Source of the DNA: Trichocoleus sp. FACHB-40
GTDB taxonomy: Bacteria > Cyanobacteriota > Cyanobacteriia > Cyanobacteriales > FACHB-T130
Assembly (NCBI RefSeq): GCF_014695915.1
Contig: NZ_JACJPF010000044.1
Span: forward strand, 124,001 to 188,000
Direction of reading: 5' to 3'
Length of the DNA: 64,000 bases
The position numbers were made by a program, and so were the translations under genes. This document shows positions 1-64,000 of the stretch, piece by piece (the first letter of the stretch is position 1; each line of letters starts with the position of its first letter). The notes under the pieces are model-generated. The model was not told where the DNA came from, did no database searches, and worked only from the letters and a program-made list of their open reading frames with translations.

Positions 1-272
1 AGTTGCGATCGCGTTGCGGTATCGCTCTCTTGCGATTGCTTTGTCTCCTGAGCCTCAAAGTATCGATAAACTAGCTCTTGGGACGCTTCCCAATCATTAT
101 TCCAAATTCCTTCCAACTTCAGCTTGTCTATATCCTCTGGAGTCGGTCGATAGGCACCGCCAGTAAAATGCTCCACCGTATCAGCAAGCGCTCTGCGGTA
201 AGATCCCCCGACATCGCGCACTACACCGTCAATATCAAAAACAACTAAACTGGGACTGGATTGTTCCACCAC
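1..272 (-). CDS. HAD superfamily hydrolase, N-terminal part (gene runs off the left edge)
   Basis: Reading leftward from a GTG at 272 (or the next GTG at 269), the protein begins VVEQSSPSLVVFDIDGVVRD. The DIDGVVRD segment is HAD motif I with its nucleophilic Asp and acid/base Asp. It continues with RRALADTVEHFTGG and a WNNDWEASQ segment, which I associate with the cyanobacterial HAD subfamily IA hypothetical group often annotated next to histidinol-phosphate aminotransferase. About 90 residues are present; motifs II-IV lie outside the window. An in-frame TAA upstream at about 288 limits the start to these GTGs. Substrate unknown. Confidence 0.75.
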   Translation of the reverse strand, partial: MVEQSSPSLVVFDIDGVVRDVGGSYRRALADTVEHFTGGAYRPTPEDIDKLKLEGIWNNDWEASQELVYRYFEAQETKQSQESDTATRSQ

Positions 273-374
273 TCTTGCCGCACCTTATAATCTTTTGCTC
301 ATGCACTATATCCAGGGTGTAGAATAGTCGTTTGTACAGTATTCAACAAGGCTGGGACTTCCCTGGAGGTGTGA

Positions 375-674
375 TTGTCGAGGTTTATTTTAAAGGTTCT
401 CTGGCTGGAAGAGAACGTTGCATTAGCCGTTGACCAAGTAGTAGGCAAAGGCACCAGCCCTCTAACATCTTACTTTTTCTGGCCTCGGAACGATGCTTGG
501 GAACAGCTAAAAAATGAGCTGGAAGCCAAGCACTGGATTTCTGAGGTTGAGCGCGTCGAGGTTCTAAACAAAGCCACGGAAGTAATTAACTACTGGCAAG
601 AGGAAGGCAAACGCCGTTCTATAGCTGACGCTCAGGCGAAATTTCCGGAAGTTGGCTTCACAGGTAGCGCCTAA
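375..674 (+). CDS. Probable 30S ribosomal protein PSRP-3 (Ycf65-like)
   Basis: A 99-residue protein matching the cyanobacterial/plastid-specific ribosomal protein 3 family (Ycf65): [20 protein letters not shown], a [20 protein letters not shown] core and [12 protein letters not shown], which is essentially the whole family length. It belongs to the small ribosomal subunit of cyanobacteria and chloroplasts. The start is a TTG at 375, preceded by GGAGG at 365-369 with 5 nt spacing; no ATG fits this frame. It stands alone, followed by a possible hairpin and the convergent kinase gene. Confidence 0.93.
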
Positions 675-791
675 GAGTTAGCTAAAGGCGAATTTGCCTC
701 TTGTTTGATACTTTTGTCGGCAGTTGCCGAAGCGCGATAAGTTGAGGAATAGGGCTAATCGGTTCTGCACAAACAGAGTTTATAAAACCTA

Positions 792-825
792 AGAGGGTAG
801 CAGTTTATTAAAATGCTGACCCTCT
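792..825. terminator. Hairpin between convergent genes, possible terminator
   Basis: AGAGGGT (792-798) pairs with ACCCTCT (819-825), and the inner AGCA/TGCT extends the stem past a one-base bulge. An AAATTTTT run follows on the plus strand. It lies directly downstream of the kinase stop at 832 (minus strand) and after the PSRP-3 gene. The U-tract is weak, so this is tentative. Confidence 0.45.
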
Positions 826-831
826 AAATTT

Positions 832-3800
832 TTAATTTGCTTGTTGGATGGGAATCTCAATCCAAAACTGAGTACCTTTGCCTGGTAGGGAAGAACACTG
901 GAAGACACCGCCGTGTTTTTCCACCACAATTTGATAGCTGATGGATAGTCCCAAACCTGTTCCCTTACCAACTGGCTTAGTGGTAAAAAAGGGATTGAAG
1001 ATTTGCGATCGCACTCCTTCTGGCATTCCGGAACCATTATCGGAAATCTGAATGAGTGCGCGATCGCCATTTCGTACTTTGGTACTAATCTGTATCGTAG
1101 GGATTGCTGATTGGGCAGACTCTTCTGCCAGTCCCACATCAAGAGTCCCCATGTCCAGAGCGTCAATCGCATTGCTGATGACGTTCATAAACACTTGATT
1201 GAGCTGACCAGCATAGCACTCAACTAAGGGCAAATCGCCATAAGCTTTCACAACCTCAATACTGGGAACGTTACCCTTCCCCTTAAGTCGATGTTGCAAG
1301 ATTAACAGCGTACTGTCTAGACCCTCATGGATATCAACTAGCTTCATTTCAGCTTGGTCTAGGCGAGAGAAATTGCGTAGTGACAGCACCAGTTGCCGAA
1401 TGCGATCCGCCCCAACCTTCATCGAGGAAAGCATTTTGGGTAAATCGTCAGCCAGAAATTCTAAATCAATTTCCTCTTGCAGCTTGAGAATCTCAGAGTC
1501 AGGATGGGGATAACGCCGCTGGTAGAGATGCAGCAGATCCAGCAAATCTTGTGCGTACTCACCAACGTGAGCCAGATTCCCATAAATGAAATTGACCGGA
1601 TTGTTAACTTCGTGAGCTACACCCGCCACCAGCTGTCCCAAACTTGACATTTTTTCTGTCTGAATCAGCTGAGTTTGGGTTTGCTGTAGTTCTTTGATAG
1701 TACAAGAAAGTTGTTCTGTCTGCTCTTGGGTTTGAGTTAGGAGTTCAGCTTGCTGTATAGCTATGCCTAGTTGAGCAGCAATCTGGTTGACAAAATCAAT
1801 AGCGGAGGCATCCCAGTGCCGGGGTTCACGGCATTGATGGATACATAGCAGTCCCCACAGTAAATCCCCTTTCAAGAGCGGCACTACCAAGTTAGCTCGG
1901 ACTTGGAATTGCTCTAGAAGCTGGATATGACAATCGTTTAAGCCGGCGTTGTAGATGTCATCAACTATCTGAATCCGACCTTGTTGATAGAGGTGAGCAT
2001 AGTGTTGGGAAAAATGACGATCGTAAACTTTGGTTCCTAAAACAGGCTTAAACTCTGGCAACACGTCTTCTGAAACAAATTCATCATTCTCCGAACCAGA
2101 GGCTGAATATAAGCAAAATACTGCTACTCGGTCGGCTTCTAGCAGTTGTCGAACTTCAGTAGTTGTTGCCTTGAAGATTGTCTCCAGGTCAAGGGATTCT
2201 CGAATTTTGGTAACAACCGCAAATAATGCTTCCTGTTGTTCGGCAGCTTGCTCTAGTTGTTGGGCTTTTTGGGTGGCAATGTCAGCAGCAGCACGACTTT
2301 GTTGGTAGAGTTCGGCTTGTTGAATAGCGATCGCTGCTTGATCCGCCAGCTGTTGCAGTAGCTCTATTTCAGCCTCCTGCCAAATCCTCGTTTTAAAGCA
2401 CTCATGGGCAATGAGCAGTCCCCACAGGTGATCGCCCATCCTAATCGACACGACTAAGTTAGCTTGAACTTGAATATTCTGTAAAAACTTTATATGACAG
2501 GGGTCTAAATCTGACTCTAATACGTTGTTAATAGCCCGAACTCTTCCCTGCTGGTACCGATAGGCGTAGTCCAAAGGAAAGCATTTATCGTCATATATAT
2601 CTCCCAGAATTGAGGTGGCATTGTCTTTCACATCTTCTACGACCACTTCCCCCTGGTAGCCTTTGGTGAACTGGTAAATCACCACTCGATCTGTGGTTAG
2701 CAATTCCCGGACTTCTCGCACGATGCTTTTTAAAATGGTCTGTAAGTCGAGCGTGCTACGAATTTGATCTGTAACCTGCTTCAAGACTTTGGCAAAATCC
2801 AACGATTGCTGCAACTGTTGTGTACGCTCCTGTACCTGACACTCCAGGTTGGTATTCAGAGTCTTCACCTGCCTGTACAGTTCATACTGCTCAATTGCCA
2901 TTGCGAAGTGATGGGCTAAGGCAGCAGCCAGTTCAATGTCTTCTTTTGTCCACTCGCAAGCTTGACCTTTTTTCAGCTCTAGCCAAGCTTCAAACGAGTT
3001 CCGGGGTTGCCACTGTCGCTCATCGGAATCAAAACGTCCCGCCCACAAAGTTTCTGTTTCAATTTCATCTCGAAATACGCTTAAGTAACCGAGAAACTCT
3101 TGACGATACTCCAGGGGTATAACGATCATGCCTCGAATCTTTGTTGGGCGGAATGCTGCTGCTAGCACTCGCAGGCCCGGTTCTTTATATATATCCCTAA
3201 TTGCTACCGGGCTATTGCAGACAGGATCTTGTAATTTAAAGTATTGCTGCCATACAAGACTCTCTTCGAGCAGGCAATCTTTCCTGAGTCCTACTAGCAT
3301 CGGCTGAGCGCCGCAGGTAAACTGTTTACCTCCAAAGCTGGGGTTTTCTGCGGCTATGTAAAGTCTGCCACCGGAACCCTTAAAGGCGGCAACGGTTTCT
3401 ATGAGAGCTTGTTGTACCTCAATCGATGGTAGTGTATGCAGCAGGGTTGCTACTCGGTTAATCTTGGCTTCGATAATTGCTTGTTCGCGAGCGCGTCTGA
3501 GGAGATTTGACTGCGCGATCGCAATTGAAACTTGATCCGCAACTAACTGCACAATTTGCAGTTCCCTTTCGGAAAAAGTACGTGTTTGGGCGTTGTGAGA
3601 AACTAATAATCCCCACAGATGCGGCTGTACTTTGTGTGCCTGTACGTCGTACTGTAAAATCGGCACCACTAAGGAAGACTGCACCCCCATTGCTGTGAGA
3701 TATTCAATATGGCAAGGGTCTACTTCGCGATAGTAAAAACCTTGCGTCTCCAAAGGAATACCAGTTTGGGGACAATCCAGTTGACTTATCCCAATCTTCC

Positions 3801-4131
3801 CTGTAGCAAGATCCACAATTGAACGCCCTCTGGCTTTGATAAACATTTCGCGGGCGTGGGGAGGAATGTCATCTGCTGGAAAATTCAACCCCAGCAGGGA
3901 CGGCAGGCGGTTGTTATAAATCGACTCAGCAATAACTTGCCCGCTACCATCAGCATGAAACTGATAAACTTTGACTCTATCGGTTTCTAGAAATGAACGG
4001 ATCTCGGCAACTGTTGATATTAATATCTCTTGCAATTCTAGAGATTGCCGAATCCGGTTCGTGATTCGATGCAGTAACCCTTCTTGTTCTATTTTTGAGG
4101 GCATATTCTGCGTATTATTACTGAGTTCCAT
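832..4131 (-). CDS. Multi-GAF phytochrome-like sensor histidine kinase (knotless phytochrome + DXCF GAF hybrid)
   Basis: A 1099-residue soluble photoreceptor-type kinase. GAF1 (about residues 25-210) has the phytochrome DIP motif (D88-I89-P90) and the bilin-type Cys-His pair C140-H141 in DPCHIEYL. The next domain (about 220-415) is PHY-like: it carries tongue signatures W363-A-G and PRNSF at 376-380 followed by EAW. No PAS precedes GAF1, so the front resembles Cph2-type (knotless) phytochromes. GAF3 (about 450-610) has DKCF at 515-518 and C545-H546. GAF4 (about 635-800) has DRHF at 704-707 and C734-H735. A coiled coil leads to a HisKA domain with H840 in VAHEVNNP, then HATPase motifs (N978 region, [16 protein letters not shown]). 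No receiver domain is present and no response regulator is adjacent. Bilin binding is inferred, not shown. The ATG at 4131 directly follows an AT-rich intergenic region. Confidence 0.93.
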
Positions 4132-4421
4132 TCGCTTTATCCACCACGCTTATTATTTTTTAATTTTTTCTTTTGGTCGTATATGTCTATTTTGTGCCTT
4201 AAAAGCGCTTTAGCACATTCGTGAAACTATTGAAATTATCAAAAATTTAAAATTAAACGGAATATTAGTATATTTTAATAAAGCCCTAGTAAGATAGCTA
4301 CATCTAAAGTAAAATACAATACTTACTCGCGAAGACAGGAAAATTATAGATAAAAATAAATAGTTAGTATTGTTTTAAAGAAAATCTAGATTGCAATATT
4401 TATATTTTTAAAAAACCTTTT

Positions 4422-4871
4422 TTACAAACGTTGCCGAATTTCTTGGCGGACGCTCATCAGAATTTTGCCTAGATAATTTTGACCAGTTTTATCTTTACCG
4501 CAACCCCAGTAGTAATCGATTTGGGAATCTTCGACAAGTAAGCGATCGCCTGTAGAAAGCAAAATAGACTGAATATCTAAATGGGTGAGAAACTTAATAA
4601 GCACAGCTTCGCGCATAATTTCGGTTTTTAGGCTTTCCCAGTCGGGACGGATGTGGCGAGTGCGATCGCGTCCCAATGTTGCTGCTTGCATTGGTGTCTT
4701 GGCGCTAGCAATCTCTAAAATTAAAGCTTCATCCTTGGTGCCAACAAATTTTTGCGCTTGATAGTAATGCTCTACCGTCGCCCAGTCTTGCCCCAGCAGA
4801 TGAATGCAATGAGGAGAAAAGTTGGAAAAACATCCATATGGATCGTCAACTTTGTAAAAATAAATCGTCAT
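4422..4871 (-). CDS. NADAR family N-glycosidase (YbiA/RibX-like)
   Basis: A 149-residue protein covering a complete NADAR (DUF1768) domain: CFSNFSPH near the N-terminus, WATVEHYYQAQKF around residues 30-42, and the C-terminal YWGCGKDKTGQN.LG element. Characterised YbiA-type members hydrolyse the N-glycosidic bond of early riboflavin-pathway intermediates (damage control); other NADAR proteins act on ADP-ribosylated substrates. Which applies here cannot be told from sequence. It stands alone between the kinase and a TPR gene, both on the same strand but separated by repeat-containing spacers. Confidence 0.9.
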   Translation of the reverse strand: MTIYFYKVDDPYGCFSNFSPHCIHLLGQDWATVEHYYQAQKFVGTKDEALILEIASAKTPMQAATLGRDRTRHIRPDWESLKTEIMREAVLIKFLTHLDIQSILLSTGDRLLVEDSQIDYYWGCGKDKTGQNYLGKILMSVRQEIRQRL

Positions 4872-4879
4872 TTGCTAAT

Positions 4880-4900
4880 CGGGGATTGGGGATTGGGGAG
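4880..4900. repeat. STRR heptamer repeat (GGGGATT units)
   Basis: Three tandem units of GGGGATTGGGGATTGGGGA, i.e. the CCCCAAT type of short tandemly repeated repetitive sequence on the other strand. It lies in the promoter-side spacer of the NADAR gene. The same units recur near 10430, 11590, 22320 and 58480. Confidence 0.8.
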
Positions 4901-4984
4901 AGACAGACAAAGAAAGCAACCCTTTTTGTCCCTCTCTCCCAAGACTATCTTCCAGTTTTTATTACCTTTTATCTCACAGGCTTT

Positions 4985-5860
4985 TTACTTCTGTCCCATC
5001 GCCTTCAATCCTTCATCGATCTTGTCAGCGTCCTGAGTTCTACCTTGCTCTCTGAGTAAATCTCTAGCCTTTTTAATAGCTGCTATTGACTCAGATTTCT
5101 TACCTTGTTGATCTAAAGCCAACCCTAAATTAAAGTAAGCTTGTGCTGCTTTAGGCTCAATCTCCGTCGCCTTTTTCAGAGACGCAACTCCCTCAGGTAA
5201 ATTTCCTTGTTTGACTAAAGCAATCCCCAAAAAGTAGTGTGCATCCGCACTTTTTGGGTCAAGCTCAATTGATTTTTTAAAAGCAGCAGTTGCTTCCTTT
5301 AAATTGTTTTGGACACCTAAAGCAACTCCCAAGTCTTTGTGAGTTTTGGCATTATTCGGGTCAATTGCTAGGGATTTTTTGAAAGAATCAGTCGCTTCAG
5401 GTATTTTCCCTTGGTTGACTTGAATAAATCCTAAATTATTATAAATTTTTGCATTTTTAGGGTCAACTTCGATGGCTTTTTGAAAAGTGGCAGAAGCCTC
5501 ATCTAATTTCTTTTCATTGACCTGAATCAATGCCAATTTACTATACAATTCTATTTTTTTTGGATTTGCTTCAATAGCTTTTTTGAAAGCTTCTGTAGCT
5601 TCTGGTAACTTATTTTCTTGAACTAAAGCAGTTCCCAATTTATCGTAAGTTTCTGCATCTTTGGGATTAATTTCGACTGCTTTATTGTAGTCAGCGATCG
5701 CTTCCGATAATTTGCCTTGCTCAACAAGAGCATTTCCTGAGTCTACATACTTTTTGGCATCAGCCTGTGAGTTGCCACAACCCACCATCAGGAAGCCTAC
5801 GAATCCGGCTACCGCAATCGAAAGCCCAAACCTGGATAAATTTGCAGTCCTAGAAGACAT
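4985..5860 (-). CDS. TPR repeat lipoprotein
   Basis: About 291 residues from the ATG at 5860 (MSSRTANL). A longer reading from a TTG at 5890 adds ten residues but is less convincing. The N-terminus has a hydrophobic stretch ending in the lipobox LMVGC-GNSQ, so lipidation and export are predicted. The rest is about seven consecutive 34-residue tetratricopeptide repeats (e.g. DAETYDKLGTALVQENKLPEA) with the usual Gly/Ala positions, ending with a solvating helix EGLKAMGQK. TPR domains mediate protein-protein binding; the partner is not predictable. The repeat units are divergent from each other, unlike the WD40 gene at 18.1 kb. Confidence 0.85.
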   Translation of the reverse strand: MSSRTANLSRFGLSIAVAGFVGFLMVGCGNSQADAKKYVDSGNALVEQGKLSEAIADYNKAVEINPKDAETYDKLGTALVQENKLPEATEAFKKAIEANPKKIELYSKLALIQVNEKKLDEASATFQKAIEVDPKNAKIYNNLGFIQVNQGKIPEATDSFKKSLAIDPNNAKTHKDLGVALGVQNNLKEATAAFKKSIELDPKSADAHYFLGIALVKQGNLPEGVASLKKATEIEPKAAQAYFNLGLALDQQGKKSESIAAIKKARDLLREQGRTQDADKIDEGLKAMGQK

Positions 5861-5923
5861 AACTATCGAGTTTCTAGAGGAAAGCCCCAATATAACACAA
5901 GAACAAATTGAAATTATTCATGG

Positions 5924-5962
5924 TTTATGGCTGATAGTTCCTAGCAAACCATCAGCCATAAA
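5924..5962. repeat. Inverted repeat downstream of the geranylgeranyl-reductase-like gene
   Basis: TTTATGGCTGAT (5924-5935) is exactly complementary to ATCAGCCATAAA (5951-5962), leaving a 15-nt loop. It sits just after the stop at 5985 on the minus strand, where a terminator is expected, but no clear U-tract follows. It may be a transcript 3'-end hairpin. Confidence 0.45.
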
Positions 5963-5984
5963 AAATACGACCGCAAAAAAAAAT

Positions 5985-7118
5985 TTAGCCGCCCATACCG
6001 GGGATCATACTCTTACTCAGTCGCTTAATGGCACGATCAGCCACTTCTGAGTAACGGCTTTCCCCGCATAGCAGTTGACCCATTTTTTCAGCAGCACCGG
6101 GGCGCTTAACACCAACTTTATAAGCGATACCAGGAATTCTGTAGAAAATTCCTGCTAAACGTTGCGCCCACACCATGTCAGATCCCCATTCTTGAGCGAT
6201 CGCATTGGTGTATCCTTCCAAAGCATTGCGATCGCCTCCCACAGCTTTATCAATTGCTTCTGCTGCCTTCAAACCGCTAAACATCGAGGGACGAATTCCC
6301 TCAGCCGTAAACGGATCGACGACACAAGCAGCTTCTCCAGCTAAAACTGCATTTTGGGTATGCAGCTTTTGATCGCCGTCCCACAAGCACAAAGGATGAC
6401 CGTACTGCTTGCTGGTTTTGACATCAACATTAAACAGCGTGGCATACTCAGCTAGGAGGCTCTTAAAGTCTTGCGGGTCGCTGCCTCGGAAGTTGCCAAT
6501 CCCGATAGAATAGCCGTCGGCTTTGGGAAAATTCCAGATATAGCCATTTTTGACCATCCCAAATTCAAAATGAGCGATGTGACCGTTTTCTACTTGTGCC
6601 TTTGGTTCTGCCTCCAAAGCGCCAGCCAGACGGCGTTTGCGCTCTTTAAAGCCCAGCCACTTAGCCATTGGCCCTTTGGCTCCATCGGCAGCAATTAAAT
6701 AACGACCTTGTACCGGGCCGTTTGCCGTGTTGACTTGCCAAGCGTCGTTCTTAAACTCAATTCCCGTCACTTCCGTATTGTCTCTAAGTTCTGCGCCCTG
6801 TTGCTGCGCCTGCTGGATAAGAAAGTGGTCGAAAACGTCTCGCCGCACCATCCATATTGGTTCTGGCGTATTCAGTTCTGTTTCCACCGGATCTTTCATA
6901 TTCCATGTGCAGCGAATCGTGTTCACCTTCAGGGAAATGGCGGGGGAGAAGTCAAAATCAAACCACTCGGCAACTGCTGGCGAAACGCCACCTCCACAAG
7001 GTTTGTATCGAGGCAGAGATTCTTTTTCTATAACTAAAACTGAGCGTCCCCGCTTCGCTAAGTGATAAGCTGCGGTTCCACCTGCTGGGCCAGCGCCGAC
7101 AATAATACAGTCAAACAT
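5985..7118 (-). CDS. Geranylgeranyl reductase family FAD-dependent oxidoreductase
   Basis: About 377 residues from the ATG at 7118 (MFDCIIVGAGPAGG). A GTG at 7145 gives a nine-residue extension that precedes the Rossmann strand and is unlikely. FAD-binding GxGxxG (GAGPAGGTAAYHLA), the family motif RYKPCGGG around residues 46-53, GRYLIAADGA, and GEAACVVDPFTAEGI (second FAD motif) are all present. The family includes ChlP, which reduces geranylgeranyl to phytyl chains for chlorophyll and tocopherol, and archaeal-type lipid reductases. This protein is more divergent than the usual cyanobacterial ChlP, so I assign only the family. It could reduce an isoprenoid or another lipid. Confidence 0.85.
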   Translation of the reverse strand: MFDCIIVGAGPAGGTAAYHLAKRGRSVLVIEKESLPRYKPCGGGVSPAVAEWFDFDFSPAISLKVNTIRCTWNMKDPVETELNTPEPIWMVRRDVFDHFLIQQAQQQGAELRDNTEVTGIEFKNDAWQVNTANGPVQGRYLIAADGAKGPMAKWLGFKERKRRLAGALEAEPKAQVENGHIAHFEFGMVKNGYIWNFPKADGYSIGIGNFRGSDPQDFKSLLAEYATLFNVDVKTSKQYGHPLCLWDGDQKLHTQNAVLAGEAACVVDPFTAEGIRPSMFSGLKAAEAIDKAVGGDRNALEGYTNAIAQEWGSDMVWAQRLAGIFYRIPGIAYKVGVKRPGAAEKMGQLLCGESRYSEVADRAIKRLSKSMIPGMGG

Positions 7119-7688
7119 CGTATTAATTTTTGCTCCTGAACGCACTTGAATTTGAGGCTGGAAGGAGAATTTAGATTCTCATAGGTGCATCCCACTTTTG
7201 GACACTCTAAAGGGCCGATGCTAGGCAAGCAAATATCGCCTGCACGGTCTTAAGAATTTTAGCCTGCCTACGCAGACTTGGTTGGCTTAGCCCGTAGGAG
7301 TATATTGGCACGCAATGGAATTATCATCCTCACTCTTGTACTCACTGGTTTAAAGCTTAGTTGCTTTGGGTGCTAACTGGCTATTTGCGTAATTTCCCTG
7401 TTCCAGTAAAAAGCCTACAATCTAATGCTTTCAAGCTTTTTAGCATAGCGATCGCTGTTTGGATATTATATTGTGCTTTTATTTGCCCAATCAATTCCGT
7501 GTTTTCAACTACGTAAGCGATTAATTGCTTTTAAACTTGCCGATAGACAACGCGATCGCCATCTTTAATAAATTCATCAATTTCACTGAGTGCAAAATTG
7601 CCTATAATTTATAGGATTGGTTCATGAAAGCTTCATAAAATTAAAAACAAGATAAAGCTGTGCATTTACTACTGTGAGGTCAAGACTT
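7119..7688. other. Long intergenic region with a dispersed repeat and a possible gene remnant
   Basis: No intact gene seen in 570 bases. It contains a GCCTGCCTACGCAGACTTGG segment (about 7263-7282) related to the palindromic element near 17950, several HIP1 sites, and AT-rich DNA. On the minus strand between about 7600 and 7381, a reading frame with protein-like composition is broken by one TAA and lacks a start (see the separate pseudogene entry). Confidence 0.6.
7381..7600 (-). pseudogene. Possible decayed small gene
   Basis: The minus frame reads ALSEIDEFIKDGDRVVYRQV, then a TAA, then KQLIAYVVENTELIGQIKAQ and onward to a TAG at 7381. The amino-acid mix is protein-like, but there is no start codon and no family I recognise. 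This may be chance. Confidence 0.22.
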
Positions 7689-7862
7689 ATGTGGGAAGTA
7701 CGCATCCAATACGCCAACGGTAACGAGAAAATTTTACGCGCCTGCACGAACCGAGAAACTGCCCTGCGGTACGTGGATGCGATTTATTCCCAAGGCTACC
7801 CCATGCACGTTGCCTACCTTGTCCGTCCGAGCCTAGATGGACAAGTGTTTGTGCCTGCATAA
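7689..7862 (+). CDS. Small conserved-looking hypothetical protein (57 aa)
   Basis: Starts at ATG 7689 (MWEVRIQYANGNEKILRAC), with GAGGT at 7676-7680 as a ribosome binding site 8 nt upstream. A GTG at 7674 overlaps that site, so I reject it as the start. The protein is a compact 57 residues with a strand-rich beginning and a helix RETALRYVDAIYSQG. I have seen similar short proteins in cyanobacteria, but no function is known to me. It is followed by GACTAAT-type heptamer repeats. Confidence 0.7.
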   Translation: MWEVRIQYANGNEKILRACTNRETALRYVDAIYSQGYPMHVAYLVRPSLDGQVFVPA

Positions 7863-7865
7863 GTT

Positions 7866-7957
7866 TTAGTCTTTAGTCCTTAGTTTTTTGCTAGAACTTT
7901 TGACTAATTAAATTTAGTCTTTAGTCCTTCACTATAACTAATGACTAATGACTAATC
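7866..7957. repeat. Heptamer repeats TTTAGTC / GACTAAT
   Basis: TTTAGTCTTTAGTCCTT occurs twice, followed by TAATGACTAATGACTAATCAC, giving 7-bp periodicity. The two halves are complementary in part (TTAGTC versus GACTAA) and could fold in the 3' regions of the two convergent genes at 7862 and 7961. Confidence 0.65.
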
Positions 7958-7960
7958 ACT

Positions 7961-8509
7961 TTAAACAGTGGTGATATCTTTCTCTTTTTCTGCTAGTAGT
8001 TCGTCAACTCTGGCGATGTACTTGTCAGTCAACTTCTGAACGCTTTCTTGCAAATCTCGCGCTTCATCCTTGGGAAGTTCACTATTTTTTTCCTGTTTGC
8101 GAATCGAGTCAACGGCATCGCGGCGGATGTTGCGAATAGAGACTTTGCCTTCTTCGGCATACTTTGCTGCTATTTTCACCAATTCTTTGCGGCGATCGCT
8201 TGTCAATGGCGGAATATTCAGCCGAATCGTGGAGCCATCGTTGTTTGGCGTTAAGCCTACATCCGACAGCGAAATGGCTTTTTCAATTAAGTTTAGGCTG
8301 CTACGGTCAAAAGGTTGAATTGTAATCGTAGTCGCATCCGGCGTACTAATGTTTGCCAAGGATTTGATAGGAGTTGGGGAACCGTAGTATTCCACAATTA
8401 CTTTGTCGAGGAGACTAGCATTGGCTCGTCCCGTCCGAATGGTATTAAAAGACCGTTGAGTTGATTCAACTGCCTTTTTCATGTTGCTTTCAGCGTCAGA
8501 TAACTTCAC
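7961..8509 (-). CDS. frr: Ribosome recycling factor
   Basis: 182 residues from a GTG at 8509 ([14 protein letters not shown]), preceded by GGAGG five bases upstream; this gives exactly the usual cyanobacterial RRF length. Hallmarks are [32 protein letters not shown] and [18 protein letters not shown] with EF-G splits post-termination ribosomes. The start lies inside the 3' end of pyrH (14-base overlap), so translation is probably coupled. The open frame extends further upstream to 8584, but that part overlaps pyrH and is not part of RRF. Confidence 0.97.
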
Positions 8510-9224
8510 AAAAACCTCCGACAATTGTTCCGACAGATTCTCCCATAACGGCTCGGCGAATATTTCCCGGAACCGATAAATCAAACACCATAATCGGGAT
8601 ATTGTTTTCTTTACATAAGGCGATCGCTGTACTATCCATCACCCGCAGATCGTTAGCTAAAACGTGTCCGTAGGTAATGCTCTGATAGCGATGAGCTTGC
8701 GGGTTCAGCTTGGGGTCAGAATCATAAATCCCGTCTACTTTAGTCGCCTTAAAAATTACATTCGCATCAATTTCCGCTGCTCGTAAGGCAGCTGTGGTGT
8801 CGGTGGTGAAAAAGGGGTTTCCCGATCCAGCCCCAAAAATCACCACCCGTCCTTTTTCGAGATGGCGAATAGCACGCCGCCGGATGTAAGGTTCTGCGAC
8901 TTCTTGCATAGCGATCGCGGTTTGCACTCGCGTTGGCACCCCAATTTGCTCTAGAGAGTCCTGCAAGGTCATCGCATTCATCACTGTGGCAATCATGCCA
9001 ATGTAGTCTGCTGTCGCCCGATCCATCCCCGCCGATGCTGCTTTCACGCCGCGAAAGATATTGCCGCCACCCACGACAATAGCTACCTGAACGCCACTTG
9101 CCACGACTTCTGCGACTTGGGTCGCGATTTCCTGAACCACCATCGGATCGATTCCGTAGCCCAGGTTGCCCATCAAAGCTTCACCGGAAAGCTTGAGTAA
9201 AATTCGTCGATAAGTTATCCCCAT
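8496..9224 (-). CDS. pyrH: UMP kinase
   Basis: 242 residues, full length. The N-terminal [12 protein letters not shown] (phosphate binding), [12 protein letters not shown], and the C-terminal [15 protein letters not shown] and [17 protein letters not shown] are typical of bacterial hexameric UMP kinase. It phosphorylates UMP to UDP for pyrimidine nucleotide supply. The pyrH-frr order is the classic bacterial arrangement, and the two genes overlap here. Its start is ATG 9224. Confidence 0.97.
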
Positions 9225-9346
9225 GCAGACACTATTTTCTCACTCCAATTACCTCCACCATAAGATAGCAGTAGCGGAGTAGTTTGGGATATGATTCGGC
9301 AAATTTAACTCTTGTTAGCTACTACCACCAATCCGGCAGTGGGGTG

Positions 9347-9898
9347 TTAATTACGCCACTTTACCGAGCAACCCACGGCATCAGTGGACTCTGGAGTAAT
9401 TGTATTGCCTTGCAGCAAACAGGCGATCGCATCTCGCAAATAATGCACCCGTACTGCTTCTGGCTCTTGGGGATTATCGTCAATTCCCCCGCGGTAGCGG
9501 AGTATACCTGCATTGTCTATCAGGTAAACTTCCGGTGTTTTTGTTGCTCCGAAGCAACGAGCAACATCCTGCGTTGTATCGCGCAGATAGGGGAAATTCA
9601 GCTGATCTGCTGCTAAATTTTTCATGTTTTCAAAGCTATCTTCAGGATACTGGAAAGCATCATTAGCATTGATGCCAATCAGCGTAAATCCTCGTTCTTG
9701 AAACTCGGCTTGAATCTCTATTAGCCTATCGAGATACAACTGCACGTAAGGACAGTGATTGCACATGAAAACGACACATATAGCCCGATATCTCTCTAAA
9801 TAACGGGATAAATGGTGTACTTTATCATCGATCCCTGGCAGTTCAAAATCCGGAGCATAACTACCAATGGGAGTGCCAGTTTTTTCCATCACACTCAT
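9347..9898 (-). CDS. Thioredoxin-like / peroxiredoxin-type family protein
   Basis: About 183 residues from ATG 9898 (MSVMEKTGTP); a GTG at 9904 and an ATG at 9889 are alternatives. It has an AhpC/TSA-type thioredoxin fold: PDFELPGIDDKVHHLS, then CVVFMCNHCPYVQLYLDRL with the CNHC redox motif, GINANDAFQYPEDSFENM, and a cis-Pro region KTPEVYLIDN. The CNHCPYV form is common in small cyanobacterial thioredoxin-family proteins of uncertain substrate. No signal peptide is visible, so it is cytosolic. Confidence 0.85.
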   Translation of the reverse strand: MSVMEKTGTPIGSYAPDFELPGIDDKVHHLSRYLERYRAICVVFMCNHCPYVQLYLDRLIEIQAEFQERGFTLIGINANDAFQYPEDSFENMKNLAADQLNFPYLRDTTQDVARCFGATKTPEVYLIDNAGILRYRGGIDDNPQEPEAVRVHYLRDAIACLLQGNTITPESTDAVGCSVKWRN

Positions 9899-9960
9899 TT
9901 GCACAAGCCTTAATGAATCAACAATTGGAACACAACAGATTAGAAAAGGAATGTAGCTAG

Positions 9961-10341
9961 TTAGCAGTAGCTTCTAGCCGGTTTGCAATGTTCGCCACCC
10001 AAACCGATGACAAACTTACCATCCGCAATCAGCTTAGACACGGTATCAGGGGTGACTTTTAGCATTGCCTCGGATGAAACCGAGCTACCATTGCGTGTGT
10101 CCGCGATAGATTCGTAAGTGTAAATTCCAATGTCTCGCCAAGTTTCCGCATCTAGCTCCTCATCGTAGTATTCCACTTGTTGAGAAGCTTCCAGAATGGA
10201 ATCTGTCCCGTTTTCGCATCCCCGGTGATAGGTTGTTGTCGCCTCGTAGGGGATTGGGAGAATGACCACCTGTGCAGCATCATAGGTTGTTGCTACATCA
10301 GGGCCCAGGAATGGCAGAACAGAGGTAGAAGTTTGCACCAT
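9961..10341 (-). pseudogene. Truncated agmatinase/ureohydrolase (5' part only)
   Basis: From ATG 10341 (MVQTSTSVLPFLGP) the frame gives 126 residues: VVILPIPYEATTTYHRGCEN, SQQVEYYDEELDAE and KFVIGLGGEH, the last being the first manganese-ligand motif of the arginase/agmatinase fold. After GGEH the sequence turns to CKPARSYC and stops. Normal cyanobacterial agmatinases run to about 300-350 residues, so the remaining metal-ligand motifs are missing. Nothing in the downstream 60 bases restores the frame, which points to a deletion rather than a frameshift. Confidence 0.82.
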
Positions 10342-10693
10342 ATTCATCAACAAAATAAATTGCGTCAACGATTCCCCAATCTAGATACTGACATACTCCC
10401 CGCTTTAACTGCATCCACAGCGAAAAAATTGGGGACTAGGGGATCGGGGATTGGGGATTGGGGATTCGAGACAAGACAAAAGAGTAAAAGCCTTGTTCCC
10501 TCTACCTTGTTTCCCCTTTGCTTTCTTACACCGCATAATTATCAGTTGTGTCTACACATAGCATCAGAGTTTTTACGGATCTTTTTTATTTATTTGCTAA
10601 AAAGTGCGTAAGTACATAGAAGAGTTGAAGAAAGTAAAATAAAGGAAGCCGATAAATCCCGATCGGGGATGGAAATTTAAAGATACGCCTCCC
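10342..10693. other. Intergenic region with STRR repeats
   Basis: GGGGACTAGGGGATCGGGGA followed by two more GGGATTG units occupies about 10430-10467. The rest is AT-rich promoter-like DNA between the divergent agmatinase fragment and the alpha/beta hydrolase. No gene is seen. Confidence 0.6.
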
Positions 10694-11611
10694 ATGACCT
10701 TATCTTCCGACCCTAGCGCGATCGCACCCACCACAGCCAAAATCGTCACGAAAACTTGGACTTGGCGGGGCTTTCCCATTTGCTACCAAACCCAAGGAAC
10801 CCAAGGGTCGCCAGTTGTGCTAGTGCATGGCTTTGGCGCATCTTGGGGACACTGGCGCAAAAACATCCCCGTCCTAGCGCAAACTTGCCGCGTCTATGCT
10901 ATTGATTTAATTGGCTTTGGCGGTTCAGCTAAACCCACACCAGGAAATCCGATTTCCTACACCTTTGAAACCTGGGGACAGCAACTCGCTGATTTTTGCC
11001 GCGAGGTTGTGGGAGGAGAGGCTTATTTAATCGGTAACTCCATCGGCTGTATTGTTGTCATGCAAGCAGCAGTGGATAATCCGGATATTGCCTTAAAAAT
11101 TGCTTTACTTAACTGTTCCCTGCGACTGCTACACGATCGCAAACGCGCTCAACTGCCCTGGTATCGCAGCTTTGGCGCACCGATAGTTCAACAACTGCTG
11201 TCAGTAAAGTGGATTGGCAAACTGTTCTTTAGCCAACTTGCCAAACCGAAAGTAGTGCGTAAGGTTCTCCTGCAAGCCTATAAGCATCCGGAAGCCGTCA
11301 CAGATGAACTGGTAGATATGCTCATGGCTCCTGCCTTTGATGAGGGTGCTGTGGACGTTTTTGTAGCCTTTACGCGCTATTCCCAAGGGCCACTACCTGA
11401 AGATTTACTGCCGCTTTTGCCTTGTCCGGCGATCATGCTCTGGGGAACGGATGACCCTTGGGAGCCTATAGAACTGGGGCGAAAGTTGGCTAATTATCCC
11501 AAAGTGGAAAAGTTCATTCCTATAGAAGGTGTCGGGCATTGTCCACAAGATGAAGCGCCAGAGTTGGTTAATCCGATTTTGCTGGATTGGATAATGGGGT
11601 CTGGGGAATAG
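10694..11611 (+). CDS. Alpha/beta fold hydrolase
   Basis: 305 residues. It has an oxyanion-hole motif VLVHGFGASWGHW, the nucleophile elbow GNSIGC (Ser near residue 116), an acidic residue in WGTDDPWEP and the catalytic His in GVGHCPQDE, so the triad is complete. It resembles the cyanobacterial and plastid hydrolases with a GNSIG elbow (pheophytinase-like and similar), but the substrate cannot be assigned. No signal peptide. It converges with the LCP gene across STRR repeats. Confidence 0.88.
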   Translation: MTLSSDPSAIAPTTAKIVTKTWTWRGFPICYQTQGTQGSPVVLVHGFGASWGHWRKNIPVLAQTCRVYAIDLIGFGGSAKPTPGNPISYTFETWGQQLADFCREVVGGEAYLIGNSIGCIVVMQAAVDNPDIALKIALLNCSLRLLHDRKRAQLPWYRSFGAPIVQQLLSVKWIGKLFFSQLAKPKVVRKVLLQAYKHPEAVTDELVDMLMAPAFDEGAVDVFVAFTRYSQGPLPEDLLPLLPCPAIMLWGTDDPWEPIELGRKLANYPKVEKFIPIEGVGHCPQDEAPELVNPILLDWIMGSGE

Positions 11612-11677
11612 GGACTGGGGATTGGGGACTGGGGGCTGGCTAAGAGTCCTTCCAATTCCCAATTCCCAGTCCCCAAT
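11590..11677. repeat. STRR repeats in opposed orientation forming an inverted repeat
   Basis: GGGACTGGGGATTGGGGACT units (plus sense) face CCAATTCCCAATTCCCAGTC units. ATTGGGGACTGGG (11621-11633) is exactly complementary to CCCAGTCCCCAAT (11665-11677). They sit between two convergent genes, overlap the 3' end of the hydrolase gene, and touch the stop codon of the LCP gene; they may serve as a bidirectional 3'-end structure. Confidence 0.75.
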
Positions 11678-13083
11678 TAATATGAATCCCGACGAGATTG
11701 CCTTTGTAACCAGTCTTCACCCAGCTGGATAGTGATATCGGAAACCAAGTTGCCTGTGCTTTCTACGCGCACTTCTCCGAATCCAAGCGATCGCTTGATA
11801 GCTTGAGCGCTGTCGCCGTCTCCTTGCTGCGCCACTAGGTGCGTCACCCGCAACGGTTCCGGCCACGGCTCGTCCACATAAACGTTCTGGTAGCCAGCTT
11901 CCCGGAGCTTTTCGATCAAGGATTGGACAGCCCTCATATTACCAGTGCTATCTTGAATTGCTACCCGCATATAAGCAGGGTCATTTGCTTCGCCGCCGTC
12001 CAAACCCTGATCGAAGTGCTGCGCCATCATCGTCTGAATGCGACGGCGGTTTGGCAACCAGTAACTTACCTCACGCTGTCCGTTCCCACTAAAATCACCA
12101 GGAACCATTAACATTTGCACCTGGGAACGTTCTGTCTTCACGCCAAAACCAACTAGCGCCAGCAACTCCTCCACAGTCAAATTGGTGTCAATATGGGACT
12201 GAATAACTGAGAGAATTTTTGGCATCCGGGCAAGAGTTGTGGGATTGAGTGCTTGTTCCATCAGCGCCCTCATCACCATTTGCTGTCGCTGAATCCTACC
12301 AATATCCCCATACTTGTCATAGCGAAAGCGCAGAAATTGCTGCAACTGATTGCCATTGAGATGTTGTTTTCCCGCCTTCAAGTTGATGTAAAGGTGCTGG
12401 GAGTCATCCTGATACTTCATGTCTCTGGGAACGTAAACGGTGACACCACCCAAGGCATCTACCAGTTTTTCTACCCCTTGAACGTTAATTCGGATGTAGC
12501 GATCAATTCCGACTCCGCTCAGGAGTTCGCTGGCTGTCTTAGCGCTCAGCGCTGGCCCCCCTTCAACATTAGCAGCATTAATCTTGGTCATGCCGACTCC
12601 TTCCACATAGGTGCGGGTATCCCGTGGGATGGAGAGAACAGCTATTTTTTGCGCCTCCGGATTAAACCGCAACAGGAGCATGGTATCCGACAGACCCTCG
12701 AAAGAGTTTACTAAGGCGTGGTATCCCAAATTTTGGGTTTCTGGGGGAGGGTTATCCAGGTCTGAAGAGATAACCTTTATTCCCATAACTAAGATATTGA
12801 CAGGGCGGGTTAGTTCTGGTAATCGCATACTGGTGCGGGAGATGCGATCGCCATCAAATACAGCCGCTTCATCAGGACTCAGTTGACTTTGCAGCAAAGG
12901 CGTACTTGAAAGCGACACTGCAAGCATTGCTCCCGCAGTCGCTGACAACATTGCTACCCCACTCAAACCCAACCCCAGCCAAAGCCAGCTCACCTGATTC
13001 CCTTTGGGAGCTGGCTTTCTTGGGCTTTGTTGACCGTTTTTTTGCCCCCAAGGGCGGTTTTCAGGAATTTTTCGAGCTGACAC
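11677..13083 (-). CDS. LytR-CpsA-Psr (LCP) family glycopolymer ligase
   Basis: About 468 residues from a GTG at 13083 (MSARKIPENRPWG), chosen because GAGG lies just upstream; the open frame extends to 13254, but that part is unlike LCP N-termini. A short basic cytosolic tail, one membrane helix (QVSWLWLGLGLSGVAML and onward), then the periplasmic LCP domain: PVNILVMGI, VLSIPRDTRTYVEG, MTKINAANVEGG and FRYDKYGDIGRIQRQQ carry the conserved Arg/Asp residues that bind polyprenyl pyrophosphate. A LytR C-terminal domain (NVYVDEPWPEPLRVTHLVAQ) follows. LCP enzymes attach glycopolymers to peptidoglycan or similar acceptors. Confidence 0.88.
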   Translation of the reverse strand: MSARKIPENRPWGQKNGQQSPRKPAPKGNQVSWLWLGLGLSGVAMLSATAGAMLAVSLSSTPLLQSQLSPDEAAVFDGDRISRTSMRLPELTRPVNILVMGIKVISSDLDNPPPETQNLGYHALVNSFEGLSDTMLLLRFNPEAQKIAVLSIPRDTRTYVEGVGMTKINAANVEGGPALSAKTASELLSGVGIDRYIRINVQGVEKLVDALGGVTVYVPRDMKYQDDSQHLYINLKAGKQHLNGNQLQQFLRFRYDKYGDIGRIQRQQMVMRALMEQALNPTTLARMPKILSVIQSHIDTNLTVEELLALVGFGVKTERSQVQMLMVPGDFSGNGQREVSYWLPNRRRIQTMMAQHFDQGLDGGEANDPAYMRVAIQDSTGNMRAVQSLIEKLREAGYQNVYVDEPWPEPLRVTHLVAQQGDGDSAQAIKRSLGFGEVRVESTGNLVSDITIQLGEDWLQRQSRRDSY

Positions 13084-13424
13084 TGACTTCCTCACACACG
13101 CTAAAAAATTAGCACAAATCTGCCATAAATACAGGGGCGCATAATCGAGCAATCTGGGGGGCGGACATTTAGGTAAAAAAAATACCGTTCCTACGCAAAT
13201 TGCACTAGAACACTCATAGCAGTTTTTCCACCGATTTGTTGATAAATCAGGCAAAGGTTGGCAAGAGTTTCAAATTTATCCCCTTGAGATACTTAGGCTA
13301 CCAGAATAACCCGATTCCAAGTAAATAATAAGCAGGCGATCGCTTCTACTTTTTTCATCCCCAATCTCTGGTTGGAAACGAAAAGAGGGACGTGGCTTGA
13401 TTCCAAAATGAGGCTAAAAGCTAT
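13084..13424. other. Intergenic region upstream of the LCP gene
   Basis: 341 bases containing an open but unconvincing N-terminal extension of the LCP frame and one HIP1-like site. No separate gene or strong hairpin seen. Confidence 0.5.
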
Positions 13425-13823
13425 TTAGGATAAGCGTTTGCGAACAACACCCTCAGCGATTTGACTAATACCCGGAAGACGCACCGATTTACGTTGCCAT
13501 AGACGCACCATCAACCATAAACTGACTAAAAAGTAACCCGATGTCAGCAGGCTATTGATAAATAATAAGCGCAAGGTCAAAAACTCGGAAGTTTGGGCAA
13601 CTCCAGCACCTACCAAAATGTATGCCATCAGCCAAGCCATAGCCAGCGTCACGGAAAGTCGGCTCACGGTTTGTTGTTGTCGATTACCCTCCCTTCGGTA
13701 AAGCGTCCACAGCGCCGGGAAAAAGCCAATCACAGGCATCAAATAAATAAATAGTTGGTAGAGTGGGGTTTCCAGCTCGTCCCTACTGATGTTTTTATTG
13801 TCCAACAAGTCAATTTCTTTCAT
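13425..13823 (-). CDS. Small membrane protein of unknown function, coupled to the serpin gene
   Basis: 132 residues with three hydrophobic spans: LYQLFIYLMPVIGFFPALW, VTLAMAWLMAYILVGAGV and FINSLLTSGYFLVSLWLMV. Between spans 1 and 2 is a basic loop RREGNRQQQ; the C-terminus is basic (VVRKRLS). Its ATG overlaps the stop of the upstream serpin gene in an ATGA, so the two are translationally coupled. No family is recognised with certainty. Confidence 0.75.
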   Translation of the reverse strand: MKEIDLLDNKNISRDELETPLYQLFIYLMPVIGFFPALWTLYRREGNRQQQTVSRLSVTLAMAWLMAYILVGAGVAQTSEFLTLRLLFINSLLTSGYFLVSLWLMVRLWQRKSVRLPGISQIAEGVVRKRLS

Positions 13824-15109
13824 TGCGGTTCCACAATAGACCCCATAAATAGAACGGTTCCAGTTTGATTATCTCTAATGCAAGAGAAGAACGGGCGGTC
13901 TACAATCATTCGGAACGGTTCTTCTGGCCTACGCGCCATTGAGGTCACTACGCCTACGGAAGTTACTGCTGCTGCTTCGGTGCCTTCTTCGTTTACTTCT
14001 ACAAAGGTTTTATGCTTGACTTGGTTAAGCTGGAGTGGGATAGAACTCATTTGAGTAAAATTGGCTTTTGAGTCAAAAGCAGACTCCATACCTAACGCTT
14101 TTAGGGACTCTGCTAAGGAAGTTTCGTACTCCATTTTGAAGCGAGGCATTTGAATAAATCCTGGTCGCATTGTGAACTTGTTCATCCATTGCTCCCAGTT
14201 TTCAGTGTTGAGTTGTTGATATAAAGCTGTCAGGTTAGACTTTTGTTTTGGCAGGAATATATAAAAACTCAGTCTTTCTTGACCGTAGGGAATACTTATT
14301 GCCTGAAACTGGTCTGTTTCATAATATTTATATTTTCCGGTTCGCGACATCATTGGATGTTGCTTTTGAGCGCCATTTGTTAAGTAAAAAGGTTTATTAA
14401 CTGTATTTGCTTTCTCAAATTCATTTGTCCAGATGCCTTTAAAATAAATAGCATTAATCAAGAAAAGCACTTGGTCTGAGCTTAAACCATTTACAATCTG
14501 ATTGATTTTGCCGCGAGTATTCTCCTTCACCCAATTATTCATAACAGATGGGGAATCTGGGTTATTAAAATCTAAATTGGTAATTTTTGCTTGATAAAAT
14601 TGGCGATTTCTCTGGAGAAATTCCGGATTAAAAGAAACTCCTTGTCTTGCCCAAAGGGAGTTCGCGATAGTCAATTGTACTTGAGGGTCTGGATTTTCTA
14701 GAATTGCTTTTAAAGCTTCATTGGAGCTGTTTACTTCCTGTAAACTCATTCCTTGGATTTCCAGGGTGTTCGCCATTGCTTGTTGAGTTTTACCGCTGGC
14801 ACCGTTGTAGGTCATGGCAAGAGCGATCGCTACACTAGAAGGCGAAATAAAAACGTTTTTGCCGCTGTCTTTTTTCAGAATTTGCTTGAACAGCTTGAAA
14901 CCAAATTTAGTATTAGCAGCAACCAGCTTTTGCTCTACAGAACTATTCTTAGACACCTGTGCCTGCACTTGATTGGGACGAGCGATCGCTATATTAGGAC
15001 TTTTGAGTGTTGACCATCCAACTAAACCCAAAACGATGATACTTGCAGATGCGATCGCTTTTACTTGATTGAATATTTGCGGATTCATTTTGTTGCTTTG
15101 CCATAACAT
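13820..15109 (-). CDS. Serpin family protease inhibitor (exported)
   Basis: 429 residues covering a full serpin fold. An N-terminal hydrophobic segment (IASASIIVLGLVGW) predicts export. Serpin landmarks: NVFISPSSVAIALAMTYNGA, LINAIYFKGIWTNEF, MPRFKMEYETSL and the C-terminal DRPFFSCIRDNQTGTVLFMG. The reactive-centre hinge is NEEGTEAAAVTS (residues 373-384), with small residues as needed for inhibitory loop insertion. Standard counting from G376 as P15 puts P1-P1' at S390-M391, although the loop is about five residues longer than in antitrypsin, so the true bond may be nearer A392-R393-R394. Downstream of a subtilase on the same strand. A shorter start at ATG 15088 is possible. Confidence 0.93.
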   Translation of the reverse strand: MLWQSNKMNPQIFNQVKAIASASIIVLGLVGWSTLKSPNIAIARPNQVQAQVSKNSSVEQKLVAANTKFGFKLFKQILKKDSGKNVFISPSSVAIALAMTYNGASGKTQQAMANTLEIQGMSLQEVNSSNEALKAILENPDPQVQLTIANSLWARQGVSFNPEFLQRNRQFYQAKITNLDFNNPDSPSVMNNWVKENTRGKINQIVNGLSSDQVLFLINAIYFKGIWTNEFEKANTVNKPFYLTNGAQKQHPMMSRTGKYKYYETDQFQAISIPYGQERLSFYIFLPKQKSNLTALYQQLNTENWEQWMNKFTMRPGFIQMPRFKMEYETSLAESLKALGMESAFDSKANFTQMSSIPLQLNQVKHKTFVEVNEEGTEAAAVTSVGVVTSMARRPEEPFRMIVDRPFFSCIRDNQTGTVLFMGSIVEPQ

Positions 15110-15222
15110 TCTTTATATCTAAAATGACGGGTAAAAAACATAAACGTTCCATCTGTTACAGTTTTAGTAACTGATTGAAAAATTATAGCAATCCTATTTT
15201 AGTTGTGAACGGATAGCGGTTC

Positions 15223-15255
15223 AGATACCCGACTTCTTAAAGAAGTCGGGTATCT
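15223..15255. repeat. Perfect palindromic repeat (AGATACCCGACTTCT)
   Basis: AGATACCCGACTTCT (15223-15237) and AGAAGTCGGGTATCT (15241-15255) are perfect 15-base complements around a TAA loop. It lies between the subtilase and serpin genes. The ACCCGACTTCTT core is one I associate with dispersed cyanobacterial repeats. On the transcript it would form a very stable hairpin that could attenuate reading into the serpin gene. Confidence 0.7.
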
Positions 15256-15322
15256 CGCATTCACGAATCATTTAGGGCTGCTTTATCACCCGGCGATTTA
15301 GACTAAGCGCAATTTGTCCTTT

Positions 15323-16930
15323 TTATTTTTTCGGCACAGTCCACCAAGCCAAAGCGTAAGGCTGGGTATTTTCATTAACTTTCTGACGATACTGGACGCG
15401 GATTTTGTAGCGACCAGTGGCGGGAATTTCCTGAAAAATGTGTTCTACACTGTCAACATCGCTTTGTGAAGACCAGATACTTTTGCTGATGTCATCGTCT
15501 TCGACGCGCATCAAGTAAATGTCAAGGTTGTTTAAACCGCGATCGCTAAAACTTTCCCCAACATCATACCGCTGGTTCTTATTTTTATCTTGCAACTCCA
15601 CCAGGCGATCCCAAGCAAGCGTAACCGAGACAAAACTGCCTTGTTGCAGCGGTTGTTCTAACACATAATCTTGAAACGATGACTCTTCTACAGTCCGGTA
15701 ATCCCAACCTATCGGCGGGAGTGCAGCATCAGGTTTCCACTGGCCGGGACTAAATTGCTGATAAGCTCGAAAAGCATTCAATTGTCCCGTACCCATTTGG
15801 AAATCTAAGGGGATTTTTTTGTCTTTGTAGGCATCAGATTCTAACCAATTGCGGTTATCCTTGGTCAAAATATCGCGGCTCATTCCCAAGCGTAAACCAT
15901 CGCCATTATCTTTGATTTTCTCCGCCGAGTTCAACAGCACCGCTTTCATCACTTCGTGGCGGCGGGAATCTAAACTCCAGTTAGACTGTTTTGCTCGCAG
16001 CTGGCGATCGCCATATTCTTGTAACAAAGCCACAGACGCTGTAACATGGGGAGCGGCAAAACTCGTCCCCGTGACACTATCAACCTTTCCTTCCAGATTC
16101 AATAAATCAATATTGCTCCCCGGGGCTGCCAAATTAATCGAACGGCGGGGCCCGACATTAATTTCGCGGTTAATCAAACGCCTGCCAATACCAACGGGTG
16201 CAGCACTCAAATTGCCAAAGTCCACTTTAGTAAAAACATCCTGGCGGCGCATTGTGTAAGCAATATTCACACTATTAAAATTGTCAGTGGGAATGGGAAT
16301 GCCGCCGTTGCCTTGATTACCAGCAATTACATAAATCACGTCATGAACCCGCGAAGACCAGTCAATACATTGTGTTAACAAAGCATTGCCATCCAAAACC
16401 GGATCGGTTCGCGAGTCTCGTTCCAAAGATTCGCCAAAACTAAAATTAATCGCTCGGACATCGCCCCCATTTTGCAGTGCTACGTGTTGAGCAGATAAAC
16501 ACTCCTCCGGTTGTCCTGCTTTCTGGGGTGAGCCAACAGCAGAAGAATATAGTCGTGCCTCCGGTGCCACTCCAGGTAAAGCTTTATCCGAGCTAATCAT
16601 CACACCCGCTACCATTGCCGCATGAGCATCGACATTGCTATCAGCTTTAGCTGGGGTATCGCGATAAAAGACTCGCATTAGGGAGAAAGTTCGCTTCTTG
16701 GACGCAGTTTTATCTAACCCAAATTGCCCCGGTCTGCCAATTTCCACCTGACCAATAGCAATCTTTCGGCCCAATAAATTATAAGGAGGGGCGTGCAGCT
16801 TGCGGACATCAATGCCAGATTCTCCGAGTGATGAGGTATCTTTAGCCAGTGAGGAAGGTGCGGTAATCAGTGGAATACTGATTCCCCAAACAAGCCATGC
16901 CAGTTTTTTGACAATTTGCTGCTGCGTCAA
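15323..16930 (-). CDS. Subtilisin-like (S8 family) serine peptidase, exported
   Basis: 535 residues from a TTG at 16930 with GGAG eight bases upstream. A signal peptide (WLVWGISIPLITAPSSLAK) is clear. The S8 domain has His at 103 in NVDAHAAMVAGVM, the oxyanion Asn at 205 in VIAGNQGNGG, and Ser at 290 in GTSFAAPHV. At the position of the catalytic Asp the protein reads IAIGQVEIGRPG, i.e. Glu63. A C-terminal beta-rich region (about 400-535) resembles P/jelly-roll type accessory domains. It lies upstream of the serpin gene on the same strand. Activity is likely but not certain because of the Glu. Confidence 0.88.
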   Translation of the reverse strand: MTQQQIVKKLAWLVWGISIPLITAPSSLAKDTSSLGESGIDVRKLHAPPYNLLGRKIAIGQVEIGRPGQFGLDKTASKKRTFSLMRVFYRDTPAKADSNVDAHAAMVAGVMISSDKALPGVAPEARLYSSAVGSPQKAGQPEECLSAQHVALQNGGDVRAINFSFGESLERDSRTDPVLDGNALLTQCIDWSSRVHDVIYVIAGNQGNGGIPIPTDNFNSVNIAYTMRRQDVFTKVDFGNLSAAPVGIGRRLINREINVGPRRSINLAAPGSNIDLLNLEGKVDSVTGTSFAAPHVTASVALLQEYGDRQLRAKQSNWSLDSRRHEVMKAVLLNSAEKIKDNGDGLRLGMSRDILTKDNRNWLESDAYKDKKIPLDFQMGTGQLNAFRAYQQFSPGQWKPDAALPPIGWDYRTVEESSFQDYVLEQPLQQGSFVSVTLAWDRLVELQDKNKNQRYDVGESFSDRGLNNLDIYLMRVEDDDISKSIWSSQSDVDSVEHIFQEIPATGRYKIRVQYRQKVNENTQPYALAWWTVPKK

Positions 16931-16984
16931 GGAAACTTCTCCAATGAATGTGTGAAGGGTTGATTGATACTTACGCTTCGGTGC

Positions 16985-17100
16985 AATTTTTTCTTAGCCC
17001 CCCATTTTTAGGGGGGTTCTGATGTGGGGGGATATAACATGATGGAACTTAGGTTTTGATCCCCACTGCCCCCGTTTTTTAGGGAGGTTCTGAATCTGCG
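16985..17100. repeat. Two degenerate copies of a G/C-run palindrome
   Basis: CCCCCCATTTTTAGGGGGG followed by TTCTGA, and CCCCCGTTTTTTAGGGAGG followed by TTCTGA, occur about 70 bases apart in the spacer between the divergent subtilase and rpe genes. Each copy can fold on itself. They look like dispersed repeat remnants. Confidence 0.6.
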
Positions 17101-17208
17101 TTCTAATCTATAAAATTACGCATTGCATTACTTCACAATTTTTTAAGACTTGCGACATCTTTTGTTAAACTTATTACAACCCAAGGACGCAAAAGAGTAT
17201 AAATAGCC

Positions 17209-17904
17209 ATGAGCCAGAAGCCGATTGTTGTAGCTCCATCAATCCTATCAGCTGATTTCAGCAGGCTGGGAGAGGAAATCCGGGCGGTGGATGCCGCTGG
17301 TGCAGATTGGATTCACATTGATGTGATGGATGGTCGCTTTGTCCCCAATATCACCATTGGCCCGCTGATTGTAGAAGCTATTCGTCCTGTTACACAAAAG
17401 CCGCTGGATGTCCACCTGATGATCGTGGAACCAGAAAAGTATGTCGCAGATTTTGCTAAAGCAGGGGCTGATCATATCTACGTTCATGCGGAACACAACG
17501 CCTCACCGCATCTACACCGGACTCTAGGACAAATTAAGGAACTGGGCAAAAAGGCTGGTGTCGTTCTCAATCCTTCTACTCCTTTGGATTTGATTGAGTA
17601 TGTGCTGGAGCTTTGCGATCTGGTATTAATTATGAGCGTTAACCCCGGTTTCGGCGGTCAAAGTTTTATCCCAGAGATGGTGCCGAAAATCCGGAAGCTG
17701 CGCCAGATGTGCGATGAACGCGGTTTAGATCCCTGGATTGAAGTGGATGGGGGTTTGAAAGGTAACAATACTTGGCAGGTTTTGGAAGCTGGCGCTAATG
17801 CAATTGTGGCGGGTTCTGCTGTGTTTAAGGCAAAGGATTACGCTGAAGCAATTGAAGGTATTCGTAATAGTAAGCGTCCGACTCCTGAGTTGGCTAAGGT
17901 TTAA
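17209..17904 (+). CDS. rpe: Ribulose-phosphate 3-epimerase
   Basis: 231 residues, full length. TIM-barrel motifs: [55 protein letters not shown] and WIEVDGG contain the metal-binding His/Asp pairs and the phosphate loop. It interconverts ribulose 5-phosphate and xylulose 5-phosphate in the Calvin cycle and the pentose phosphate pathway. It is monocistronic with its own terminator at 17953-17976. Confidence 0.97.
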
Positions 17905-17952
17905 TTTAATTAATTATTCCTGCACTCTCGAAGGGTGCGGCTACGCGAACGA

Positions 17953-17976
17953 AGCCTGCCTACGCAGGCTTTTTTT
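17953..17976 (+). terminator. Rho-independent terminator of rpe
   Basis: AGCCTGC (17953-17959), loop CTAC, GCAGGCT (17964-17970), then a run of seven T including the last stem base. The hairpin is embedded in a larger repeat (GGGTGCGGCTACGCGAACGA) that also has relatives near 7263 and 63166, so a dispersed element seems to have been used as the terminator. Confidence 0.85.
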
Positions 17977-18095
17977 GTTGTTAGATGGAGGAGAATGCGA
18001 TCGCCTTCTTCTCCTGTATGCCAAAAGGTATCTTGTAAGTTAAGACAGAGATGATGACAATCAATCCCCGCTCATCGTAATTTTAGGTGAAGCTA

Positions 18096-19505
18096 ATGCC
18101 ACGCAGTGAAGACGAGTTACCGGATTTAAAGGCTGCGGTAGAGAAACTTACAGAACAGATTACTAATCCCCAAAGCTTTGTAGTTTCGTTACAGAGGGAC
18201 AGTTCCGACATCAAGGAGTTCCACACCAAAATGGCTCATGTAGCTGATGCGCTTGAGAGTCGGCTGGGTGAGATGGAAAAAAATATCATCCGCGAAGTCC
18301 GTGACGAAATGGGTGATTGGGCTGATAGGCTTGAGAGTCGGCTGGATAATATGGAAAAAAATATCATCCGCGAGGTCGGGGATCTGCGTACCACAGTAAC
18401 GGAAGTAAATGACAAACTTGATGAACTAATTGCCAAGTTAGACAAATGGCTGGAGCCTGCCAAGTTAGACAAAGGGCTGGAGCCGCATCAATCTTGGCGA
18501 TGCGTACAGATGCTCAGTCATTCCAACTGTGTTAATTCCTTCGCCTTTAGCCCAGATGGGCAGCTACTCGCTAGTGGTGGTTACACGACTATCAAACTGT
18601 GGCATCCGGGTACAGGCGAAGAAATCCGCACTCTCAGTGGTCATTCCAACTGTGTTAATTCCTTCGCCTTTAGCCCAGATGGGCAGCTACTCGCTAGTGG
18701 CAGTGATGACAACACTATCAAACTTTGGCATCCGGGTACGGGTGAAGAAATCCGCACTCTCACTGGTCATTCTGACCCGGTTGCTTGCTTCGCCTTTAGC
18801 CCGGATGGGCAGCTACTCGCTAGTGGCAGTAGTGACAAGACTATCAAACTGTGGCATCCGGGTACAGGCGAACAAATCCGCACTCTCCTCACTGGTCATT
18901 CCAATTATGTTTCTTCCGTCGCCTTTAGCCCGGACGGGCAGATACTTGCTAGTAGTGGCAGGGGTGACAAGACTATCAAACTGTGGCATCCGGGTACAGG
19001 CGAAGAAATCCGCACTCTCACTGGTCATTCTGACTCGGTTGCTTCCGTCGCCTTTAGCCCAGATGGGCAGCTACTCGCTAGTCGCAGTGGGGACGACACT
19101 ATCAAGATTTGGCATCCGGGTACAGGCGAAGAAATCCGCACTCTCCTCACTCGTTATGCCAACTATGTTGATTCCGTCGCCTTTAGCCCAGATGGGCAGC
19201 TACTCGCTAGTGGCAGTGGGGACACTATCAAGATTTGGCATCCGGGTACGGGCGAAGAAATCTGCACTCTCACTGGTCATTCCGACTCGGTTTATTCCGT
19301 CGTCTTTAGCCCGGATGGGCAGATACTGGCTAGTGGCAGTGAAGACAACACTATCAAACTTTGGCATTCGGGTACGGGCGAAGAAATATGCACTCTCACT
19401 GGTCATTCCGAGCCGGTTTATTCCATCGCCTTTAGCCCGGATGGGCAGCTACTCGCTAGTGGCAGTGGGGACGACACTATCAAGATTTGGCGGTTTTCTT
19501 CCTAA
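18096..19505 (+). CDS. Coiled-coil WD40 protein with eight near-identical blades
   Basis: 469 residues from ATG 18096 (MPRSEDELPD); a GTG at 18087 adds three. Residues 1-130 are helical and probably coiled coil, with an internal tandem repeat (LESRLGEMEKNIIREV and LESRLDNMEKNIIREV). Residues about 140-469 hold eight WD40 units built on FSPDGQLLASGS, TIKLWHPGTGEE and IRTLTGHS, enough for one beta-propeller. The units are almost identical in DNA as well as protein, while the short stretch after HS changes between blades (NCVNS, DPVAC, NYVSS, DSVAS, NYVDS, DSVYS, EPVYS). No enzymatic domain. Likely an intracellular binding scaffold; the partner is unknown. Confidence 0.88.
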   Translation: MPRSEDELPDLKAAVEKLTEQITNPQSFVVSLQRDSSDIKEFHTKMAHVADALESRLGEMEKNIIREVRDEMGDWADRLESRLDNMEKNIIREVGDLRTTVTEVNDKLDELIAKLDKWLEPAKLDKGLEPHQSWRCVQMLSHSNCVNSFAFSPDGQLLASGGYTTIKLWHPGTGEEIRTLSGHSNCVNSFAFSPDGQLLASGSDDNTIKLWHPGTGEEIRTLTGHSDPVACFAFSPDGQLLASGSSDKTIKLWHPGTGEQIRTLLTGHSNYVSSVAFSPDGQILASSGRGDKTIKLWHPGTGEEIRTLTGHSDSVASVAFSPDGQLLASRSGDDTIKIWHPGTGEEIRTLLTRYANYVDSVAFSPDGQLLASGSGDTIKIWHPGTGEEICTLTGHSDSVYSVVFSPDGQILASGSEDNTIKLWHSGTGEEICTLTGHSEPVYSIAFSPDGQLLASGSGDDTIKIWRFSS

Positions 19506-19548
19506 AAAAGAGCAATCTAATTTATAGAATCTCAAGGAATTAACAAAG

Positions 19549-19803
19549 GTGAGTGTTAGGCTACATCCTCATGCTCAGGCAATATTAATTGAGCGTGGTG
19601 CAACTGAGGCAGAAGTTATTACCACTGTTGAAGGCGGTACAACATTTCCTGCCCAATTAGAGCGAACAGGGTTTAGGCGTAACTTTCCCTTCAATGCCGA
19701 GTGGAGAGGAAAGTTTTATGGTACGAAGAAGGTGGAGGTTATTGCTATTAAAGAAAACTAAGAAGACTGGTTAGTTATCACTGTAATTGTCCACTTCTTT
19801 TAA
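19549..19803 (+). pseudogene. DUF4258 family gene with a premature stop
   Basis: From GTG 19549 the frame reads MSVRLHPHAQAILIERGATE with FPAQLERTGFRRNFPF and EWRGKFYGTKKVEVIAIKEN, then TAA at 19759-19761. Beyond that stop, the same frame continues EDWLVITVIVHFF to a TAA at 19801-19803, which matches the usual C-terminus of this family. So a single nonsense codon removes the last 14 residues. DUF4258 proteins usually pair with a DUF2283 gene, which follows here. A toxin-like role is inferred only from this pairing. Confidence 0.8.
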
Positions 19804-19815
19804 GGACAATATTTT

Positions 19816-19992
19816 ATGAAATTAACTTACGATCGTAGATACAACGTCGCTTACATCTACCGACAAGAAAAAACAGTGCAGGTAGAAACTATACAAAAAA
19901 AGGCGATCGCTTTCGGATCGCCTAAGTTTCAACAACCAACGTTTAATTCAGTTTTAGATCGCTTTAGTGCTTGCGATCGCTTAGCCACTTAG
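19816..19992 (+). pseudogene. DUF2283 family gene, 3' part lost
   Basis: ATG 19816 opens MKLTYDRRYNVAYIYRQEKT with VQVETI, the start of a DUF2283 domain. After that the frame enters the AAAAAAAGGCGATCGC hairpin and then the antisense 3' end of the next gene, so the remaining residues are not of the family. It begins 12 bases after the DUF4258 frame ends. The pair looks like a decayed two-gene unit. Confidence 0.7.
19895..19922 (-). terminator. Rho-independent terminator for the minus-strand gene at 19964
   Basis: On the minus strand: GGCGATC (19922-19916), a 7-base loop, GATCGCC (19908-19902), then seven T (19901-19895). The stem is made from a HIP1-type sequence. It lies 40 bases beyond the stop of the gene at 19964. 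Confidence 0.85.
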
Positions 19993-20488
19993 CAGCCACA
20001 ATACCAAAGACGGCCGCAACCATTGGATTGCTCAAAAACTTGACAACCGCAGGCTGATCTGCTAGTACATCTTGGAAGATGTCGGGGTGGCTGTGATAGG
20101 TAAAGGAAGCCAGTTTGCTGACATCATCAGCAGTCATGTGCTTGGGGTTATGGGTAGAAAGTCCCAACTGTTGCTCAAGTTGGCGATCGCTTAATCCCCT
20201 TTGCTTCAAATGCTTGAAGAATTCCTTGGCTACATCGTCGCGTTCGTTAGGTTTAATTTGCGCGATCGCTTTTTGCAGTTCGGGTTCCATCTGCGCTGGC
20301 GGAATGCTGTTTGGATGCAGGGAACGTCCGAACAATTGACGACGCTCATCTCTGGAGGAACGCTGAGCAAAATCATCAAAACTTTGATAATCCTTTGTCG
20401 GATCGCTAGGAGCATCTTCAAGAGATTCGCTGTTACCCCCAGCTAAGTCGTTCATGACTTGACGCTTATATTGTTCGCTACTGGTCAT
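19964..20488 (-). CDS. Helical cyanobacterial hypothetical protein
   Basis: 174 residues from ATG 20488 (MTSSEQYKRQVMND), preceded by AGGAGA eight bases upstream; a start at 20509 overlaps that site. The first third is polar and disordered (GGNSESLEDAPSDPTKDYQS). A central helical region follows (ELQKAIAQIKPNERDDVAKE), then LKQRGLSDRQLEQQLGLST and a hydrophobic C-terminus NPMVAAVFGIVAAKWLSDRK that may be a membrane anchor. I recognise no named domain. It is grouped with a lipoprotein and CsbD, which suggests a stress context (inference). Confidence 0.75.
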   Translation of the reverse strand: MTSSEQYKRQVMNDLAGGNSESLEDAPSDPTKDYQSFDDFAQRSSRDERRQLFGRSLHPNSIPPAQMEPELQKAIAQIKPNERDDVAKEFFKHLKQRGLSDRQLEQQLGLSTHNPKHMTADDVSKLASFTYHSHPDIFQDVLADQPAVVKFLSNPMVAAVFGIVAAKWLSDRKH

Positions 20489-20588
20489 TTTTGTTATCTC
20501 CTGGTTCAATCACGAAAAAACTTATTAAATTTTGAGTCGAGACGCGGTTTATAGCGTCTATAAGGATGCTTTTTGATGTCCTGTTAGA

Positions 20589-21029
20589 CTATGCGCCTTG
20601 ATACTGAATCTGCTTTGACTGAACGTCATACTTCGCCGTCAAAATCAGTTTCTTATCAGGTGCATACATCAAAACAGTTAAATCCTGGTTTGGGAAATTC
20701 TTGTGGAATCCTTGAACTAAAGACTTGGATAAATCCTTAACTTCATTTGGACGCACTTGCGGCGAAATTACAACCCCTAATTTGTTGTTATCGCGCACGT
20801 AAGCATCATTAACCAATCCTTTCGCAGTCTGCACAACCCAATTTCCGAAATCTTGACCTGCTGCTGTGCTACCGCGTTCTAACAGTTGATAACTGCCTTG
20901 GCTATTAGCAGCAGATGGTAAAGTTGGTTGCTTAACCTGAGTTGCACCAGCACAAGAGGTGGTAATGGTCAGAACCAATACCAATACTAATGCAGTCAGA
21001 AATTTTTTGCTTTGTTGAAATAAATTCAT
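20589..21029 (-). CDS. Small lipoprotein of unknown function
   Basis: 146 residues. The signal peptide ends in a lipobox TITTSC-AGAT. The mature part contains LLERGSTAAGQDFGNWVVQT, VISPQVRPNEVKDLSKSLVQ and DLTVLMYAPDKKLILTAKYD, an alpha/beta fold of unknown type. Similar lipoproteins occur in cyanobacteria, but I know of no function. Same strand as its neighbours, with separate spacers of about 80-120 bases. Confidence 0.78.
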   Translation of the reverse strand: MNLFQQSKKFLTALVLVLVLTITTSCAGATQVKQPTLPSAANSQGSYQLLERGSTAAGQDFGNWVVQTAKGLVNDAYVRDNNKLGVVISPQVRPNEVKDLSKSLVQGFHKNFPNQDLTVLMYAPDKKLILTAKYDVQSKQIQYQGA

Positions 21030-21146
21030 AGGCTTGTCCTCAAAAAAATGGCGTTTTTAAAAGAATTATCGGTTGTTTTCTTGGCGGTAATCCTGTTACA
21101 GGGTTTAGATAACCTTGCTGCTACCTAAACCCTGCATCAGTAGGAC

Positions 21147-21335
21147 TTACGCCCGATCTATCAGATCTTTAGCTTTATCTTTGAGGTCTTCACCAGTGTG
21201 GCGAACTTCAGCCTCAGCTTGCTTAGCTTTACCTTCGGCTTTATCTTCTGGATCGCCTGTAAGATTGCCTAGTGCTTCTTGGGCTTTCCCTTCAATATTT
21301 TTGCCAGTTGCTTTTGCTCTATCTTCTACACTCAT
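21147..21335 (-). CDS. CsbD family stress protein
   Basis: 62 residues: MSVEDRAKATGKNIEGKAQE, ALGNLTGDPEDKAEGKAKQA and EDLKDKAKDLIDRA are characteristic of CsbD (general stress protein) sequences, highly charged and helical. In Bacillus CsbD is under SigB control; the molecular role is unknown. In cyanobacteria such genes are often high-light or salt induced, which is not visible here. A strong GGAGAAGG-type site precedes the ATG at 21335. Confidence 0.9.
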   Translation of the reverse strand: MSVEDRAKATGKNIEGKAQEALGNLTGDPEDKAEGKAKQAEAEVRHTGEDLKDKAKDLIDRA

Positions 21336-21647
21336 TTTCCTTCTCCCTATTTTTTTTACAGCTTTAATTTTGAAGATGCGTTGATTTTTACACCGCTATC
21401 TTTTTGCTTATGTATTAAATGTATCTAAAAATTTTTACATAGCCTTCTGTCGCCAGACATACTAGGTGGGGATCAATATTTCTTACTCTTTATATATGCT
21501 CAAAGGCTGATTAATTGATATTTCTAAAGATAGATGTCAGCTCACTCGGCGCACAGCAGAGTCCGCATAATGATTCAATTGTAGATATTAAAAACCCGGT
21601 TTGCTAAAGAAACCGGGTTTTTAAAGAGGTAACTATTACTTTCTGGT
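21336..21647. other. Intergenic region with a terminator
   Basis: 312 AT-rich bases between two minus-strand genes; holds the promoter side of csbD and the terminator described at 21590-21622. No gene seen. Confidence 0.6.
21590..21622. terminator. Bidirectional terminator hairpin
   Basis: AAAAACCCGGTTT (21590-21602) and AAACCGGGTTTTT (21610-21622) are perfect complements with a 7-base loop. On the minus strand it gives a T-run after the stem and lies 26 bases after the stop of the repeat-protein gene at 21648. Confidence 0.85.
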
Positions 21648-22115
21648 TTAATCCAGATAACCAATAAGAATGTCATCCTCGCTATAGTTTGAAGCGATTG
21701 GACGAAGACCAGACATTAAAATGGTTTCAGAAACTTGCAAGCTACTGGAGGTAATTGGACGTCCCATCAAGGAGATGGTTTCAGAAACTTGCAGGTTACT
21801 TGACGCAATTGGACGAACTCCCGCCAGATTGACTGTTTCAAGAACTCGCAAATCGCTGGAAGCAATTGGACGAATACCCGCCAGATTAATTGTGTCAGAA
21901 ATCTGAAAGTTACCTGGAATTGCTAGGTGATTGGAATCTGAGGATTCGGCTGGCGCGGGTAAAGGGATGACTTTCGTCTTGTTGTCTTTATTCAGATTTT
22001 GGCTTTCTTGAATTTTAACATTATCGACTTGAACTGTGCTTTCTCCTTTAAGTTTAGGATTGGCAATCTTAGCTTGGGTAGGATTTTTCACTTTAGCAGT
22101 GCTGGTAATGCTCAT
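21648..22115 (-). CDS. Short-repeat protein with 18-19-residue units, function unknown
   Basis: 155 residues. The first 70 are polar and Lys/Asn-rich with no signal peptide. From about residue 75 there are successive units: AGIRPIASSDLRVLETVNL, AGVRPIASSNLQVSETISL, MGRPITSSSLQVSETILM and SGLRPIASN, ending in acidic EDDILIGYLD. The period is 18-19 residues with fixed RPI-SS-L-V-ET positions, suggesting a beta-solenoid-like or repetitive binding surface. I cannot assign a family. It has its own promoter spacer and terminator. The start is ATG 22115 (MSITSTAKVK). Confidence 0.72.
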   Translation of the reverse strand: MSITSTAKVKNPTQAKIANPKLKGESTVQVDNVKIQESQNLNKDNKTKVIPLPAPAESSDSNHLAIPGNFQISDTINLAGIRPIASSDLRVLETVNLAGVRPIASSNLQVSETISLMGRPITSSSLQVSETILMSGLRPIASNYSEDDILIGYLD

Positions 22116-22461
22116 AATTTCACGCCTCTCAATTGTTAAGTGACTGCGCCAATAATGTAGAAAAATTCCGAAGTTTGGATTTATCCTGTTAATCTGAGTG
22201 TAATTTAAAAAAACATAGAAAACTATAGATATTTTGATGGTTGTATATAGAAAATATCAATGGTAAAAAAGTATTAAAAAAGGACTGAGGATGAGGAATT
22301 GGTGAGGAAGTAAGACCTTTTCCCAATCCCCAGTCTCCAGTCCCTAATCCCCAGTCCCTTCCACTTCCCGGCATCGACTGAGCAAATAGCTACCATAAGA
22401 GAGTGGTGTCTAGCGATCGCTAAGACTCCCTTTGCACAAAAAGTGATTTTTTTAACACTGT
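22116..22461. other. Intergenic region with STRR repeats
   Basis: 346 bases between divergent genes. CCCAATCCCCAGTCTCCAGT and CCCTAATCCCCAGTCCC at about 22321-22361 form an STRR cluster, with GGACTGAGGATGAGG-like complementary units about 40 bases before it. No gene is seen; the uvrB promoter should lie at the right end. Confidence 0.6.
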
Positions 22462-24459
22462 ATGGCGCAATTTTGTCTGGAAGCTCCCTTTAAACCGACA
22501 GGCGATCAGCCGCAAGCGATCGCGCAACTGACTCAAGGCGTACAAAGAGGCGATCGCTTCCAAACCCTACTGGGAGCGACGGGAACCGGAAAAACATTCT
22601 CAGTAGCAGCGGTTATTGACAAAGTAGCTAAGCCAACGCTAGTTCTGGCGCACAACAAAACCTTAGCCGCACAACTGTGTAATGAGTTGCGGGAATTCTT
22701 TCCCCATAACGCGGTGGAGTATTTCGTCAGTTACTACGACTACTATCAGCCAGAAGCGTATATTCCCGTCACCGACACATATATAGAGAAAAGTGCAGCC
22801 ATCAACGACGAGATTGATATGCTGCGACATTCGGCGACGCGATCGCTTTTTGAACGTCGAGATGTCATCGTCGTTGCTTCCATCAGCTGTATTTACGGTT
22901 TGGGGATTCCCTCGGAATACCTGAAAGCGGCGATTCCCCTAAAAATGGGAATGGAAGTCAATCAACGCGAGTTGTTGCGAGACTTAGCCTCAGTGCAATA
23001 CAGTCGCAACGACATGGAAATCGGACGAGGACGTTTCCGCGTTCGGGGTGATGTCTTGGAGATTGGCCCCGCTTACGAAGACCGAATTATCCGGGTAGAA
23101 TTTTTCGGGGATGAGATTGATGCGATTCGCTACGTTGACCCGGTGACAGGCGAAATTCTTCAGAGCATGGATGCTTTGAATGTATATCCAGCGCGTCACT
23201 TCGTCACCCCAGAAGACAGACTCGAAGCCGCTTGCAACGATATTGAACAAGAACTCAAGGATCGGCTGGAAGAATTAGAAAAAGCAGGGAAATTACTAGA
23301 GGCGCAACGACTAGATCAGCGCACTCGCTACGATTTGGAAATGTTGCGGGAAGTAGGATATTGCAACGGCGTTGAGAACTACTCCCGACATTTAGCAGGT
23401 CGTCGTGCGGGAGAGCCGCCAGAGTCCTTGATTGATTATTTTCCCAAAGATTGGCTGTTGGTGGTGGATGAATCTCACGTCAGCGTCCCGCAAATCCGGG
23501 GGATGTACAATGGCGACCAAGCACGAAAAAAGGTGCTGATTGAGCATGGTTTTCGCCTACCCAGCGCTGCTGATAACCGTCCTCTGAAGTCGGAGGAGTT
23601 TTGGGAGAAGGTGAATCAGTGTATTTTTGTTTCTGCGACTCCCGGTAACTGGGAGATCGAACAGTCAGAGGATCGGGTAGTACAACAGGTGATCCGTCCG
23701 ACTGGCGTACTCGATCCAGAAATTTTTGTGCGTCCAACGGAAGGACAAATTGACGATTTGCTGGGTGAGATTAAAGATCGGATTGACAAGCACGAACGGG
23801 TGCTAGTCACCACTTTAACTAAGCGCATGGCGGAGGATTTAACCGAGTATCTGCAAGATCGGGGGATTCGAGTAAGATATTTGCACTCGGAGATTAACTC
23901 AATTGAGCGGATCGAAATCTTGCAGGATTTGCGAGAGGGTAAGTTTGATGTGCTGATTGGGGTTAACTTGCTGCGAGAGGGTTTGGATTTGCCAGAAGTC
24001 TCTCTGGTGGCGATTTTGGATGCTGATAAAGAGGGTTTCTTACGCGCAGAGCGATCGCTTATTCAAACTATTGGTCGTGCGGCGCGTCACGTCCGGGGTC
24101 AAGCTATTCTCTATGCTGATAATTTCACCGATAGCATGATGAAAGCCATTGACGAAACCGATCGGCGGCGGGGAATTCAGAGTGCATACAATCGAATGCA
24201 CAATATTACACCCCAACCGATTATCAAAAAAGTCAATAACTCAATTCTGGCTTACCTAGATGTCTCGCGGCGGCTGAATTCTCAACAGTTGGAAGAAATC
24301 TATGAACAGGCGGACGATTTGCCTTTAGAGAATATTCCAGAGTTGATTACTCAACTGGAAGCACAGATGAAAGATGCGGCGAAAAATTTGCAATTTGAGG
24401 AAGCGGCGAAATATCGCGATCGCATCAAGCATCTGCGAGATAAACTGCTAGGTCATTAA
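22462..24459 (+). CDS. uvrB: Excinuclease ABC subunit B
   Basis: 665 residues, full length. Walker [15 protein letters not shown] near residue 40, the beta-hairpin region [17 protein letters not shown], helicase motifs [42 protein letters not shown] and QTIGRAARH, and a C-terminal UVR domain [20 protein letters not shown] that contacts UvrC. UvrB is the damage-verification helicase of nucleotide excision repair. It is monocistronic here. Confidence 0.98.
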
Positions 24460-24636
24460 AAACGCGATCGCACTTCACTCTTCCCCAAATTGTGCGGGAT
24501 AAGTTGCAGATGCGATCGCGCTTTTGCTTGATGAATGAAGTGAAAATGCGATCGCATCTCCCTACCGAGACTGTCATCTGAAATTGTGCAACCTTTATAA
24601 TTTAGTTCACAGACTCAGGCATAACTCGGAAAGCCT

Positions 24637-25203
24637 ATGAACGCCATCACGCTGAATATTCCCCACCTGACATCTGAGGGGTTTGTTGAACTTTGTCAAG
24701 CGAATCAAGACTTGCGAATGGAACGCGCAGCTACTGGAGAAGTCATTTTCATGCCCCCAACAACTCCCTGGACAGGCAAGCGGAACGGCGACCTTTATGG
24801 CGAACTTTGGCTGTGGAATCGACAGAGGGGCTTGGGTGTAACTTTTGAGTCCTCAACCGGGTTTACCCTGCCTAATGGAGCTGTCAAGTCGCCGGATGCC
24901 AGCTGGGTGAGTAACGAGCGGTGGGAAGCTCTGACTGAGGAGGAGCAGCGACAGTTTTCCCACCTTTCCCCTGATTTTGTGGTGGAATTGCGCTCTAATA
25001 GTGATTCCCTCAAAAAGCTGCAAGAAAAGATGCAGGAATATATTGACAACGGCGTTCGCTTAGGATGGCTGATTGACCCGAAAACTAAGCAAGTGGAAAT
25101 TTACCGTCCAGGGCAAGATGTAGAAGTGTTGCAGTCTCCCACAACTGTATCTGGCGAGGACGTACTGCCAGGATTTGAGTTGAATTTGAATAAAGTTTGG
25201 TGA
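24637..25203 (+). CDS. Uma2 family (DUF820) restriction-endonuclease-fold protein
   Basis: 188 residues. Typical Uma2 landmarks: FVELCQANQDLRMERAATGE, IFMPPTTPWTG, VKSPDASWVSNERWE (conserved Pro-Asp), LSPDFVVELRSNSDSLKKLQ (metal-binding Asp/Glu) and GVRLGWLIDPKTKQVEIYRP. These PD-(D/E)XK-fold proteins are very abundant in cyanobacteria, often in many copies, and have no settled function. A second, more divergent copy is at 60734. Confidence 0.92.
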   Translation: MNAITLNIPHLTSEGFVELCQANQDLRMERAATGEVIFMPPTTPWTGKRNGDLYGELWLWNRQRGLGVTFESSTGFTLPNGAVKSPDASWVSNERWEALTEEEQRQFSHLSPDFVVELRSNSDSLKKLQEKMQEYIDNGVRLGWLIDPKTKQVEIYRPGQDVEVLQSPTTVSGEDVLPGFELNLNKVW

Positions 25204-25268
25204 AGTGCTTTCGGCGCGCTGGTGAGCCATCCAAATCACGCAATTCAATTCTCTTTAATACTATTTTT

Positions 25269-26210
25269 TTATGGCATCGTACCCAGCAAATTAGCAAGAA
25301 TCGCTTTGCGAACCGCAAGCCCGTGGCGTACCTGATCGAATATGCCTACTCGCCTGTCATTATCTACATCACTTGACAACTCAAACCCACGAGGTAAAGG
25401 GTGAAGAATCGTTGCTTGGGGTGACAAATCCTTGAGAAATGCCAAGGGAAAGGTAAACCATTGATGATAGCGTTCATATTCTGAAATATCGGCGAAATCC
25501 TCTAAGAATGTACCGCCAGTAAAATATAGTACGTCATCATTTAGTGCATCTGACAGACTAAGGCTGTGCTGAAATGTAGCACCGCGATTTTGGGCAATGG
25601 ATTGATATTCTTGCTTCAGTGCTAACTCACTAGGACAAATCATCAAAATTCTAGGTTGCAATGGTGCTAATAATAAAGCAAGTGAATTAGCACAACGGCT
25701 TGTTTGTAAGCAACCAATCAAAGATATTTTTAAATTTTTGAGGTCAGGACAATTCTTCTGGATTACCGAAAAATCTGCTATAGCCTGAGTTGGATGTTCG
25801 TTATGACCATTTCCAGCATTGATGACAGGAATTTTTACCAGTTCGTTGATTTGGGTAATTAATTCCGAGTTGGAAGAACGAACCACTAAACAATCGACAT
25901 AACATTCAGCTGTATGGCAAAAATCACTGAGAGATTCACCCCTTAAGCGGCTATCTCTGTAGCTGTCGGATAAATCAAGAATGTTGGCACCAAGCCACAT
26001 AGCTGCTGAAGAAAAGGAATTTTTAGTTCGATGACTAGGCTGTTCAAAGATTAAGCCAACAATTCGCTTAGGCTGTAGGTTAAATTGCTGAGGAAGCAAA
26101 TTATTTTCTAAAATTTTATGTGCAAGGACAACAATTTCTTCTACCTGCTGCATCGGAAGCTGCAAAACGGAGAGAATACTATTTACAGTCGTTTCCACCT
26201 GAATGCTCAT
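25269..26210 (-). CDS. Divergent aspartate/ornithine-carbamoyltransferase-family protein
   Basis: 313 residues with both carbamoyltransferase domains. The carbamoyl-phosphate motif reads FEQPSHRTKNSF (residues 55-66), where ATCase and OTCase have STRT; the 80s loop reads SRLRGESLSDF (Arg for the ATCase Lys84), LVVRSS replaces VIRH, while HPTQAIADF (139-147) and HPLPRG near residue 265 are kept. These differences at substrate-contact positions suggest another amino acceptor or loss of activity. It stands alone and is not with pyrimidine or arginine genes. I assign the fold and superfamily, not the reaction. Confidence 0.8.
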   Translation of the reverse strand: MSIQVETTVNSILSVLQLPMQQVEEIVVLAHKILENNLLPQQFNLQPKRIVGLIFEQPSHRTKNSFSSAAMWLGANILDLSDSYRDSRLRGESLSDFCHTAECYVDCLVVRSSNSELITQINELVKIPVINAGNGHNEHPTQAIADFSVIQKNCPDLKNLKISLIGCLQTSRCANSLALLLAPLQPRILMICPSELALKQEYQSIAQNRGATFQHSLSLSDALNDDVLYFTGGTFLEDFADISEYERYHQWFTFPLAFLKDLSPQATILHPLPRGFELSSDVDNDRRVGIFDQVRHGLAVRKAILANLLGTMP

Positions 26211-26800
26211 AGTTTAGTTTTAGGGTTTTAAACAGACACTCTCACCCAGATGATTAGCTGATGCTGCCCGCTTTACTGAGTTTAATGGTGCGATTATCTC
26301 GCCATAAGTTGCCATAGAGGGATTGTGATGAATCGTACTGCGATCGCTTGTGCAGTTCTGGCGATCGCAATCTGGAATTTCCGCCGCCATCAGTCCAGTT
26401 ATACTCGGTTAAACCTGTCGCGCCCGCAGCACACCCTAAGCTTACCTAACGCCTCTAGGTGAGTAACAAGACTCAGTTTAATCGTGGCATCAATTTCCTT
26501 CAACCGCCCAGCCACATTTTGAGGGTCGATTTGCGACCGATGGCGATCGCGATTGATCTTTGAAATTGACAAGTGCTGTCTAAAGATATTTAAGATTTGT
26601 TTTAAGTTACTGCGGTTTCCTGGGCGGGGGGCAGCAACTGTCTACAATGTTGGCAATTTGCATTGCTAAATTTTTACTCATCGGGTTGCTACTTTAACCA
26701 TTATTTTCGGGCATACTTAGAGACATAGAGGAGCATCACCCAGCAGAGGGATGTAATACCTCTGAAGGAAGACCCCTTATATGAGATTTTCTGAAAGAGG
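26211..26800. other. Intergenic region between divergent genes, with a short hairpin
   Basis: 590 bases without a convincing gene. Minus-strand codons around 26440-26560 read DPQNVAGRLKEIDATIKLSL and nearby residues, which look protein-like but have no start or family. Near the right end, CAGAGG (26745-26750) pairs with CCTCTG (26760-26765) around a 9-base loop, in the presumed leader of the glycosyltransferase gene. I cannot match it to a known riboswitch. Confidence 0.45.
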
Positions 26801-27769
26801 ATGTTAGTTGATTTTACAGTCGCCATCCCGACCTATAACGGGGAAACCCGCTTACCGGAAGTTCTGGACAGATTGCGATCGCAAACTCATACCCAGAACT
26901 TTGTCTGGGAAATTCTGGTTATTGACAATAACAGCACTGACAATACAGCAAAAGTCGTTCAAGACTACCAAGCCAACTGGTCTAAAGTTTATCCTTTGAA
27001 GTATTGTTTTGAACCCCGCCAAGGATTAGCTTTTGCCCGCCAACGTGCAATCCAAGAAGCCAAAGGCACATTTGTTGGGTTTTTGGATGACGATAACTTA
27101 CCGACACCGACATGGGTTTGGGGAGCCTACAATTTTGGGCGCGATCGCCCAAAAGTTGGCGGTTATGGCAGTCGCATTTATGGCGAATTTGAAATTACAC
27201 CCCCAGAAAACTTTGAGAGAATTGCGCCACTACTGGCAGTAACTGACAGAGGTGCAAATGCTCTGCTATACGAACCACACAAAAAGTTATTGCCGCCTGG
27301 GGCTGGATTAGTTGTACGTCGCCAAGCTTGGCTGGAAAATGTTCCCCAGCAGTTTATTCTTCATGGGCGAATTGGAAATAGTATGCTTGCCGGAGAAGAT
27401 TTGGAAGCGCTGTTACATATTCAACAAGCTGGATGGGAAATTTGGTATAACCCCCAAATGTGTCTTTACCATCGCATACCTCACTGGCGTTTAGAGAAAG
27501 AATATCTCATCAAACTATGTCGCGGCATTGGTTTGAGCCGCCACCGAACTCGGATGTTGAGCGTTAAACCTTGGCAAAGACCTCTAGCTTTTTTTGCCTA
27601 TATGCTTAACGATATCCGTAAAATATTATTCCATTCAATAAAATACAAAATGGCAATAAAAGACGATCTTATAGCAGCTTGTCAGATGGAGCTTCTTACT
27701 AATAGTCTAATTAGCCCTTTTTATATTTGGAAAATATCTTTAAATACCTCAAAAATAAACATTGATTAA
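26801..27769 (+). CDS. hpsE: Family 2 glycosyltransferase, HpsE-like
   Basis: 322 residues. GT2 motifs: FTVAIPTYNGETRLPEVL, ILVIDNNSTDNT, the DxD-type FVGFLDDDNLP, and LAGEDLEALLHIQQAGWEIW (ED base motif). The C-terminal region WRLEKEYLIKLCRGIGLSRH matches the group annotated as hormogonium polysaccharide glycosyltransferase HpsE. It probably transfers a sugar during synthesis of an extracellular polysaccharide on the cytosolic face. It opens the polysaccharide/exosortase region; the ATG at 26801 is close behind an AGAGG site. Confidence 0.85.
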   Translation: MLVDFTVAIPTYNGETRLPEVLDRLRSQTHTQNFVWEILVIDNNSTDNTAKVVQDYQANWSKVYPLKYCFEPRQGLAFARQRAIQEAKGTFVGFLDDDNLPTPTWVWGAYNFGRDRPKVGGYGSRIYGEFEITPPENFERIAPLLAVTDRGANALLYEPHKKLLPPGAGLVVRRQAWLENVPQQFILHGRIGNSMLAGEDLEALLHIQQAGWEIWYNPQMCLYHRIPHWRLEKEYLIKLCRGIGLSRHRTRMLSVKPWQRPLAFFAYMLNDIRKILFHSIKYKMAIKDDLIAACQMELLTNSLISPFYIWKISLNTSKINID

Positions 27770-28027
27770 AATTAGTTGAGATAATTCAATGCTGATTTGG
27801 TTAATCTTGTCAATGTAAAAAGCTTTACTTTATCTTCATTTATGAAGTAAGAGTATCGCTTAAACTGGTATTTAGCTGGGCAAACAGTAAAAAACTTACT
27901 CTAAAAAAGTAAGCCTTTCGCTCAACAAGCACTGTAGATACAGCCAAACGCATTAGTGTGGCAGATTATCAGGGATCTTCAGGAAAATTGTTTCTAGAAC
28001 TACCCCTAACATTAATTACCCAACGCC

Positions 28028-29167
28028 ATGAACATTACGACTACAACAATTCCCTTTGTGGATCTTCAGCTTCAACACCAGCCAATTCAAACTCAGATGG
28101 AAGAGGCGGTGCGGGGTGTAATCCAGCGGGGAGATTTTATACTAGGTAAGGCTGTAGCTGAGTTTGAGGCGGCGTTTGCGTCAGACAGCGGAGTATCTTA
28201 TGGTATTGGGGTAGCTTCGGGAACAGATGCGATCGCTCTCGGATTAGAAGCCTGTGGCATTGGTACTGGTGACGAAGTAATCTTACCTACCAACACCTTC
28301 ATCGCCACCTTGATTGGCGTTATCCGCGCTGGTGCCAAACCGATTTTAGTTGATTGCGACCCCCAAACCGCCTTAATTGACCTCAAAGCCGCAGAAAAAG
28401 CCATTACTCCCCAAACCAAGGCAATAATTCCCGTACATCTCTACGGACAAATGGTATCGCCGCGCCAATTGCTAGACTTTGCCGATGCCCATAACCTGAT
28501 CGTATTTGAAGACGCAGCCCAAGCACACCTAGCTGAAAGAGAAGGTTATCGCGGTGGTTCCGTTGGCAAAGCAGCAGCCTTTAGCTTCTACCCCAGTAAA
28601 AACTTAGGCGCATTGGGGGATGGAGGCATGGTTATTACTAACGATGAAGCAGTGGCGCAGAAAATGCGAAGTCTCCGCAACTACGGTTCCTCCCGCAAAT
28701 ATTATCACACCGAACCTGGAACCAATAGCCGACTCGATACCCTACAAGCAGCCGTACTCAACATCAAACTCCCCCATCTTGCCGACTGGAACTCCTCACG
28801 CAACCAAGCTGCTGCCAAATACGACACCTTACTTGAACCACTGCGTAGCATGGGAATTTTCCCCATGCAAAACCAAAGCGGCAAAGGTCACATTTATCAC
28901 CTTTACGTCGTCCGGATTACCGAACCCTGCCTCCTCGACAGGCAAACCATCCAAGACAAACTAGCAGCCATTGGCATTCAAACTGGAATCCACTACCCCA
29001 TACCCTGCCATCTTCAACCAGCCTTTGAGAATTTGGGTTATCGCATGGGAGACTTCCCCCAAGCCGAAACCCTAGCCCAAGAAATTTTATCCTTACCCAT
29101 GTATCCCGGCATCAGCGACACCCAAATCGATCAAGTCGTTGATGCCTTGCACAGCCTCTGTGTTTAG
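28028..29167 (+). CDS. DegT/DnrJ/EryC1/StrS family sugar aminotransferase
   Basis: 379 residues. PLP-enzyme landmarks: IPFVDLQLQHQP, YGIGVASGTDAIALGLEACG, VIVLPTNTF-type segment, PVHLYGQMV, FEDAAQAHLAE, the PLP Lys in FYPSKNLGALGDGGM, and RNYGSSRKYYHTEPGTNSRLD. Such enzymes aminate nucleotide-linked keto-sugars for surface polysaccharides. Position between HpsE and the exosortase fits sugar-precursor supply. No adjacent dehydratase is present to define the sugar. Confidence 0.92.
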   Translation: MNITTTTIPFVDLQLQHQPIQTQMEEAVRGVIQRGDFILGKAVAEFEAAFASDSGVSYGIGVASGTDAIALGLEACGIGTGDEVILPTNTFIATLIGVIRAGAKPILVDCDPQTALIDLKAAEKAITPQTKAIIPVHLYGQMVSPRQLLDFADAHNLIVFEDAAQAHLAEREGYRGGSVGKAAAFSFYPSKNLGALGDGGMVITNDEAVAQKMRSLRNYGSSRKYYHTEPGTNSRLDTLQAAVLNIKLPHLADWNSSRNQAAAKYDTLLEPLRSMGIFPMQNQSGKGHIYHLYVVRITEPCLLDRQTIQDKLAAIGIQTGIHYPIPCHLQPAFENLGYRMGDFPQAETLAQEILSLPMYPGISDTQIDQVVDALHSLCV

Positions 29168-29180
29168 AAAAAATCATGAA

Positions 29181-29239
29181 TTTTAACGCAAAAAATGCAA
29201 AGGTAGGCAGAGAATAACTTTGCATTTTTTGCGTTAAAA
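29181..29239. repeat. Long perfect inverted repeat between aminotransferase and exosortase genes
   Basis: TTTTAACGCAAAAAATGCAAAG (29181-29202, 22 bases, written here as one arm) is exactly matched by its complement at 29218-29239, with a 15-base loop. No U-tract follows the plus-strand stem; an A-run does. It could act as an mRNA-stabilising or processing hairpin between two co-directional genes. Confidence 0.75.
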
Positions 29240-29268
29240 AAAAAGAAAATAACTAACAAAGTAAAATC

Positions 29269-30153
29269 ATGCACATTGAACGAAAAAATCCCATTGCCAT
29301 CGAACGCTACTTAGTAGAGACAGCCATCGTCGGTCTACTGGTGATATTGTACGCTCCCCTAATCTGGTACTGGTACGATGGCTGGCTGCACAAAAACATC
29401 AGCATTGAACATGAATATTACAGCCACGGTCTAATCGGTTTACCTTTCGCCGCCTATATTATCTGGACGCAACGACAGCAGTGGCAACAATTGCCAGACA
29501 AAAATAATCTCTTCGGTGCCGCATTGCTGGGATTGGGAGGAGCATTGTATCTCAGTAGGATACCTGACCTGGTAAATTTATCTTTTCCGGCTGTATTAAC
29601 CGGGCTTTGCCTGTGGCTGAAAGGATTACCAGGCTTGAAACTTCAAAGTTTCCCACTGTTGTTCATCTTTCTAGCAACACCAACCCAAATTCCCTACCTG
29701 CTTGCTCCCTATACCTTGCCCTTACAGGAATTTATTGCTGGGACAGCTGGCTTTATTCTGAATCAATTTGGCATGAATGTCACCGTCGAGCAAATTTACT
29801 TGTTTGTCGGTGGACGAATTGTGGAAGTTGCGCCTTTTTGTGCTGGTCTGAAGATGTTGTTCACCAGTCTTTATGTAGCTATGTTGTTGCTGTACTGGAC
29901 TGGTGCATGGATTTCTCGCCGGACGACAATGTTGTTGTTAGTTGGTGCGATCGCCATCAGCGTCAGTGGTAATATCGTCCGCAATACCCTGCTGACTTTC
30001 TTTCATGGCACAGGTCAAGACCACGCTTTTGAGTGGCTGCACGAAGGGTGGGGCGGTGACGTTTATTCTGCCTGTATGTTGGGTTTAATCGTGCTTCTAC
30101 TAAATGCCATCGAAAAATTTATCCCAGATGAACCTCTCAAGGATGAAGCATGA
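29269..30153 (+). CDS. Cyanoexosortase B
   Basis: 294 residues with about eight membrane spans. The exosortase active-site elements are present in order: Cys in EVAPFCAGLKML, Arg in GNIVRNTLLTFFHG and His in WLHEGWGGDVYSA. Exosortases are transpeptidase-like membrane enzymes that process PEP-CTERM-type tails; the cyanobacterial B type is linked to polysaccharide loci. The EYYSHGLIGLPFAAYIIW segment near the N-terminus is also typical. It overlaps the next gene by four bases. No PEP-CTERM substrate is seen in this window. Confidence 0.9.
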   Translation: MHIERKNPIAIERYLVETAIVGLLVILYAPLIWYWYDGWLHKNISIEHEYYSHGLIGLPFAAYIIWTQRQQWQQLPDKNNLFGAALLGLGGALYLSRIPDLVNLSFPAVLTGLCLWLKGLPGLKLQSFPLLFIFLATPTQIPYLLAPYTLPLQEFIAGTAGFILNQFGMNVTVEQIYLFVGGRIVEVAPFCAGLKMLFTSLYVAMLLLYWTGAWISRRTTMLLLVGAIAISVSGNIVRNTLLTFFHGTGQDHAFEWLHEGWGGDVYSACMLGLIVLLLNAIEKFIPDEPLKDEA

Positions 30154-30923
30154 GACTGCCCAAGTTATTGCACCTTCCAGTTTCCCAAGTCGTCTTGCTG
30201 TGTTTTCTCATCGTGCTGATTGCAATTGGAGCAGTTCCCAGTTACTTGAGCGGAAATTGGGCTTGGGTAAATCCTCCACAAGTTACCAACTTCAAACAAC
30301 TCAAAAGCTTACGACAGAATGGGTTAGCGCTTCCCGGATGGCAAACTAAACAACAGCAGGTCGAAACCATTGGCGGCCATAAATGGTCTATTCAGGAACT
30401 CCAACGGGATGAAAAGAGTCAGGTAACTTTACTGCTTTTACCTCAAATCAGTCAAAAGGATCAGCCAGAGGTAGAGTGGATGGATGTTAACGGCTTTATG
30501 GGAAGGGAGTTTCAGTATAGGAAGCTTTCGCAAACAGATAAAAATTCTAATCGTCGGTTTCAGTTTAGCTGGGATACAGACTCATACCGACAGTTGCCGT
30601 TTACTGTAAAATCCACTTCTACGTCGTCAGCAGATGCCAAAGTGGAAGCCCGTTTCTTTCGCGGTTGGACTCAGCAGCAAACCTTCGCTGTTCTACAGTG
30701 GTACGCTTGGCCTGGAGGGGGCAACCCTGCGCCCAGTAGTTGGTTCTGGGCGGATCAAATGGCTCAGTTGCAACGCCACCGCTTGCCTTGGACTGCTGTT
30801 AGCATCCTGATTCCGATGGAACCTTTGGCTGACTTAGAAACCGCTAAGCCTCTAGCTGAATCACTCGGTCAAACGGTTCAAGCTGCCTTAATGGCAGACG
30901 TTTTACATCCAGCTAATCGCTAA
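30150..30923 (+). CDS. Cyanoexosortase B system-associated protein
   Basis: 257 residues beginning with one membrane helix (QVVLLCFLIVLIAIGAVP) and a periplasmic domain containing GLALPGWQTKQQQVETIGGH, FQFSWDTDSYRQLPF, FAVLQWYAWPGGGNPAPSSW and PWTAVSILIPMEP. This matches the protein family annotated as partner of cyanoexosortase B, comparable to EpsI in other exosortase systems. Its ATG overlaps the exosortase stop (ATGA), so they are co-translated and probably work together at the membrane. Confidence 0.85.
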   Translation: MRLPKLLHLPVSQVVLLCFLIVLIAIGAVPSYLSGNWAWVNPPQVTNFKQLKSLRQNGLALPGWQTKQQQVETIGGHKWSIQELQRDEKSQVTLLLLPQISQKDQPEVEWMDVNGFMGREFQYRKLSQTDKNSNRRFQFSWDTDSYRQLPFTVKSTSTSSADAKVEARFFRGWTQQQTFAVLQWYAWPGGGNPAPSSWFWADQMAQLQRHRLPWTAVSILIPMEPLADLETAKPLAESLGQTVQAALMADVLHPANR

Positions 30924-30978
30924 TGGCAATTGACAATTAGCAATTAGCCATTAGCAATTAAGTACTGGCTACTGATTA
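30908..30978. repeat. Heptamer repeats (AATTAGC units)
   Basis: AATCGCTAATGGCAATTGAC and AATTAGCAATTAGCCATTAGC show 7-base periodicity of the TTAGCAA type, in the short spacer between the exosortase partner and the export protein. The start codon of the next gene (30979) falls in TAATGACTAA, itself a heptamer-like unit. Confidence 0.65.
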
Positions 30979-32436
30979 ATGACTAAAATTCCGTTGCGCC
31001 GCTTTACAGCCCTCTCCCTACTCAGTCTCCAAACGAGTGCTTACACGCTGTTGGGTGGTGTCTTCCTATGGACTCGACAGGCATCGGCAACACCTGTGAC
31101 TGCACACCCTAACGCTCAGGCGCAGCTGCCGCAGGTTCCTGTGGTAGTGCCTCCTGCTCCCGTTGATCCCACGAGTCCGCCGCCACCTGTAGGCTATCCT
31201 ACCCAGCAACCGCTCTTAGAGGGAACTCCGTCGCCGCAGTTTAGCCGCTACCAGTTAGGGATTGGAGATGTAATTAACGTTGTAGTTCAGCGCCCTCCAG
31301 GTGCCTACCGCTTGGGAACAGGAGATGTAGTTAGCCTTTTAGTTCAGCGTTTTCCAGATTTGAATGTTCAAACCGCTATTGATCTAGACGGCAACATAAT
31401 AGTGCCGCTACTGGGAAGAGTATCGCTCAAAGGTTTAACTGTGCAACAAGCACAAGAAAAAATTCGCTTGGGCTTAAACCGCTTTGTGGTTGATCCGGCT
31501 GTGACCCTCTCACTCTCTACGCCTCGTCCGGAATTGAATTTTCAAGCCCAAGTTAATCAACAAGGCGATATTGTAGTGCCGCAAGTGGGAAGGGTGTCAG
31601 TACAAGGTCTTACCTTGGAAGAAGCACAAGAAAAAATTCGCTTGGGCTTCAACCGTTTTTATATTGATCCCGATGTCACTTTAACTTTAGCTTCTGCACG
31701 TCCAACCCAAGTCACAATTAGCGGCGAGGTGGTGAAACCTGGTTACTACACACTAGGCCCAGGTTCTGTACTGACGGCGGCGTTGCTGACTGCCGGGGGA
31801 AGCACTAATCAAGGAGATTTGCGTTCGGTTTTGGTGCGGCGATCGCTCTTTGATGGCTCGATTATTGAGCAAAGGGTTGATTTGTTTACACCACTGGCTA
31901 ACGGACAGGCTTTACCGAATTTGCGCCTACAGGATGGCGATGCGGTGATTGTACCGAGAATAGAAGTCGGCACCGAGCAAACCTATGACCGCACGCTGGT
32001 TTCTCGCTCCACAATATCCCAGCAGCAGATCAACATCCGAGTTTTGAGCTACGCTGGTAGGGGAATTGGGAATATTACCTTGGCTAATGGTAGTAACTTT
32101 GTTGATGCTTTAAGCGCACTCGTCCCAAATCCAGACAATGCGAATTTGCGAGAAATCGCCTTGATTCGCTTCGATCAGGAACGCGGCAAAGCTGTCACCC
32201 AGAAAATAGACGGGAAAGCAGCTTTAATGGGAGATGTTTCTCAAAATGTCCCCCTCCAGAATAACGATGTTATCGTCGTAGGTCGCAGCCTTTTAGGTAA
32301 AATTTCCTATGCTTTAACTACCTATACTGCACCCTTCCGAGATATATTGCAATTTTTCTTGTTTCTAAGGCAATTTGGAGAAGAAACCACTATCCTGTTT
32401 GGTCCGGGTGGGAACAATTCGGACTCAGGAAATTAG
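30979..32436 (+). CDS. Polysaccharide export protein (Wza-like, SLBB) with a duplicated export domain
   Basis: 485 residues with a signal peptide ending near ATPVTA and a Pro-rich linker (VVVPPAPVDPTSPPPPVG). A Poly_export domain, YRLGTGDVVSLLVQRFPDLN and IVPLLGRVSLKGLTVQQAQE, is followed by a second similar unit, NQQGDIVVPQVGRVSVQGLT with LEEAQEKIRLGFNRF; the two halves share AQEKIRLG. An SLBB domain (ISGEVVKPGYYTLGPGSVL and LQDGDAVIVP) and a second at about 345-440 come after. It forms the outer-membrane/periplasmic export channel for polysaccharide. The next gene, the inner-membrane Wzc/GumC partner, follows 155 bases later. Confidence 0.92.
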   Translation: MTKIPLRRFTALSLLSLQTSAYTLLGGVFLWTRQASATPVTAHPNAQAQLPQVPVVVPPAPVDPTSPPPPVGYPTQQPLLEGTPSPQFSRYQLGIGDVINVVVQRPPGAYRLGTGDVVSLLVQRFPDLNVQTAIDLDGNIIVPLLGRVSLKGLTVQQAQEKIRLGLNRFVVDPAVTLSLSTPRPELNFQAQVNQQGDIVVPQVGRVSVQGLTLEEAQEKIRLGFNRFYIDPDVTLTLASARPTQVTISGEVVKPGYYTLGPGSVLTAALLTAGGSTNQGDLRSVLVRRSLFDGSIIEQRVDLFTPLANGQALPNLRLQDGDAVIVPRIEVGTEQTYDRTLVSRSTISQQQINIRVLSYAGRGIGNITLANGSNFVDALSALVPNPDNANLREIALIRFDQERGKAVTQKIDGKAALMGDVSQNVPLQNNDVIVVGRSLLGKISYALTTYTAPFRDILQFFLFLRQFGEETTILFGPGGNNSDSGN

Positions 32437-32591
32437 GTGAAAAATTGCAACTTTATTAAGAAAGGGGAAGGGAAAATGCTTAACTAATAAAGGTAAAGGT
32501 ACTAAAAATTATTGAGGTTGATTCTTAATTTCTACGTCATAGATTCTATTTCTTAATCCCTATTTCCTAAATAGCTTCTTCTAAAACGATT

Positions 32592-34766
32592 ATGACTCCT
32601 CCCATTGTCAAACGTTATTTGATTGCTCTCGATCAACATAAATTGATTGGATTAACTAGCTTTTCGATCATTGTAGCTGCCTCGGCTGTAGTGGGTATGC
32701 AGCCACCACCACCCACCCTTTACAGGGCTACAGGGGTTCTAGCATATAACGGGCCGATTGCACCGTTTTCGACGACGACACAAACGATTCAGCAGCAGGG
32801 GAAGGAACTGACTGCGGAGATGCTGCTAGCTGAGAATGTTGTCAAAGGGGCAGCAGCGCGAGTGAAGGTCGATCCGAAGCAAATTGCTAAAAATGTAGAG
32901 GTGAAGCTACCGAAGGAAGATGGTCCAAACGTAATTCAAGTTGTTTATGTCGATAATGACGAGAAGCGAGCAGCGGAAACTGTAGAAGCGCTGAGGCAGA
33001 AAATGGTGGAGCAGAGCCGTGCGATTAATAGCGCACGGTTACTAGAAATTATTAAATCTATAGAGGCGCGGTTGCCGAAGGTTAAGCAGGAACTCCGGGA
33101 AGCTGAACAGAAACTAGAGCGGTATGTCCGCGTTGAAGGGCCAGCGATCTTGGCAGCGCAGGATGGCACTACATTAGGGGGGATTACTGGATCTGAAGGG
33201 CAGCAACGTCAGATTCAAATGACGTTGGAGGGGGTAGATACCCAAATTCGTAGCATCCAAAACAAGTTGGGGTTAACGCCAGAGCAAGCTTACACGTCTT
33301 CTGCCCTGAGCGCCGATCCGATTATTGGCAACTTGCGATCGCAAATTTATCAAACTGAGACGCAGCTAAAAATTCTCCAGGGGGATTTGCGATCAGAACA
33401 CCCGCAAATAATTCAGCTCAGACAACAGCTACAAGCCTACGAGCAACTGCTATCGTCTAGAGCAGCTGAAGTAATGGGTGGAAACGGTGTGGTAGCACCT
33501 CTACCTAGTGCCAGAATTCGCCAAGACAGCAGCCTCGACCCAGCACGGCAACAGCTGGCCAACACTTTGGTAAATTTACAAACTCAGCGCGAAACCCTCA
33601 CACAGCAACTTTTGGCTAGCCGCAAGACAGAGCAGCAACTGCGTGCTGAGTATGTGAAAATTCCCAATAAGCAGCTGGAGCAAGCGCGGCTACAACAGCA
33701 GGTGGCGCTGAAACAAGGTCTATTTGATAAGATGCAGGCGGCTTTAGTAGATGCCAGGGCAGCAGAAGCTGAGACTGTCCCCAGTCTCAGCATTGCCGGC
33801 TCGCCAACAGTCCTTGCTGGCGAAGGGGGAAGCCAAGGCTTACCGATGACGATGTTAATAGGAGCCTTGGTGGGTGTGTTGGTCAGCGGGGGCTTGATTT
33901 TCCTGCTGGCTATGCTAGATGGTACGTTCTACACGGTCGAGGAAGTGCGCGCAGCCCTGAAAAACCGGGATGTGCCGCTGCTGGGCGAATTGCCTTTTGT
34001 GACTATCCTCGATCCGCAGCTGGGCGAAACGCCAATTTTGCTCAAGCAAGATTCTGTTTATCACGAGTATTACGAGCGGTTCCGCAGTAATCTCCGGCGG
34101 GCGAGTGAAAAACCAGCCAAGGTGGTGTTGTTGACCAGCACGATCGCTGTTGAAGGTAAAACGGTGAGTGCTTATAATTTGGGAATCGCGTCGGCTTGTG
34201 CTGGCAAGCGTACCTTGATTATAGAAACGGATTTGCGATCGCCTTCTAGCTCCAAGTTTCTTAAGGTCTCGCCCGATCCCGCCGCCAGCGCCGAACCTCT
34301 CCGTTACTACGCCCAACTAAGCGAGTGCATCCGTCTGGTTCCAGACATTGAGAATCTGTACATCGTACCTACTCCAGGCCCGGTGCGTAACCCTGCGGCT
34401 ATTCTAGAATCTAGCGAACTTAGACGGCTGATCGAAGATGCGCGGGGTCGTTTTGACATGGTGATTCTCGACTCTCCTCCTCTTACCCGGTGTAATGATG
34501 CCCTAATACTAGAACCTTATGTAGATGGCATGGTTCTGGTGACTAGACCAGGATTTACTCAGGAAAGTATCCTAGCAGAGGCCATCGATCAGTTGAGCGA
34601 AGACGAACTGCCGCTGTTGGGAGCAATTATCAATGGTGTAGATAAGCCAATTGAGGTTGCAGATGTGATGCCGGAGGAGGACGAAACCGAGATCGAACAA
34701 GAAGAAGAATTAGAGTCTCCTACTCCTGCGAGAGAAAAAGTACCACCCCAGGTTATAAAGCGCTAA
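32592..34766 (+). CDS. Wzc/GumC-like polysaccharide co-polymerase with BY-kinase-type ATPase domain
   Basis: 724 residues. First membrane helix LIGLTSFSIIVAASAVVGM, a periplasmic Wzz region with long coiled coil (about 160-390), second helix MTMLIGALVGVLVSGGLIF, then a cytosolic BY-kinase-like domain: Walker A TSTIAVEGKTVSAYNLG, Walker A' TLIIETDLRSPS, Walker B FDMVILDSPPL. The acidic C-terminal tail EDETEIEQEEELESP has no tyrosine cluster, so autophosphorylation as in Wzc may not occur. It controls polymer length and export together with the preceding Wza-like protein. Confidence 0.9.
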   Translation: MTPPIVKRYLIALDQHKLIGLTSFSIIVAASAVVGMQPPPPTLYRATGVLAYNGPIAPFSTTTQTIQQQGKELTAEMLLAENVVKGAAARVKVDPKQIAKNVEVKLPKEDGPNVIQVVYVDNDEKRAAETVEALRQKMVEQSRAINSARLLEIIKSIEARLPKVKQELREAEQKLERYVRVEGPAILAAQDGTTLGGITGSEGQQRQIQMTLEGVDTQIRSIQNKLGLTPEQAYTSSALSADPIIGNLRSQIYQTETQLKILQGDLRSEHPQIIQLRQQLQAYEQLLSSRAAEVMGGNGVVAPLPSARIRQDSSLDPARQQLANTLVNLQTQRETLTQQLLASRKTEQQLRAEYVKIPNKQLEQARLQQQVALKQGLFDKMQAALVDARAAEAETVPSLSIAGSPTVLAGEGGSQGLPMTMLIGALVGVLVSGGLIFLLAMLDGTFYTVEEVRAALKNRDVPLLGELPFVTILDPQLGETPILLKQDSVYHEYYERFRSNLRRASEKPAKVVLLTSTIAVEGKTVSAYNLGIASACAGKRTLIIETDLRSPSSSKFLKVSPDPAASAEPLRYYAQLSECIRLVPDIENLYIVPTPGPVRNPAAILESSELRRLIEDARGRFDMVILDSPPLTRCNDALILEPYVDGMVLVTRPGFTQESILAEAIDQLSEDELPLLGAIINGVDKPIEVADVMPEEDETEIEQEEELESPTPAREKVPPQVIKR

Positions 34767-34774
34767 CTAGATAA

Positions 34775-34817
34775 AAGGCAAAAGGCAACAAAAAAGACTC
34801 TTGTTGCCTTTTGCCTT
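34775..34817. terminator. Bidirectional terminator-like hairpin
   Basis: AAGGCAAAAGGCAACAA (34775-34791) and TTGTTGCCTTTTGCCTT (34801-34817) are perfect 17-base complements around a 9-base loop, between the convergent Wzc-like and rhomboid genes. Confidence 0.75.
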
Positions 34818-34830
34818 AATGTAAGCGTCG

Positions 34831-35544
34831 TTAGTAAGAATTTGTTTCTGGATCTGGGGAAAACAATCCCAGCAGTGGCCCTAAGATTGCCCCGAAAACA
34901 AAACCCCCAGCGTGCGCCCAGTAAGCAATTCCACCACTTTCCATGCCGATGTTAGTTGGTGCATTTAAGCTGGCAACGCCATATAAAGCTTGCTGCAAAA
35001 ACCAAAAACCCAGAAAGAAAAGAGCGGGGATGCGAAAAGTGGTTAAGAAAATGCCGAGGGGAACTAAGGTCAGAACTTTTGCTTGAGGAAATCTGAGAAC
35101 GTAGGCTCCTAGAACGCCTGCGATCGCACCACTCGCCCCCAAGGAAGGAATAGCAGAGTTAGCGGAAAAAAACCACTGACTTAAAGATGCCAAAACGCCG
35201 CAAGTAATGTAAAAAATTAAGTATTTAACGTGACCGAGTTTGTCTTCAACGTTGTTACCAAAAATCCACAAAAACAACATATTTCCCGCCAAGTGTAAAA
35301 AACCACCGTGCAGGAACTGGGACGTTACAAGCGTCAGCCACTCTGGTATCTGCTGATATCCTACTGTATTAGGACAGGTGCTTGAGAGTTGGCAGGGAAC
35401 GACGGCGGCGACGCGGAAAAATCCCTCCAGCTGTTGCGGTTCTAAAGTCAGCTCATATAAAAAAACCAAAATATTAGCAGCAATCAGTCCATAAGTAACA
35501 TATGGAGTGATGCGTGTGGGATTATCATCGCGTAAAGGAACCAC
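34831..35544 (-). CDS. Rhomboid family intramembrane serine protease
   Basis: 237 residues with six or more spans. FLHGGFLHLAGNMLFLWIFG (HxxxN oxyanion segment), the catalytic GASGAIAGVLGAY (Ser) and IAYWAHAGGFVFGAILG (His) are all present. Rhomboids cleave membrane proteins within the bilayer. It stands alone between the polysaccharide region and the petJ/petE/psbV group. Confidence 0.92.
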   Translation of the reverse strand: MVPLRDDNPTRITPYVTYGLIAANILVFLYELTLEPQQLEGFFRVAAVVPCQLSSTCPNTVGYQQIPEWLTLVTSQFLHGGFLHLAGNMLFLWIFGNNVEDKLGHVKYLIFYITCGVLASLSQWFFSANSAIPSLGASGAIAGVLGAYVLRFPQAKVLTLVPLGIFLTTFRIPALFFLGFWFLQQALYGVASLNAPTNIGMESGGIAYWAHAGGFVFGAILGPLLGLFSPDPETNSY

Positions 35545-35674
35545 AAGCGTTTTTCCTAACTATCCAAAGACTGGAAATAACATAACTTAATTTCTTTGTT
35601 GCTGTCTTTTGACCTCTGGATAGATATCTAGGATTAAACTCCATCTCTAGGGATATGGATCGCCGATGAACTCC

Positions 35675-35712
35675 TAAAAACAAAAGACCCCTCGCACTTT
35701 CTAAAGGGGTCT
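35675..35712 (-). terminator. Rho-independent terminator of petJ
   Basis: On the minus strand AGACCCCT (35712-35705) pairs with AGGGGTCT (35692-35685), followed by TTTGTTTTT (to about 35676). It lies about 30 bases after the petJ stop. Confidence 0.82.
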
Positions 35713-35744
35713 AGTTATGGGGTTACGATGAAAGCCTGGGAAGA

Positions 35745-36071
35745 TTACCAGCCTTTTTCTGCCTTTTCCATAACATAGCTGGCAACGTCCTCAATTTGTT
35801 TTTTGTTTAGACGTCCCTTGAAGGCTGGCATAGCATTTTTTCCATTCGTTACTTGGGTTACAATCGCCTCCATTGAGTTCATACTGTACTTATCTAGGGC
35901 ATCTTTTTTCAAAGTTTTATTAGCCATAATAACGTTGCCGCCGCCCATGTGACAAGCAGAACAGTTGGCGCTGAAGATTTTGGCACCATCTACTGTATCA
36001 GCTGCTACTGGACGAGTCAAGGCAATCAACACAAGCGTAACCATCAGTACAACCGATAACAGTTTCCTCAA
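35745..36071 (-). CDS. petJ: Cytochrome c6
   Basis: 108 residues from a TTG at 36071 ([15 protein letters not shown]), with AGGAG seven bases upstream. The longer open frame to 36143 gives an unlikely N-terminus. A signal peptide ends near RPVAA; the mature protein has CSACH (haem c attachment), [13 protein letters not shown], the axial Met in [11 protein letters not shown] and the C-terminal [13 protein letters not shown]. Cytochrome c6 carries electrons from cytochrome b6f to photosystem I in the thylakoid lumen. It is adjacent to plastocyanin, the copper protein that does the same job; the two are usually exchanged according to copper supply (established biology, not shown by this sequence). 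Confidence 0.95.
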
Positions 36072-36107
36072 CTTGGTTCTCCTATTTTTTATGGAGCAAG
36101 TCAATAC

Positions 36108-36152
36108 AAAAAAGCCTTGCAAAACTATTCTAAGATTCTGCAAGGCTTTTTT
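36108..36152. terminator. Terminator between petE and petJ
   Basis: AAAAAAGCCTTGCA (36108-36121) and TGCAAGGCTTTTTT (36139-36152) are perfect 14-base complements with a 17-base loop. On the minus strand the stem is followed by a T-run, so it should end petE transcripts and separate them from petJ. Confidence 0.88.
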
Positions 36153-36230
36153 GTTACCAAGGAGGAGAAGAAAACTTAAACCTCAGCGGCAATTCTGAAT
36201 AACAAACGTCACATGGATGGTAAGGCTATC

Positions 36231-36650
36231 TTACCCGGCAACTGTGATTTTACCAACCATTCCAGCGCCACGGTGAGGTTGGCAATAGTACGTATAAGTA
36301 CCTGGTGGTGTGTCTGCTGGGAAAGTTGCCTCGTAGGACTCACCAGGAGAGTAGAGTAACTTGGTGTGAGTCAGTTTAGTTGCTAGTGCCTTATCTCCAG
36401 TTGGCACTCCCTTGTCATCAAAAACAGCATTGTGGGGAGCAAGTTTATTATTAACAAACTTAACTGTGTCACCGGGCTTAATCGTGATATTAGCCGGATC
36501 AAACTTCAGCAGCCCTTGGTCAGTACCCATTTTCACGGTGTAGCTGTCTGCTGATGCAGGAGAAACTGACATCACAAAGCTAGAGATTACTAGCATAATT
36601 GTGCAAATTAGTAAACCTATGCTTCGTGAAAATGTCATTTTCAATTTCAT
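36231..36650 (-). CDS. petE: Plastocyanin
   Basis: 139 residues from ATG 36650 ([14 protein letters not shown]), with GGAGG five bases upstream; a start at 36689 is less likely. A signal peptide ends at SPASA. The copper site is intact: His in [11 protein letters not shown], Cys in [13 protein letters not shown], with the second His and Met following. Soluble lumenal electron carrier between b6f and PSI. It has its own terminator before petJ, so the two genes can be regulated separately. Confidence 0.96.
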
Positions 36651-36777
36651 CGTTTCCTCCCAAAATTGACAATTTAATTTCTTTATCAATATTTTACCTT
36701 TATCTTTGACAAGCTGTCATACTATTTTTTTTTCATAATTTTGCAATAGATGGCTGCATCCTTAAAGGAAGCGGGGG

Positions 36778-37269
36778 TCAAAAATTATTTGTACCCCATC
36801 CCGGTGCCTTCTGCGCTGCCCTAAGTATAAATCCGGCTATATTTTCCACATCCTGACGCGGCATCCAGCTTTCCGGCACTTGACGACACCAAAAGGTTTC
36901 TTCGCTGCCGTCATAGGTCATTGGTTCCCGCAGAAAGGCGACTAAACTGTTGATATTGTCGCGGGGTGGAGTGGCACCATGCAAGTCTGCTAGGGACAGA
37001 GACACTGTGGGATCTGGTAATGTAGCGCCGCCGACGTGACAATTTAGACAGTGCTGCTCAAACAGTCGCTTACCTGCGGATAAATCTTCAGCGGAGAATT
37101 GGCGAGTCTGACCTTGCTCATCTAAGTCTAAGGAGATTGGCTCAGTAACGCGCAGGTACTGCCGAATATAGGTGTCTGCGGCAAACGCTGGTAAGCTGAC
37201 CGTGAAGACCAAAAGGCAGATACCCAAAATCAAAAATAGACGGCGAAGTGAGAGTAATTGACGCAGCAT
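36778..37269 (-). CDS. psbV2: Cytochrome c-550-like protein PsbV2
   Basis: 163 residues with a signal peptide ending SLPAFA. Haem motif CLNCH; from its His the conserved ATPPRDN follows 20 residues later, as in PsbV. Counting from that haem His (taken as position 41 of mature PsbV), PsbV has its second ligand His at 92; this protein has EETFWCRQVPE with Cys at 91 and Arg at 92. The Thermosynechococcus PsbV2 structure, as I recall it, has unusual His/Cys haem ligation with the same 50-residue spacing. It lies directly between psbV and petE on one strand. Function is unclear; it can partly replace PsbV in mutants (literature recollection). Confidence 0.92.
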   Translation of the reverse strand: MLRQLLSLRRLFLILGICLLVFTVSLPAFAADTYIRQYLRVTEPISLDLDEQGQTRQFSAEDLSAGKRLFEQHCLNCHVGGATLPDPTVSLSLADLHGATPPRDNINSLVAFLREPMTYDGSEETFWCRQVPESWMPRQDVENIAGFILRAAQKAPGWGTNNF

Positions 37270-37274
37270 AATAG

Positions 37275-37372
37275 GGGCGTGGAGTTGAGAGGCTTTTGAG
37301 TTGAGAAGAGTTGGGAGTTGAGAGTTAATTTAAAATTTATAACTCATAACTCCTAACTCTTAACTCAAGACG
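37275..37372. repeat. Heptamer repeats (GAGTTGA / AACTCAT)
   Basis: GAGTTGAGAGGCTTTTGAGTTG and AACTCATAACTCCTAACTC show 7-base periodicity in the psbV-psbV2 spacer, with units on both strands. The two halves are complementary (GAGTT/AACTC) and can fold. Confidence 0.68.
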
Positions 37373-37402
37373 CGATAAATCGTGTCTTGAACAAATTTTC
37401 TC

Positions 37403-37894
37403 TTAGCGCACGGCTTTACCGCCGCCCCACTGTTCGCCTAAAATTTTCGGCTGGAGGAGGATGTGACCAGCGATCGCATACAGGTCATCTTCCGTGAGAT
37501 TTCTCATCACTGTGTAAATATCGGAGCTTTCTGTGCTGGGGTGCAGCTCAGAGATCGGTGTTTCTCCATCGTAGGTCGTGGGATGGTGCATATAATCCAC
37601 CAGAGCGGCAATATTGTCACGTGGTGGGGTTGCACCAGCTAGGTCGTCTGGTGACAGACCGATGTTAAAATCGGTCTTCGTGACACCTCCAGCATGGCAC
37701 TGAGCGCAGGCATAGTTAAATAAACGTTTGCCTTCTGCAACTTGTTTCAGGCTCAATGTCACCTGTTCCCCTTGACCGTTCAAGGGTATGGTGCGAACGT
37801 CTGGGTTCAGTTCTACTGCCATCGCTCGACCGACAAGTAGCACAAAAGTGCAAAATACAGTGGTTATAGCCAGACTTATGTATCGCTTAAGCAT
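37403..37894 (-). CDS. psbV: Photosystem II extrinsic cytochrome c-550
   Basis: 163 residues from ATG 37894 (MLKRYISLAI), preceded by AAGGAGAACC; the reading to 37933 adds 13 residues. A signal peptide ends RAMA, then VELNPDVRTIPLN. Haem motif CAQCH, the loop ATPPRDNIAALVDYM, then HPTTYDG and the second haem ligand His in ISELHPS at the expected spacing, and the conserved C-terminus LLQPKILGEQWGGGK. It stabilises the oxygen-evolving complex on the lumenal side of PSII. Confidence 0.97.
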   Translation of the reverse strand: MLKRYISLAITTVFCTFVLLVGRAMAVELNPDVRTIPLNGQGEQVTLSLKQVAEGKRLFNYACAQCHAGGVTKTDFNIGLSPDDLAGATPPRDNIAALVDYMHHPTTYDGETPISELHPSTESSDIYTVMRNLTEDDLYAIAGHILLQPKILGEQWGGGKAVR

Positions 37895-38079
37895 GGTTCT
37901 CCTTAAAAAGTTTTGCGCGAGTTTTTGTTCCACAACACAAGCTAAGGACTCAACCTTATAAACCGCTCTTAAGAAGGGTGCATAAGTGCCGACCCATCAA
38001 AAAGGGCGATTAGAAGCTTTGTCCGTTGTCAAAAAGAAAATCGACAGTAGAGGCTTAGGGTGGTTGGTCGGGATTAATT

Positions 38080-38274
38080 TTACCCTTCGTCAGCACCCGA
38101 TCCCCGTTTTTGAGACAGAATCTTAGAAATAATAGCCTTGGCATCCTCCAGAGCTAGACGAGTCTGGGGGGTTTTATAGGCGATTCCCAACTGTTGGCAC
38201 AGATTACAGACCTCCTCTACTGGGAAGCTGTAGTCTGCGGCGATTTCTGCAATTGACAGGTCTGCAAACCCCAT
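38080..38274 (-). CDS. Small conserved hypothetical protein
   Basis: 64 residues: MGFADLSIAEIAADYSFPVE, EVCNLCQQLGIAYKTPQTRL, then ALEDAKAIISKILSQ. Overall it looks like a small helix-turn-helix or an IF2-N-like fold (the pattern SIAEIAADYSFPVEEVC), but I cannot confirm a domain. Located upstream of psbV and downstream of accD on the same strand, with about 100-185 bases on either side. Confidence 0.7.
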   Translation of the reverse strand: MGFADLSIAEIAADYSFPVEEVCNLCQQLGIAYKTPQTRLALEDAKAIISKILSQKRGSGADEG

Positions 38275-38379
38275 GATGGTGCTTAGATGAGCCGATCTAA
38301 TATCAATATCATCCCATCTGGCGCGATCGCTTTCCTCTCAAAAGGAAAAACTGGTTCTGTTGAGAATCGCTTCGCTTGC

Positions 38380-39291
38380 CTAGAAACCCGCTCTCAGTGC
38401 TTCTGGTACTGGCATCATCGACGGTACAGGGGAGATAGGTTGGTGCAGGCTAATTAGCTGCGCCAGAGTTTTCTTTAACCCGGTGCGAGGTACAATTGCG
38501 TCTACAAAGCCGTGCTGTAGTAAATACTCCGATGTCTGAAAATCATCTGGTAGCTTTTCGCGCAGGGTTTGCTCAATCACTCGGCGCCCTGCAAAGCCGA
38601 TGGTCGCTTTTGGCTCTGCCAGTATGATGTCTCCCAACATCGCAAAAGAAGCTGTAACGCCGCCTGTGGTGGGGTGGGTGAGAACGGGGATATAGAGCAG
38701 TCTGGCTTCTCGATGACGCTCCAATGCGCCAGAGATTTTCGCCATCTGCATCAGACTTAACATTCCTTCTTGCATCCTGGCACCGCCGGAAGCACAGACT
38801 ATTACTACTGGCTTACTTTCCCAAGTAGCTCGTTCAATTAGGCGGGTGAGTTTTTCCCCTACTACAGAACCCATGCTACCGCCCATAAAGCGAAAGTCCA
38901 TGACACCAAGGGCGATGGGCAAGCCTTCTAGTTGCCCCATCCCTGTTTGCACGGCATCCAGCAGACCGATTTTTTCTTGCATTTCGCGGATGCGATCGCT
39001 ATATTGTTTGCGATCGCGGAACTTCAGCGGATCGCTGGGAGACAGATGATCGTCAATTGCCATCCAAGTATTAGCATCAATTAGCTGGCGGATGCGCTCA
39101 TCGCTGAATACACGGCTGTGATGGTTGCACTCTAGGCAAACCATTTGGTTAGAGCGCAAGTCTTTGGTATAAGCCAGTACACCACAAGCCTCGCACTTCG
39201 TCCACAGCCCATCGGCAATTTCTCGCTCTTGTGGTTGTTGACTAATTGGCTCTGATTTTCGTCGATTTGCAAACCAATCGAATAGAGACAT
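38380..39291 (-). CDS. accD: Acetyl-CoA carboxylase carboxyltransferase subunit beta
   Basis: 303 residues, full length. N-terminal zinc ribbon CEACG...CLECNHH, followed by the crotonase-like fold: [40 protein letters not shown] and [20 protein letters not shown] (oxyanion-hole glycines). With AccA it transfers carboxyl from carboxybiotin to acetyl-CoA for fatty acid synthesis. Confidence 0.97.
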
Positions 39292-39334
39292 GAAGACCGT
39301 TAAATCCTTATTAAAAAATTAATTCTCTTGCGCC

Positions 39335-39544
39335 TTAAGGCTGTTCCTCAACTGGACTTAATATTAGCAGGGCTTCCCACTGATCTTGCGATCGCACTTG
39401 TAAGGCAGTAGGACACCCAGCACCAAAATAAGGTGCCACACCGAGGTCGATAATCCGACTGGGGATTTGATGACCGAGCAGCATTTGCTGCATTAATTCG
39501 GCTTCCCAGCGGGCGCAGTTGGTTCTCAGAGTAATCCAAGACAC
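39335..39544 (-). CDS. DUF2007-like small protein
   Basis: 69 residues: MSWITLRTNCARWEAELMQQ, LGHQIPSRIIDLGVAPYFGA and ALQVRSQDQWEALLIL follow the pattern of DUF2007 proteins (short alpha/beta 'putative signal transducing' domain), in which the N-terminal segment is like 'T.....EAE.....L...I.....' and QW/EA near the C-terminus. Only the fold is inferred. Starts at ATG 39544, 44 bases upstream of accD on the same strand. Confidence 0.65.
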   Translation of the reverse strand: MSWITLRTNCARWEAELMQQMLLGHQIPSRIIDLGVAPYFGAGCPTALQVRSQDQWEALLILSPVEEQP

Positions 39545-39904
39545 TGTTTCATCCCATTTTGCTTTCTTTTGGTGTATGGAATGCTTTAATGATATCCAAA
39601 GATTTTACCACCACTGCTCTGTAGTTGCTGGCGATCGCTCCGCAGGTAAGCTTGCAATTCCCTGATCCCTCTCCAAGGGTTCCATCACTGCGGAAGGCGA
39701 ATCCCCTTGAGAAACTCTGTTCTCGCTTCCAGTCTTGAGGGGATTAAAACACAGCGCACCAGTAAATCTAAATTCAATTGTAATAGAATGCGATCGCGTT
39801 CTCCCCAACCCTTCTCTTTACGCATTTAAGGGGGTGTAGAAGGGATGCGATCGCCTCAATGAAAAATAGCAAAACACGTCCTAAACTTTCTTATGTTTAG
39901 CTTT
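39545..39904. other. Intergenic region with short repeats
   Basis: No convincing gene. It has several HIP1 sites and a stretch CCCCTTGAGAAACTCTG to CTTGAGGGG (about 39703-39744) with complementary ends. An open frame at 39605-39808 has no family features. Confidence 0.5.
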
Positions 39905-40119
39905 TCATGTGTTAGCAATAAATTCATCAACCGTAATTCCTACCAGTCGAATTCAGCTTCTAAGCATGGCGCTAATTCGCGATGATTGGGTACTGATAAA
40001 GTTGGTTTTAATTCGTGCCACAATATCATGTGGCTTCCGGTGTGATGATCTAATACATAGCCGAAATTTTCAAAAATCTTGACGGCTTCTCTACCGGAGA
40101 TATTTGATAAACGTCCCAT
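39905..40119 (-). pseudogene. hicA: HicA-type toxin gene, disrupted
   Basis: ATG 40119: MGRLSNISGREAVKIFENFG, the HicA-like His in TGSHMILWHELKP, then LSVPNHRELAP, as in YcfA/HicA proteins. After that the frame reads CLEAEFDW and stops at 39940. In the next frame the expected C-terminus is visible: MLRS, a TGA, then IRLVGITVDEFIANT to a stop at 39905. So at least one frameshift and one nonsense codon lie in the last third. It is preceded directly by the decayed hicB gene. Confidence 0.82.
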
Positions 40120-40338
40120 TTATACTACAACTTCTCCGATAAAGGATTGAGTTTCGTTGGCAACATAAGGCTTGCCATACTTGGCTTGGACGTGAAGGTA
40201 GCCTCAGATGGCATCTTTAATATTTTTAATTGCTTCGTCCAATGTTTTACCTTGGCTCAGACAGCCAGGAAGCTCAGGAACCTCTGCAACATAACCTTGA
40301 TATCCTGGATCAAAAGTGAAAATTACTTGAAATTTCAT
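40120..40338 (-). pseudogene. hicB: HicB-type antitoxin gene, disrupted by a nonsense codon
   Basis: ATG 40338: MKFQVIFTFDPGYQGYVAEV then PELPGCLSQGKTLDEAIKNI, a HicB domain. Codon 45 (40204-40206) is TGA in DAI-stop-GYLH, where families usually have Arg; CGA to TGA is a one-step change. Beyond it the frame stays open (AKYGKPYVANETQSFIGEVV) to a TAA at 40120-40122, next to the hicA start. So one base change explains the loss. Confidence 0.85.
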
Positions 40339-40549
40339 AATTTTATTTATTGGATTTTTCAGGAATAATATCTTGTTGAATTATTATGCCATCGCGCTTT
40401 GTTAATCCATTACATCCACGCATCTGCCTGGGTGACTGGTGAGGGCAATTGCCTCTCCTTTGTTAGGGGCATAGTCCCCCAAACTCCCTGATTTGGAGGA
40501 CTAGCTTTATGTAAAGTGGCTAAACTCTATCACTCCGGAGGCTCAGGAA

Positions 40550-40918
40550 TCACCAGTCAACCGTTTTCCCTGGCTGGTACAAGCTGTTGGCATCCTCTCC
40601 GTGTACATCCTCACAAGCATCATCAAGCACCAGCAGAATTGTATATAGCAAGTGACCCCAATTTTTGCCGTGAATGTGGAATATCCAATCTAGTAGATCA
40701 TCAGAGCTGTTGCAACGCTCAAGATCAATTTCGTACCATTGTGTGCCGTTGTACTCGATTTGAATGGTTAGGTTACTTTTCTGGAAATAGACGCGATAAT
40801 TGCCATCCTTAACCCCGTTCTGTAGCCTTTCCTGCCTCTCTGATGCAGTTTTTTCAATCAATTGGTTGAAAGTATATGTCTCAATCTCAGGTTTGTCTTT
40901 ATCGCTCGTATCGCTCAT
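40550..40918 (-). CDS. Hypothetical protein (122 aa)
   Basis: 122 residues: MSDTSDKDKPEIETYTFNQL, then a helical region with ASERQERLQNGVKDG and a strand-rich segment YRVYFQKSNLTIQIEYNGTQ, WYEIDLERCNSSDDLLDWIF. No named family recognised. AAGAGAAAG lies just before the ATG at 40918. Composition and codon use look like a real gene. Its leader carries a 36-base direct repeat described separately. Confidence 0.65.
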   Translation of the reverse strand: MSDTSDKDKPEIETYTFNQLIEKTASERQERLQNGVKDGNYRVYFQKSNLTIQIEYNGTQWYEIDLERCNSSDDLLDWIFHIHGKNWGHLLYTILLVLDDACEDVHGEDANSLYQPGKTVDW

Positions 40919-41018
40919 AGCTTTCTCTTAGGTGGTTTATATTTAATCTTTTGAATTCCAATATTCAGCTTCTGTCATTGCGGCTCATAGCTTTCTCTTA
41001 GGTAGTTTGTATTTAATC
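40913..41018. repeat. 36-base direct repeat (two copies, 70 bases apart)
   Basis: GCTCATAGCTTTCTCTTAGG followed by TGGTTTATATTTAATC (40913-40948) recurs at 40983-41018 with two mismatches. The first copy covers the start of the 40550-40918 gene, so it looks like an imprecise tandem duplication of that gene's leader. Confidence 0.75.
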
Positions 41019-41020
41019 CA

Positions 41021-41049
41021 CCCCTACCTTGGAACAAGCAAGGCAGGGG
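41021..41049. terminator. Hairpin downstream of the transketolase/phosphoketolase-like gene
   Basis: CCCCTACCTTG (41021-41031) pairs with CAAGGCAGGGG (41039-41049) with one A-C mismatch and a 7-base loop. It lies 19 bases after the stop at 41068 on the minus strand; no U-tract, so termination is uncertain. Confidence 0.5.
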
Positions 41050-41067
41050 CATTACTTTACATCCAGT

Positions 41068-43278
41068 TTAATGCAGCAATTCCTGAGCGCGTTTTGTTAA
41101 CGCCTCAGCGGTTAAACCATTAAACGCCATCAACTCACCAGCACTGGCTGTAGTTTCTCCACGCTTCCAGGCGAAGGTGTCGCGCTTGCAGTTACTCCGC
41201 AGCATGATCGGTTCCAGCATCCCGGAAGCGCCACCCGTGACACCAACCAGTGCATCGCCATCAAATAGCTTGGCAAATGCAGCATCATCTAAGAAACCGT
41301 CATCAGCTTGAGAACAGGTATCCCACAACACATCAGAGGGACGGTACAAACGGCGAGGATTGATAACGGAGACAATTCGCACGCCAATTTGTTCGGTTTC
41401 TAGGAAGGCTGCGGCTTCAAAAACAGGCATTAGCGTCATGTCGCCAATTACGGCAAAGACTACCATCTTGTCACCGGGGATTTCGTGCAGCACAATGGCA
41501 CCATCGCGCAAGGCTTGACGGGTTTGTTCAAAGGTGGTGCGAATTGGTAGCGGCGACTTACTAGCAGTAATGACAACTCCCTTATTCTTAGTTGTTAGCG
41601 CCCAGTCATAGCAAACTTGGATGCTGTTAGCGTCGGGGGGAAACAGGGGGAAAACGTTGCCATTCCGCATCATGGCGGCGAAATAAGCTTCAATTTCTGG
41701 GCGTTGGTGCGTCCATCCGTTGCGCCCTTGCTCTAATGCTCCGGCGGTGTATAAGGTAATAGTAGAGGGAGTTGGACGGCGCAATTCTGCGATCGCTTGC
41801 GTCACGGTTTGCCAAATTGGTACGCCATTGATGGCGAAGGATTCGTAGGAACACCACAGGGTACGTCCTCCCATCAAAGCTATACCAGCAGCTAAGCCTG
41901 CACAAGCATCTTCACTCAGGGGTTCGTAAACTTGTCCGCCTGGTGCTTGGTTATACAAGTCGTCAACTGTGGGGTGGATAATTTTCAGCGCTTGGTTGAT
42001 GTTGGCGATACCAGAAGCTTCGTTACCGTCGGCGTTGGTGACAAGATAGTTTTTGTCTATTTCTCCGACTTTTCCTACTAAACGTCCCATTGCGGTTGTG
42101 GAAACTTTAGAATCTCCACCCACGGGATATTCTTCTAAGGGAAGTTCGCCTAAGTCTGGTAAAGGTAATTCAAATTCTGTCACGGCTGTTTTCGCCGCTG
42201 GGCCACCGCCGGCGTTGACGCAATTTGTCCTGACTAATTCCCATGCAGCAGGTGACAAAGCGCGCGTTTTCAACGCACTGATAATATGGGGAGCATCCAG
42301 GGTATCTTTGGCATAGAGGTTGTGAGATTTTGCCCCTAGTGCGTGGACACCTGCACCTTTTAGCTGTTTGATGATAAATACTGTAAGTTTGCCGCCAAGG
42401 GCAGATTTTGCAGCTTTATCCACGCCGACGAGAACAGCTTTGGTAAATTCCAAGCGCTTCTCGAAGGAGAAGGCGGTACTATCGACGTAATCTCCAGGCT
42501 GATTTTGATCGTCGTAGTCTTTGGCGTTGACTAAGATAACTTCTTCAAACCCGTTACCGCGCCAGTAGTTAATCATCTGTTCGTTGGATTTGGTGGACAC
42601 CATGCTATGGTGTTCCTGGCTGTAGCCGTTCCAAACCAACACGGGTAAAAAGTTGGTGACATCTGGATAAGCGGTGTGGAAGTGTCCCATCCCACTCATA
42701 ATGTATGGTTCGCCTAAACCGCCGTCGCCGAGAGTAAAGGGGAAAAGTTTGTCGCGATGCAGTAAAGCTGCTGCCATTGCGAAGTGTTGCCCTTGTCCGA
42801 GGGGGCCTGCGGGGGCTAAAATGCCGGGAATGTAGCCGGAAAGGTGTCCCAGGAGTCCGTGTTTTTCTCGGAAGCGATCGCGCAATTGTTGTACTGTTTC
42901 TATCCCCATGTCTTCTAGCGACCGATCGAGAAACATGGCACTATAAAATCCAGGGGCGTGATGTCCAACTTCGGTGATGATATTCTTGTGACCCAGCATC
43001 ACCAAAGAGGCATAAGCTTCCGCTTGAGAAGCAAAACCTCCAGGGTGTCCTGATGCTTTAGAGGCTGTAACTTGCAGGATAAGGTACCGCAAAGCGTCGG
43101 CATAAAGTAAAGTTTGGAATACAGCAGCCGGATCTGTGGTGGATGCGATCGCATCTTTCCCCTCTTCTATTGCTGGCGATTTCCCAAATTTCTCAAATTC
43201 TGGCATTTCTTCGCCAAAATATTGAATTCCATCGCAAAAAGCAGGCTTATTAACAATTGCCTCTTGAATTGCTGTCAT
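41068..43278 (-). CDS. Thiamine-diphosphate enzyme, transketolase/phosphoketolase-like
   Basis: 736 residues. N-terminal half: ASKASGHPGGFASQAEAYAS (GHPGG-type substrate/TPP segment), a TPP motif TLGDGGLGEPYIMSG followed by VLVWNGYSQEHH (GDG to N spacing), then a central pyrimidine-type domain with VTNADGNEASGIANI and PLSEDACAGLAAGIALMGGR, and a C-terminal domain VVFAVIGDMTLMPVFEAAAF. It lacks the GHWGTxPG-type signature of classical XFP phosphoketolases, so I place it in the broader transketolase-like superfamily, possibly with the second cyanobacterial phosphoketolase-like group. Reaction not assigned. Confidence 0.82.
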   Translation of the reverse strand: MTAIQEAIVNKPAFCDGIQYFGEEMPEFEKFGKSPAIEEGKDAIASTTDPAAVFQTLLYADALRYLILQVTASKASGHPGGFASQAEAYASLVMLGHKNIITEVGHHAPGFYSAMFLDRSLEDMGIETVQQLRDRFREKHGLLGHLSGYIPGILAPAGPLGQGQHFAMAAALLHRDKLFPFTLGDGGLGEPYIMSGMGHFHTAYPDVTNFLPVLVWNGYSQEHHSMVSTKSNEQMINYWRGNGFEEVILVNAKDYDDQNQPGDYVDSTAFSFEKRLEFTKAVLVGVDKAAKSALGGKLTVFIIKQLKGAGVHALGAKSHNLYAKDTLDAPHIISALKTRALSPAAWELVRTNCVNAGGGPAAKTAVTEFELPLPDLGELPLEEYPVGGDSKVSTTAMGRLVGKVGEIDKNYLVTNADGNEASGIANINQALKIIHPTVDDLYNQAPGGQVYEPLSEDACAGLAAGIALMGGRTLWCSYESFAINGVPIWQTVTQAIAELRRPTPSTITLYTAGALEQGRNGWTHQRPEIEAYFAAMMRNGNVFPLFPPDANSIQVCYDWALTTKNKGVVITASKSPLPIRTTFEQTRQALRDGAIVLHEIPGDKMVVFAVIGDMTLMPVFEAAAFLETEQIGVRIVSVINPRRLYRPSDVLWDTCSQADDGFLDDAAFAKLFDGDALVGVTGGASGMLEPIMLRSNCKRDTFAWKRGETTASAGELMAFNGLTAEALTKRAQELLH

Positions 43279-43555
43279 AATTACAGATACCTTTGCTAAA
43301 TTAACTGCGCTTGAAGTTCTAAACGCAATGTACTACGCAACACGCGATCGCGTCGCGCACATCGAATCTCTGGGCTTGTTGTGATTTAACTTAAACCAAA
43401 AACAACTTTCTTTCGTAAGCTATACGAAGTCTCTGCTTCATTAGTCCCTTAACCTTTGATCCTACAGCCTTATAGGCCTATAAAATCCTCGGCAACTTTT
43501 AATTTCAAATATTAAAACCTTGTTAGAAATACAACTTATACTTATTGGTTAATTT

Positions 43556-43996
43556 TCACTTAGGCTCAAAACAACTGGAGAAATGTTTAATAATAAACAA
43601 ACAGTTCCGATTATCTATAGTGCGGCTGTAACTCAAAGAATCCGCTATTTTATGCAAAATTGCGATTCCCCGCCCACCGCCAGATTCTTTATTCGCTAGT
43701 TCGGGTAGAGTCTTGATTCGTTTTTCTAAATCAAATGGCGGCCCTTCATCCCAAATCCGCATCTCTAAACGTTCTGCAAACAGAGTAACTTCGATATCAA
43801 TAGGCACGTCTGAAGGTTTACCTTTGTGGGCGTGGCGAACAGCGTTAGTAAACCCTTCTGCTAGTGCTAGTTGACACTGCAACCAAACTTTTTTAGGAAT
43901 AAATGGTTGATTTATACTCTCAAACCCTGACAAAACACTGTCTAAAGCCTTGAGGTCTGTGGTAACTTGTAAACAGATTTTCTTGATTTCGTTCAA
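43556..43996 (-). CDS. Anti-sigma regulatory factor (RsbW-like serine/threonine kinase)
   Basis: 146 residues from a TTG at 43996 with an AAGGG-like site upstream. GHKL ATPase of the HATPase_c_2 kind: N-box LALAEGFTNAVRHAHKGKP, RIWDEGPPFDLEKRI (DxGPP), and SGGGRGIAILHKIADSLSYS. This is the kinase of a partner-switching system: it phosphorylates a STAS protein and binds a sigma factor or another target. A response-regulator phosphatase (44736) and a STAS antagonist (45954) lie within 2.7 kb. Confidence 0.9.
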   Translation of the reverse strand: MNEIKKICLQVTTDLKALDSVLSGFESINQPFIPKKVWLQCQLALAEGFTNAVRHAHKGKPSDVPIDIEVTLFAERLEMRIWDEGPPFDLEKRIKTLPELANKESGGGRGIAILHKIADSLSYSRTIDNRNCLFIIKHFSSCFEPK

Positions 43997-44735
43997 CTGT
44001 TCAAATCCCTTTAAATTAACAACAGTTTAACTGATTGTTTCAAACAAATAGCTTTTATTTGTTTTGAACTTAAATTCATCGCTGAATATTATACTACTAC
44101 TAATATAATTGAATATATAAGTTTTTATTTTTTCTTTTAAAGCATTGCTTTAAAAGCAGCAACACACCATTTTTCCTAATTAAGTTAAATTTCGATATAA
44201 CAGTTGCTGTAGCCATAAAGTTTATTGCTTGTGAGCTGCATTTCCCTTTCTCACTATACTAAGGAATACATGACAAGTTGATGTAAAAGGTGGTGGGGGC
44301 GTAAGTGTTGTGGTGCGGCAAGCGATCGCGCATTGCGTCAGACAAGCTAAATAGGTTATAACGGCGTACAGCACAGCCTTTCTGTAAACAAACCTTTACT
44401 TAGATAGTGCTGTATGTGCTTAGTTCTTACACAAGGTTATTAAACTGGAAACAGAAGGCATTGCTTTGTTGGTATAACTTGTTAGATTTAGTGATGATGT
44501 GTCTCTTTCTTACCTGCATGGACATTTTTGAGTCTAATAGTGATGTTAATTATCATAATGCGAGTCAGTCACTTGTGGAAAGCAAAGGAAGACTTTGGTA
44601 GCCAATGACTATACTTGTTTATGATTGTCCATGTTTTTGGTTAAGTTTATTAAAACTCAACTGAGTTTCAGGTGTCATCTTTGAAGTTTAATCTGCCTAA
44701 TGTCCATCTTAATCGACCTTTAGTCTCTCTGTCTC
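43997..44735. other. Long intergenic region, no gene recognised
   Basis: 739 AT-rich bases between the divergent kinase and phosphatase genes. TACAGCAC and GTGCTGTA form widely spaced 8-base complements around 44366-44415. A 64-codon open frame at 44407-44601 has no ribosome binding site or family features. Confidence 0.5.
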
Positions 44736-45875
44736 ATGGTTCAAGTTTTGATTATTGATGATGACCCTGCGATTCAGCTATTGCTGAAAAGAACACTCAA
44801 AAGCGAAGGGTACGATTTGACGGTAGCAAGCGATGGCGAAGCCGGGTTAATTCAAGCCCAAGAGTTAAGCCCCGCTTTGGTAATTTGCGACTGGATCATG
44901 CCGCGCATGAACGGACTGGAGGTGTGCCGTCGAATCAAGGCAACGCCAGAACTTTCTACCACCTTCTTTATTTTGCTGACATCGATGGGTTCCGTCGATG
45001 ATCGCGTTAAAGGGTTGGATGCTGGCGCGGATGATTTCTTGTGCAAACCCATTGAAATGAATGAATTGAAGGCGCGAGTGAGGTCGGGCTTGAGGCTGCA
45101 CCAACTCAGCCGGGATTTGAAGCAGCAAAAACAGTTGCTGGAAGACGAATTAGCCGAAGCTGCCGAGTATGTGTGTTCCATTTTGCCCTCGCCCCTGTGT
45201 GATCCACCTGTAACCATCGACTCGCGGTTTATTCCCTCGCGACAGCTGGGAGGCGATGGATTTGATTACTATTGGCTAGATAAGGATCATTTAGTCATTT
45301 ATTTGCTGGATGTAGCTGGACATGGATTGCGGGCTGCCTTACCCTCTCTTTCGGTGATGAATCTGCTGAAGAACCAAGTGATGGCTAAGATTAATTACTA
45401 TCAGCCCAGCGATGTTCTCAAGGGATTAAATGAAACTTTCCAGATGACTCAGCGCAATGATAAATACTTTACCATTTGGTACGGTGTTTATAACCGAATT
45501 AAGCGCACCCTAGTTTACTCTAGCGCTGGACATCCACCAGCCGTTTTAATCTCCGCCAAAACTCCCTTTTTTACCCAAGTAAAACGTTTGAAAACCCCAG
45601 GCTTGCCAGTTGGGATGTTTCCGGATGCAGAATTTATGGATGATTTCTGCGAAGTGGAAAAATCCAGCACCCTGTACATTTTTAGCGATGGAATTTATGA
45701 AATTAACCAGCCAGACGGCAACATTTGGGGGCTTGATGCGTTTGTCCAGGTGCTTACAAGCTGCCGCGACAAGAGCGAGAGTAATTTAGACCGGGTATTG
45801 CGTTCCGTTCAAGTTGTAAACCCTAAAGAATATTTCGATGATGATTTGTCTTTGTTGCAAATCAATTTTCCTTAG
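44736..45875 (+). CDS. Response regulator with SpoIIE/PP2C-type phosphatase domain (RsbU-like)
   Basis: 379 residues. Receiver domain (1-125): VLIIDDDPAI, phospho-Asp in VICDWIMPRMNG, Thr in LLTSMG and Lys in FLCKPIEM. A coiled-coil linker (QKQLLEDELAEAAEYV) leads to a PPM-type phosphatase: RQLGGDGFDYYW, YLLDVAGHGLRAALPSL, SAGHPPAVL and FSDGIYEI hold the metal-binding Asp residues. It should dephosphorylate the STAS protein in a partner-switching pathway when its receiver is phosphorylated. Confidence 0.94.
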   Translation: MVQVLIIDDDPAIQLLLKRTLKSEGYDLTVASDGEAGLIQAQELSPALVICDWIMPRMNGLEVCRRIKATPELSTTFFILLTSMGSVDDRVKGLDAGADDFLCKPIEMNELKARVRSGLRLHQLSRDLKQQKQLLEDELAEAAEYVCSILPSPLCDPPVTIDSRFIPSRQLGGDGFDYYWLDKDHLVIYLLDVAGHGLRAALPSLSVMNLLKNQVMAKINYYQPSDVLKGLNETFQMTQRNDKYFTIWYGVYNRIKRTLVYSSAGHPPAVLISAKTPFFTQVKRLKTPGLPVGMFPDAEFMDDFCEVEKSSTLYIFSDGIYEINQPDGNIWGLDAFVQVLTSCRDKSESNLDRVLRSVQVVNPKEYFDDDLSLLQINFP

Positions 45876-45950
45876 TCCTTAGTCGTTGGCTAATGGCTAA
45901 TCGCTAATGGCTCTTTAATTATTAGCAATTAGCAATTAGCAATTAGCAAA
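45871..45950. repeat. Heptamer repeats (AATTAGC, GCTAATG units)
   Basis: GGCTAATGGCTAATCGCTAA and AGCAATTAGCAATTAGCAAT show 7-base tandem periodicity, at least four AATTAGC units on the right. They lie between the convergent phosphatase and STAS genes; units on the two sides are complementary. Confidence 0.78.
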
Positions 45951-45953
45951 TCA

Positions 45954-46274
45954 CTATGAAGTAACTTGGTTAGAAAAGTCGTCTCGATTAGGAAAGATTT
46001 CAAACACACGATCCATACTGGTGAGTTCAAACAACATTTTTACTTGCTCATTGATAGAGCAAATAAAGAGTTTTCCACCAGAAGCTCGAACAGTTTTGAG
46101 CGCTAGAACCAGCGCCCCTAACCCAGAACTATCCATAAAGGTAACATCCTTAAAATCAATTAGCACAATATCGGCTCCATTTTCCACAATATCGCTAATT
46201 TCTTGACGAAACTGACCCGCTTTCATACCGTCTAAAATTCCAGAGGGTTGAACAATTTTAACAACAGGACTCAT
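45954..46274 (-). CDS. STAS domain anti-sigma factor antagonist (RsbV-like)
   Basis: 106 residues. The phospho-Ser lies in the loop FMDSSGLGALVLALKTV, preceded by VLIDFKDV and followed by GGKLFICSINEQVKML. It is the substrate for the RsbW-like kinase (43556) and the RsbU-like phosphatase (44736). All three share this region but lie on different strands, each with its own promoter. Confidence 0.93.
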   Translation of the reverse strand: MSPVVKIVQPSGILDGMKAGQFRQEISDIVENGADIVLIDFKDVTFMDSSGLGALVLALKTVRASGGKLFICSINEQVKMLFELTSMDRVFEIFPNRDDFSNQVTS

Positions 46275-46643
46275 ATTCTGTAGCGCGGACCCTTTGAACG
46301 ACGAGCTAGACCTAGACAGTATAACTGTGAAGGTAGATTTCAGCTAGGCTTTAGCGGGTAAGATTTAAGAAAATCTCTCCAATTAAGGGAGCAAGGCTAG
46401 ATTTAGTTGCGATCGCTTCTGTCTGAGGACAAGTAAACCGCCAATTCAACCTACCCCGCTTCTACGGAAGTGAAAGATTTCTGCCTGTATAGGGCAGCTT
46501 CCCCTAAGCCGTGCTAACGTCTCCTTCCTCTACAAGCTTTGTTGCCTGTAGGACAAGCAATCTCTTTCGAGTGATAGACCCTTTAAACTTCTTAACTTTT
46601 TTAGAATCGGGGAATATATATACGGGTTTCGCGAGAATTGTCC
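46275..46643. other. Intergenic region between STAS and crtO genes
   Basis: 369 bases, a divergent promoter region. Holds one HIP1 site, no hairpin of note and no gene. Confidence 0.55.
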
Positions 46644-48347
46644 ATGCAAGAGTACGATGTCGTTATTATTGGTGCTGGTCACAATGGGTTAGTGTGTGCT
46701 GCATATCTTCTAAAAGCCGGGTACAGCGTCCTGCTGTTGGAGAAGCGTTCAATTCCCGGTGGCGGCGCGACAACTGAAGAAATTTTACCTGAAGAGGCAC
46801 CTGGTTTTAAGTTCAATCTCTGCTCAATTGACCACGAGTTCATTCACTTGGGGCCAGTAGTTGAAGAGTTAGAACTTACTAAATATGGCTTGGAATATCT
46901 TTATTGCGATCCAGTAGTTTTTTGTCCCCACCCGGACGGCAAATACTTTTTAGGTCACAAGTCAGTAGAAAAAACTTGTGCGGAAATTGCCCGGTATAAT
47001 GAGCGCGATGCCAAAAAATACGCCGAATACACAGATTACTGGCAACGGCTAATTGGTGCAATGATTCCGATGTTCAATGCACCGCCAAAATCTATCATTG
47101 ACATCGCTGGCAACTACGACCTAAAAAAAATTAAAGATTTATTCTCAGTGCTAGGTGGCCCGAATAAGACCTTGGATCTAATTCGGAATATGATCACTAG
47201 CCCAGAAGATATTCTCAATGAGTGGTTTGATTCGGAATTTCTCAAAGCCCCCCTTGCTAGACTCGCCGCAGAACTTGGCGCACCGCCTTCCCAAAAAACA
47301 ATTTCTGTGGGAGCGATTATGATGGCAATGCGCCACGATCCCGGTATGGCACGACCCAAGGGCGGTAGCGGCGCACTTGTGGATGCTTTGCTAAAGTTAG
47401 TGCATAGTAAGGGCGGGGTGGTGCTGACTGACCAGACCGTTGAGCGCGTTTTAGTGGATGATGGTCGTGCGGTAGGCGTTAGGGTGGCAGGTGGCACCGA
47501 ATACCGAGCAAAACGTGGGGTAATCTCCAATATTGACGCTAGACGCTTGTTCCTGCGCTTAATGGACGAGGCAGATGTTGATGATGCTGACCCAAATTTG
47601 CGCGATCGCTTGGAGCGTAAAATCGTCAACAACAACGAAACTATTCTCAAAATTGACTGCGCTTTATCTGAACCTCTGCGCTTTGAACACCACAACCACC
47701 AAGATGAATACCTCATCGGTTCTGTTCTCATCGCTGACTCGGTGCGTCACGTCGAAATGGCCCACAGCCAAGCATCTATCGGCAATATTCCCGATTCTGA
47801 CCCCTCAATGTATGTCGTTGTACCAACAGTGCGCGATCCGTCGATGGCACCAGAAGGCAAGCATACCTTATGGATTGAGTTTTTCGCCCCCTATCAGATT
47901 GCTGGTGCCGAGGGAACAGGTCAAAATGGCACTGGCTGGACTGACGATTTAAAAAACAAAGTCGCCGACCGGGTGCTGGACAAGCTGGCAGAGTATTCCC
48001 CAAATCTCAAGCACTCAATCATCGCTCGTGCTGTGGAAAGCCCCGCCGAACTGGGAGATAGACTGGGGGCTTATAAAGGGAACTACTACCACATCGACAT
48101 GACCCTCGACCAGATGATCTTCTTCCGTCCCTTACCGGAATTAGCTAACTACAAAACTCCCATAGAAGGGCTATTCTTGAGCGGTGCTGGAACCCATCCA
48201 GGCGGTTCCGTTTCCGGGATGCCTGGACGCAACTGCGCTCGTGTTTTCCTGCACACGCAGCAGCCATTTACCCAAACTCTGAAGGATGCGGGGAATTCTA
48301 TCAGATCAACTGTCGAGTCTGTCTTTAAAATCTCCTCTGACACCTAG
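46644..48347 (+). CDS. crtO: CrtO-type beta-carotene ketolase / phytoene-dehydrogenase-family flavoprotein
   Basis: 567 residues from ATG 46644 (MQEYDVVIIGAGHNG); a TTG at 46638 adds two. FAD motif IIGAGHNGLVCAAYLLKAGY, family segments RSIPGGGATTEE, MMAMRHDPGMARPKGGSGALV, GVISNIDARRLFLRL and the C-terminal FLSGAGTHPGGSVSGMPGRN. CrtO proteins add keto groups to beta-carotene, giving echinenone (and canthaxanthin), a ligand of the orange carotenoid protein. CrtO and CrtI-type desaturases share a fold; the overall pattern favours CrtO. Confidence 0.85.
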   Translation: MQEYDVVIIGAGHNGLVCAAYLLKAGYSVLLLEKRSIPGGGATTEEILPEEAPGFKFNLCSIDHEFIHLGPVVEELELTKYGLEYLYCDPVVFCPHPDGKYFLGHKSVEKTCAEIARYNERDAKKYAEYTDYWQRLIGAMIPMFNAPPKSIIDIAGNYDLKKIKDLFSVLGGPNKTLDLIRNMITSPEDILNEWFDSEFLKAPLARLAAELGAPPSQKTISVGAIMMAMRHDPGMARPKGGSGALVDALLKLVHSKGGVVLTDQTVERVLVDDGRAVGVRVAGGTEYRAKRGVISNIDARRLFLRLMDEADVDDADPNLRDRLERKIVNNNETILKIDCALSEPLRFEHHNHQDEYLIGSVLIADSVRHVEMAHSQASIGNIPDSDPSMYVVVPTVRDPSMAPEGKHTLWIEFFAPYQIAGAEGTGQNGTGWTDDLKNKVADRVLDKLAEYSPNLKHSIIARAVESPAELGDRLGAYKGNYYHIDMTLDQMIFFRPLPELANYKTPIEGLFLSGAGTHPGGSVSGMPGRNCARVFLHTQQPFTQTLKDAGNSIRSTVESVFKISSDT

Positions 48348-48692
48348 CCGTAAATTCGTCTCATATCATGTCTGGTTAATTACCCATAATTAAAAGGAAC
48401 CCCAACCCATAGAGAGCAAGCGGGGGAGGAGAGCCACCGCTTGCTATGGTGGGGTTCTATATTTATGGGCAATCAACCAGATTTGATATCGCTAATACGC
48501 AGATTACTTACCAAGGAAAGCTGGCTCATGTATTGGGCGAGTTTATATTAAATAATCTTGTTTTAAGTTATACAGACCGCTACCTTTTGGAGACTGGAGA
48601 TAGTCCGGCTGAGTTTAACCTTGATAGACCTATCTATAAATAAATCGAGAATGCGATCGCTCCGACGCTTCCATCTCTATCAGGGATAGAAA
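48348..48692. other. Intergenic region with a large hairpin and a short open frame
   Basis: A stem formed by AACCCCA...ATAG..AGCAAGCGG (about 48398-48428) and CCGCTTGCTATGGTGGGGTT (about 48437-48456) lies downstream of crtO and could be its terminator. An open frame at 48446-48643 (65 codons) starts within this stem and shows no domain, so it is not called. Confidence 0.5.
48398..48458 (+). terminator. Stem-loop downstream of crtO
   Basis: The segments AGCAAGCGG and CCGCTTGCT are perfect complements, extended by CCCA/TGGG and AACCCCA/TGGGGTT with small bulges. There is TCTATATTT after it rather than a true U-tract. Probably a 3'-end structure. Confidence 0.5.
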
Positions 48693-51209
48693 CTATGCAC
48701 AACAGTTCAGGTATTGGCAAGCTGCATTTTCAGATTTTTTTTTATTATCCCCATGCCCTGGAAGTTTAGATTTCATCCTATAGTTATTCAGGAAGTTTGT
48801 GGCATCGTCCACCTCTAGGGGCATACTGAACCAGTAACCTTGCATTTCCTCGCACTGGAGACTTTGCAATAATTCCATTTGCTGATGAGTTTCCACACCT
48901 TCAGCCACTACCCGGAGATTCAAACCACGCCCCAATGCAATCACAGCCGAGATAATCGCTGTATCCTCCGGTTGATCACGCAAATCGCGCACAAAAGATT
49001 GATCGATTTTGAGCGTATGGAACGGAAATTTCTTTAAATAACCCAGAGAAGAATAGCCTGTCCCAAAATCATCCATACTGATGTGAACTCCCATCGCGTA
49101 CAGATCGCGCACCCATTCCCGTCCTTTGTCCACATTCTGCATGATAGTGCTTTCTGTAATTTCCAACTCCAGAAAGTGAGGCGAAAGTCCTGTTTCTGCT
49201 AACACCTGCCTCACCATTGCTACTAGATTCGGTTGTTGGAACTGTCTAGCTGAGAGGTTAACTGCCACCCTTAGCGGTGAGAAACCTGCTTTTTGCCAAG
49301 CTTTATTTTGAGCGCAAGCAGTCCGCAATACCCATTCACCAATGGGTATGATTAATCCGTTTTCTTCAGCCAGGGGAATAAATTTTTTCGGAGAGACGAG
49401 TCCTAGAGTCGGGTGATTCCAACGCAAAAGTGCTTCCATCGCGATAATCTCTCCCGTCTTGATATTTACTTGCGGTTGGTAGTAAATAACAAACTCTCCC
49501 TGTTTGAGAGCATGGTGCAGCCGATTTTCCAGCGTTAATAATTCACTAGCTTGAGAATTCATTGCTGGGACATAAAATCGGTAGTTATTTCTGCCTTGTT
49601 CCTTGGCGCGGTATAAGGAAATATCAGCGTTTCTTAAGAGAGTTTCGGGATCTTCTCCATCTTGGGGATAAAGAGCGATGCCGATGCTGCTGCTCATATG
49701 AAGTTGGTGTCCCTCCAAGCTAAAAGCAGGTTTCAAGGCATCTAAAATGCGTTGAGCAATCTTGGCGGCATCTTTTGGATCGTTTATGTGGGGCAGTAGC
49801 AGGGTGAATTCATCGCCTCCCCAACGGGCAACAGTGTCATTATCCCGCAGACAGTTTGCCATTCGTTCTGCAAAGAGTTGTAATAAGCGATCGCCCACAG
49901 CGTGTCCCAGTGTATCGTTAATGGTCTTAAAGCGATCCATATCGATAAACATGACAGCCAAACTGTATTGGCGATAACGTGCATCTGCTAGTGCCTGAAG
50001 AAGTTTTTTATTAAATAGCGTTCGGTTTGGCAAACCTGTGAGGAGGTCATGAAAAGCTTGATATTGGATCATTGCCTCAGCAGCTTTGCGTTCAGTAATG
50101 TCTTCTTGGACGCAAACCCAATATTTCTTATCCCCGATTTCTAAGGTGCTGATCCGGGCATAGGTGGTGAACAGAGAGCCGTCCTTCCTGCGGTTAAAAA
50201 ACTCTCCAAATCCAGAACTTTGAGCCTGTAATTGTTCGACGAAATCGCCATATATTTGAGTATTGTCTTCCGGTGGATGGGCGCTTAAAATCGATACAGG
50301 TTTGCCAATCAACTCACCTCGCTCATATCCGAACATTGCTTCAAATGCTGGATTAGTAAAGAAGATAATGCCATTTTCGTCAGAGACGTTGACACCTTCT
50401 GCCATGCTCTCAAGCACTAAAGCCTGCGTTTTTAATACTTCCTCTGCCCCCTTGCGCTCAGTGATATCAAAAACGTAACTTCTAATTAGCTCGTTTTCAG
50501 CAATGTAGTGTACATATTGTTCAAATACTTCACTACCAATTTGCAGTTCCCTAACAAAAACTTTCCCTTTACTTTTTTGAAGCTTTGCTATTAAATCTCC
50601 GATCAGCGGATGCTGTTTTGTAGCCTCTTGAATATCAGGAAATTTTATTAGTGCCGCTGGATTTATATATGTAATTGTCCCTGATAAATTAATTTCTACA
50701 ATAGGATTGGGTAGTAGTTCCGGAAAAGAAGCTAATCTAACTAGAGCCGATTCACTTAATTTGGCAACCTTGAGATTTGATGCTGATATCGGTTGAAAGA
50801 GAGTGCTTGAGCAGGCTGGAAAAGTAGAAAAATCTACTTGTTTGCCATAATTTAGTAATTCTGTCTTTGATAATTTAGGTACTATCCGATAGCTTGCCTT
50901 AATAATCCCTCCAAATATGATCATATCCTCATGCTTTAATTCGTGAGCAAAGCAACGTCGCCCATTGACAACTAGCCCATTCGTGCTAAGATTACCTTGT
51001 AAGTCTCCGTCTATTATCCAATATAAGTAATCGCCATTTACTGGATTTTTAACTCGGAACAAAGTAGCATGATGGCGAGAAATTAGTCGAGAGTTCAAAA
51101 CTACTGAGTTACTGCGATCGCGACCTAGTGAATAGGTACTAGCTTCAAAGGAAACTGTACGTCTACCTTTTGGATCTTCAATTACCAAAACATGACAAAA
51201 TTGTTCCAA
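48693..51209 (-). CDS. FHA-PAS-GGDEF-EAL cyclic-di-GMP enzyme
   Basis: 838 residues from a TTG at 51209. FHA domain (about 20-110): YSLGRDRSNSVVLNSRLISR and NGLVVNG, which binds phosphothreonine. Two PAS regions follow, one weak (165-250) and one clear (260-375, with FTNPAFEAMFGYERGEL and a PAC end QEDITERKAAEA). GGDEF domain (385-545) with an intact GGDEF at 464-468, then EAL domain (560-800) with EALLRW at 592-597 and DDFGTGYSSLGYL at 713. Both catalytic motifs are intact, so it may make and degrade c-di-GMP. The FHA input suggests control by a Ser/Thr kinase. The C-terminus is Cys-rich (QYLNCCA). Confidence 0.93.
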   Translation of the reverse strand: MEQFCHVLVIEDPKGRRTVSFEASTYSLGRDRSNSVVLNSRLISRHHATLFRVKNPVNGDYLYWIIDGDLQGNLSTNGLVVNGRRCFAHELKHEDMIIFGGIIKASYRIVPKLSKTELLNYGKQVDFSTFPACSSTLFQPISASNLKVAKLSESALVRLASFPELLPNPIVEINLSGTITYINPAALIKFPDIQEATKQHPLIGDLIAKLQKSKGKVFVRELQIGSEVFEQYVHYIAENELIRSYVFDITERKGAEEVLKTQALVLESMAEGVNVSDENGIIFFTNPAFEAMFGYERGELIGKPVSILSAHPPEDNTQIYGDFVEQLQAQSSGFGEFFNRRKDGSLFTTYARISTLEIGDKKYWVCVQEDITERKAAEAMIQYQAFHDLLTGLPNRTLFNKKLLQALADARYRQYSLAVMFIDMDRFKTINDTLGHAVGDRLLQLFAERMANCLRDNDTVARWGGDEFTLLLPHINDPKDAAKIAQRILDALKPAFSLEGHQLHMSSSIGIALYPQDGEDPETLLRNADISLYRAKEQGRNNYRFYVPAMNSQASELLTLENRLHHALKQGEFVIYYQPQVNIKTGEIIAMEALLRWNHPTLGLVSPKKFIPLAEENGLIIPIGEWVLRTACAQNKAWQKAGFSPLRVAVNLSARQFQQPNLVAMVRQVLAETGLSPHFLELEITESTIMQNVDKGREWVRDLYAMGVHISMDDFGTGYSSLGYLKKFPFHTLKIDQSFVRDLRDQPEDTAIISAVIALGRGLNLRVVAEGVETHQQMELLQSLQCEEMQGYWFSMPLEVDDATNFLNNYRMKSKLPGHGDNKKKSENAACQYLNCCA

Positions 51210-51595
51210 TTTCCTTATCCTGTTTATTCTACCTAGGCTAATTATTTTTACTAATTAAAAGAATACAGTATTCTTATAACTGTTACCTCCCAAATTATAC
51301 GGAATTATACTGGGAAGTTTTTAAAGTGAATGTGAATTTCATGTATAAATTATTTAAACTCGGTTCGGGAAATAATTATCCAAGCTGTGCTGATTTAGGT
51401 GGTAACTGTCGCTGGTAAGAGTAATAGTTGCGTAACCGTTGTGGCGGCGACAGCAGCATTGCAACTGCTACAAGCTAATGTCGAAGCCTGGGAAATAGGC
51501 AGATACAGCCAAGTGCAACCATTGTGCAGTAGATAGCATCCGTTAATGGTTTGACGCATATCAATAGTATATTTTACTTGTTTAAGAAATAATGA
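51210..51595. other. Intergenic region, no gene recognised
   Basis: 386 bases, AT-rich on the left. A plus-strand stretch (51401-51534) reads VVTVAGKSNSCVTVVAATAA in one open frame of 45 codons, vaguely P-loop-like but without a GKT/GKS motif. Not called. Confidence 0.4.
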
Positions 51596-53530
51596 TTAAT
51601 TAAGATCATTAATGGGCAACTCTATGGTAAATGTGGTTTGACGATTTTTACTTTCTACTCGCAGGGTACCTCCCAAATGTGCTACTAATTTTTTTACTAG
51701 AGCTAGTCCTAATCCAGTTCCGCCTTGCTTCCAGGGATCGGAACTGGGAATGCGATAGAATTTCTCAAAAATCCGATTTAGTTCGCTTTGTGGAATCTCA
51801 ACTCCAGAATTGATTACGCTCAACTGCATGAGATTTGAGTGGGATATTTCAACAGCTTGGACTGTGAGTGTAATTGTTTCTAATGGGGGGGTGTATTTGC
51901 AGGCATTTTCTAGCAATTCGGTCAATATTCTGGCTAGAGTAGTGGGATCGCAGGTGAAGCAGGGCAAATTGGGGGGGATGTTAAGAAGCAAGGTTTGCTG
52001 GCGGTTTTCGGATCGTTCTTGAAATGGTTCTACAATTGGCGGTAGCCATTCCTGTAGCTGAATTGATGTTAGTAATAAAGGTTGAGCTTCTGTATAGAGT
52101 CGCTGCAAGTCCAAAAGGTCATCAATGAGGCGAATTTCGCGATCGCATTCGTTTTGCAATATTTGAAAGTACCGAGCCACTTTGCTTTGTTCTGCTTTTG
52201 GTTTGCTGAGTTCCGCTAAAAATGGCGAGTCTCGATTAAGGGCGATGGAAAGCATTTGAATCGCCATTTTCATGTTGGCGACGGGGGTGCGTAATTCGTG
52301 AGAAACGGTGTTGAGAAAGTCATCTTTGAGGCGATTGAGATTTTCTAGAGCCTCGACTTGCGATCGCGCTGCTTGATACAATCTCGCTTGGCGAATAGCG
52401 ATCGCGCACTGATTCGCCACTTGCTGCACCAGTCGGATTTCTTTTTCGTTAAAGGCTTCTTGGGGCGGCTTGAATAAGCATAAATCACCTAGCACACCTT
52501 GGTCATCGAAAATCGGGCAAAGAAGTCTAGCGAACGTACCGCGAATATCGGAGCCGAGTGGACAAAATTGGAAATACAGACCGTGCAGAAGCTGATTATA
52601 ACCTTCGCGAAACTCTGCCATTTCCACCAAATGCCCCTGAGCGGTAGGCATTCCCAGAGTATACTCATAGCGAATAGTAGAGGTAGCGCGATCGCTGTCA
52701 TACAAAGCGGTATCGCAGCCTTCTATGTTTAACCCGACGGCTAATTCCCAAACGACTATTTGCAAAATTTGGTTTTCGTCGAGGCTATCGCGTACATCGT
52801 CAGTGATGCGTTTAAGCATCGCTTCAAAGTCGAGGGACTGTTGCAGTTGGGCGGTGCGTTCGCGTACTTGGAACTCCAAGTTAGCGTTGAGTTGCTGCAC
52901 TTGCTGATAAAGTTCTGATTGCTGAATGGCAATTGACACTTGTGTTGCCAATTGCTTGAGCAGATCGATCTCAAACGGTTCCCAGTGACGTTGTGCGGAA
53001 CATTGATGAGTTGCCAGTACCCCCCAAAACTTATTACCGTGCAGGATGGGAGCTACCAAGGCGGCTTTGACTTGCTGTTGCTGCACATACTCGTTGATAG
53101 CTATAGGAAAGCCTTCCTGTTGCATATCATCGATCGCTCTTACCTGTCCCTCGCGATAAACTGCTATCCTTTCTTTAAAAGAGGTTGAGGCAATGTTAAC
53201 CCCTAAAATAGAGGGCCAGGCCGCATCAACTGATTCAGCCACGACTACGGCTTGTTCATTTCCCTTAATTTGGTATATGACAGAGCGATCGCTCTCCAGA
53301 AATTGTCGGATTTCTGCCACCGTAGTATTAAGAACTTCCTCCAAGTTTAGTGACCCTCGGATGCGCTCGGTAATAACCCGAATTACCCATTCTCCTTCAG
53401 CCCTTTGCGAGAGGGCTTTTTCCGCCCGCCGACGCTTGGCGATCTCCTGTTTTAGTTTTTCATTGGCTTCCTGAATCTCGGCGGTTCGTTGTTCAACTTG
53501 CTTTTCCAAATTATTACGATCGCTCTCCAT
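51596..53530 (-). CDS. GAF-GAF sensor histidine kinase (C-terminal remainder of a larger gene)
   Basis: 644 residues from ATG 53530. A coiled coil (QRTAEIQEANEKLKQEIAKR) precedes GAF1 (about 50-205), which resembles bilin GAFs in layout (SVIYQIKGNEQAVVVAE, WGVLATHQCS) but lacks the Cys-His pair where the ligand would be (EYVQQQQVKAALVAP). GAF2 (about 235-385) is a generic GAF. HisKA with H411 in TVSHELRTPVANM and an HATPase with ENACKYTPP, GGTGLGLALVKK; the G1 box reads NSGVEIP instead of DxGxGI. Upstream of 53530 the same frame family continues in a broken PAS region (53531-54055), so this reading frame may not have its own proper start. Confidence 0.85.
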   Translation of the reverse strand: MESDRNNLEKQVEQRTAEIQEANEKLKQEIAKRRRAEKALSQRAEGEWVIRVITERIRGSLNLEEVLNTTVAEIRQFLESDRSVIYQIKGNEQAVVVAESVDAAWPSILGVNIASTSFKERIAVYREGQVRAIDDMQQEGFPIAINEYVQQQQVKAALVAPILHGNKFWGVLATHQCSAQRHWEPFEIDLLKQLATQVSIAIQQSELYQQVQQLNANLEFQVRERTAQLQQSLDFEAMLKRITDDVRDSLDENQILQIVVWELAVGLNIEGCDTALYDSDRATSTIRYEYTLGMPTAQGHLVEMAEFREGYNQLLHGLYFQFCPLGSDIRGTFARLLCPIFDDQGVLGDLCLFKPPQEAFNEKEIRLVQQVANQCAIAIRQARLYQAARSQVEALENLNRLKDDFLNTVSHELRTPVANMKMAIQMLSIALNRDSPFLAELSKPKAEQSKVARYFQILQNECDREIRLIDDLLDLQRLYTEAQPLLLTSIQLQEWLPPIVEPFQERSENRQQTLLLNIPPNLPCFTCDPTTLARILTELLENACKYTPPLETITLTVQAVEISHSNLMQLSVINSGVEIPQSELNRIFEKFYRIPSSDPWKQGGTGLGLALVKKLVAHLGGTLRVESKNRQTTFTIELPINDLN

Positions 53531-54055
53531 AGCTGCTTGGTACCGCTTACGCTGTGTAATGTCTTCTAACAGCTTTTCGTTATTCCATCACCTGACCGCT
53601 AAAGTTTAGTGCTGCGCTAAACTTAAAGACAACAGGAAAGAACGCCCCCTATCTTTGTCTGAATCTTAACCTCCCATTCCTTGGTTTCTAGGCTTTGGAG
53701 TACCTGACTTAAGTTGGTATAAAAGTTTTGCCGAGCCGAACCTGCCACAAAGATAGCTAACGGTTTGCCCACTCAACTTTCCTGGGAAACCTTCAGCAAG
53801 CTTGCTGCTGCTTGGGTTGCTTCTATAATAACCCCAATGGGATTTGTCACCAAATACCCGTTTCGGGGGTTATCCTCAAACCAAATCATAATAACGCTCT
53901 CCTCTCCACTTCCAGACCATGACGGGTGGCGACTAGGAGTTTTGATGAGCGATCGCGTTTTTCGGCGCTATTTGCCATTCTTCTACAGCTGCCTGCATTC
54001 TTGCATACTCAGGTTTTGGAGTCGTCGTAAAGAAGCCTCAATCTGCTGGTCGAAC
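53531..54055 (-). pseudogene. Decayed PAS-containing N-terminus of the adjacent histidine kinase
   Basis: Read on the minus strand in changing frames: MFDQQIEASLRRLQNLSMQE, EEWQIA, then MIWFEDNPRNGYLVTNPIGV, IIEATQAAASLLKVSQES, TGA (53773-53775), VGKPLAIFVAGSARQNFYTN, LSQVLQSLETKEWEVKIQT, and in another frame LLEDITQRKRYQAAMES leading into the kinase. These are the pieces of one PAS/PAC domain with a coiled-coil start. At least two frameshifts and several stops separate them. The family's usual organisation is PAS followed by GAFs and HisKA, so the original gene was about 2.5 kb. Confidence 0.82.
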
Positions 54056-54483
54056 ATTTTTTCTTCTACATCTGGGACAATTTCAAAGCGCGAATTTATG
54101 CCAAATTTAGATAATCATATTGTTCGCGCACTCTCGAACAATGTACTCAGGTTATTTGGAGATTAAGGGGTTTTAAACAATTTCACACACTATTGTATTT
54201 GCTCATAATGTACTATTGTTTGGTATCAGAAGGTTAGGAGAATTATTCTATTAGCACAAATCAGCAGCGCATTGTCTGTATCTCATAGATCAAAATAGTT
54301 TTTCCTTATTATCCTGATAATTTTGTAGACTAAGTAGGGCTAGAGGTTAGGTAACGGATACATAGAGATGGAGAGAATAAATTATTCTTCATCCTTTCTG
54401 AGGAGGCAAAGTATTCCTTGTAACCGATGAAGAAAAGTATTCTAAACTGATGAACTGAAGTTAGCGTTAATAAAACTTGATTA
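54056..54483. other. Intergenic region
   Basis: 428 AT-rich bases between the decayed kinase start and the divergent saccharopine-dehydrogenase-like gene. No gene or strong hairpin seen. Confidence 0.5.
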
Positions 54484-55599
54484 ATGACAGAGCAGGTTTT
54501 AATTCTTGGAGGAAGCGGACGGATTGGCAGCAGCGTAGCAGCCGATCTGGTCGCACACACACAGGCGCAAGTTATACTTACTGGCAGACACGAAGCTGCT
54601 GGGATGTCGGTCACTCAAGAGCTGGGGTCGAAAGTGAAATTCCTGGGTCTAGATTTGGCAGACGACTCGGTACTCAGGGATGCGATCGCCTGTTGTAATC
54701 TGGTAATCCACTGTGCGGGGCCATTTCATTACCGGGATGATAGAGTCCTAAAACTCTGTATAAAAGAGGGTGTCAACTATCTGGATGTCAGCGATCACCC
54801 ATCCTATACACGCAAAGCCTTAGATTGCCGAGAAGAAGCTGCCGCTGCGGGGGTGACAGCGATTGTTAACACGGGAATTTTCCCCGGTATCTCTAATAGT
54901 ATGGTGCGCCAGTGCGTCGAGCAGCTAGATGAGACAGACAGGATTCACCTGAGTTATCTCGTATCGGGTTCCGGCGGGAGTGGGGTGACGGTGATGCGAA
55001 CCACATTTCTAGGGTTGCAAAAACCCTTTGAAGTTTGGATAGATGGTCAATGGCAGGAGATAAAGCCGTATAGCGATCGCGAAGTCATTGAGTTTCCGCC
55101 GCCTTACGGTCGCACTGGCGTTTACTGGTTTGATATGCCAGAAGCCTTTACGCTACCGGAAACTTTCCCAGTCAAAACCGTAATCACCAAATTTGGCACA
55201 GTTCCCGATTTTTACAATTACCTTACCTGGAGTGTTGCCCACTGGTGGCCTTCCAGCTGGCTAAGAAATCGTTATGTCATCGAGTTTTTAGCCAGAGTCA
55301 GTCACCGCATGACCGATGTAAGCGATCGCTTTACCGGAGTTGGCGTAGCCATTCGTTCTGAAGCCACCGGACGTAAAGATGGACAACCAGCCAAGTTTTG
55401 CTCAACTTTAGTGCATGAAAACACCGCAGTTGCAGCTGGTTATGGTACTGGCAGCCTTGCCGAATTAGTGCTAACTGGGAAACTTAAAAAACCCGGTGTT
55501 TGGGCAGTAGAACAGGCACTCCCCACCGATTTATTTGAACATACCATGCAAAGCCGAGGGCTTAATATTCATCAAGAGTGGTTGCCTCAGAAAAATTAA
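54484..55599 (+). CDS. Saccharopine dehydrogenase-like NAD(P)-binding oxidoreductase
   Basis: 371 residues. Rossmann start VLILGGSGRIGSSVAADLVA, LVIHCAGPFHYRDDRVLKLC, GVNYLDVSDHP and AAAGVTAIVNTGIFPGISNS are typical of the saccharopine-dehydrogenase NADP-binding family. The C-terminal half has GRTGVYWFDMPEAFTLP and TGVGVAIRSEATGRKDGQP, as in related cyanobacterial and plant oxidoreductases. Not a lysine-pathway enzyme with confidence; substrate unknown. No signal peptide. It stands alone; the ATG follows a weak site. Confidence 0.85.
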   Translation: MTEQVLILGGSGRIGSSVAADLVAHTQAQVILTGRHEAAGMSVTQELGSKVKFLGLDLADDSVLRDAIACCNLVIHCAGPFHYRDDRVLKLCIKEGVNYLDVSDHPSYTRKALDCREEAAAAGVTAIVNTGIFPGISNSMVRQCVEQLDETDRIHLSYLVSGSGGSGVTVMRTTFLGLQKPFEVWIDGQWQEIKPYSDREVIEFPPPYGRTGVYWFDMPEAFTLPETFPVKTVITKFGTVPDFYNYLTWSVAHWWPSSWLRNRYVIEFLARVSHRMTDVSDRFTGVGVAIRSEATGRKDGQPAKFCSTLVHENTAVAAGYGTGSLAELVLTGKLKKPGVWAVEQALPTDLFEHTMQSRGLNIHQEWLPQKN

Positions 55600-55731
55600 T
55601 GTATCCTGCGGCAGAAGGCACAGTTGTAGCTGGACAAGTACGATTCATTTCGTACTAATAGATGACGTTAGTAGTTTTATCTACTCGCGTCTGGTAAAAC
55701 TTTTGCGAAAAAAAATCAGGAGGTAATTTTC

Positions 55732-56088
55732 ATGCAAAGAATTTTATTAGCTCTCAAGCAAGGATTGCAAAAGCGTATTTTTGTTTTAGGTTTGATGGGT
55801 TTAATCAGCTTGTCAGGTATATTTATTTTCGCCGCGCCAAGTTATGCAGTGCTACATTCAAAAGACAAGCTATCACCTCAAGAAAAAATTGATCGCGCCT
55901 ACGAATATAGCGAAGCCACAGGTATTTTAGAAGAAGAAAAGCAGGCATCAGAAAATGCCAATGAAACCTTTGACTTCAATGAAAAGGCTAACGTCAAGAC
56001 AGTAACAGGCGCTACAGAAGAAAATTCCGAGCCAAATTTGATAGAAAAAGCGCAAGATTTAATTCAAAAGGTGATAGGAAACGACTAA
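55732..56088 (+). CDS. Small exported protein of unknown function
   Basis: 118 residues. A strong ribosome binding site AGGAGG lies 8 bases before ATG 55732. Signal peptide with basic start (LKQGLQKRIF), hydrophobic core and cleavage near AAPSYA. The mature part is short, polar and acidic (LSPQEKIDRAYEYSEATGIL, EEEKQASENANETFDF) and ends with an amphipathic helix LIEKAQDLIQKVIGND. No family recognised. Followed by a perfect 18-base inverted repeat. Confidence 0.72.
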   Translation: MQRILLALKQGLQKRIFVLGLMGLISLSGIFIFAAPSYAVLHSKDKLSPQEKIDRAYEYSEATGILEEEKQASENANETFDFNEKANVKTVTGATEENSEPNLIEKAQDLIQKVIGND

Positions 56089-56094
56089 AAATAT

Positions 56095-56138
56095 CTCTAA
56101 TTTCTAGTTTCCAGACTTAGGGAAACTAGAAATTAGAG
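56095..56138. terminator. Perfect inverted repeat between convergent genes
   Basis: CTCTAATTTCTAGTTTCC (56095-56112) and GGAAACTAGAAATTAGAG (56121-56138) are exact 18-base complements with an 8-base loop. It begins seven bases after the stop of the 55732-56088 gene. No U-tract, but position suits a terminator or mRNA 3'-end hairpin. Confidence 0.65.
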
Positions 56139-56171
56139 ACTCTGCCTCACCGCTTGGCTATCAACAAATGC

Positions 56172-56633
56172 CTATCGATTAAAGGTAAAACGACCATTTA
56201 CCTTTTCCCCATTAATATCAGAGAGAATAACAACTTTATACTCCCCAGGTGCTTGCTCAGGTAGCAAAACAGCGTAGTGTTTACCCTCAGCATCGTACTT
56301 CATATCTAGCGTTTTTTGACTCCCATTAGGTAACTGAACCTGAGCCGTTACTTTGGCGTTAGGAATTGCTTCGTGAGTGTCACCTTTCTGGAGATACAAA
56401 TCCAGGTGAGTGCCTTTATCTTCCTTTTCAGGAACAAACTCTAAATGATAGTTTCCCGTCTCCACAACTTTACCTCCTTTGGAGGGTTGTGAGTGGTCGC
56501 CTTTGTCAGCCGTTTCTGAGGAAGAAACAGCGGGACTATTATCTGGAGTTGCTGCTTGTTTTCCGTTGCTACAGGAACCCAAAAGAAGTAATCCCATAGC
56601 GAAAAAAGCCAAACTTACCTTAAATAATTTCAT
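56172..56633 (-). CDS. Periplasmic lipoprotein of the metal-efflux gene set
   Basis: 153 residues. The signal peptide ends in the lipobox LLLLGSCSNG. A Ser/Ala linker and a domain YHLEFVPEKEDKGTHLDLYL, NAKVTAQVQLPNGSQKTLDM and LLPEQAPGEYKVVILSDING form an immunoglobulin-like beta-sandwich. Such lipoproteins often accompany CusA/CusB-type efflux genes in cyanobacteria. It lies 28 bases downstream of the RND pump gene on the same strand. Confidence 0.82.
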   Translation of the reverse strand: MKLFKVSLAFFAMGLLLLGSCSNGKQAATPDNSPAVSSSETADKGDHSQPSKGGKVVETGNYHLEFVPEKEDKGTHLDLYLQKGDTHEAIPNAKVTAQVQLPNGSQKTLDMKYDAEGKHYAVLLPEQAPGEYKVVILSDINGEKVNGRFTFNR

Positions 56634-56661
56634 CTTTACTTTGCGTCCTTGGCGCTTTATA

Positions 56662-59600
56662 TCAAACCTTTTTAGGTATCAAAATTTTCCCAAACTGAGC
56701 ATACAAAGCAGGTAATACTAACAGCGTTAAAGCTGTAGAAGTAAACAATCCGCCCAACACCACCACCGCTAAAGGTTGCAAAATTTCTTTACCAGCACCG
56801 CCGCCAAATACCAGAGGTAACAAGCCTAAAGCCGAGGTAAAAGCCGTCATCAAAATAGCATTTAGCCGCTGCATCGAGCCTTCAATTATGACTTCACGAA
56901 AAGGCAAACCATCGGCAAATTTAGCATTGTAATTATCAACTAATAACAACCCGTTGCGAGTGGCGACACCAAACAGGGTGATAAAACCAACCAGAGAAGC
57001 CACAGAGATAACACCATCTGTGAGCGCAATTGAAAGCACTCCTCCCACTAATGCTAAGGGTAAATTAATCATAATCATCGCAGTTGAGGGAAAAGATTTA
57101 ACTGAAAAATATATTAATATCGTAATTATCACGAAAGCTAAAGAGCTAAATAGTAATATGTTTTGGGTAGCTCGTTGTTCTGACTCGAATTGGCCGCCAT
57201 ATTGAATAAAGTAACCAGGAGGTAATTGCACTTGTTGCTTAACTTTGGCGCTAATTTCATCTACTACAGAGCGCAAATCTCTACCGCTGGCGTTGGCGGA
57301 TACAACAATTAAACGGGAAACATTTTCACGGTTGATAGTATTTGGGCCTGTCCCGTAGTCAATTTTTGCAACTTGAGCGAGGGGAATTTTTTGATTGTTA
57401 GGAGTATCGACTAGCAAGTTACTAATAGTATCCAAGTTGCGGCGAGCATCTTCTTTTAACCACACAACAAGGTCAAAGGTTTGTTGCTGCTCTAAGACTT
57501 GGGAAACGACTTTTCCATTGAGCGCTGTTTCAATAGTTTCTGACAGTTCGCCCACAGTTAAACCATAACGAGCAGCAGCTGACCTGTCAAACTGAATTTG
57601 AATCTGTCTAATTGGCAATTGGGGTTCTAGTTGCAAGTCTACAATACCGGGGACAGTTTTCATGATGTCTTCGACTTGTCTGCCAATTGTGCGGAGTTGC
57701 TGCAAGTCGGGGCCAAAAATTTTGAGCGCGATCGCACTCCTGACCCCTGATAGCACTTCATCCATCCGGTGAGAAATAAAACCGCCAATATTGGGCGCAA
57801 CACCAGGTAATTTAGCAAATTCTTCCCGTAGCTTTTCAATACTTCCCGTGCGGTCTTTTATCCCAGCTTCGCTCAGTTCCACATCCAAATGTCCAAAGTT
57901 CACACCTGCTGCATCAGCATCTCCGGGGGCGCGTCCCGATCGTAACTGGATAAAATCAAAGCGGGGATCGTCCTTGAGAGCATCCTGAAGCGCTTCACCA
58001 GCACGGTTGGTATTTTCCAGAGAAACACCGGGATAGAGAGTCAGGGTATTGACGAGCGATCGCTCTTGAAACTCCGGCAAAAATACCCGTCCCAACGAAG
58101 GCGCGATCGCAATTGCTGCTACAAGAGATGCGATCGCGATCGCAGAAATTAGCTTAGAACTACGCAGAGAAAACATTAAAAAGGGACGATAAAGCCCTTT
58201 AAAAAATCTCGCCACCCACGGTTCTTTTTCTGGAAAACTACCGTGAGGCAGTAAGATAGCACATAAAGCTGGAGTAACTGTAAGTGCTGTAACACTAGAA
58301 GCCAAAACTGCCACTAAATAAGCAATACCCATCGGTGCAAAAATGCGACCTTCTACACCAGCCAAAGCAAAAATTGGGGAAAATACAACCACAGTAATTA
58401 ATGTGGCACCAAACAAAGAATCGCGCACCTCCTGACAGCCTTCAAAAACCACATCTAAAGGAGATTTTATATTTAGAATTTGGGATTGGGAATTGGGAAG
58501 ATTCCTCTGTTCACTTTCCCCAGTCCCCAGTCCCTTGTTCTTATATTCCCGCAGAGAACGGTAGACATTTTCAGCATCCACAATCGCATCATCTACCGCT
58601 GAACCAATGGCTACAGCCAAGCCGCCCAAAGTCATCGTATTAAGTCCCAGTCCCAGCCAATTTAACGCCAGTAATCCTAGCAGCAAAGACAAGGGAAGCG
58701 CCGTGAGACTAACTACGAGAGTCCGCCAATTCATCAAAAACGGAATCAAAATTAGGGCAACAATAAAGCTACCTTCGACCAAAGCTTCCCTAACATTTTC
58801 AATCGAAGCATCGATAAAGTCTTCTTGACGAAAAGTTACCTGCACTTGTACATCTTTGGGTAAGCCAGATTTAACCTCTGCCATTGCCGCTTCTATGGCA
58901 CGAGTGACAGTCGGAGTATCAACAAGCGGCTGTTTATTAACCATTAAAACTATTGCCTTTTTGCCGTTCAAGCTGGCATCGCCACGCTTCAAGGCAGCAC
59001 CAATTTTAACATCAGCAACATCTCCTAGCATAATGGGTGTACCATTGCGAGATGTAATTACTGATTGCTGTAAGTCTTCAATAGATTCAATTCGCCCAAT
59101 GCCTCGGATTAATAATTCTTGGTCTGGATTAGTTAAATAACCACCAGGAGCATTAACATTAGCAGCAGCAGCAGCTTCTTGTACTTCGCGCAAAGAGACA
59201 TTAAACGCCTTCAGCTTTTCTGAATCAACTAATACTTGATACTGGCGAATATCACCGCCATAAGCCACAACTTGCGAGACACCAGGAACAGCTAAGAGGC
59301 GATTGGTCACTTGCCAATCGACAATGCGCCGTAACTCCATCAAGTCGATTTGGGATTGAGGTTTATCCTCGGTAATAGTAAAAGCATATTGGAGTACAGT
59401 ACCGATAGGGGAACTAATAGGCGAAATTTGGGGTGAATCAACACTTTTTGGTAGCTTTTCTTGAGCTTGCTGCAATCTTTCTGTCACTAACTGCCGGGCT
59501 TGATAAATATCAGTTTCCCAATTGAAAATAACTTTCACAACTGAGAGTCCTACCGCTGAAGCAGAGCGTACTGTTGTTACCCCCGGAGTCCCATTAATTG

Positions 59601-59814
59601 CACTTTCAATAGGTAAAGTAACGAGGGATTCTACTTCCTCTGGTGCCAATCCTGGGGATTCAGTTTGTATTTCTACTTGGGGTGGAGCAAAATTGGGAAA
59701 AACATCCACTGGCATTTGCGAAGCCACGCGAAAGATCCATACTGTAATTATCCCGGCGGCGAGGACAACTATCCAGCGTTGTTTAATAGACCATTTGATG
59801 ATGGCACTGAGCAT
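56662..59814 (-). CDS. Heavy-metal efflux RND transporter permease (CusA/CzcA-like)
   Basis: 1050 residues with the RND layout of two times six spans and large periplasmic loops. Landmarks: VDVFPNFAPPQVEIQTESPG, ITSRNGTPIMLGDVADVKI, the TM4 charged motif VAIGSAVDDAIVDAENVYRS, GDADAAGVNFGHLDVELSEA, FISHRMDEVLSGVRSAIALK (typical of metal RNDs) and ATRNGLLLVDNYNAKFADGL. Between ENVYRSLREY and LDVVFEGCQEV lies an unusual insert NKGLGTGESEQRNLPNSQSQ encoded by an STRR repeat. The pump is a proton-driven metal exporter; the partner adaptor is at 61482. Confidence 0.93.
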   Translation of the reverse strand: MLSAIIKWSIKQRWIVVLAAGIITVWIFRVASQMPVDVFPNFAPPQVEIQTESPGLAPEEVESLVTLPIESAINGTPGVTTVRSASAVGLSVVKVIFNWETDIYQARQLVTERLQQAQEKLPKSVDSPQISPISSPIGTVLQYAFTITEDKPQSQIDLMELRRIVDWQVTNRLLAVPGVSQVVAYGGDIRQYQVLVDSEKLKAFNVSLREVQEAAAAANVNAPGGYLTNPDQELLIRGIGRIESIEDLQQSVITSRNGTPIMLGDVADVKIGAALKRGDASLNGKKAIVLMVNKQPLVDTPTVTRAIEAAMAEVKSGLPKDVQVQVTFRQEDFIDASIENVREALVEGSFIVALILIPFLMNWRTLVVSLTALPLSLLLGLLALNWLGLGLNTMTLGGLAVAIGSAVDDAIVDAENVYRSLREYKNKGLGTGESEQRNLPNSQSQILNIKSPLDVVFEGCQEVRDSLFGATLITVVVFSPIFALAGVEGRIFAPMGIAYLVAVLASSVTALTVTPALCAILLPHGSFPEKEPWVARFFKGLYRPFLMFSLRSSKLISAIAIASLVAAIAIAPSLGRVFLPEFQERSLVNTLTLYPGVSLENTNRAGEALQDALKDDPRFDFIQLRSGRAPGDADAAGVNFGHLDVELSEAGIKDRTGSIEKLREEFAKLPGVAPNIGGFISHRMDEVLSGVRSAIALKIFGPDLQQLRTIGRQVEDIMKTVPGIVDLQLEPQLPIRQIQIQFDRSAAARYGLTVGELSETIETALNGKVVSQVLEQQQTFDLVVWLKEDARRNLDTISNLLVDTPNNQKIPLAQVAKIDYGTGPNTINRENVSRLIVVSANASGRDLRSVVDEISAKVKQQVQLPPGYFIQYGGQFESEQRATQNILLFSSLAFVIITILIYFSVKSFPSTAMIMINLPLALVGGVLSIALTDGVISVASLVGFITLFGVATRNGLLLVDNYNAKFADGLPFREVIIEGSMQRLNAILMTAFTSALGLLPLVFGGGAGKEILQPLAVVVLGGLFTSTALTLLVLPALYAQFGKILIPKKV
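58480..58536. repeat. STRR repeat inside the RND pump coding region
   Basis: TGGGATTGGGAATTGGGAAG and TTCCCCAGTCCCCAGTCCCT show the CCCCAGT/CCCCAAT heptamers. The insert is in frame and adds about 25 residues in a cytosolic loop of the pump, without stops. Confidence 0.85.
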
Positions 59815-59905
59815 TTTTGGTTTGTCAGTCGTGAGAATCCCTTTTTAATAATTGACACAGCAAAATGAAATCAGGATGAAATTTTAGCTAAGGAGTAGAA
59901 GAGTT

Positions 59906-60691
59906 ATGGGTAAAGTGGCAATTATTGGGGTGATGTTCGTAATCGTCGCAGTAGTAGGGGCGGGAGTGTTAGCCTGGACTGCATGGAAGCAGCACCGACA
60001 AGAGGAGCAACGACGCGAACAAGACAAACGTCAGCGATTAGCTCAGCCTGAAGAAGCAAGAAAGCGGGAAAACTTAAATCAGCCGCAGCCGAAGAATCCA
60101 GAAACAACCATCCAGTCACCGGAGCTGGGAAGTTTGATTGGTGAGATTGAAGATGGTATGCGCGAGTTGAAAACATCTATCAATGACGTTTTCGCAAAGC
60201 CTGCAACTCAACAAAGTAAGCCAATGTTAGCTTCAAAACTAGCTGTTCTCCTAGCATCAGGAAGATGGAAAGAAGCTGACGAAGAAACACTCAGGATTAT
60301 GCTTCAAGTGGCAGATCGAGAAAAAGAAGGTTGGCTGGATGTAGCAGCCATCAAAAAATTCCCTTGTGAAGACCTTCGCGCTATCGACCAACTTTGGTTA
60401 GAATCCTCTGATGGACGCTTTGGGTTTAGTGTACAAAAGCAAATTTGGAAAAGCTTAGGCGGAAATTTCAACGCTGACGATCAAATTTATGAAGCTTTTA
60501 GCGATCGCGTAGGATGGCGCGTGAATCAAAACTGGCTACAAGTCGATGACCTTACCTTCAATTCCTCGGCTCCCAATGGACATTTGCCTGCTGTTGCTGT
60601 CAGGTTGGGAGGGTTGAGTTGGGGTGTGACGGGGTTTTGGTGGGAAAAGAGACAAGCCTACGTTTTTCTTCTCTCTGACAAAGACTGGTAA
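59906..60691 (+). CDS. GUN4-domain protein with N-terminal membrane anchor
   Basis: 261 residues from ATG 59906 with AAGGAG ten bases upstream. Residues 1-27 form a membrane helix (VAIIGVMFVIVAVVGAGVLA), followed by a highly charged Arg/Glu-rich linker (30-100). The GUN4 domain (about 105-261) has LASGRWKEADEETLRIMLQV, CEDLRAIDQLWLESSDGRFG, FSVQKQIWKSLGG, DRVGWRVNQNWLQVDDLTFN and a C-terminal GVTGFWWEKR. GUN4 domains bind porphyrins and in cyanobacteria many are stand-alone or anchored. It lies between the two RND genes on the opposite strand. Confidence 0.9.
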   Translation: MGKVAIIGVMFVIVAVVGAGVLAWTAWKQHRQEEQRREQDKRQRLAQPEEARKRENLNQPQPKNPETTIQSPELGSLIGEIEDGMRELKTSINDVFAKPATQQSKPMLASKLAVLLASGRWKEADEETLRIMLQVADREKEGWLDVAAIKKFPCEDLRAIDQLWLESSDGRFGFSVQKQIWKSLGGNFNADDQIYEAFSDRVGWRVNQNWLQVDDLTFNSSAPNGHLPAVAVRLGGLSWGVTGFWWEKRQAYVFLLSDKDW

Positions 60692-60733
60692 CTTGTAAAA
60701 TTCTCTCCATCGTCACTTACACAAATTAAACCT

Positions 60734-61411
60734 CTAACTGAGCGTTTCCGGATCAATTCCCCTTGCCCGTAGCAACTCTACAAGACGCTCTGCTCGTTCA
60801 TCTGGCGTTGGGAATCTATTACCTTCCTCGTCATACCAGTAGAGCCATTCTCGCGTACATCTCTCATAAGTTCCAGTCTCGCGTCCAATTCCCAAGGCAA
60901 TCTCAGGCATCCAGACAGGTTCACCGGATAGACGCTGATATGCCCCATCTACCAAGCGGTACACTTCCAAGGGATCGTGGCGATCGCGCCGAGAATAATC
61001 GGGGTTGTAAACGCAATAGTACAACACGCCTAATCGGGCATAATCGGTAATTTTCTCGTCGTATTCTCCCCCGTAGGTTTTGGAAACGACTTCTAAGACC
61101 CAAATTGGAACAATGTTATTTTCTTCCCAAACGATGTAACTTGGTCGTAACTTACCATTCTTGAGTCGCGGTACTCCCAAACTCAGGAAACTATCGGGAA
61201 CTATGGCAATTCTGGGATTTGTCCCAGTTGTATGGTAAATGCCCATATTTACGCCGAAAAACCAGTCGTTACGACTAGCCCACAGCAAATTTAAAATTAT
61301 CCTCAGCAAGGTGGGGATTAGGATTTGTAATTCATGATCCACTGGAGTGTCGTCAGAATCTGGTAGTTCGTCACTTGAGGGTAGATTTTGTAGCGGATTG
61401 TAGTTTACCAT
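60734..61411 (-). CDS. Uma2 family (DUF820) protein
   Basis: 225 residues. PD-(D/E)XK-type elements typical of the larger Uma2 subgroup: RIAIVPDSFLSLGVPRLKNG, SYIVWEENNIVPIWVLEVVS, KTYGGEYDEKITDYARLGVL and YYCVYNPDYSRRDRHDPLEV. C-terminal NRFPTPDERAERLVELLRAR is a common tail in this group. It lies between the CusB-like gene and the GUN4 gene, on the strand of the RND genes. Function unknown. Confidence 0.88.
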   Translation of the reverse strand: MVNYNPLQNLPSSDELPDSDDTPVDHELQILIPTLLRIILNLLWASRNDWFFGVNMGIYHTTGTNPRIAIVPDSFLSLGVPRLKNGKLRPSYIVWEENNIVPIWVLEVVSKTYGGEYDEKITDYARLGVLYYCVYNPDYSRRDRHDPLEVYRLVDGAYQRLSGEPVWMPEIALGIGRETGTYERCTREWLYWYDEEGNRFPTPDERAERLVELLRARGIDPETLS

Positions 61412-61481
61412 AATCGCTCTTTTAGCGCCTCCTGTCTGGATCTTAACTTGCTCAGGCTTTCAGGCTAGAGATAGGCATAAT

Positions 61482-63086
61482 CTACCGTTTTGGGGTTAGT
61501 TGCTGGGGATCGGAATCCTGAGTTTTCGGCATTTCCGGAATTGAGAAATCTACCAAACTGACGGCTTTTTTGGTGCGACGACCTAACCAAAAAGCACCAG
61601 ATGCGATCGCTCCCCCACCAGCTACAGCCCACAGCCAGGGAAGGAAATTTTGGATTATTGACTCTTTTTCTTCACTTTTCCCTTTTTCCGCCTCCCGAAT
61701 TGCGCCCTGTTGTGGGGAGCGATTGCCTTTTAAAGATTCGGCATAAAGTTGAATTGCGCCTTGGGTGACGATGCGATCGCCATCAAACAAGCCACTCTTA
61801 ATTTCAACTAAGTCTCCCAAAGTTCTACCCAAAGTAACTTCAGCAGGCTTGAAAGTTGTACCATTTTCCACATAAACCAGCTGTCTGCCATTGGCTTCTA
61901 CTACAGCTGAAGTTGGCATCACTAACACAGCAGTTGGTGTCTTATCAGTCAAAACTTCTAATTGGGCAAACATTCCCGGTTTCAACTGCCCATCAGCATT
62001 ATCCAGTTCGGCTTTTACTGGTACAACCCGCGTTTCACCTTCTACAACCGAGCCAATTACGGCAATCTTGCCTGTAAAAGTACGATTCGGCAAACTGGCA
62101 ACCTTTGCGATCGCTTGTTGCCCAATTTTGACTTTTTCTAAATCTTTTTCGTAGATATTCGCCGTAGCCCAAACCCGACTATTATTGAGAATGGTCATCA
62201 ACTTTTCCCCCGCCTCTTCCACCGATTGACCAAGAGTGATTTCCCGGTCAGCAACAGTTCCAGAAATCGGTGCAGTCACCGTCACCAATCCTTTATCATT
62301 GGCACGAGTTCCTAGTTGTTGCAGTCGAGTTTGATAAGTGGCGTTACTCAGGCGGATACGAGATTTTGCCACTTCTACCGCTGATTTAGCGCGTTTAAGT
62401 TGCGCTTCAGCTTCCAGAACTTCCCGGCGGCTAGTGGCTTTGGTAACTGTCGCCAAAGCTTCTGCCAGTTCGGTTTCGTCTTCCAGCACTTGGCGGCGCG
62501 GAATTGCTCCCTGTGCTGAGAGTTCCCGATCTCGGTTATACCGTTCCTCCGCCAATGCTAACTGGCTGCGGGCTTGTTTTATCTCCGCTGCGGCTATCTG
62601 TAAATATCGCTGATAATTTTGTTCGGCTAACTTTAAATCAGCTTCAGCTTGTTGCAAATCTCCCTCTGCTTCTGCCCGTTTTTCCTGGGAATTAACGCGC
62701 AATTCTACTAAGTCAGGTGCGGCGATGACGGCGACAACTTTCCCAGCTTGGACAACGGCACCAGGTTCTACTAAAAGTTCAACAATTTTACCTGGGGTTG
62801 GTGAAGTAACTTCTACTTTTTGGCTGGGCAAAGTTTCAATTTGACCTGTAGTTTTAATGCCAAAATCCATCTGCTGCTTCGTGACAGGTTTAACTTCGAT
62901 TCCCATCCGCTTTAGTGTTTGGGAATCCACCTGAATTCCCTGTTGAGTCCCCGGATTTGCTTCTGTTTCTTGATGAAATTCGTCTCCATGCCCACCATGA
63001 GCTAAAACAAATTTTGGCGTTATAAGTAACAACAAAAATAGAAATATTCCGGAAACAGAACGCATTGCCATAAGGTGGAAGCGCAT
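61482..63086 (-). CDS. Heavy-metal efflux RND periplasmic adaptor (CusB/CzcB-like)
   Basis: 534 residues. A signal peptide (SGIFLFLLLLITPKFVLA) is followed by a His-rich metal-binding start HGGHGDEFHQE. Adaptor motifs: IEVKPVTKQQMDFGIKTTGQ, the lipoyl/barrel-sandwich segment KIVELLVEPGAVVQAGKVVA, a long coiled-coil hairpin (about 130-255) and LVTVTAPISGTVADREITLG. A C-terminal membrane helix WLWAVAGGGAIASGAFWLGR anchors it. It links the CusA-like pump (56662) to the outer membrane channel; no outer-membrane gene is present here. Confidence 0.92.
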   Translation of the reverse strand: MRFHLMAMRSVSGIFLFLLLLITPKFVLAHGGHGDEFHQETEANPGTQQGIQVDSQTLKRMGIEVKPVTKQQMDFGIKTTGQIETLPSQKVEVTSPTPGKIVELLVEPGAVVQAGKVVAVIAAPDLVELRVNSQEKRAEAEGDLQQAEADLKLAEQNYQRYLQIAAAEIKQARSQLALAEERYNRDRELSAQGAIPRRQVLEDETELAEALATVTKATSRREVLEAEAQLKRAKSAVEVAKSRIRLSNATYQTRLQQLGTRANDKGLVTVTAPISGTVADREITLGQSVEEAGEKLMTILNNSRVWATANIYEKDLEKVKIGQQAIAKVASLPNRTFTGKIAVIGSVVEGETRVVPVKAELDNADGQLKPGMFAQLEVLTDKTPTAVLVMPTSAVVEANGRQLVYVENGTTFKPAEVTLGRTLGDLVEIKSGLFDGDRIVTQGAIQLYAESLKGNRSPQQGAIREAEKGKSEEKESIIQNFLPWLWAVAGGGAIASGAFWLGRRTKKAVSLVDFSIPEMPKTQDSDPQQLTPKR

Positions 63087-63159
63087 GGCTAGAAATTCCT
63101 TATATCACAGCATTTAACAAGTTTCGCAAAAGATAATGAAATCAGGATGAAATCACTAC

Positions 63160-63225
63160 TGCCGACACCCTGTAGGGTACGGTTACACGAGCGAAACCTA
63201 CCAACGCGGGCTTCGTGGGCAATGG
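63160..63225. repeat. Remnant of a dispersed palindromic repeat
   Basis: CACCCTGTAGGGTACGGTTA, CACGAGCGAAACCTACCAAC and GCGGGCTTCG resemble GGGTGCGGCTACGCGAACGA with GCCTGCCTACGCAGGC near 17935-17970 and a shorter piece near 7263. Divergent copies of one element. Confidence 0.5.
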
Positions 63226-63239
63226 CAAAAGCTTGATAT

Positions 63240-64000
63240 TTAGGCTGAATTGTGCATAGGCAGTTTGACGGTAAAAGTGCTGCCTTTGCCCAATTTGCTC
63301 TCAACGTGTATGCTGCCGTTGTGGGCAGTAGCGATCGCTAGCGCAATCGGCAATCCCAAGCCAGAACCGCCACTATTTCGGGAGCGATCGCTATTCACGC
63401 GATAGAATCGGTTAAAAATCAGCTTTTGTTGTTGCGCTGTAATGCCGATGCCTGTATCTTTTATGTGAATCAGCGCAGTGCGATCGCTACTTTCTAAAGT
63501 AACCATCACCTCTTCCCCGACAGGCGTGTATTGAATAGCGTTAATAACTAAGTTACAAAGCAGACGATACAGCTGTTCCTCGTCACCATTGACATACAAA
63601 GGCTCGCCTACATTGCCGTTGTCAGCCATAAGATTAACATCAGATGCGATCGCCAGTGCTGCCAATTCTTCTGTCACATCACTGACTAAATCGTTGAGAC
63701 AGGTGAGACTAACTTTTATAGGCGAAACCTGCTGATCCATGCGAGATAATAACAACAAATCCTTAACAAGTTCAGATAGGCGGTGATTCTGACGCTCAAG
63801 AGTTTTCAGGGTGTCTCTCGCCTCTTTTCCACTTAGTTTATTTATTCTCAATGAAGATTCTACCGTCGCTTGAATTGCAGCTAGAGGTGTCCGCAACTCG
63901 TGGGCAGCATCCGCTGTAAATTGTTGAATTTGGCGATAAGATTGGTAAATTGGTTGCATCGCTAGTCCAGCCAACAACCAACTAGAACTGCCGACCAAAA
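63240..64000 (-). CDS. Two-component sensor histidine kinase, N-terminus beyond the right edge
   Basis: The last about 253 residues are present. A membrane segment (SSWLLAGLAMQPIYQS) leads to HisKA with the phospho-His in FTADAAHELRTPLAAIQATV, then HATPase motifs: LLCNLVINAIQYTPVG, IHIKDTGIGITAQQQ and NSGGSGLGLPIALAIATAHN. The pattern resembles membrane kinases such as RppB/NrsS next to metal-efflux genes. Given the adjacent RND genes on the same strand, it likely senses metal or envelope redox state (inference). Its response regulator would be outside the window. Confidence 0.88.
   Translation of the reverse strand, partial: LVGSSSWLLAGLAMQPIYQSYRQIQQFTADAAHELRTPLAAIQATVESSLRINKLSGKEARDTLKTLERQNHRLSELVKDLLLLSRMDQQVSPIKVSLTCLNDLVSDVTEELAALAIASDVNLMADNGNVGEPLYVNGDEEQLYRLLCNLVINAIQYTPVGEEVMVTLESSDRTALIHIKDTGIGITAQQQKLIFNRFYRVNSDRSRNSGGSGLGLPIALAIATAHNGSIHVESKLGKGSTFTVKLPMHNSA

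Follow-up and report, generated by a model that had tools for sequence, protein, structure and literature searches.

The phytochromes that most resemble the protein described here lack a PAS domain. Synechocystis Cph2 contains a knotless GAF-PHY sensor with a tongue (PDB 4bwi), and its outputs are GGDEF/EAL domains rather than a kinase. All2699 of Nostoc (Anabaena) sp. PCC 7120 combines GAF1 (638/685 nm) and GAF3 (645/595 nm), with a PHY-like GAF2 between them, and a C-terminal kinase; both GAF1 and GAF3 bind phycocyanobilin (PCB) and are photochromic (PMC6696110). The gene aphC is identical with all2699 (PMC4005646). Accumulation of cAMP in far-red light reportedly needs AphC, purportedly acting via CyaC (PMC4284465). 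SyB-Cph1 from Synechococcus sp. JA-2-3B'a(2-13) follows a PAS-less GAF-PHY-GAF2-HK plan (PMC11264168).

The window, a stretch of 64,000 nucleotides from Trichocoleus sp. FACHB-40, encodes a protein that shares with All2699/AphC a PAS-less GAF1-PHY front end followed by a cyanobacteriochrome (CBCR) GAF domain and a histidine kinase. All2699/AphC has one CBCR GAF, whereas the window protein has two. SyB-Cph1 is the top match in both sequence and fold, and both proteins have a RIT stretch ahead of GAF1 (residues 22-24 in the window protein). It differs in having one GAF domain between PHY and kinase instead of two, and in its tongue motif, which reads PLISF instead of PRNSF. The front end is likewise similar to that of Cph2, whose solved module is about 33% identical to the window protein.

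Architecture of the photoreceptor kinase

The photoreceptor histidine kinase gene is located at positions 832-4131 on the minus strand of the window and encodes 1,099 residues in the order GAF1-PHY-GAF3-GAF4-HisKA-HATPase. A sequence-only reading of this DNA, which gave no strand, had proposed a PAS-less GAF-PHY front end, two CBCR-type GAF domains and a kinase. HMM, PDB-sequence, fold and conservation tests agree with this proposal, and together with AlphaFold they confirm the architecture of GAF1-PHY with a tongue, GAF3, GAF4 and an intact histidine kinase. The motif positions it named are exact, namely DIP 88-90, C140-H141, W363-A-G, PRNSF 376-380, C545-H546 and C734-H735; the protein thus contains three canonical bilin Cys-His pairs, in GAF1, GAF3 and GAF4. 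In an HMM scan, which that reading had put forward as a check, Pfam profiles detected GAF (3.8e-73, three stretches), PHY at residues 332-414 (40.4 bits, cut-off 27) and HATPase_c (1.3e-23). HisKA scored 17 bits, below its cut-off of 26.9, and its H-box is invariant. A PAS domain ahead of GAF1, which begins near residue 16, is excluded because the open frame extends over no more than 1,105 codons, as the earlier reading had held. No biochemically characterised protein with this domain order was found among open-access papers; the reading's hint that the order is unusual is weaker than it suggested, since the order is common in cyanobacteria.

GAF1 (3502..4086, minus strand, residues 16-210) is of the phytochrome type. 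Its DIP and C140-H141 motifs are invariant in an alignment of 59 homologues except for Ile89, which is at least 90% conserved; D88, P90, C140, H141 and, in the following domain, W363, A364, S379, F380 and W383 are invariant. Conservation of these signature residues is far beyond chance. Cys140 (3712..3714, minus strand), the expected bilin attachment site, is present in 59 of 59 homologues and aligns with the chromophore cysteine of All2699. In fold alignments, GAF1 is 58-59% identical to GAF1 of All2699 (6OZA). When residues 1-415 were compared with PDB sequences, the matches were GAF-PHY of SyB-Cph1 (8w26, 2.4e-72), GAF1 of All2699 (6oza, 2.8e-69) and Cph2 (4bwi, 2e-55).

The PHY domain (2872..3465, minus strand, residues 223-420) includes a tongue at 2947..3063 (minus strand, residues 357-395) with the motifs WAG 363-365, PRNSF 376-380 and WLE 383-385. 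These correspond to the tongue motifs W(A/G)G, PRxSF and Wx(D/E) named in PMC6696110. The sequence features of PAS-less (knotless, group II) phytochromes are present: the GAF-PHY core, DIP, the Cys-His pair and the tongue motifs. An AlphaFold2 model of GAF1-PHY, based on the alignment of the 59 homologues, reached a pLDDT of 89.6. The sequence-only reading had named structure prediction of residues 215-415 beforehand as the test that could overturn it, and this region is modelled as PHY with a tongue extension and not as an ordinary GAF domain. The long extension spans residues 357-395, and its helix 371-387 carries PRNSF; residues 362-364 are poorly modelled. Foldseek and VIA-align identified SyB-Cph1 GAF-PHY (8w26) as the best fold match (Z 29.7, rmsd 5.0 over 353), with Cph2 (4bwi) second among whole GAF-PHY modules (Z 26.7, rmsd 3.3 over 338). 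In the model, the helical tongue resembles the state reported for SyB-Cph1 (PMC11264168).

The histidine kinase module (835..1701, minus strand, residues 811-1099) comprises the phospho-acceptor His840 and HATPase_c. H840, the N-box, D1031 and the G2 box show no variation in any of the 59 homologues, and the H, N, D and G boxes of a sensor kinase are intact. No response regulator is encoded within about 6 kb of the kinase gene, nor is there one in the gene list of the related locus L122. A scan for promoters and terminators returned sites no more numerous than in shuffled sequence, and the plasmids contain no full-length copy of the kinase. The host genome encodes one bilin reductase, and PCB is therefore the likely chromophore. 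A second PAS-less phytochrome, the only other PHY protein of this genome, is a Cph2-like GAF-PHY-GGDEF-EAL protein of 887 aa (L001 412-3075, G000:C63).

The two CBCR domains

GAF3 (2308..2787, minus strand, residues 449-608) belongs, according to tree and alignment, to a two-Cys clade of CBCR GAF domains with the pattern xxC[F/L]P. Its best match among PDB sequences is the 'dual sensor histidine kinase' 6oap, followed by TePixJ. A tree of 67 CBCR GAF domains with five structural references unites it with 21 further GAF3 domains from related kinases (support 100/99), and this clade adjoins RcaE (99/93). Cys545 (2497..2499, minus strand), the canonical bilin cysteine, is followed by His546. A second cysteine, Cys517 (2581..2583, minus strand), occupies the DXCF-Cys position of TePixJ. 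This cysteine, a proline two residues further on and the canonical Cys-His pair each occur in 24 of 24 clade members, a count that leaves out L016, whose GAF3 lacks both cysteines. GAF3 of the window reads DKCF (515-518). The aspartate two residues before C517 is found in only two of the 24 members, GAF3 of the window included, so that the clade differs from TePixJ in lacking the DXCF Asp in 22 of 24; it groups with RcaE, apart from other DXCF domains. Judged from its residues, the clade is marked by xxC[F/L]P and the canonical Cys-His pair, with neither the RcaE triad nor, in 22 of 24 members, the DXCF Asp. The DXCIP lineage, described as being without the canonical Cys (PMC6628166), was ruled out for GAF3, which keeps C545.

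GAF4 (1732..2223, minus strand, residues 637-800) matches 6oap best among PDB sequences, followed by NpR6012g4. In the tree of 67 domains it lies inside a 13-row clade (99/96) made up mostly of DXCF domains. GAF4 itself reads DRHF (704-707), with His706 in place of the first Cys, so the second cysteine typical of DXCF domains is missing. The canonical Cys734 (1930..1932, minus strand), followed by His735, is invariant in 23 two-CBCR proteins. The AlphaFold2 model of GAF3-GAF4 is of moderate quality (pLDDT 76.5, pTM 0.47) and shows continuous long helical linkers from GAF3 through GAF4 to the kinase, at pLDDT 50-60. The sequence-only reading made no mention of C517, of His706 or of the NADAR gene described below.

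Two other readings of these domains were considered. GAF3 could be a green/red protochromic sensor like RcaE or CcaS, as its clade groups with RcaE and an FP(x)EY-like stretch is common to both. The RcaE triad E217/L249/K261 is absent, however; the aligned residues of GAF3 are K516/H546/N558, all different, and Cys517 sits at RcaE V218. GAF3 therefore does not look protochromic, and RcaE-type protochromism was rejected as very improbable. According to the other reading, GAF1 is the sole working photosensor, and the other two GAF domains, which have degenerated or bind another ligand, act as spacers. This would suit the evolutionarily labile number of CBCR GAFs, the loss in GAF4 of the first Cys of its lineage and the non-canonical residues after Cys in several relatives (CY, CF, CV). 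Some homologues, such as L016, have lost bilin residues in one domain, so not every GAF of the family must bind bilin. The complete retention of C545-H546 and C517 in the GAF3 clade and the invariance of C734 argue against mere spacers, which makes this reading unlikely.

Distribution of the family and its NADAR neighbour

A GAF1-PHY relative (E <= 1e-20) was found in 84 of 386 sampled cyanobacterial genomes, a sample heavy in one family, f6. Among 59 full-length relatives, PHY is followed by one CBCR GAF in 30, by two in 23 and by three in six. The G030 family shows comparable variation in ORF length, taken in each of 131 genomes at the best match to All2699 GAF1: about 920 (39 genomes), 1,100 (74) or 1,290 residues (12), and fragments (six). 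On a midpoint-rooted tree of GAF1+PHY+HK, the number of CBCR GAFs requires 12 changes; the two-GAF state alone requires 10, eight of which are forced by well-supported branches. L016, L099 and L008 form long branches in the trees. The window kinase pairs with L122 as its sister (97/87), and the tree excludes it from the All2699 clade (31 rows, 100/100), which is a sister clade. This position and the repeated changes in GAF number mean that the domain order of the window protein is not unique: the modular design is common, and this form of it was put together independently.

Degraded copies of PAS-less phytochromes with in-frame stops occur at G385:C1:3252152 and 2168227 and at G284:C1:3931012. 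In several NADAR-linked relatives of family f7 (G099:C1:5563503-5564960, G354:C75, G039:C188, G203:C22 and G195:C101), the match breaks at about query residues 162-260. As the break lies within one open frame, the GAF1-PHY junction has diverged or contains an insertion.

A NADAR-family gene (4422..4871, minus strand) is located 290 bp upstream of the kinase start on the same strand and encodes a predicted RibX-like riboflavin-intermediate N-glycosidase. It scores 142.6 bits with PF08719 (cut-off 35.1) and 175.5 with TIGR02464 (cut-off 73.7), the latter the family of riboflavin biosynthesis intermediates N-glycosidases. Within the set of 59 proteins, 21 of the 28 loci in the window's part of the tree have NADAR as their immediate 5' neighbour on the same strand, and none of the 31 All2699-clade loci does; in some of the latter the upstream DNA is short (about 1.5 kb). 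The pair is present in 36 of the 386 genomes, from seven families, and NADAR is 5' and on the same strand in all 36, at a distance of 283-1,149 bp. A gene-by-gene comparison of six loci showed NADAR and the kinase as the sole genes common to all; any other shared gene occurred in two loci only. In the G284 pair, what is left of the kinase is a stop-containing fragment, which still adjoins the NADAR gene. The linkage of NADAR and kinase is a strong genomic association. The gene is also directly 5' at L122, L137, L138, L141, L021, L008 and others. A geranylgeranyl-reductase-like gene lies upstream of NADAR in the window (5985-7145, minus strand) and at L122 (10713-11843) and is absent at the four other compared loci. 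NADAR proteins have been tied to riboflavin damage control and to reversing the ADP-ribosylation of guanine (PMC11125620). A search of open-access papers yielded none that connects NADAR with phytochromes.

The linkage may be no more than an inherited gene order that has no functional meaning. At the linked loci the two genes are about 260-1,150 bp apart, which argues against a tight operon, NADAR occurs without the kinase in many genomes, and the sampling bias towards f6 points the same way. The identical order and strand across seven families, and the fact that no further gene family is common to more than two of the six compared loci, speak against this; neutral synteny is somewhat less likely than not. 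The neighbour also bears on whether the window kinase is an All2699/AphC ortholog with an extra GAF, acting on a CyaC-type cyclase and raising cAMP in far-red light. Front end and kinase are the same as in All2699, and AphC is reported to drive far-red cAMP through CyaC. The host genome does encode a CyaC-like protein with two receivers, GAF, HisKA, HATPase_c and an adenylate cyclase domain (L162 866-4633, G000:C125), one among about 20 cyclase-domain matches. Direct orthology was nevertheless rejected, as the tree sets the All2699 clade apart from the window kinase and its sister, and GAF3 of All2699 is of the Trp-lid red/green lineage whereas that of the window is of the xxCFP type. The NADAR neighbour, present in the window, is missing at the close All2699 orthologues L152 and L153, as at the other loci examined in their clade. 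The AphC-like role is accordingly improbable.

Proposed function and significance

The protein is probably a multi-colour light-sensing histidine kinase in which three bilin inputs act on His840. It would be soluble and probably dimeric. By analogy with All2699 and SyB-Cph1, GAF1 would bind PCB at C140 and switch between red and far-red, and the PHY tongue would refold and pass this switch into the helical spine. GAF3 and GAF4 are envisaged as independent CBCR sensors in series between PHY and kinase, joined by long helices, with bilin likely attached at C545 and C734, respectively. In GAF3, C517 probably forms a reversible second link, which would blue-shift one state, whereas GAF4 probably senses with a single Cys. 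For GAF1-PHY and GAF3, the proposal of bilin binding follows the precedent of All2699 (PMC6696110), with its two photochromic, PCB-binding GAF domains ahead of a kinase. The three inputs would bias how readily His840 is autophosphorylated and passes its phosphoryl group to a response regulator encoded at an unlinked site.

More tentatively, NADAR and this kinase branch might form a conserved light-signalling pair in which light would regulate NADAR-type reactions, on N-glycosidic bonds or on ADP-ribose, or be coupled to them; and the GAF3 domains of this clade might be an undescribed two-Cys CBCR lineage that has a photocycle of its own.

A single polypeptide carrying as many as three bilins in series would be a natural case of one kinase reading several colours. 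Among its relatives, versions with one, two or three CBCR modules on the same core and kinase make up a series for studying how stacked sensors use a common output helix. The GAF3 clade may prove to have a new two-cysteine photocycle, and the conserved NADAR neighbour offers the first concrete lead to what this branch of kinases may control.

Follow-up and report, generated by a model that had tools for sequence, protein, structure and literature searches.

The kinase gene at 832-4131 on the reverse strand of the window, i.e. the whole 64,000-nucleotide stretch of Trichocoleus sp. FACHB-40 DNA analysed here, raises the question of whether a GAF domain located next to a phytochrome module employs a second cysteine in its photochemistry, so that a single kinase would combine a short-wavelength response with red/far-red sensing. 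According to our reading, to which we assign a probability of about 0.8 on the basis of sequence comparisons, the product is a light-sensing histidine kinase with three bilin sites: a red/far-red GAF1-PHY module, a dual-cysteine GAF3 and an adduct-free GAF4. Its role would most likely be the merging of red/far-red light, blue light and a third colour into one phosphorylation output. The protein is apparently soluble and comprises the following features:

832..4131, minus strand: hybrid photoreceptor histidine kinase of 1,099 aa, GAF1-PHY-GAF3-GAF4-kinase (from the ORF, Pfam and relatives)
3484..4095, minus strand: GAF1, bilin-binding domain of a PAS-less phytochrome (from motifs and phmmer matches to 8w26 and 6oza)
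2842..3483, minus strand: PHY domain with the tongue motifs WAG (residues 363-365) and PRNSF (residues 376-380, window 2992-3006) (from Pfam and motifs)
2242..2784, minus strand: GAF3, predicted dual-cysteine (DXCF) cyanobacteriochrome domain, residues 450-630 (from phmmer, alignment and model)
2578..2589, minus strand: DKCF, residues 515-518, with C517 at 2581-2583 as the predicted second cysteine (from sequence and conservation)
2497..2499, minus strand: C545, canonical bilin-attachment cysteine of GAF3, forming a CH pair with H546 (from sequence and conservation)
1711..2241, minus strand: GAF4, second cyanobacteriochrome-type domain, residues 631-807, with the canonical C734, followed by His, at 1930-1932 (from sequence and alignment)
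2011..2022, minus strand: DRHF, residues 704-707, with His706 at the second-cysteine place of GAF4 (from sequence)
832..1686, minus strand: histidine kinase output with H840, within AHEVNNP, at 1612-1614 (from HATPase_c and motifs)

Pfam matches in this ORF comprise GAF in three stretches, PHY and HATPase_c. GAF1 carries RIT at residues 22-24 (4060-4068), PADDIP at residue 85 and C140, which is followed by a histidine, at 3712-3714. Its phmmer matches include 8w26 (SyB-Cph1) and 6oza, the GAF1 entry of All2699 (PMC6696110). The PHY domain was matched by Pfam over residues 333-415 (whole-protein E 2.6e-10) and features, in addition to its tongue motifs, a WX(D/E) motif read from the kinase sequence as W383-L384-E385, while no N-terminal PAS is listed by Pfam at E <= 0.001. 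Judged by the missing PAS, the RIT motif, the bilin cysteine and the tongue motifs, GAF1-PHY is a PAS-less (group II) phytochrome module. The initial annotation was thus right in placing a phytochrome module beside GAF3, as RIT, PADDIP, C140, WAG, PRNSF and the Pfam PHY match all attest. At the C-terminal end, AHEVNNP (839), NVISNAID (983), DNGSG (1031) and GKGTGLG (1055) represent the phosphoacceptor histidine and the N and G boxes; with these ATP-binding boxes and the phosphoacceptor the output is by its motifs a histidine kinase, for which Pfam reported HATPase_c only and no HisKA match.

The central observation of the initial annotation, namely that C517 of DKCF precedes C545 of the CH pair by exactly 28 residues, was confirmed on the sequence (545-517 = 28). 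The asserted identity of this spacing with that of TePixJ is borne out as well, since phmmer aligned GAF3 to 3vv4 without gaps (query 7-163 to chain 38-194, 112 bits), placing DKCF opposite DPCF and DPCH opposite TECH. The range 2540-2625 that had been assigned to the motif pair (about residues 503-531) includes C517 but excludes C545. In addition, the "true" spacing loses its standing as independent evidence, for H706 and C734 of GAF4 are also 28 residues apart, with a histidine at the second site. The distance follows from the lack of indels in this stretch, and therefore only the cysteine discriminates. GAF3 does possess sequence and fold features of a DXCF domain: the cyanobacteriochrome GAF fold, the cysteine of the CH pair, and Asp-X-Cys-Phe in the position homologous to that of TePixJ. 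In a second genome of the species, GAF3 likewise has DKCF and CH. Between these two genomes pN/pS in GAF3 is about 0.24, based on 13 changes, so changes in this domain appear mostly constrained.

Conservation, which weighs more than the spacing, was assessed in an alignment of 36 GAF3 rows and 181 positions, consisting of the window and 35 others, all from phytochrome-hybrid kinases; L063 and L064 stem from a scan seeded partly with DIYDDKCF, the rest of these 35 from motif-free protein searches. The equivalents of C517, C545 and C578 are cysteines in 36/36 hybrids (window included). Of the 181 positions, 24 are invariant, C517 being one of these, and the mean column identity is 57%. Phenylalanine at F518 and proline at P519 are each retained in 33/36 rows, and histidine at H546 in 35/36. 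On the contrary, the two residues preceding the invariant second cysteine vary, and D515 of the DXCF motif is aspartate in only 13 of the 36 hybrids and another residue in 23. As judged from these columns, selection is keeping the second cysteine of GAF3, not the aspartate; the 23/36 domains without it would go undetected in a search restricted to D-X-C-F. Many GAF3 domains with Cys-Phe-Pro, or nearly so, feature P, S, E, K, G, L, N, H or Q in place of the aspartate, for instance L044, L046, L047, L050-L052, L054, L056, L057, L063 and L064, among others. Eleven of the 13 rows with aspartate fall into the window's 20-row half of the GAF3 tree and one, L045, into the other half; the remaining one, L162, is outside this tree, from which L161 and L162 were dropped.

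The surroundings of the bilin may nevertheless deviate from those of TePixJ, in which D492 and Q526 are the residues toward which the bilin twists (PMC6955287). These align to D515 and F549, the latter position, as paired by the TePixJ alignment, being phenylalanine in 35/36 GAF3 domains; therefore, the tuning of GAF3 may differ. By the same token, the part of the GAF3 clade in which the aspartate is missing may be differently tuned.

A GAF3 model derived from the 36-row alignment (mean pLDDT 85.9) matches TePixJ closely in both comparisons, with a Foldseek E of 2.7e-18 and 36% identity over the alignment for 4fof, and a VIA Z of 23.8 with an rmsd of 2.1 over 149 residues for 4glq. The closest solved sequence to GAF3 is 6oap (PPHK; phmmer, 137 bits). 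Since 6oap and miRFP670nano, neither of which has the DXCF cysteine, match the model equally well or better than TePixJ, the fold does not mark the DXCF class. In a FastTree phylogeny of 154 domains, GAF3 belongs to a 29-row clade with support 98 that stands separate from TePixJ. Deep branches are weak, however, and TePixJ, the only named DXCF reference in this tree, is marked as a long branch whose position is uncertain; L001, L006, L013, L015-L018 and L029 were left out. Owing to this separation, the exact colours of TePixJ are not transferable to GAF3. The window GAF3 groups with L033/L034/L037 (98/94) and the window GAF1-PHY with L031/L032 (88). An exchange of the window GAF3 with another lineage is not claimed, as a grouping of the window with L031 and L032 is only marginally rejected for GAF3 (p-AU 0.042).

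As to the chemistry, the host genome encodes a PcyA equivalog (339 bits against a cut-off of 206), and therefore phycocyanobilin should be available. In the proposed mechanism, the pigment would be attached at C140 of GAF1-PHY, which would sense red/far-red light, and at C545 of GAF3. In the dark state of GAF3, an adduct of C517 at bilin C10 would interrupt the conjugated system, so that this form would absorb in the blue. Blue light would then isomerise C15 and break the C517-C10 bond; the resulting state would absorb green or orange light according to whether or not the bilin has been converted to phycoviolobilin. GAF4, with its attachment cysteine and His706, would switch without a C10 adduct and absorb at longer wavelengths. 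The inputs of the three sensors would travel along helical linkers to one kinase (H840). For DXCF domains, addition of the second cysteine to C10 is the described mechanism, typically yielding blue/green photocycles with phycoviolobilin (PMC11284453). However, tabulated DXCF domains include both TePixJ, 430/530 nm with PVB, and NpF4973, 435/600 nm with PCB (PMC4469895); thus, a two-cysteine domain need not be blue/green. Dual-cysteine photochemistry in GAF3, as proposed in the initial annotation, is hence likely and is supported as a prediction by the homologous site, its invariance, the fold and PcyA, but the blue/green type put forward along with it cannot be singled out: a blue-absorbing dark state is predicted, for whose photoproduct green and orange are both possible.

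Other explanations of GAF3 have to be weighed against this proposal. The bilin could be bound at C545 while C517 forms no stable C10 adduct and only aids isomerisation or positioning, which would render GAF3 a teal, green or orange sensor. The missing aspartate in 23/36 domains and the phenylalanine at the Q526 position in 35/36 would be in line with such a role, because they point to a pocket unlike that of TePixJ, and the functions of the second cysteine are separable, given that AM1_6305g1 isomerises its bilin without one (PMC11284453). Nonetheless, the cysteine is invariant in 36/36 although its two preceding residues vary, and reversible C10 addition is what is described for the second cysteine of DXCF domains (PMC11284453, PMC4469895), so that we regard an adduct-free GAF3 as unlikely. 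Far less probable is a structural or redox domain that has lost photosensing in this organism: GAF domains free of bilin cysteines do occur in the genome, e.g. in the kinase at 51596-53530, yet in the GAF3 family the bilin cysteines are conserved throughout, the changes separating the species' two genomes appear largely constrained and PcyA is present. Finally, a motif of four letters is short enough to arise by chance in a GAF domain of another kind, but the ungapped alignment to TePixJ and the invariance of both cysteines contradict a chance resemblance of DKCF, the cyanobacteriochrome fold matches speak against it as well, and we give this explanation practically no credence. Dual-cysteine photochemistry thus remains the preferred reading of GAF3.

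A genome search with GAF3 yielded 51 matches, 30 of which were given as loci. Of 31 GAF-like placements scored in these 30 loci, 17 have a cysteine at the canonical place; in 8 of the 17, with GAF3 and a DTCL domain among them, the second site is a cysteine, too. As the placements were anchored by blastp, this two-cysteine count is approximate where matches are weak. The above-mentioned GAF histidine kinase at 51596-53530 on the minus strand shows STSF and AI at the aligned positions, both bilin cysteines being missing, and by its sequence is probably not a usual bilin sensor. A frame of 1,941 residues at G000:C126:7319-10519 (L005, L013, L015-L018) contains at least 6 tandem GAF matches, with CH in six placements, five of which feature DTYF, and thus represents an extended array of bilin-type GAFs. 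Outside this genome, L108 (Chloroflexaceae MAG SM1_2_4) is a cyanobacteriochrome-like GAF that was placed with cyanobacterial sequences although its contig carries a Chloroflexota label, as would result from either mis-binning or transfer.

In the class sample, 64/388 genomes (own included) match the GAF1-PHY-GAF3 stretch at E <= 1e-120, a number that is an upper bound for the exact arrangement, because some match by GAF1-PHY alone and some have a GAF4-type domain in third place. Among the loci inspected, 46 proteins, the window kinase included, contain GAF1 and PHY; 27 of them feature a GAF3-type domain only, 9 a GAF4-type domain only, 9 both, as does the window kinase, and 1 neither. Domains were typed by their blastp scores against GAF3 and GAF4 of the window kinase. 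The protein with neither type is L080, in whose frame PHY is not followed by a cyanobacteriochrome match; it belongs to the 46 but to neither of the two counts. The loci of this census are best matches to the window protein and hence biased toward it; L006, L029 and L140 were dropped as window copies, and L043, L046, L050 and L051 as duplicates of L144, L147, L155 and L156. The GAF1-PHY-GAF3-kinase arrangement is exemplified by L063 (uncultured Nostoc) and L064 (Microcoleus vaginatus WJT46-NPBG5), whereas the five-domain kinase occurs in 6/6 genomes covered from the window's family (own and the second genome of the species included), three of which, G002, G003 and G004, also encode a kinase paralogue without GAF4. 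By these counts, the combination of a GAF3-type two-cysteine domain with a phytochrome in one cyanobacterial kinase is a known one and not rare.

GAF4 follows a different course. The window domain has His706 in place of a DXCF second cysteine, and among 18 GAF4 rows (window included) the second site is occupied by cysteine in 11, histidine in 4 and tryptophan in 2, with a gap in 1, while the attachment cysteine is retained in 16/18. The histidine row L169 reads WHDTHL and may be of another kind; as this fits WXDXXL, the pattern of red/green domains (PMC11284453), L169 is perhaps red/green. L036 (G006:C56) has lost five residues at the DXCF site and carries tyrosine for the attachment cysteine, and its GAF4 has probably stopped binding bilin covalently.

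The two congeners G003 (L031) and G004 (L032) share 94% identity in GAF1, 92% in PHY, 94% in GAF3 and 85% in the kinase but only 65% in GAF4, where identity to the window amounts to 83% for G003 and 66% for G004. Without indels between L031 and L032, the best mosaic segment spans residues 608-787, with a mismatch of 0.36 inside and 0.07 outside (residues below 960) and a log-likelihood gain of 45.3, compared with at most 10.3 in 30 shuffles. At the nucleotide level, identity in bins of 20 residues is 98, 90 and 100% across 541-600, falls to 82% in 601-620 and 52-77% across 621-800, and returns to 93% in 801-820. A grouping of L031 with L032 is rejected in the GAF4 tree (p-AU 0.005), and in the GAF1-PHY tree, a quick tree that omitted L080, a grouping of the window, L031 and L036 without L032 is rejected (p-AU 2e-8); these groupings were picked after the identities and the first tree had been seen, which makes the p values optimistic. 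On account of the identity drop, the mosaic segment and the tree tests, a one-module exchange is read from the sequences: GAF4 is exchanged in frame, with histidine at the second site in G003 and cysteine in G004 (L171, L172). The identities further suggest that G003 was the recipient and that the source was closer to the window's lineage. Fast divergence of GAF4 instead of exchange is disfavoured, given that third codon positions fall too, from 65-100% identity in nearly all outside bins to 35-65% in the bins between 601 and 800. Within the ATP-binding domain of the kinase, L031 and L032 also show amino acid identities of 63-80% in 20-residue bins at about residues 981-1040, below their surroundings.

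The exchange may alter the colour that is sensed. We consider it somewhat probable that relatives in this family of kinases exchange individual colour-sensing GAF modules by recombination, with the phytochrome, the first cyanobacteriochrome and the kinase being passed on as a unit, so that in G003 and G004 the input colour of GAF4 would be swapped with length and output kept. Domain by domain, two close pairs with GAF4 were compared, G003/G004, the two genomes covered from their genus, and the window with G452 of the same species, where identity is 96-99% in each domain and no exchange is seen.

With respect to a partner, the NADAR-domain gene at 4422-4871 on the minus strand adjoins the kinase and is also its neighbour in G001, G003, G004 and G017. 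The order of NADAR, TPR protein and FAD oxidoreductase beside the kinase is conserved in G003 and G004, and the first and third of these genes are found in G017; G001 retains the NADAR neighbour, and in G006 that side lies beyond the contig. No response regulator is present among the listed downstream ORFs over about 12 kb, as judged by translations with two ORFs scanned, nor among eight scanned upstream ORFs within 4.4-13.3 kb. A response regulator with a SpoIIE domain at 44736-45875 is about 40 kb away and not linked to the kinase. A distant partner may be approached by analogy with All2699, which we take to be the protein termed AphC. AphC acts on the cyclase CyaC (PMC4284465), and this pair provides a lead to such a partner of the kinase.

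Taken together, the pairing of a DXCF domain with a phytochrome is already known, and the window kinase adds one well-supported member to it, while GAF3 itself is ordinary for cyanobacteria; of more interest are the variable second site and the exchange of GAF4. The kinases of G003 and G004 differ mainly in GAF4 and its second-cysteine site and thereby offer a test of retuning by single-domain exchange. If the exchange reading is true, they constitute a matched natural pair for studying how the same kinase responds to one of its colour inputs.

Among known systems, Cph2 of Synechocystis PCC 6803 resembles the window kinase in combining a PAS-less (unknotted) phytochrome with a two-cysteine blue/green cyanobacteriochrome in one protein, but is described with a GGDEF/EAL output for cyclic di-GMP, another domain order and a single cyanobacteriochrome (PMC5812497). 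All2699 of Nostoc PCC 7120 shares the PAS-less GAF1-PHY (there GAF1-GAF2), a bilin-binding GAF and the histidine kinase; by its description, however, the third GAF absorbs at 645/595 nm rather than in the blue, and one cyanobacteriochrome GAF is present instead of two (PMC6696110). SyB-Cph1 (8w26) likewise unites a GAF-PHY module bearing RIT with a histidine kinase, and the available account differs in describing no cyanobacteriochrome domains (PMC11264168). PPHK of Leptolyngbya JSC-1, a dual-sensor histidine kinase (6oap), also has a cyanobacteriochrome GAF in a histidine kinase, though it reads DQYF at the second-cysteine site and hence has no DXCF cysteine; it is reported as phosphorylation-responsive, with a green Pg state at 562 nm (PMC11480761). 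TePixJ (3vv4, 4fof, 4glq), on the other hand, shares with GAF3 the homologous DXCF and CH cysteines, their distance of 28 residues and the fold, but stands apart in the tree, has Q526 where GAF3 features phenylalanine, and is annotated as a chemotaxis receptor.
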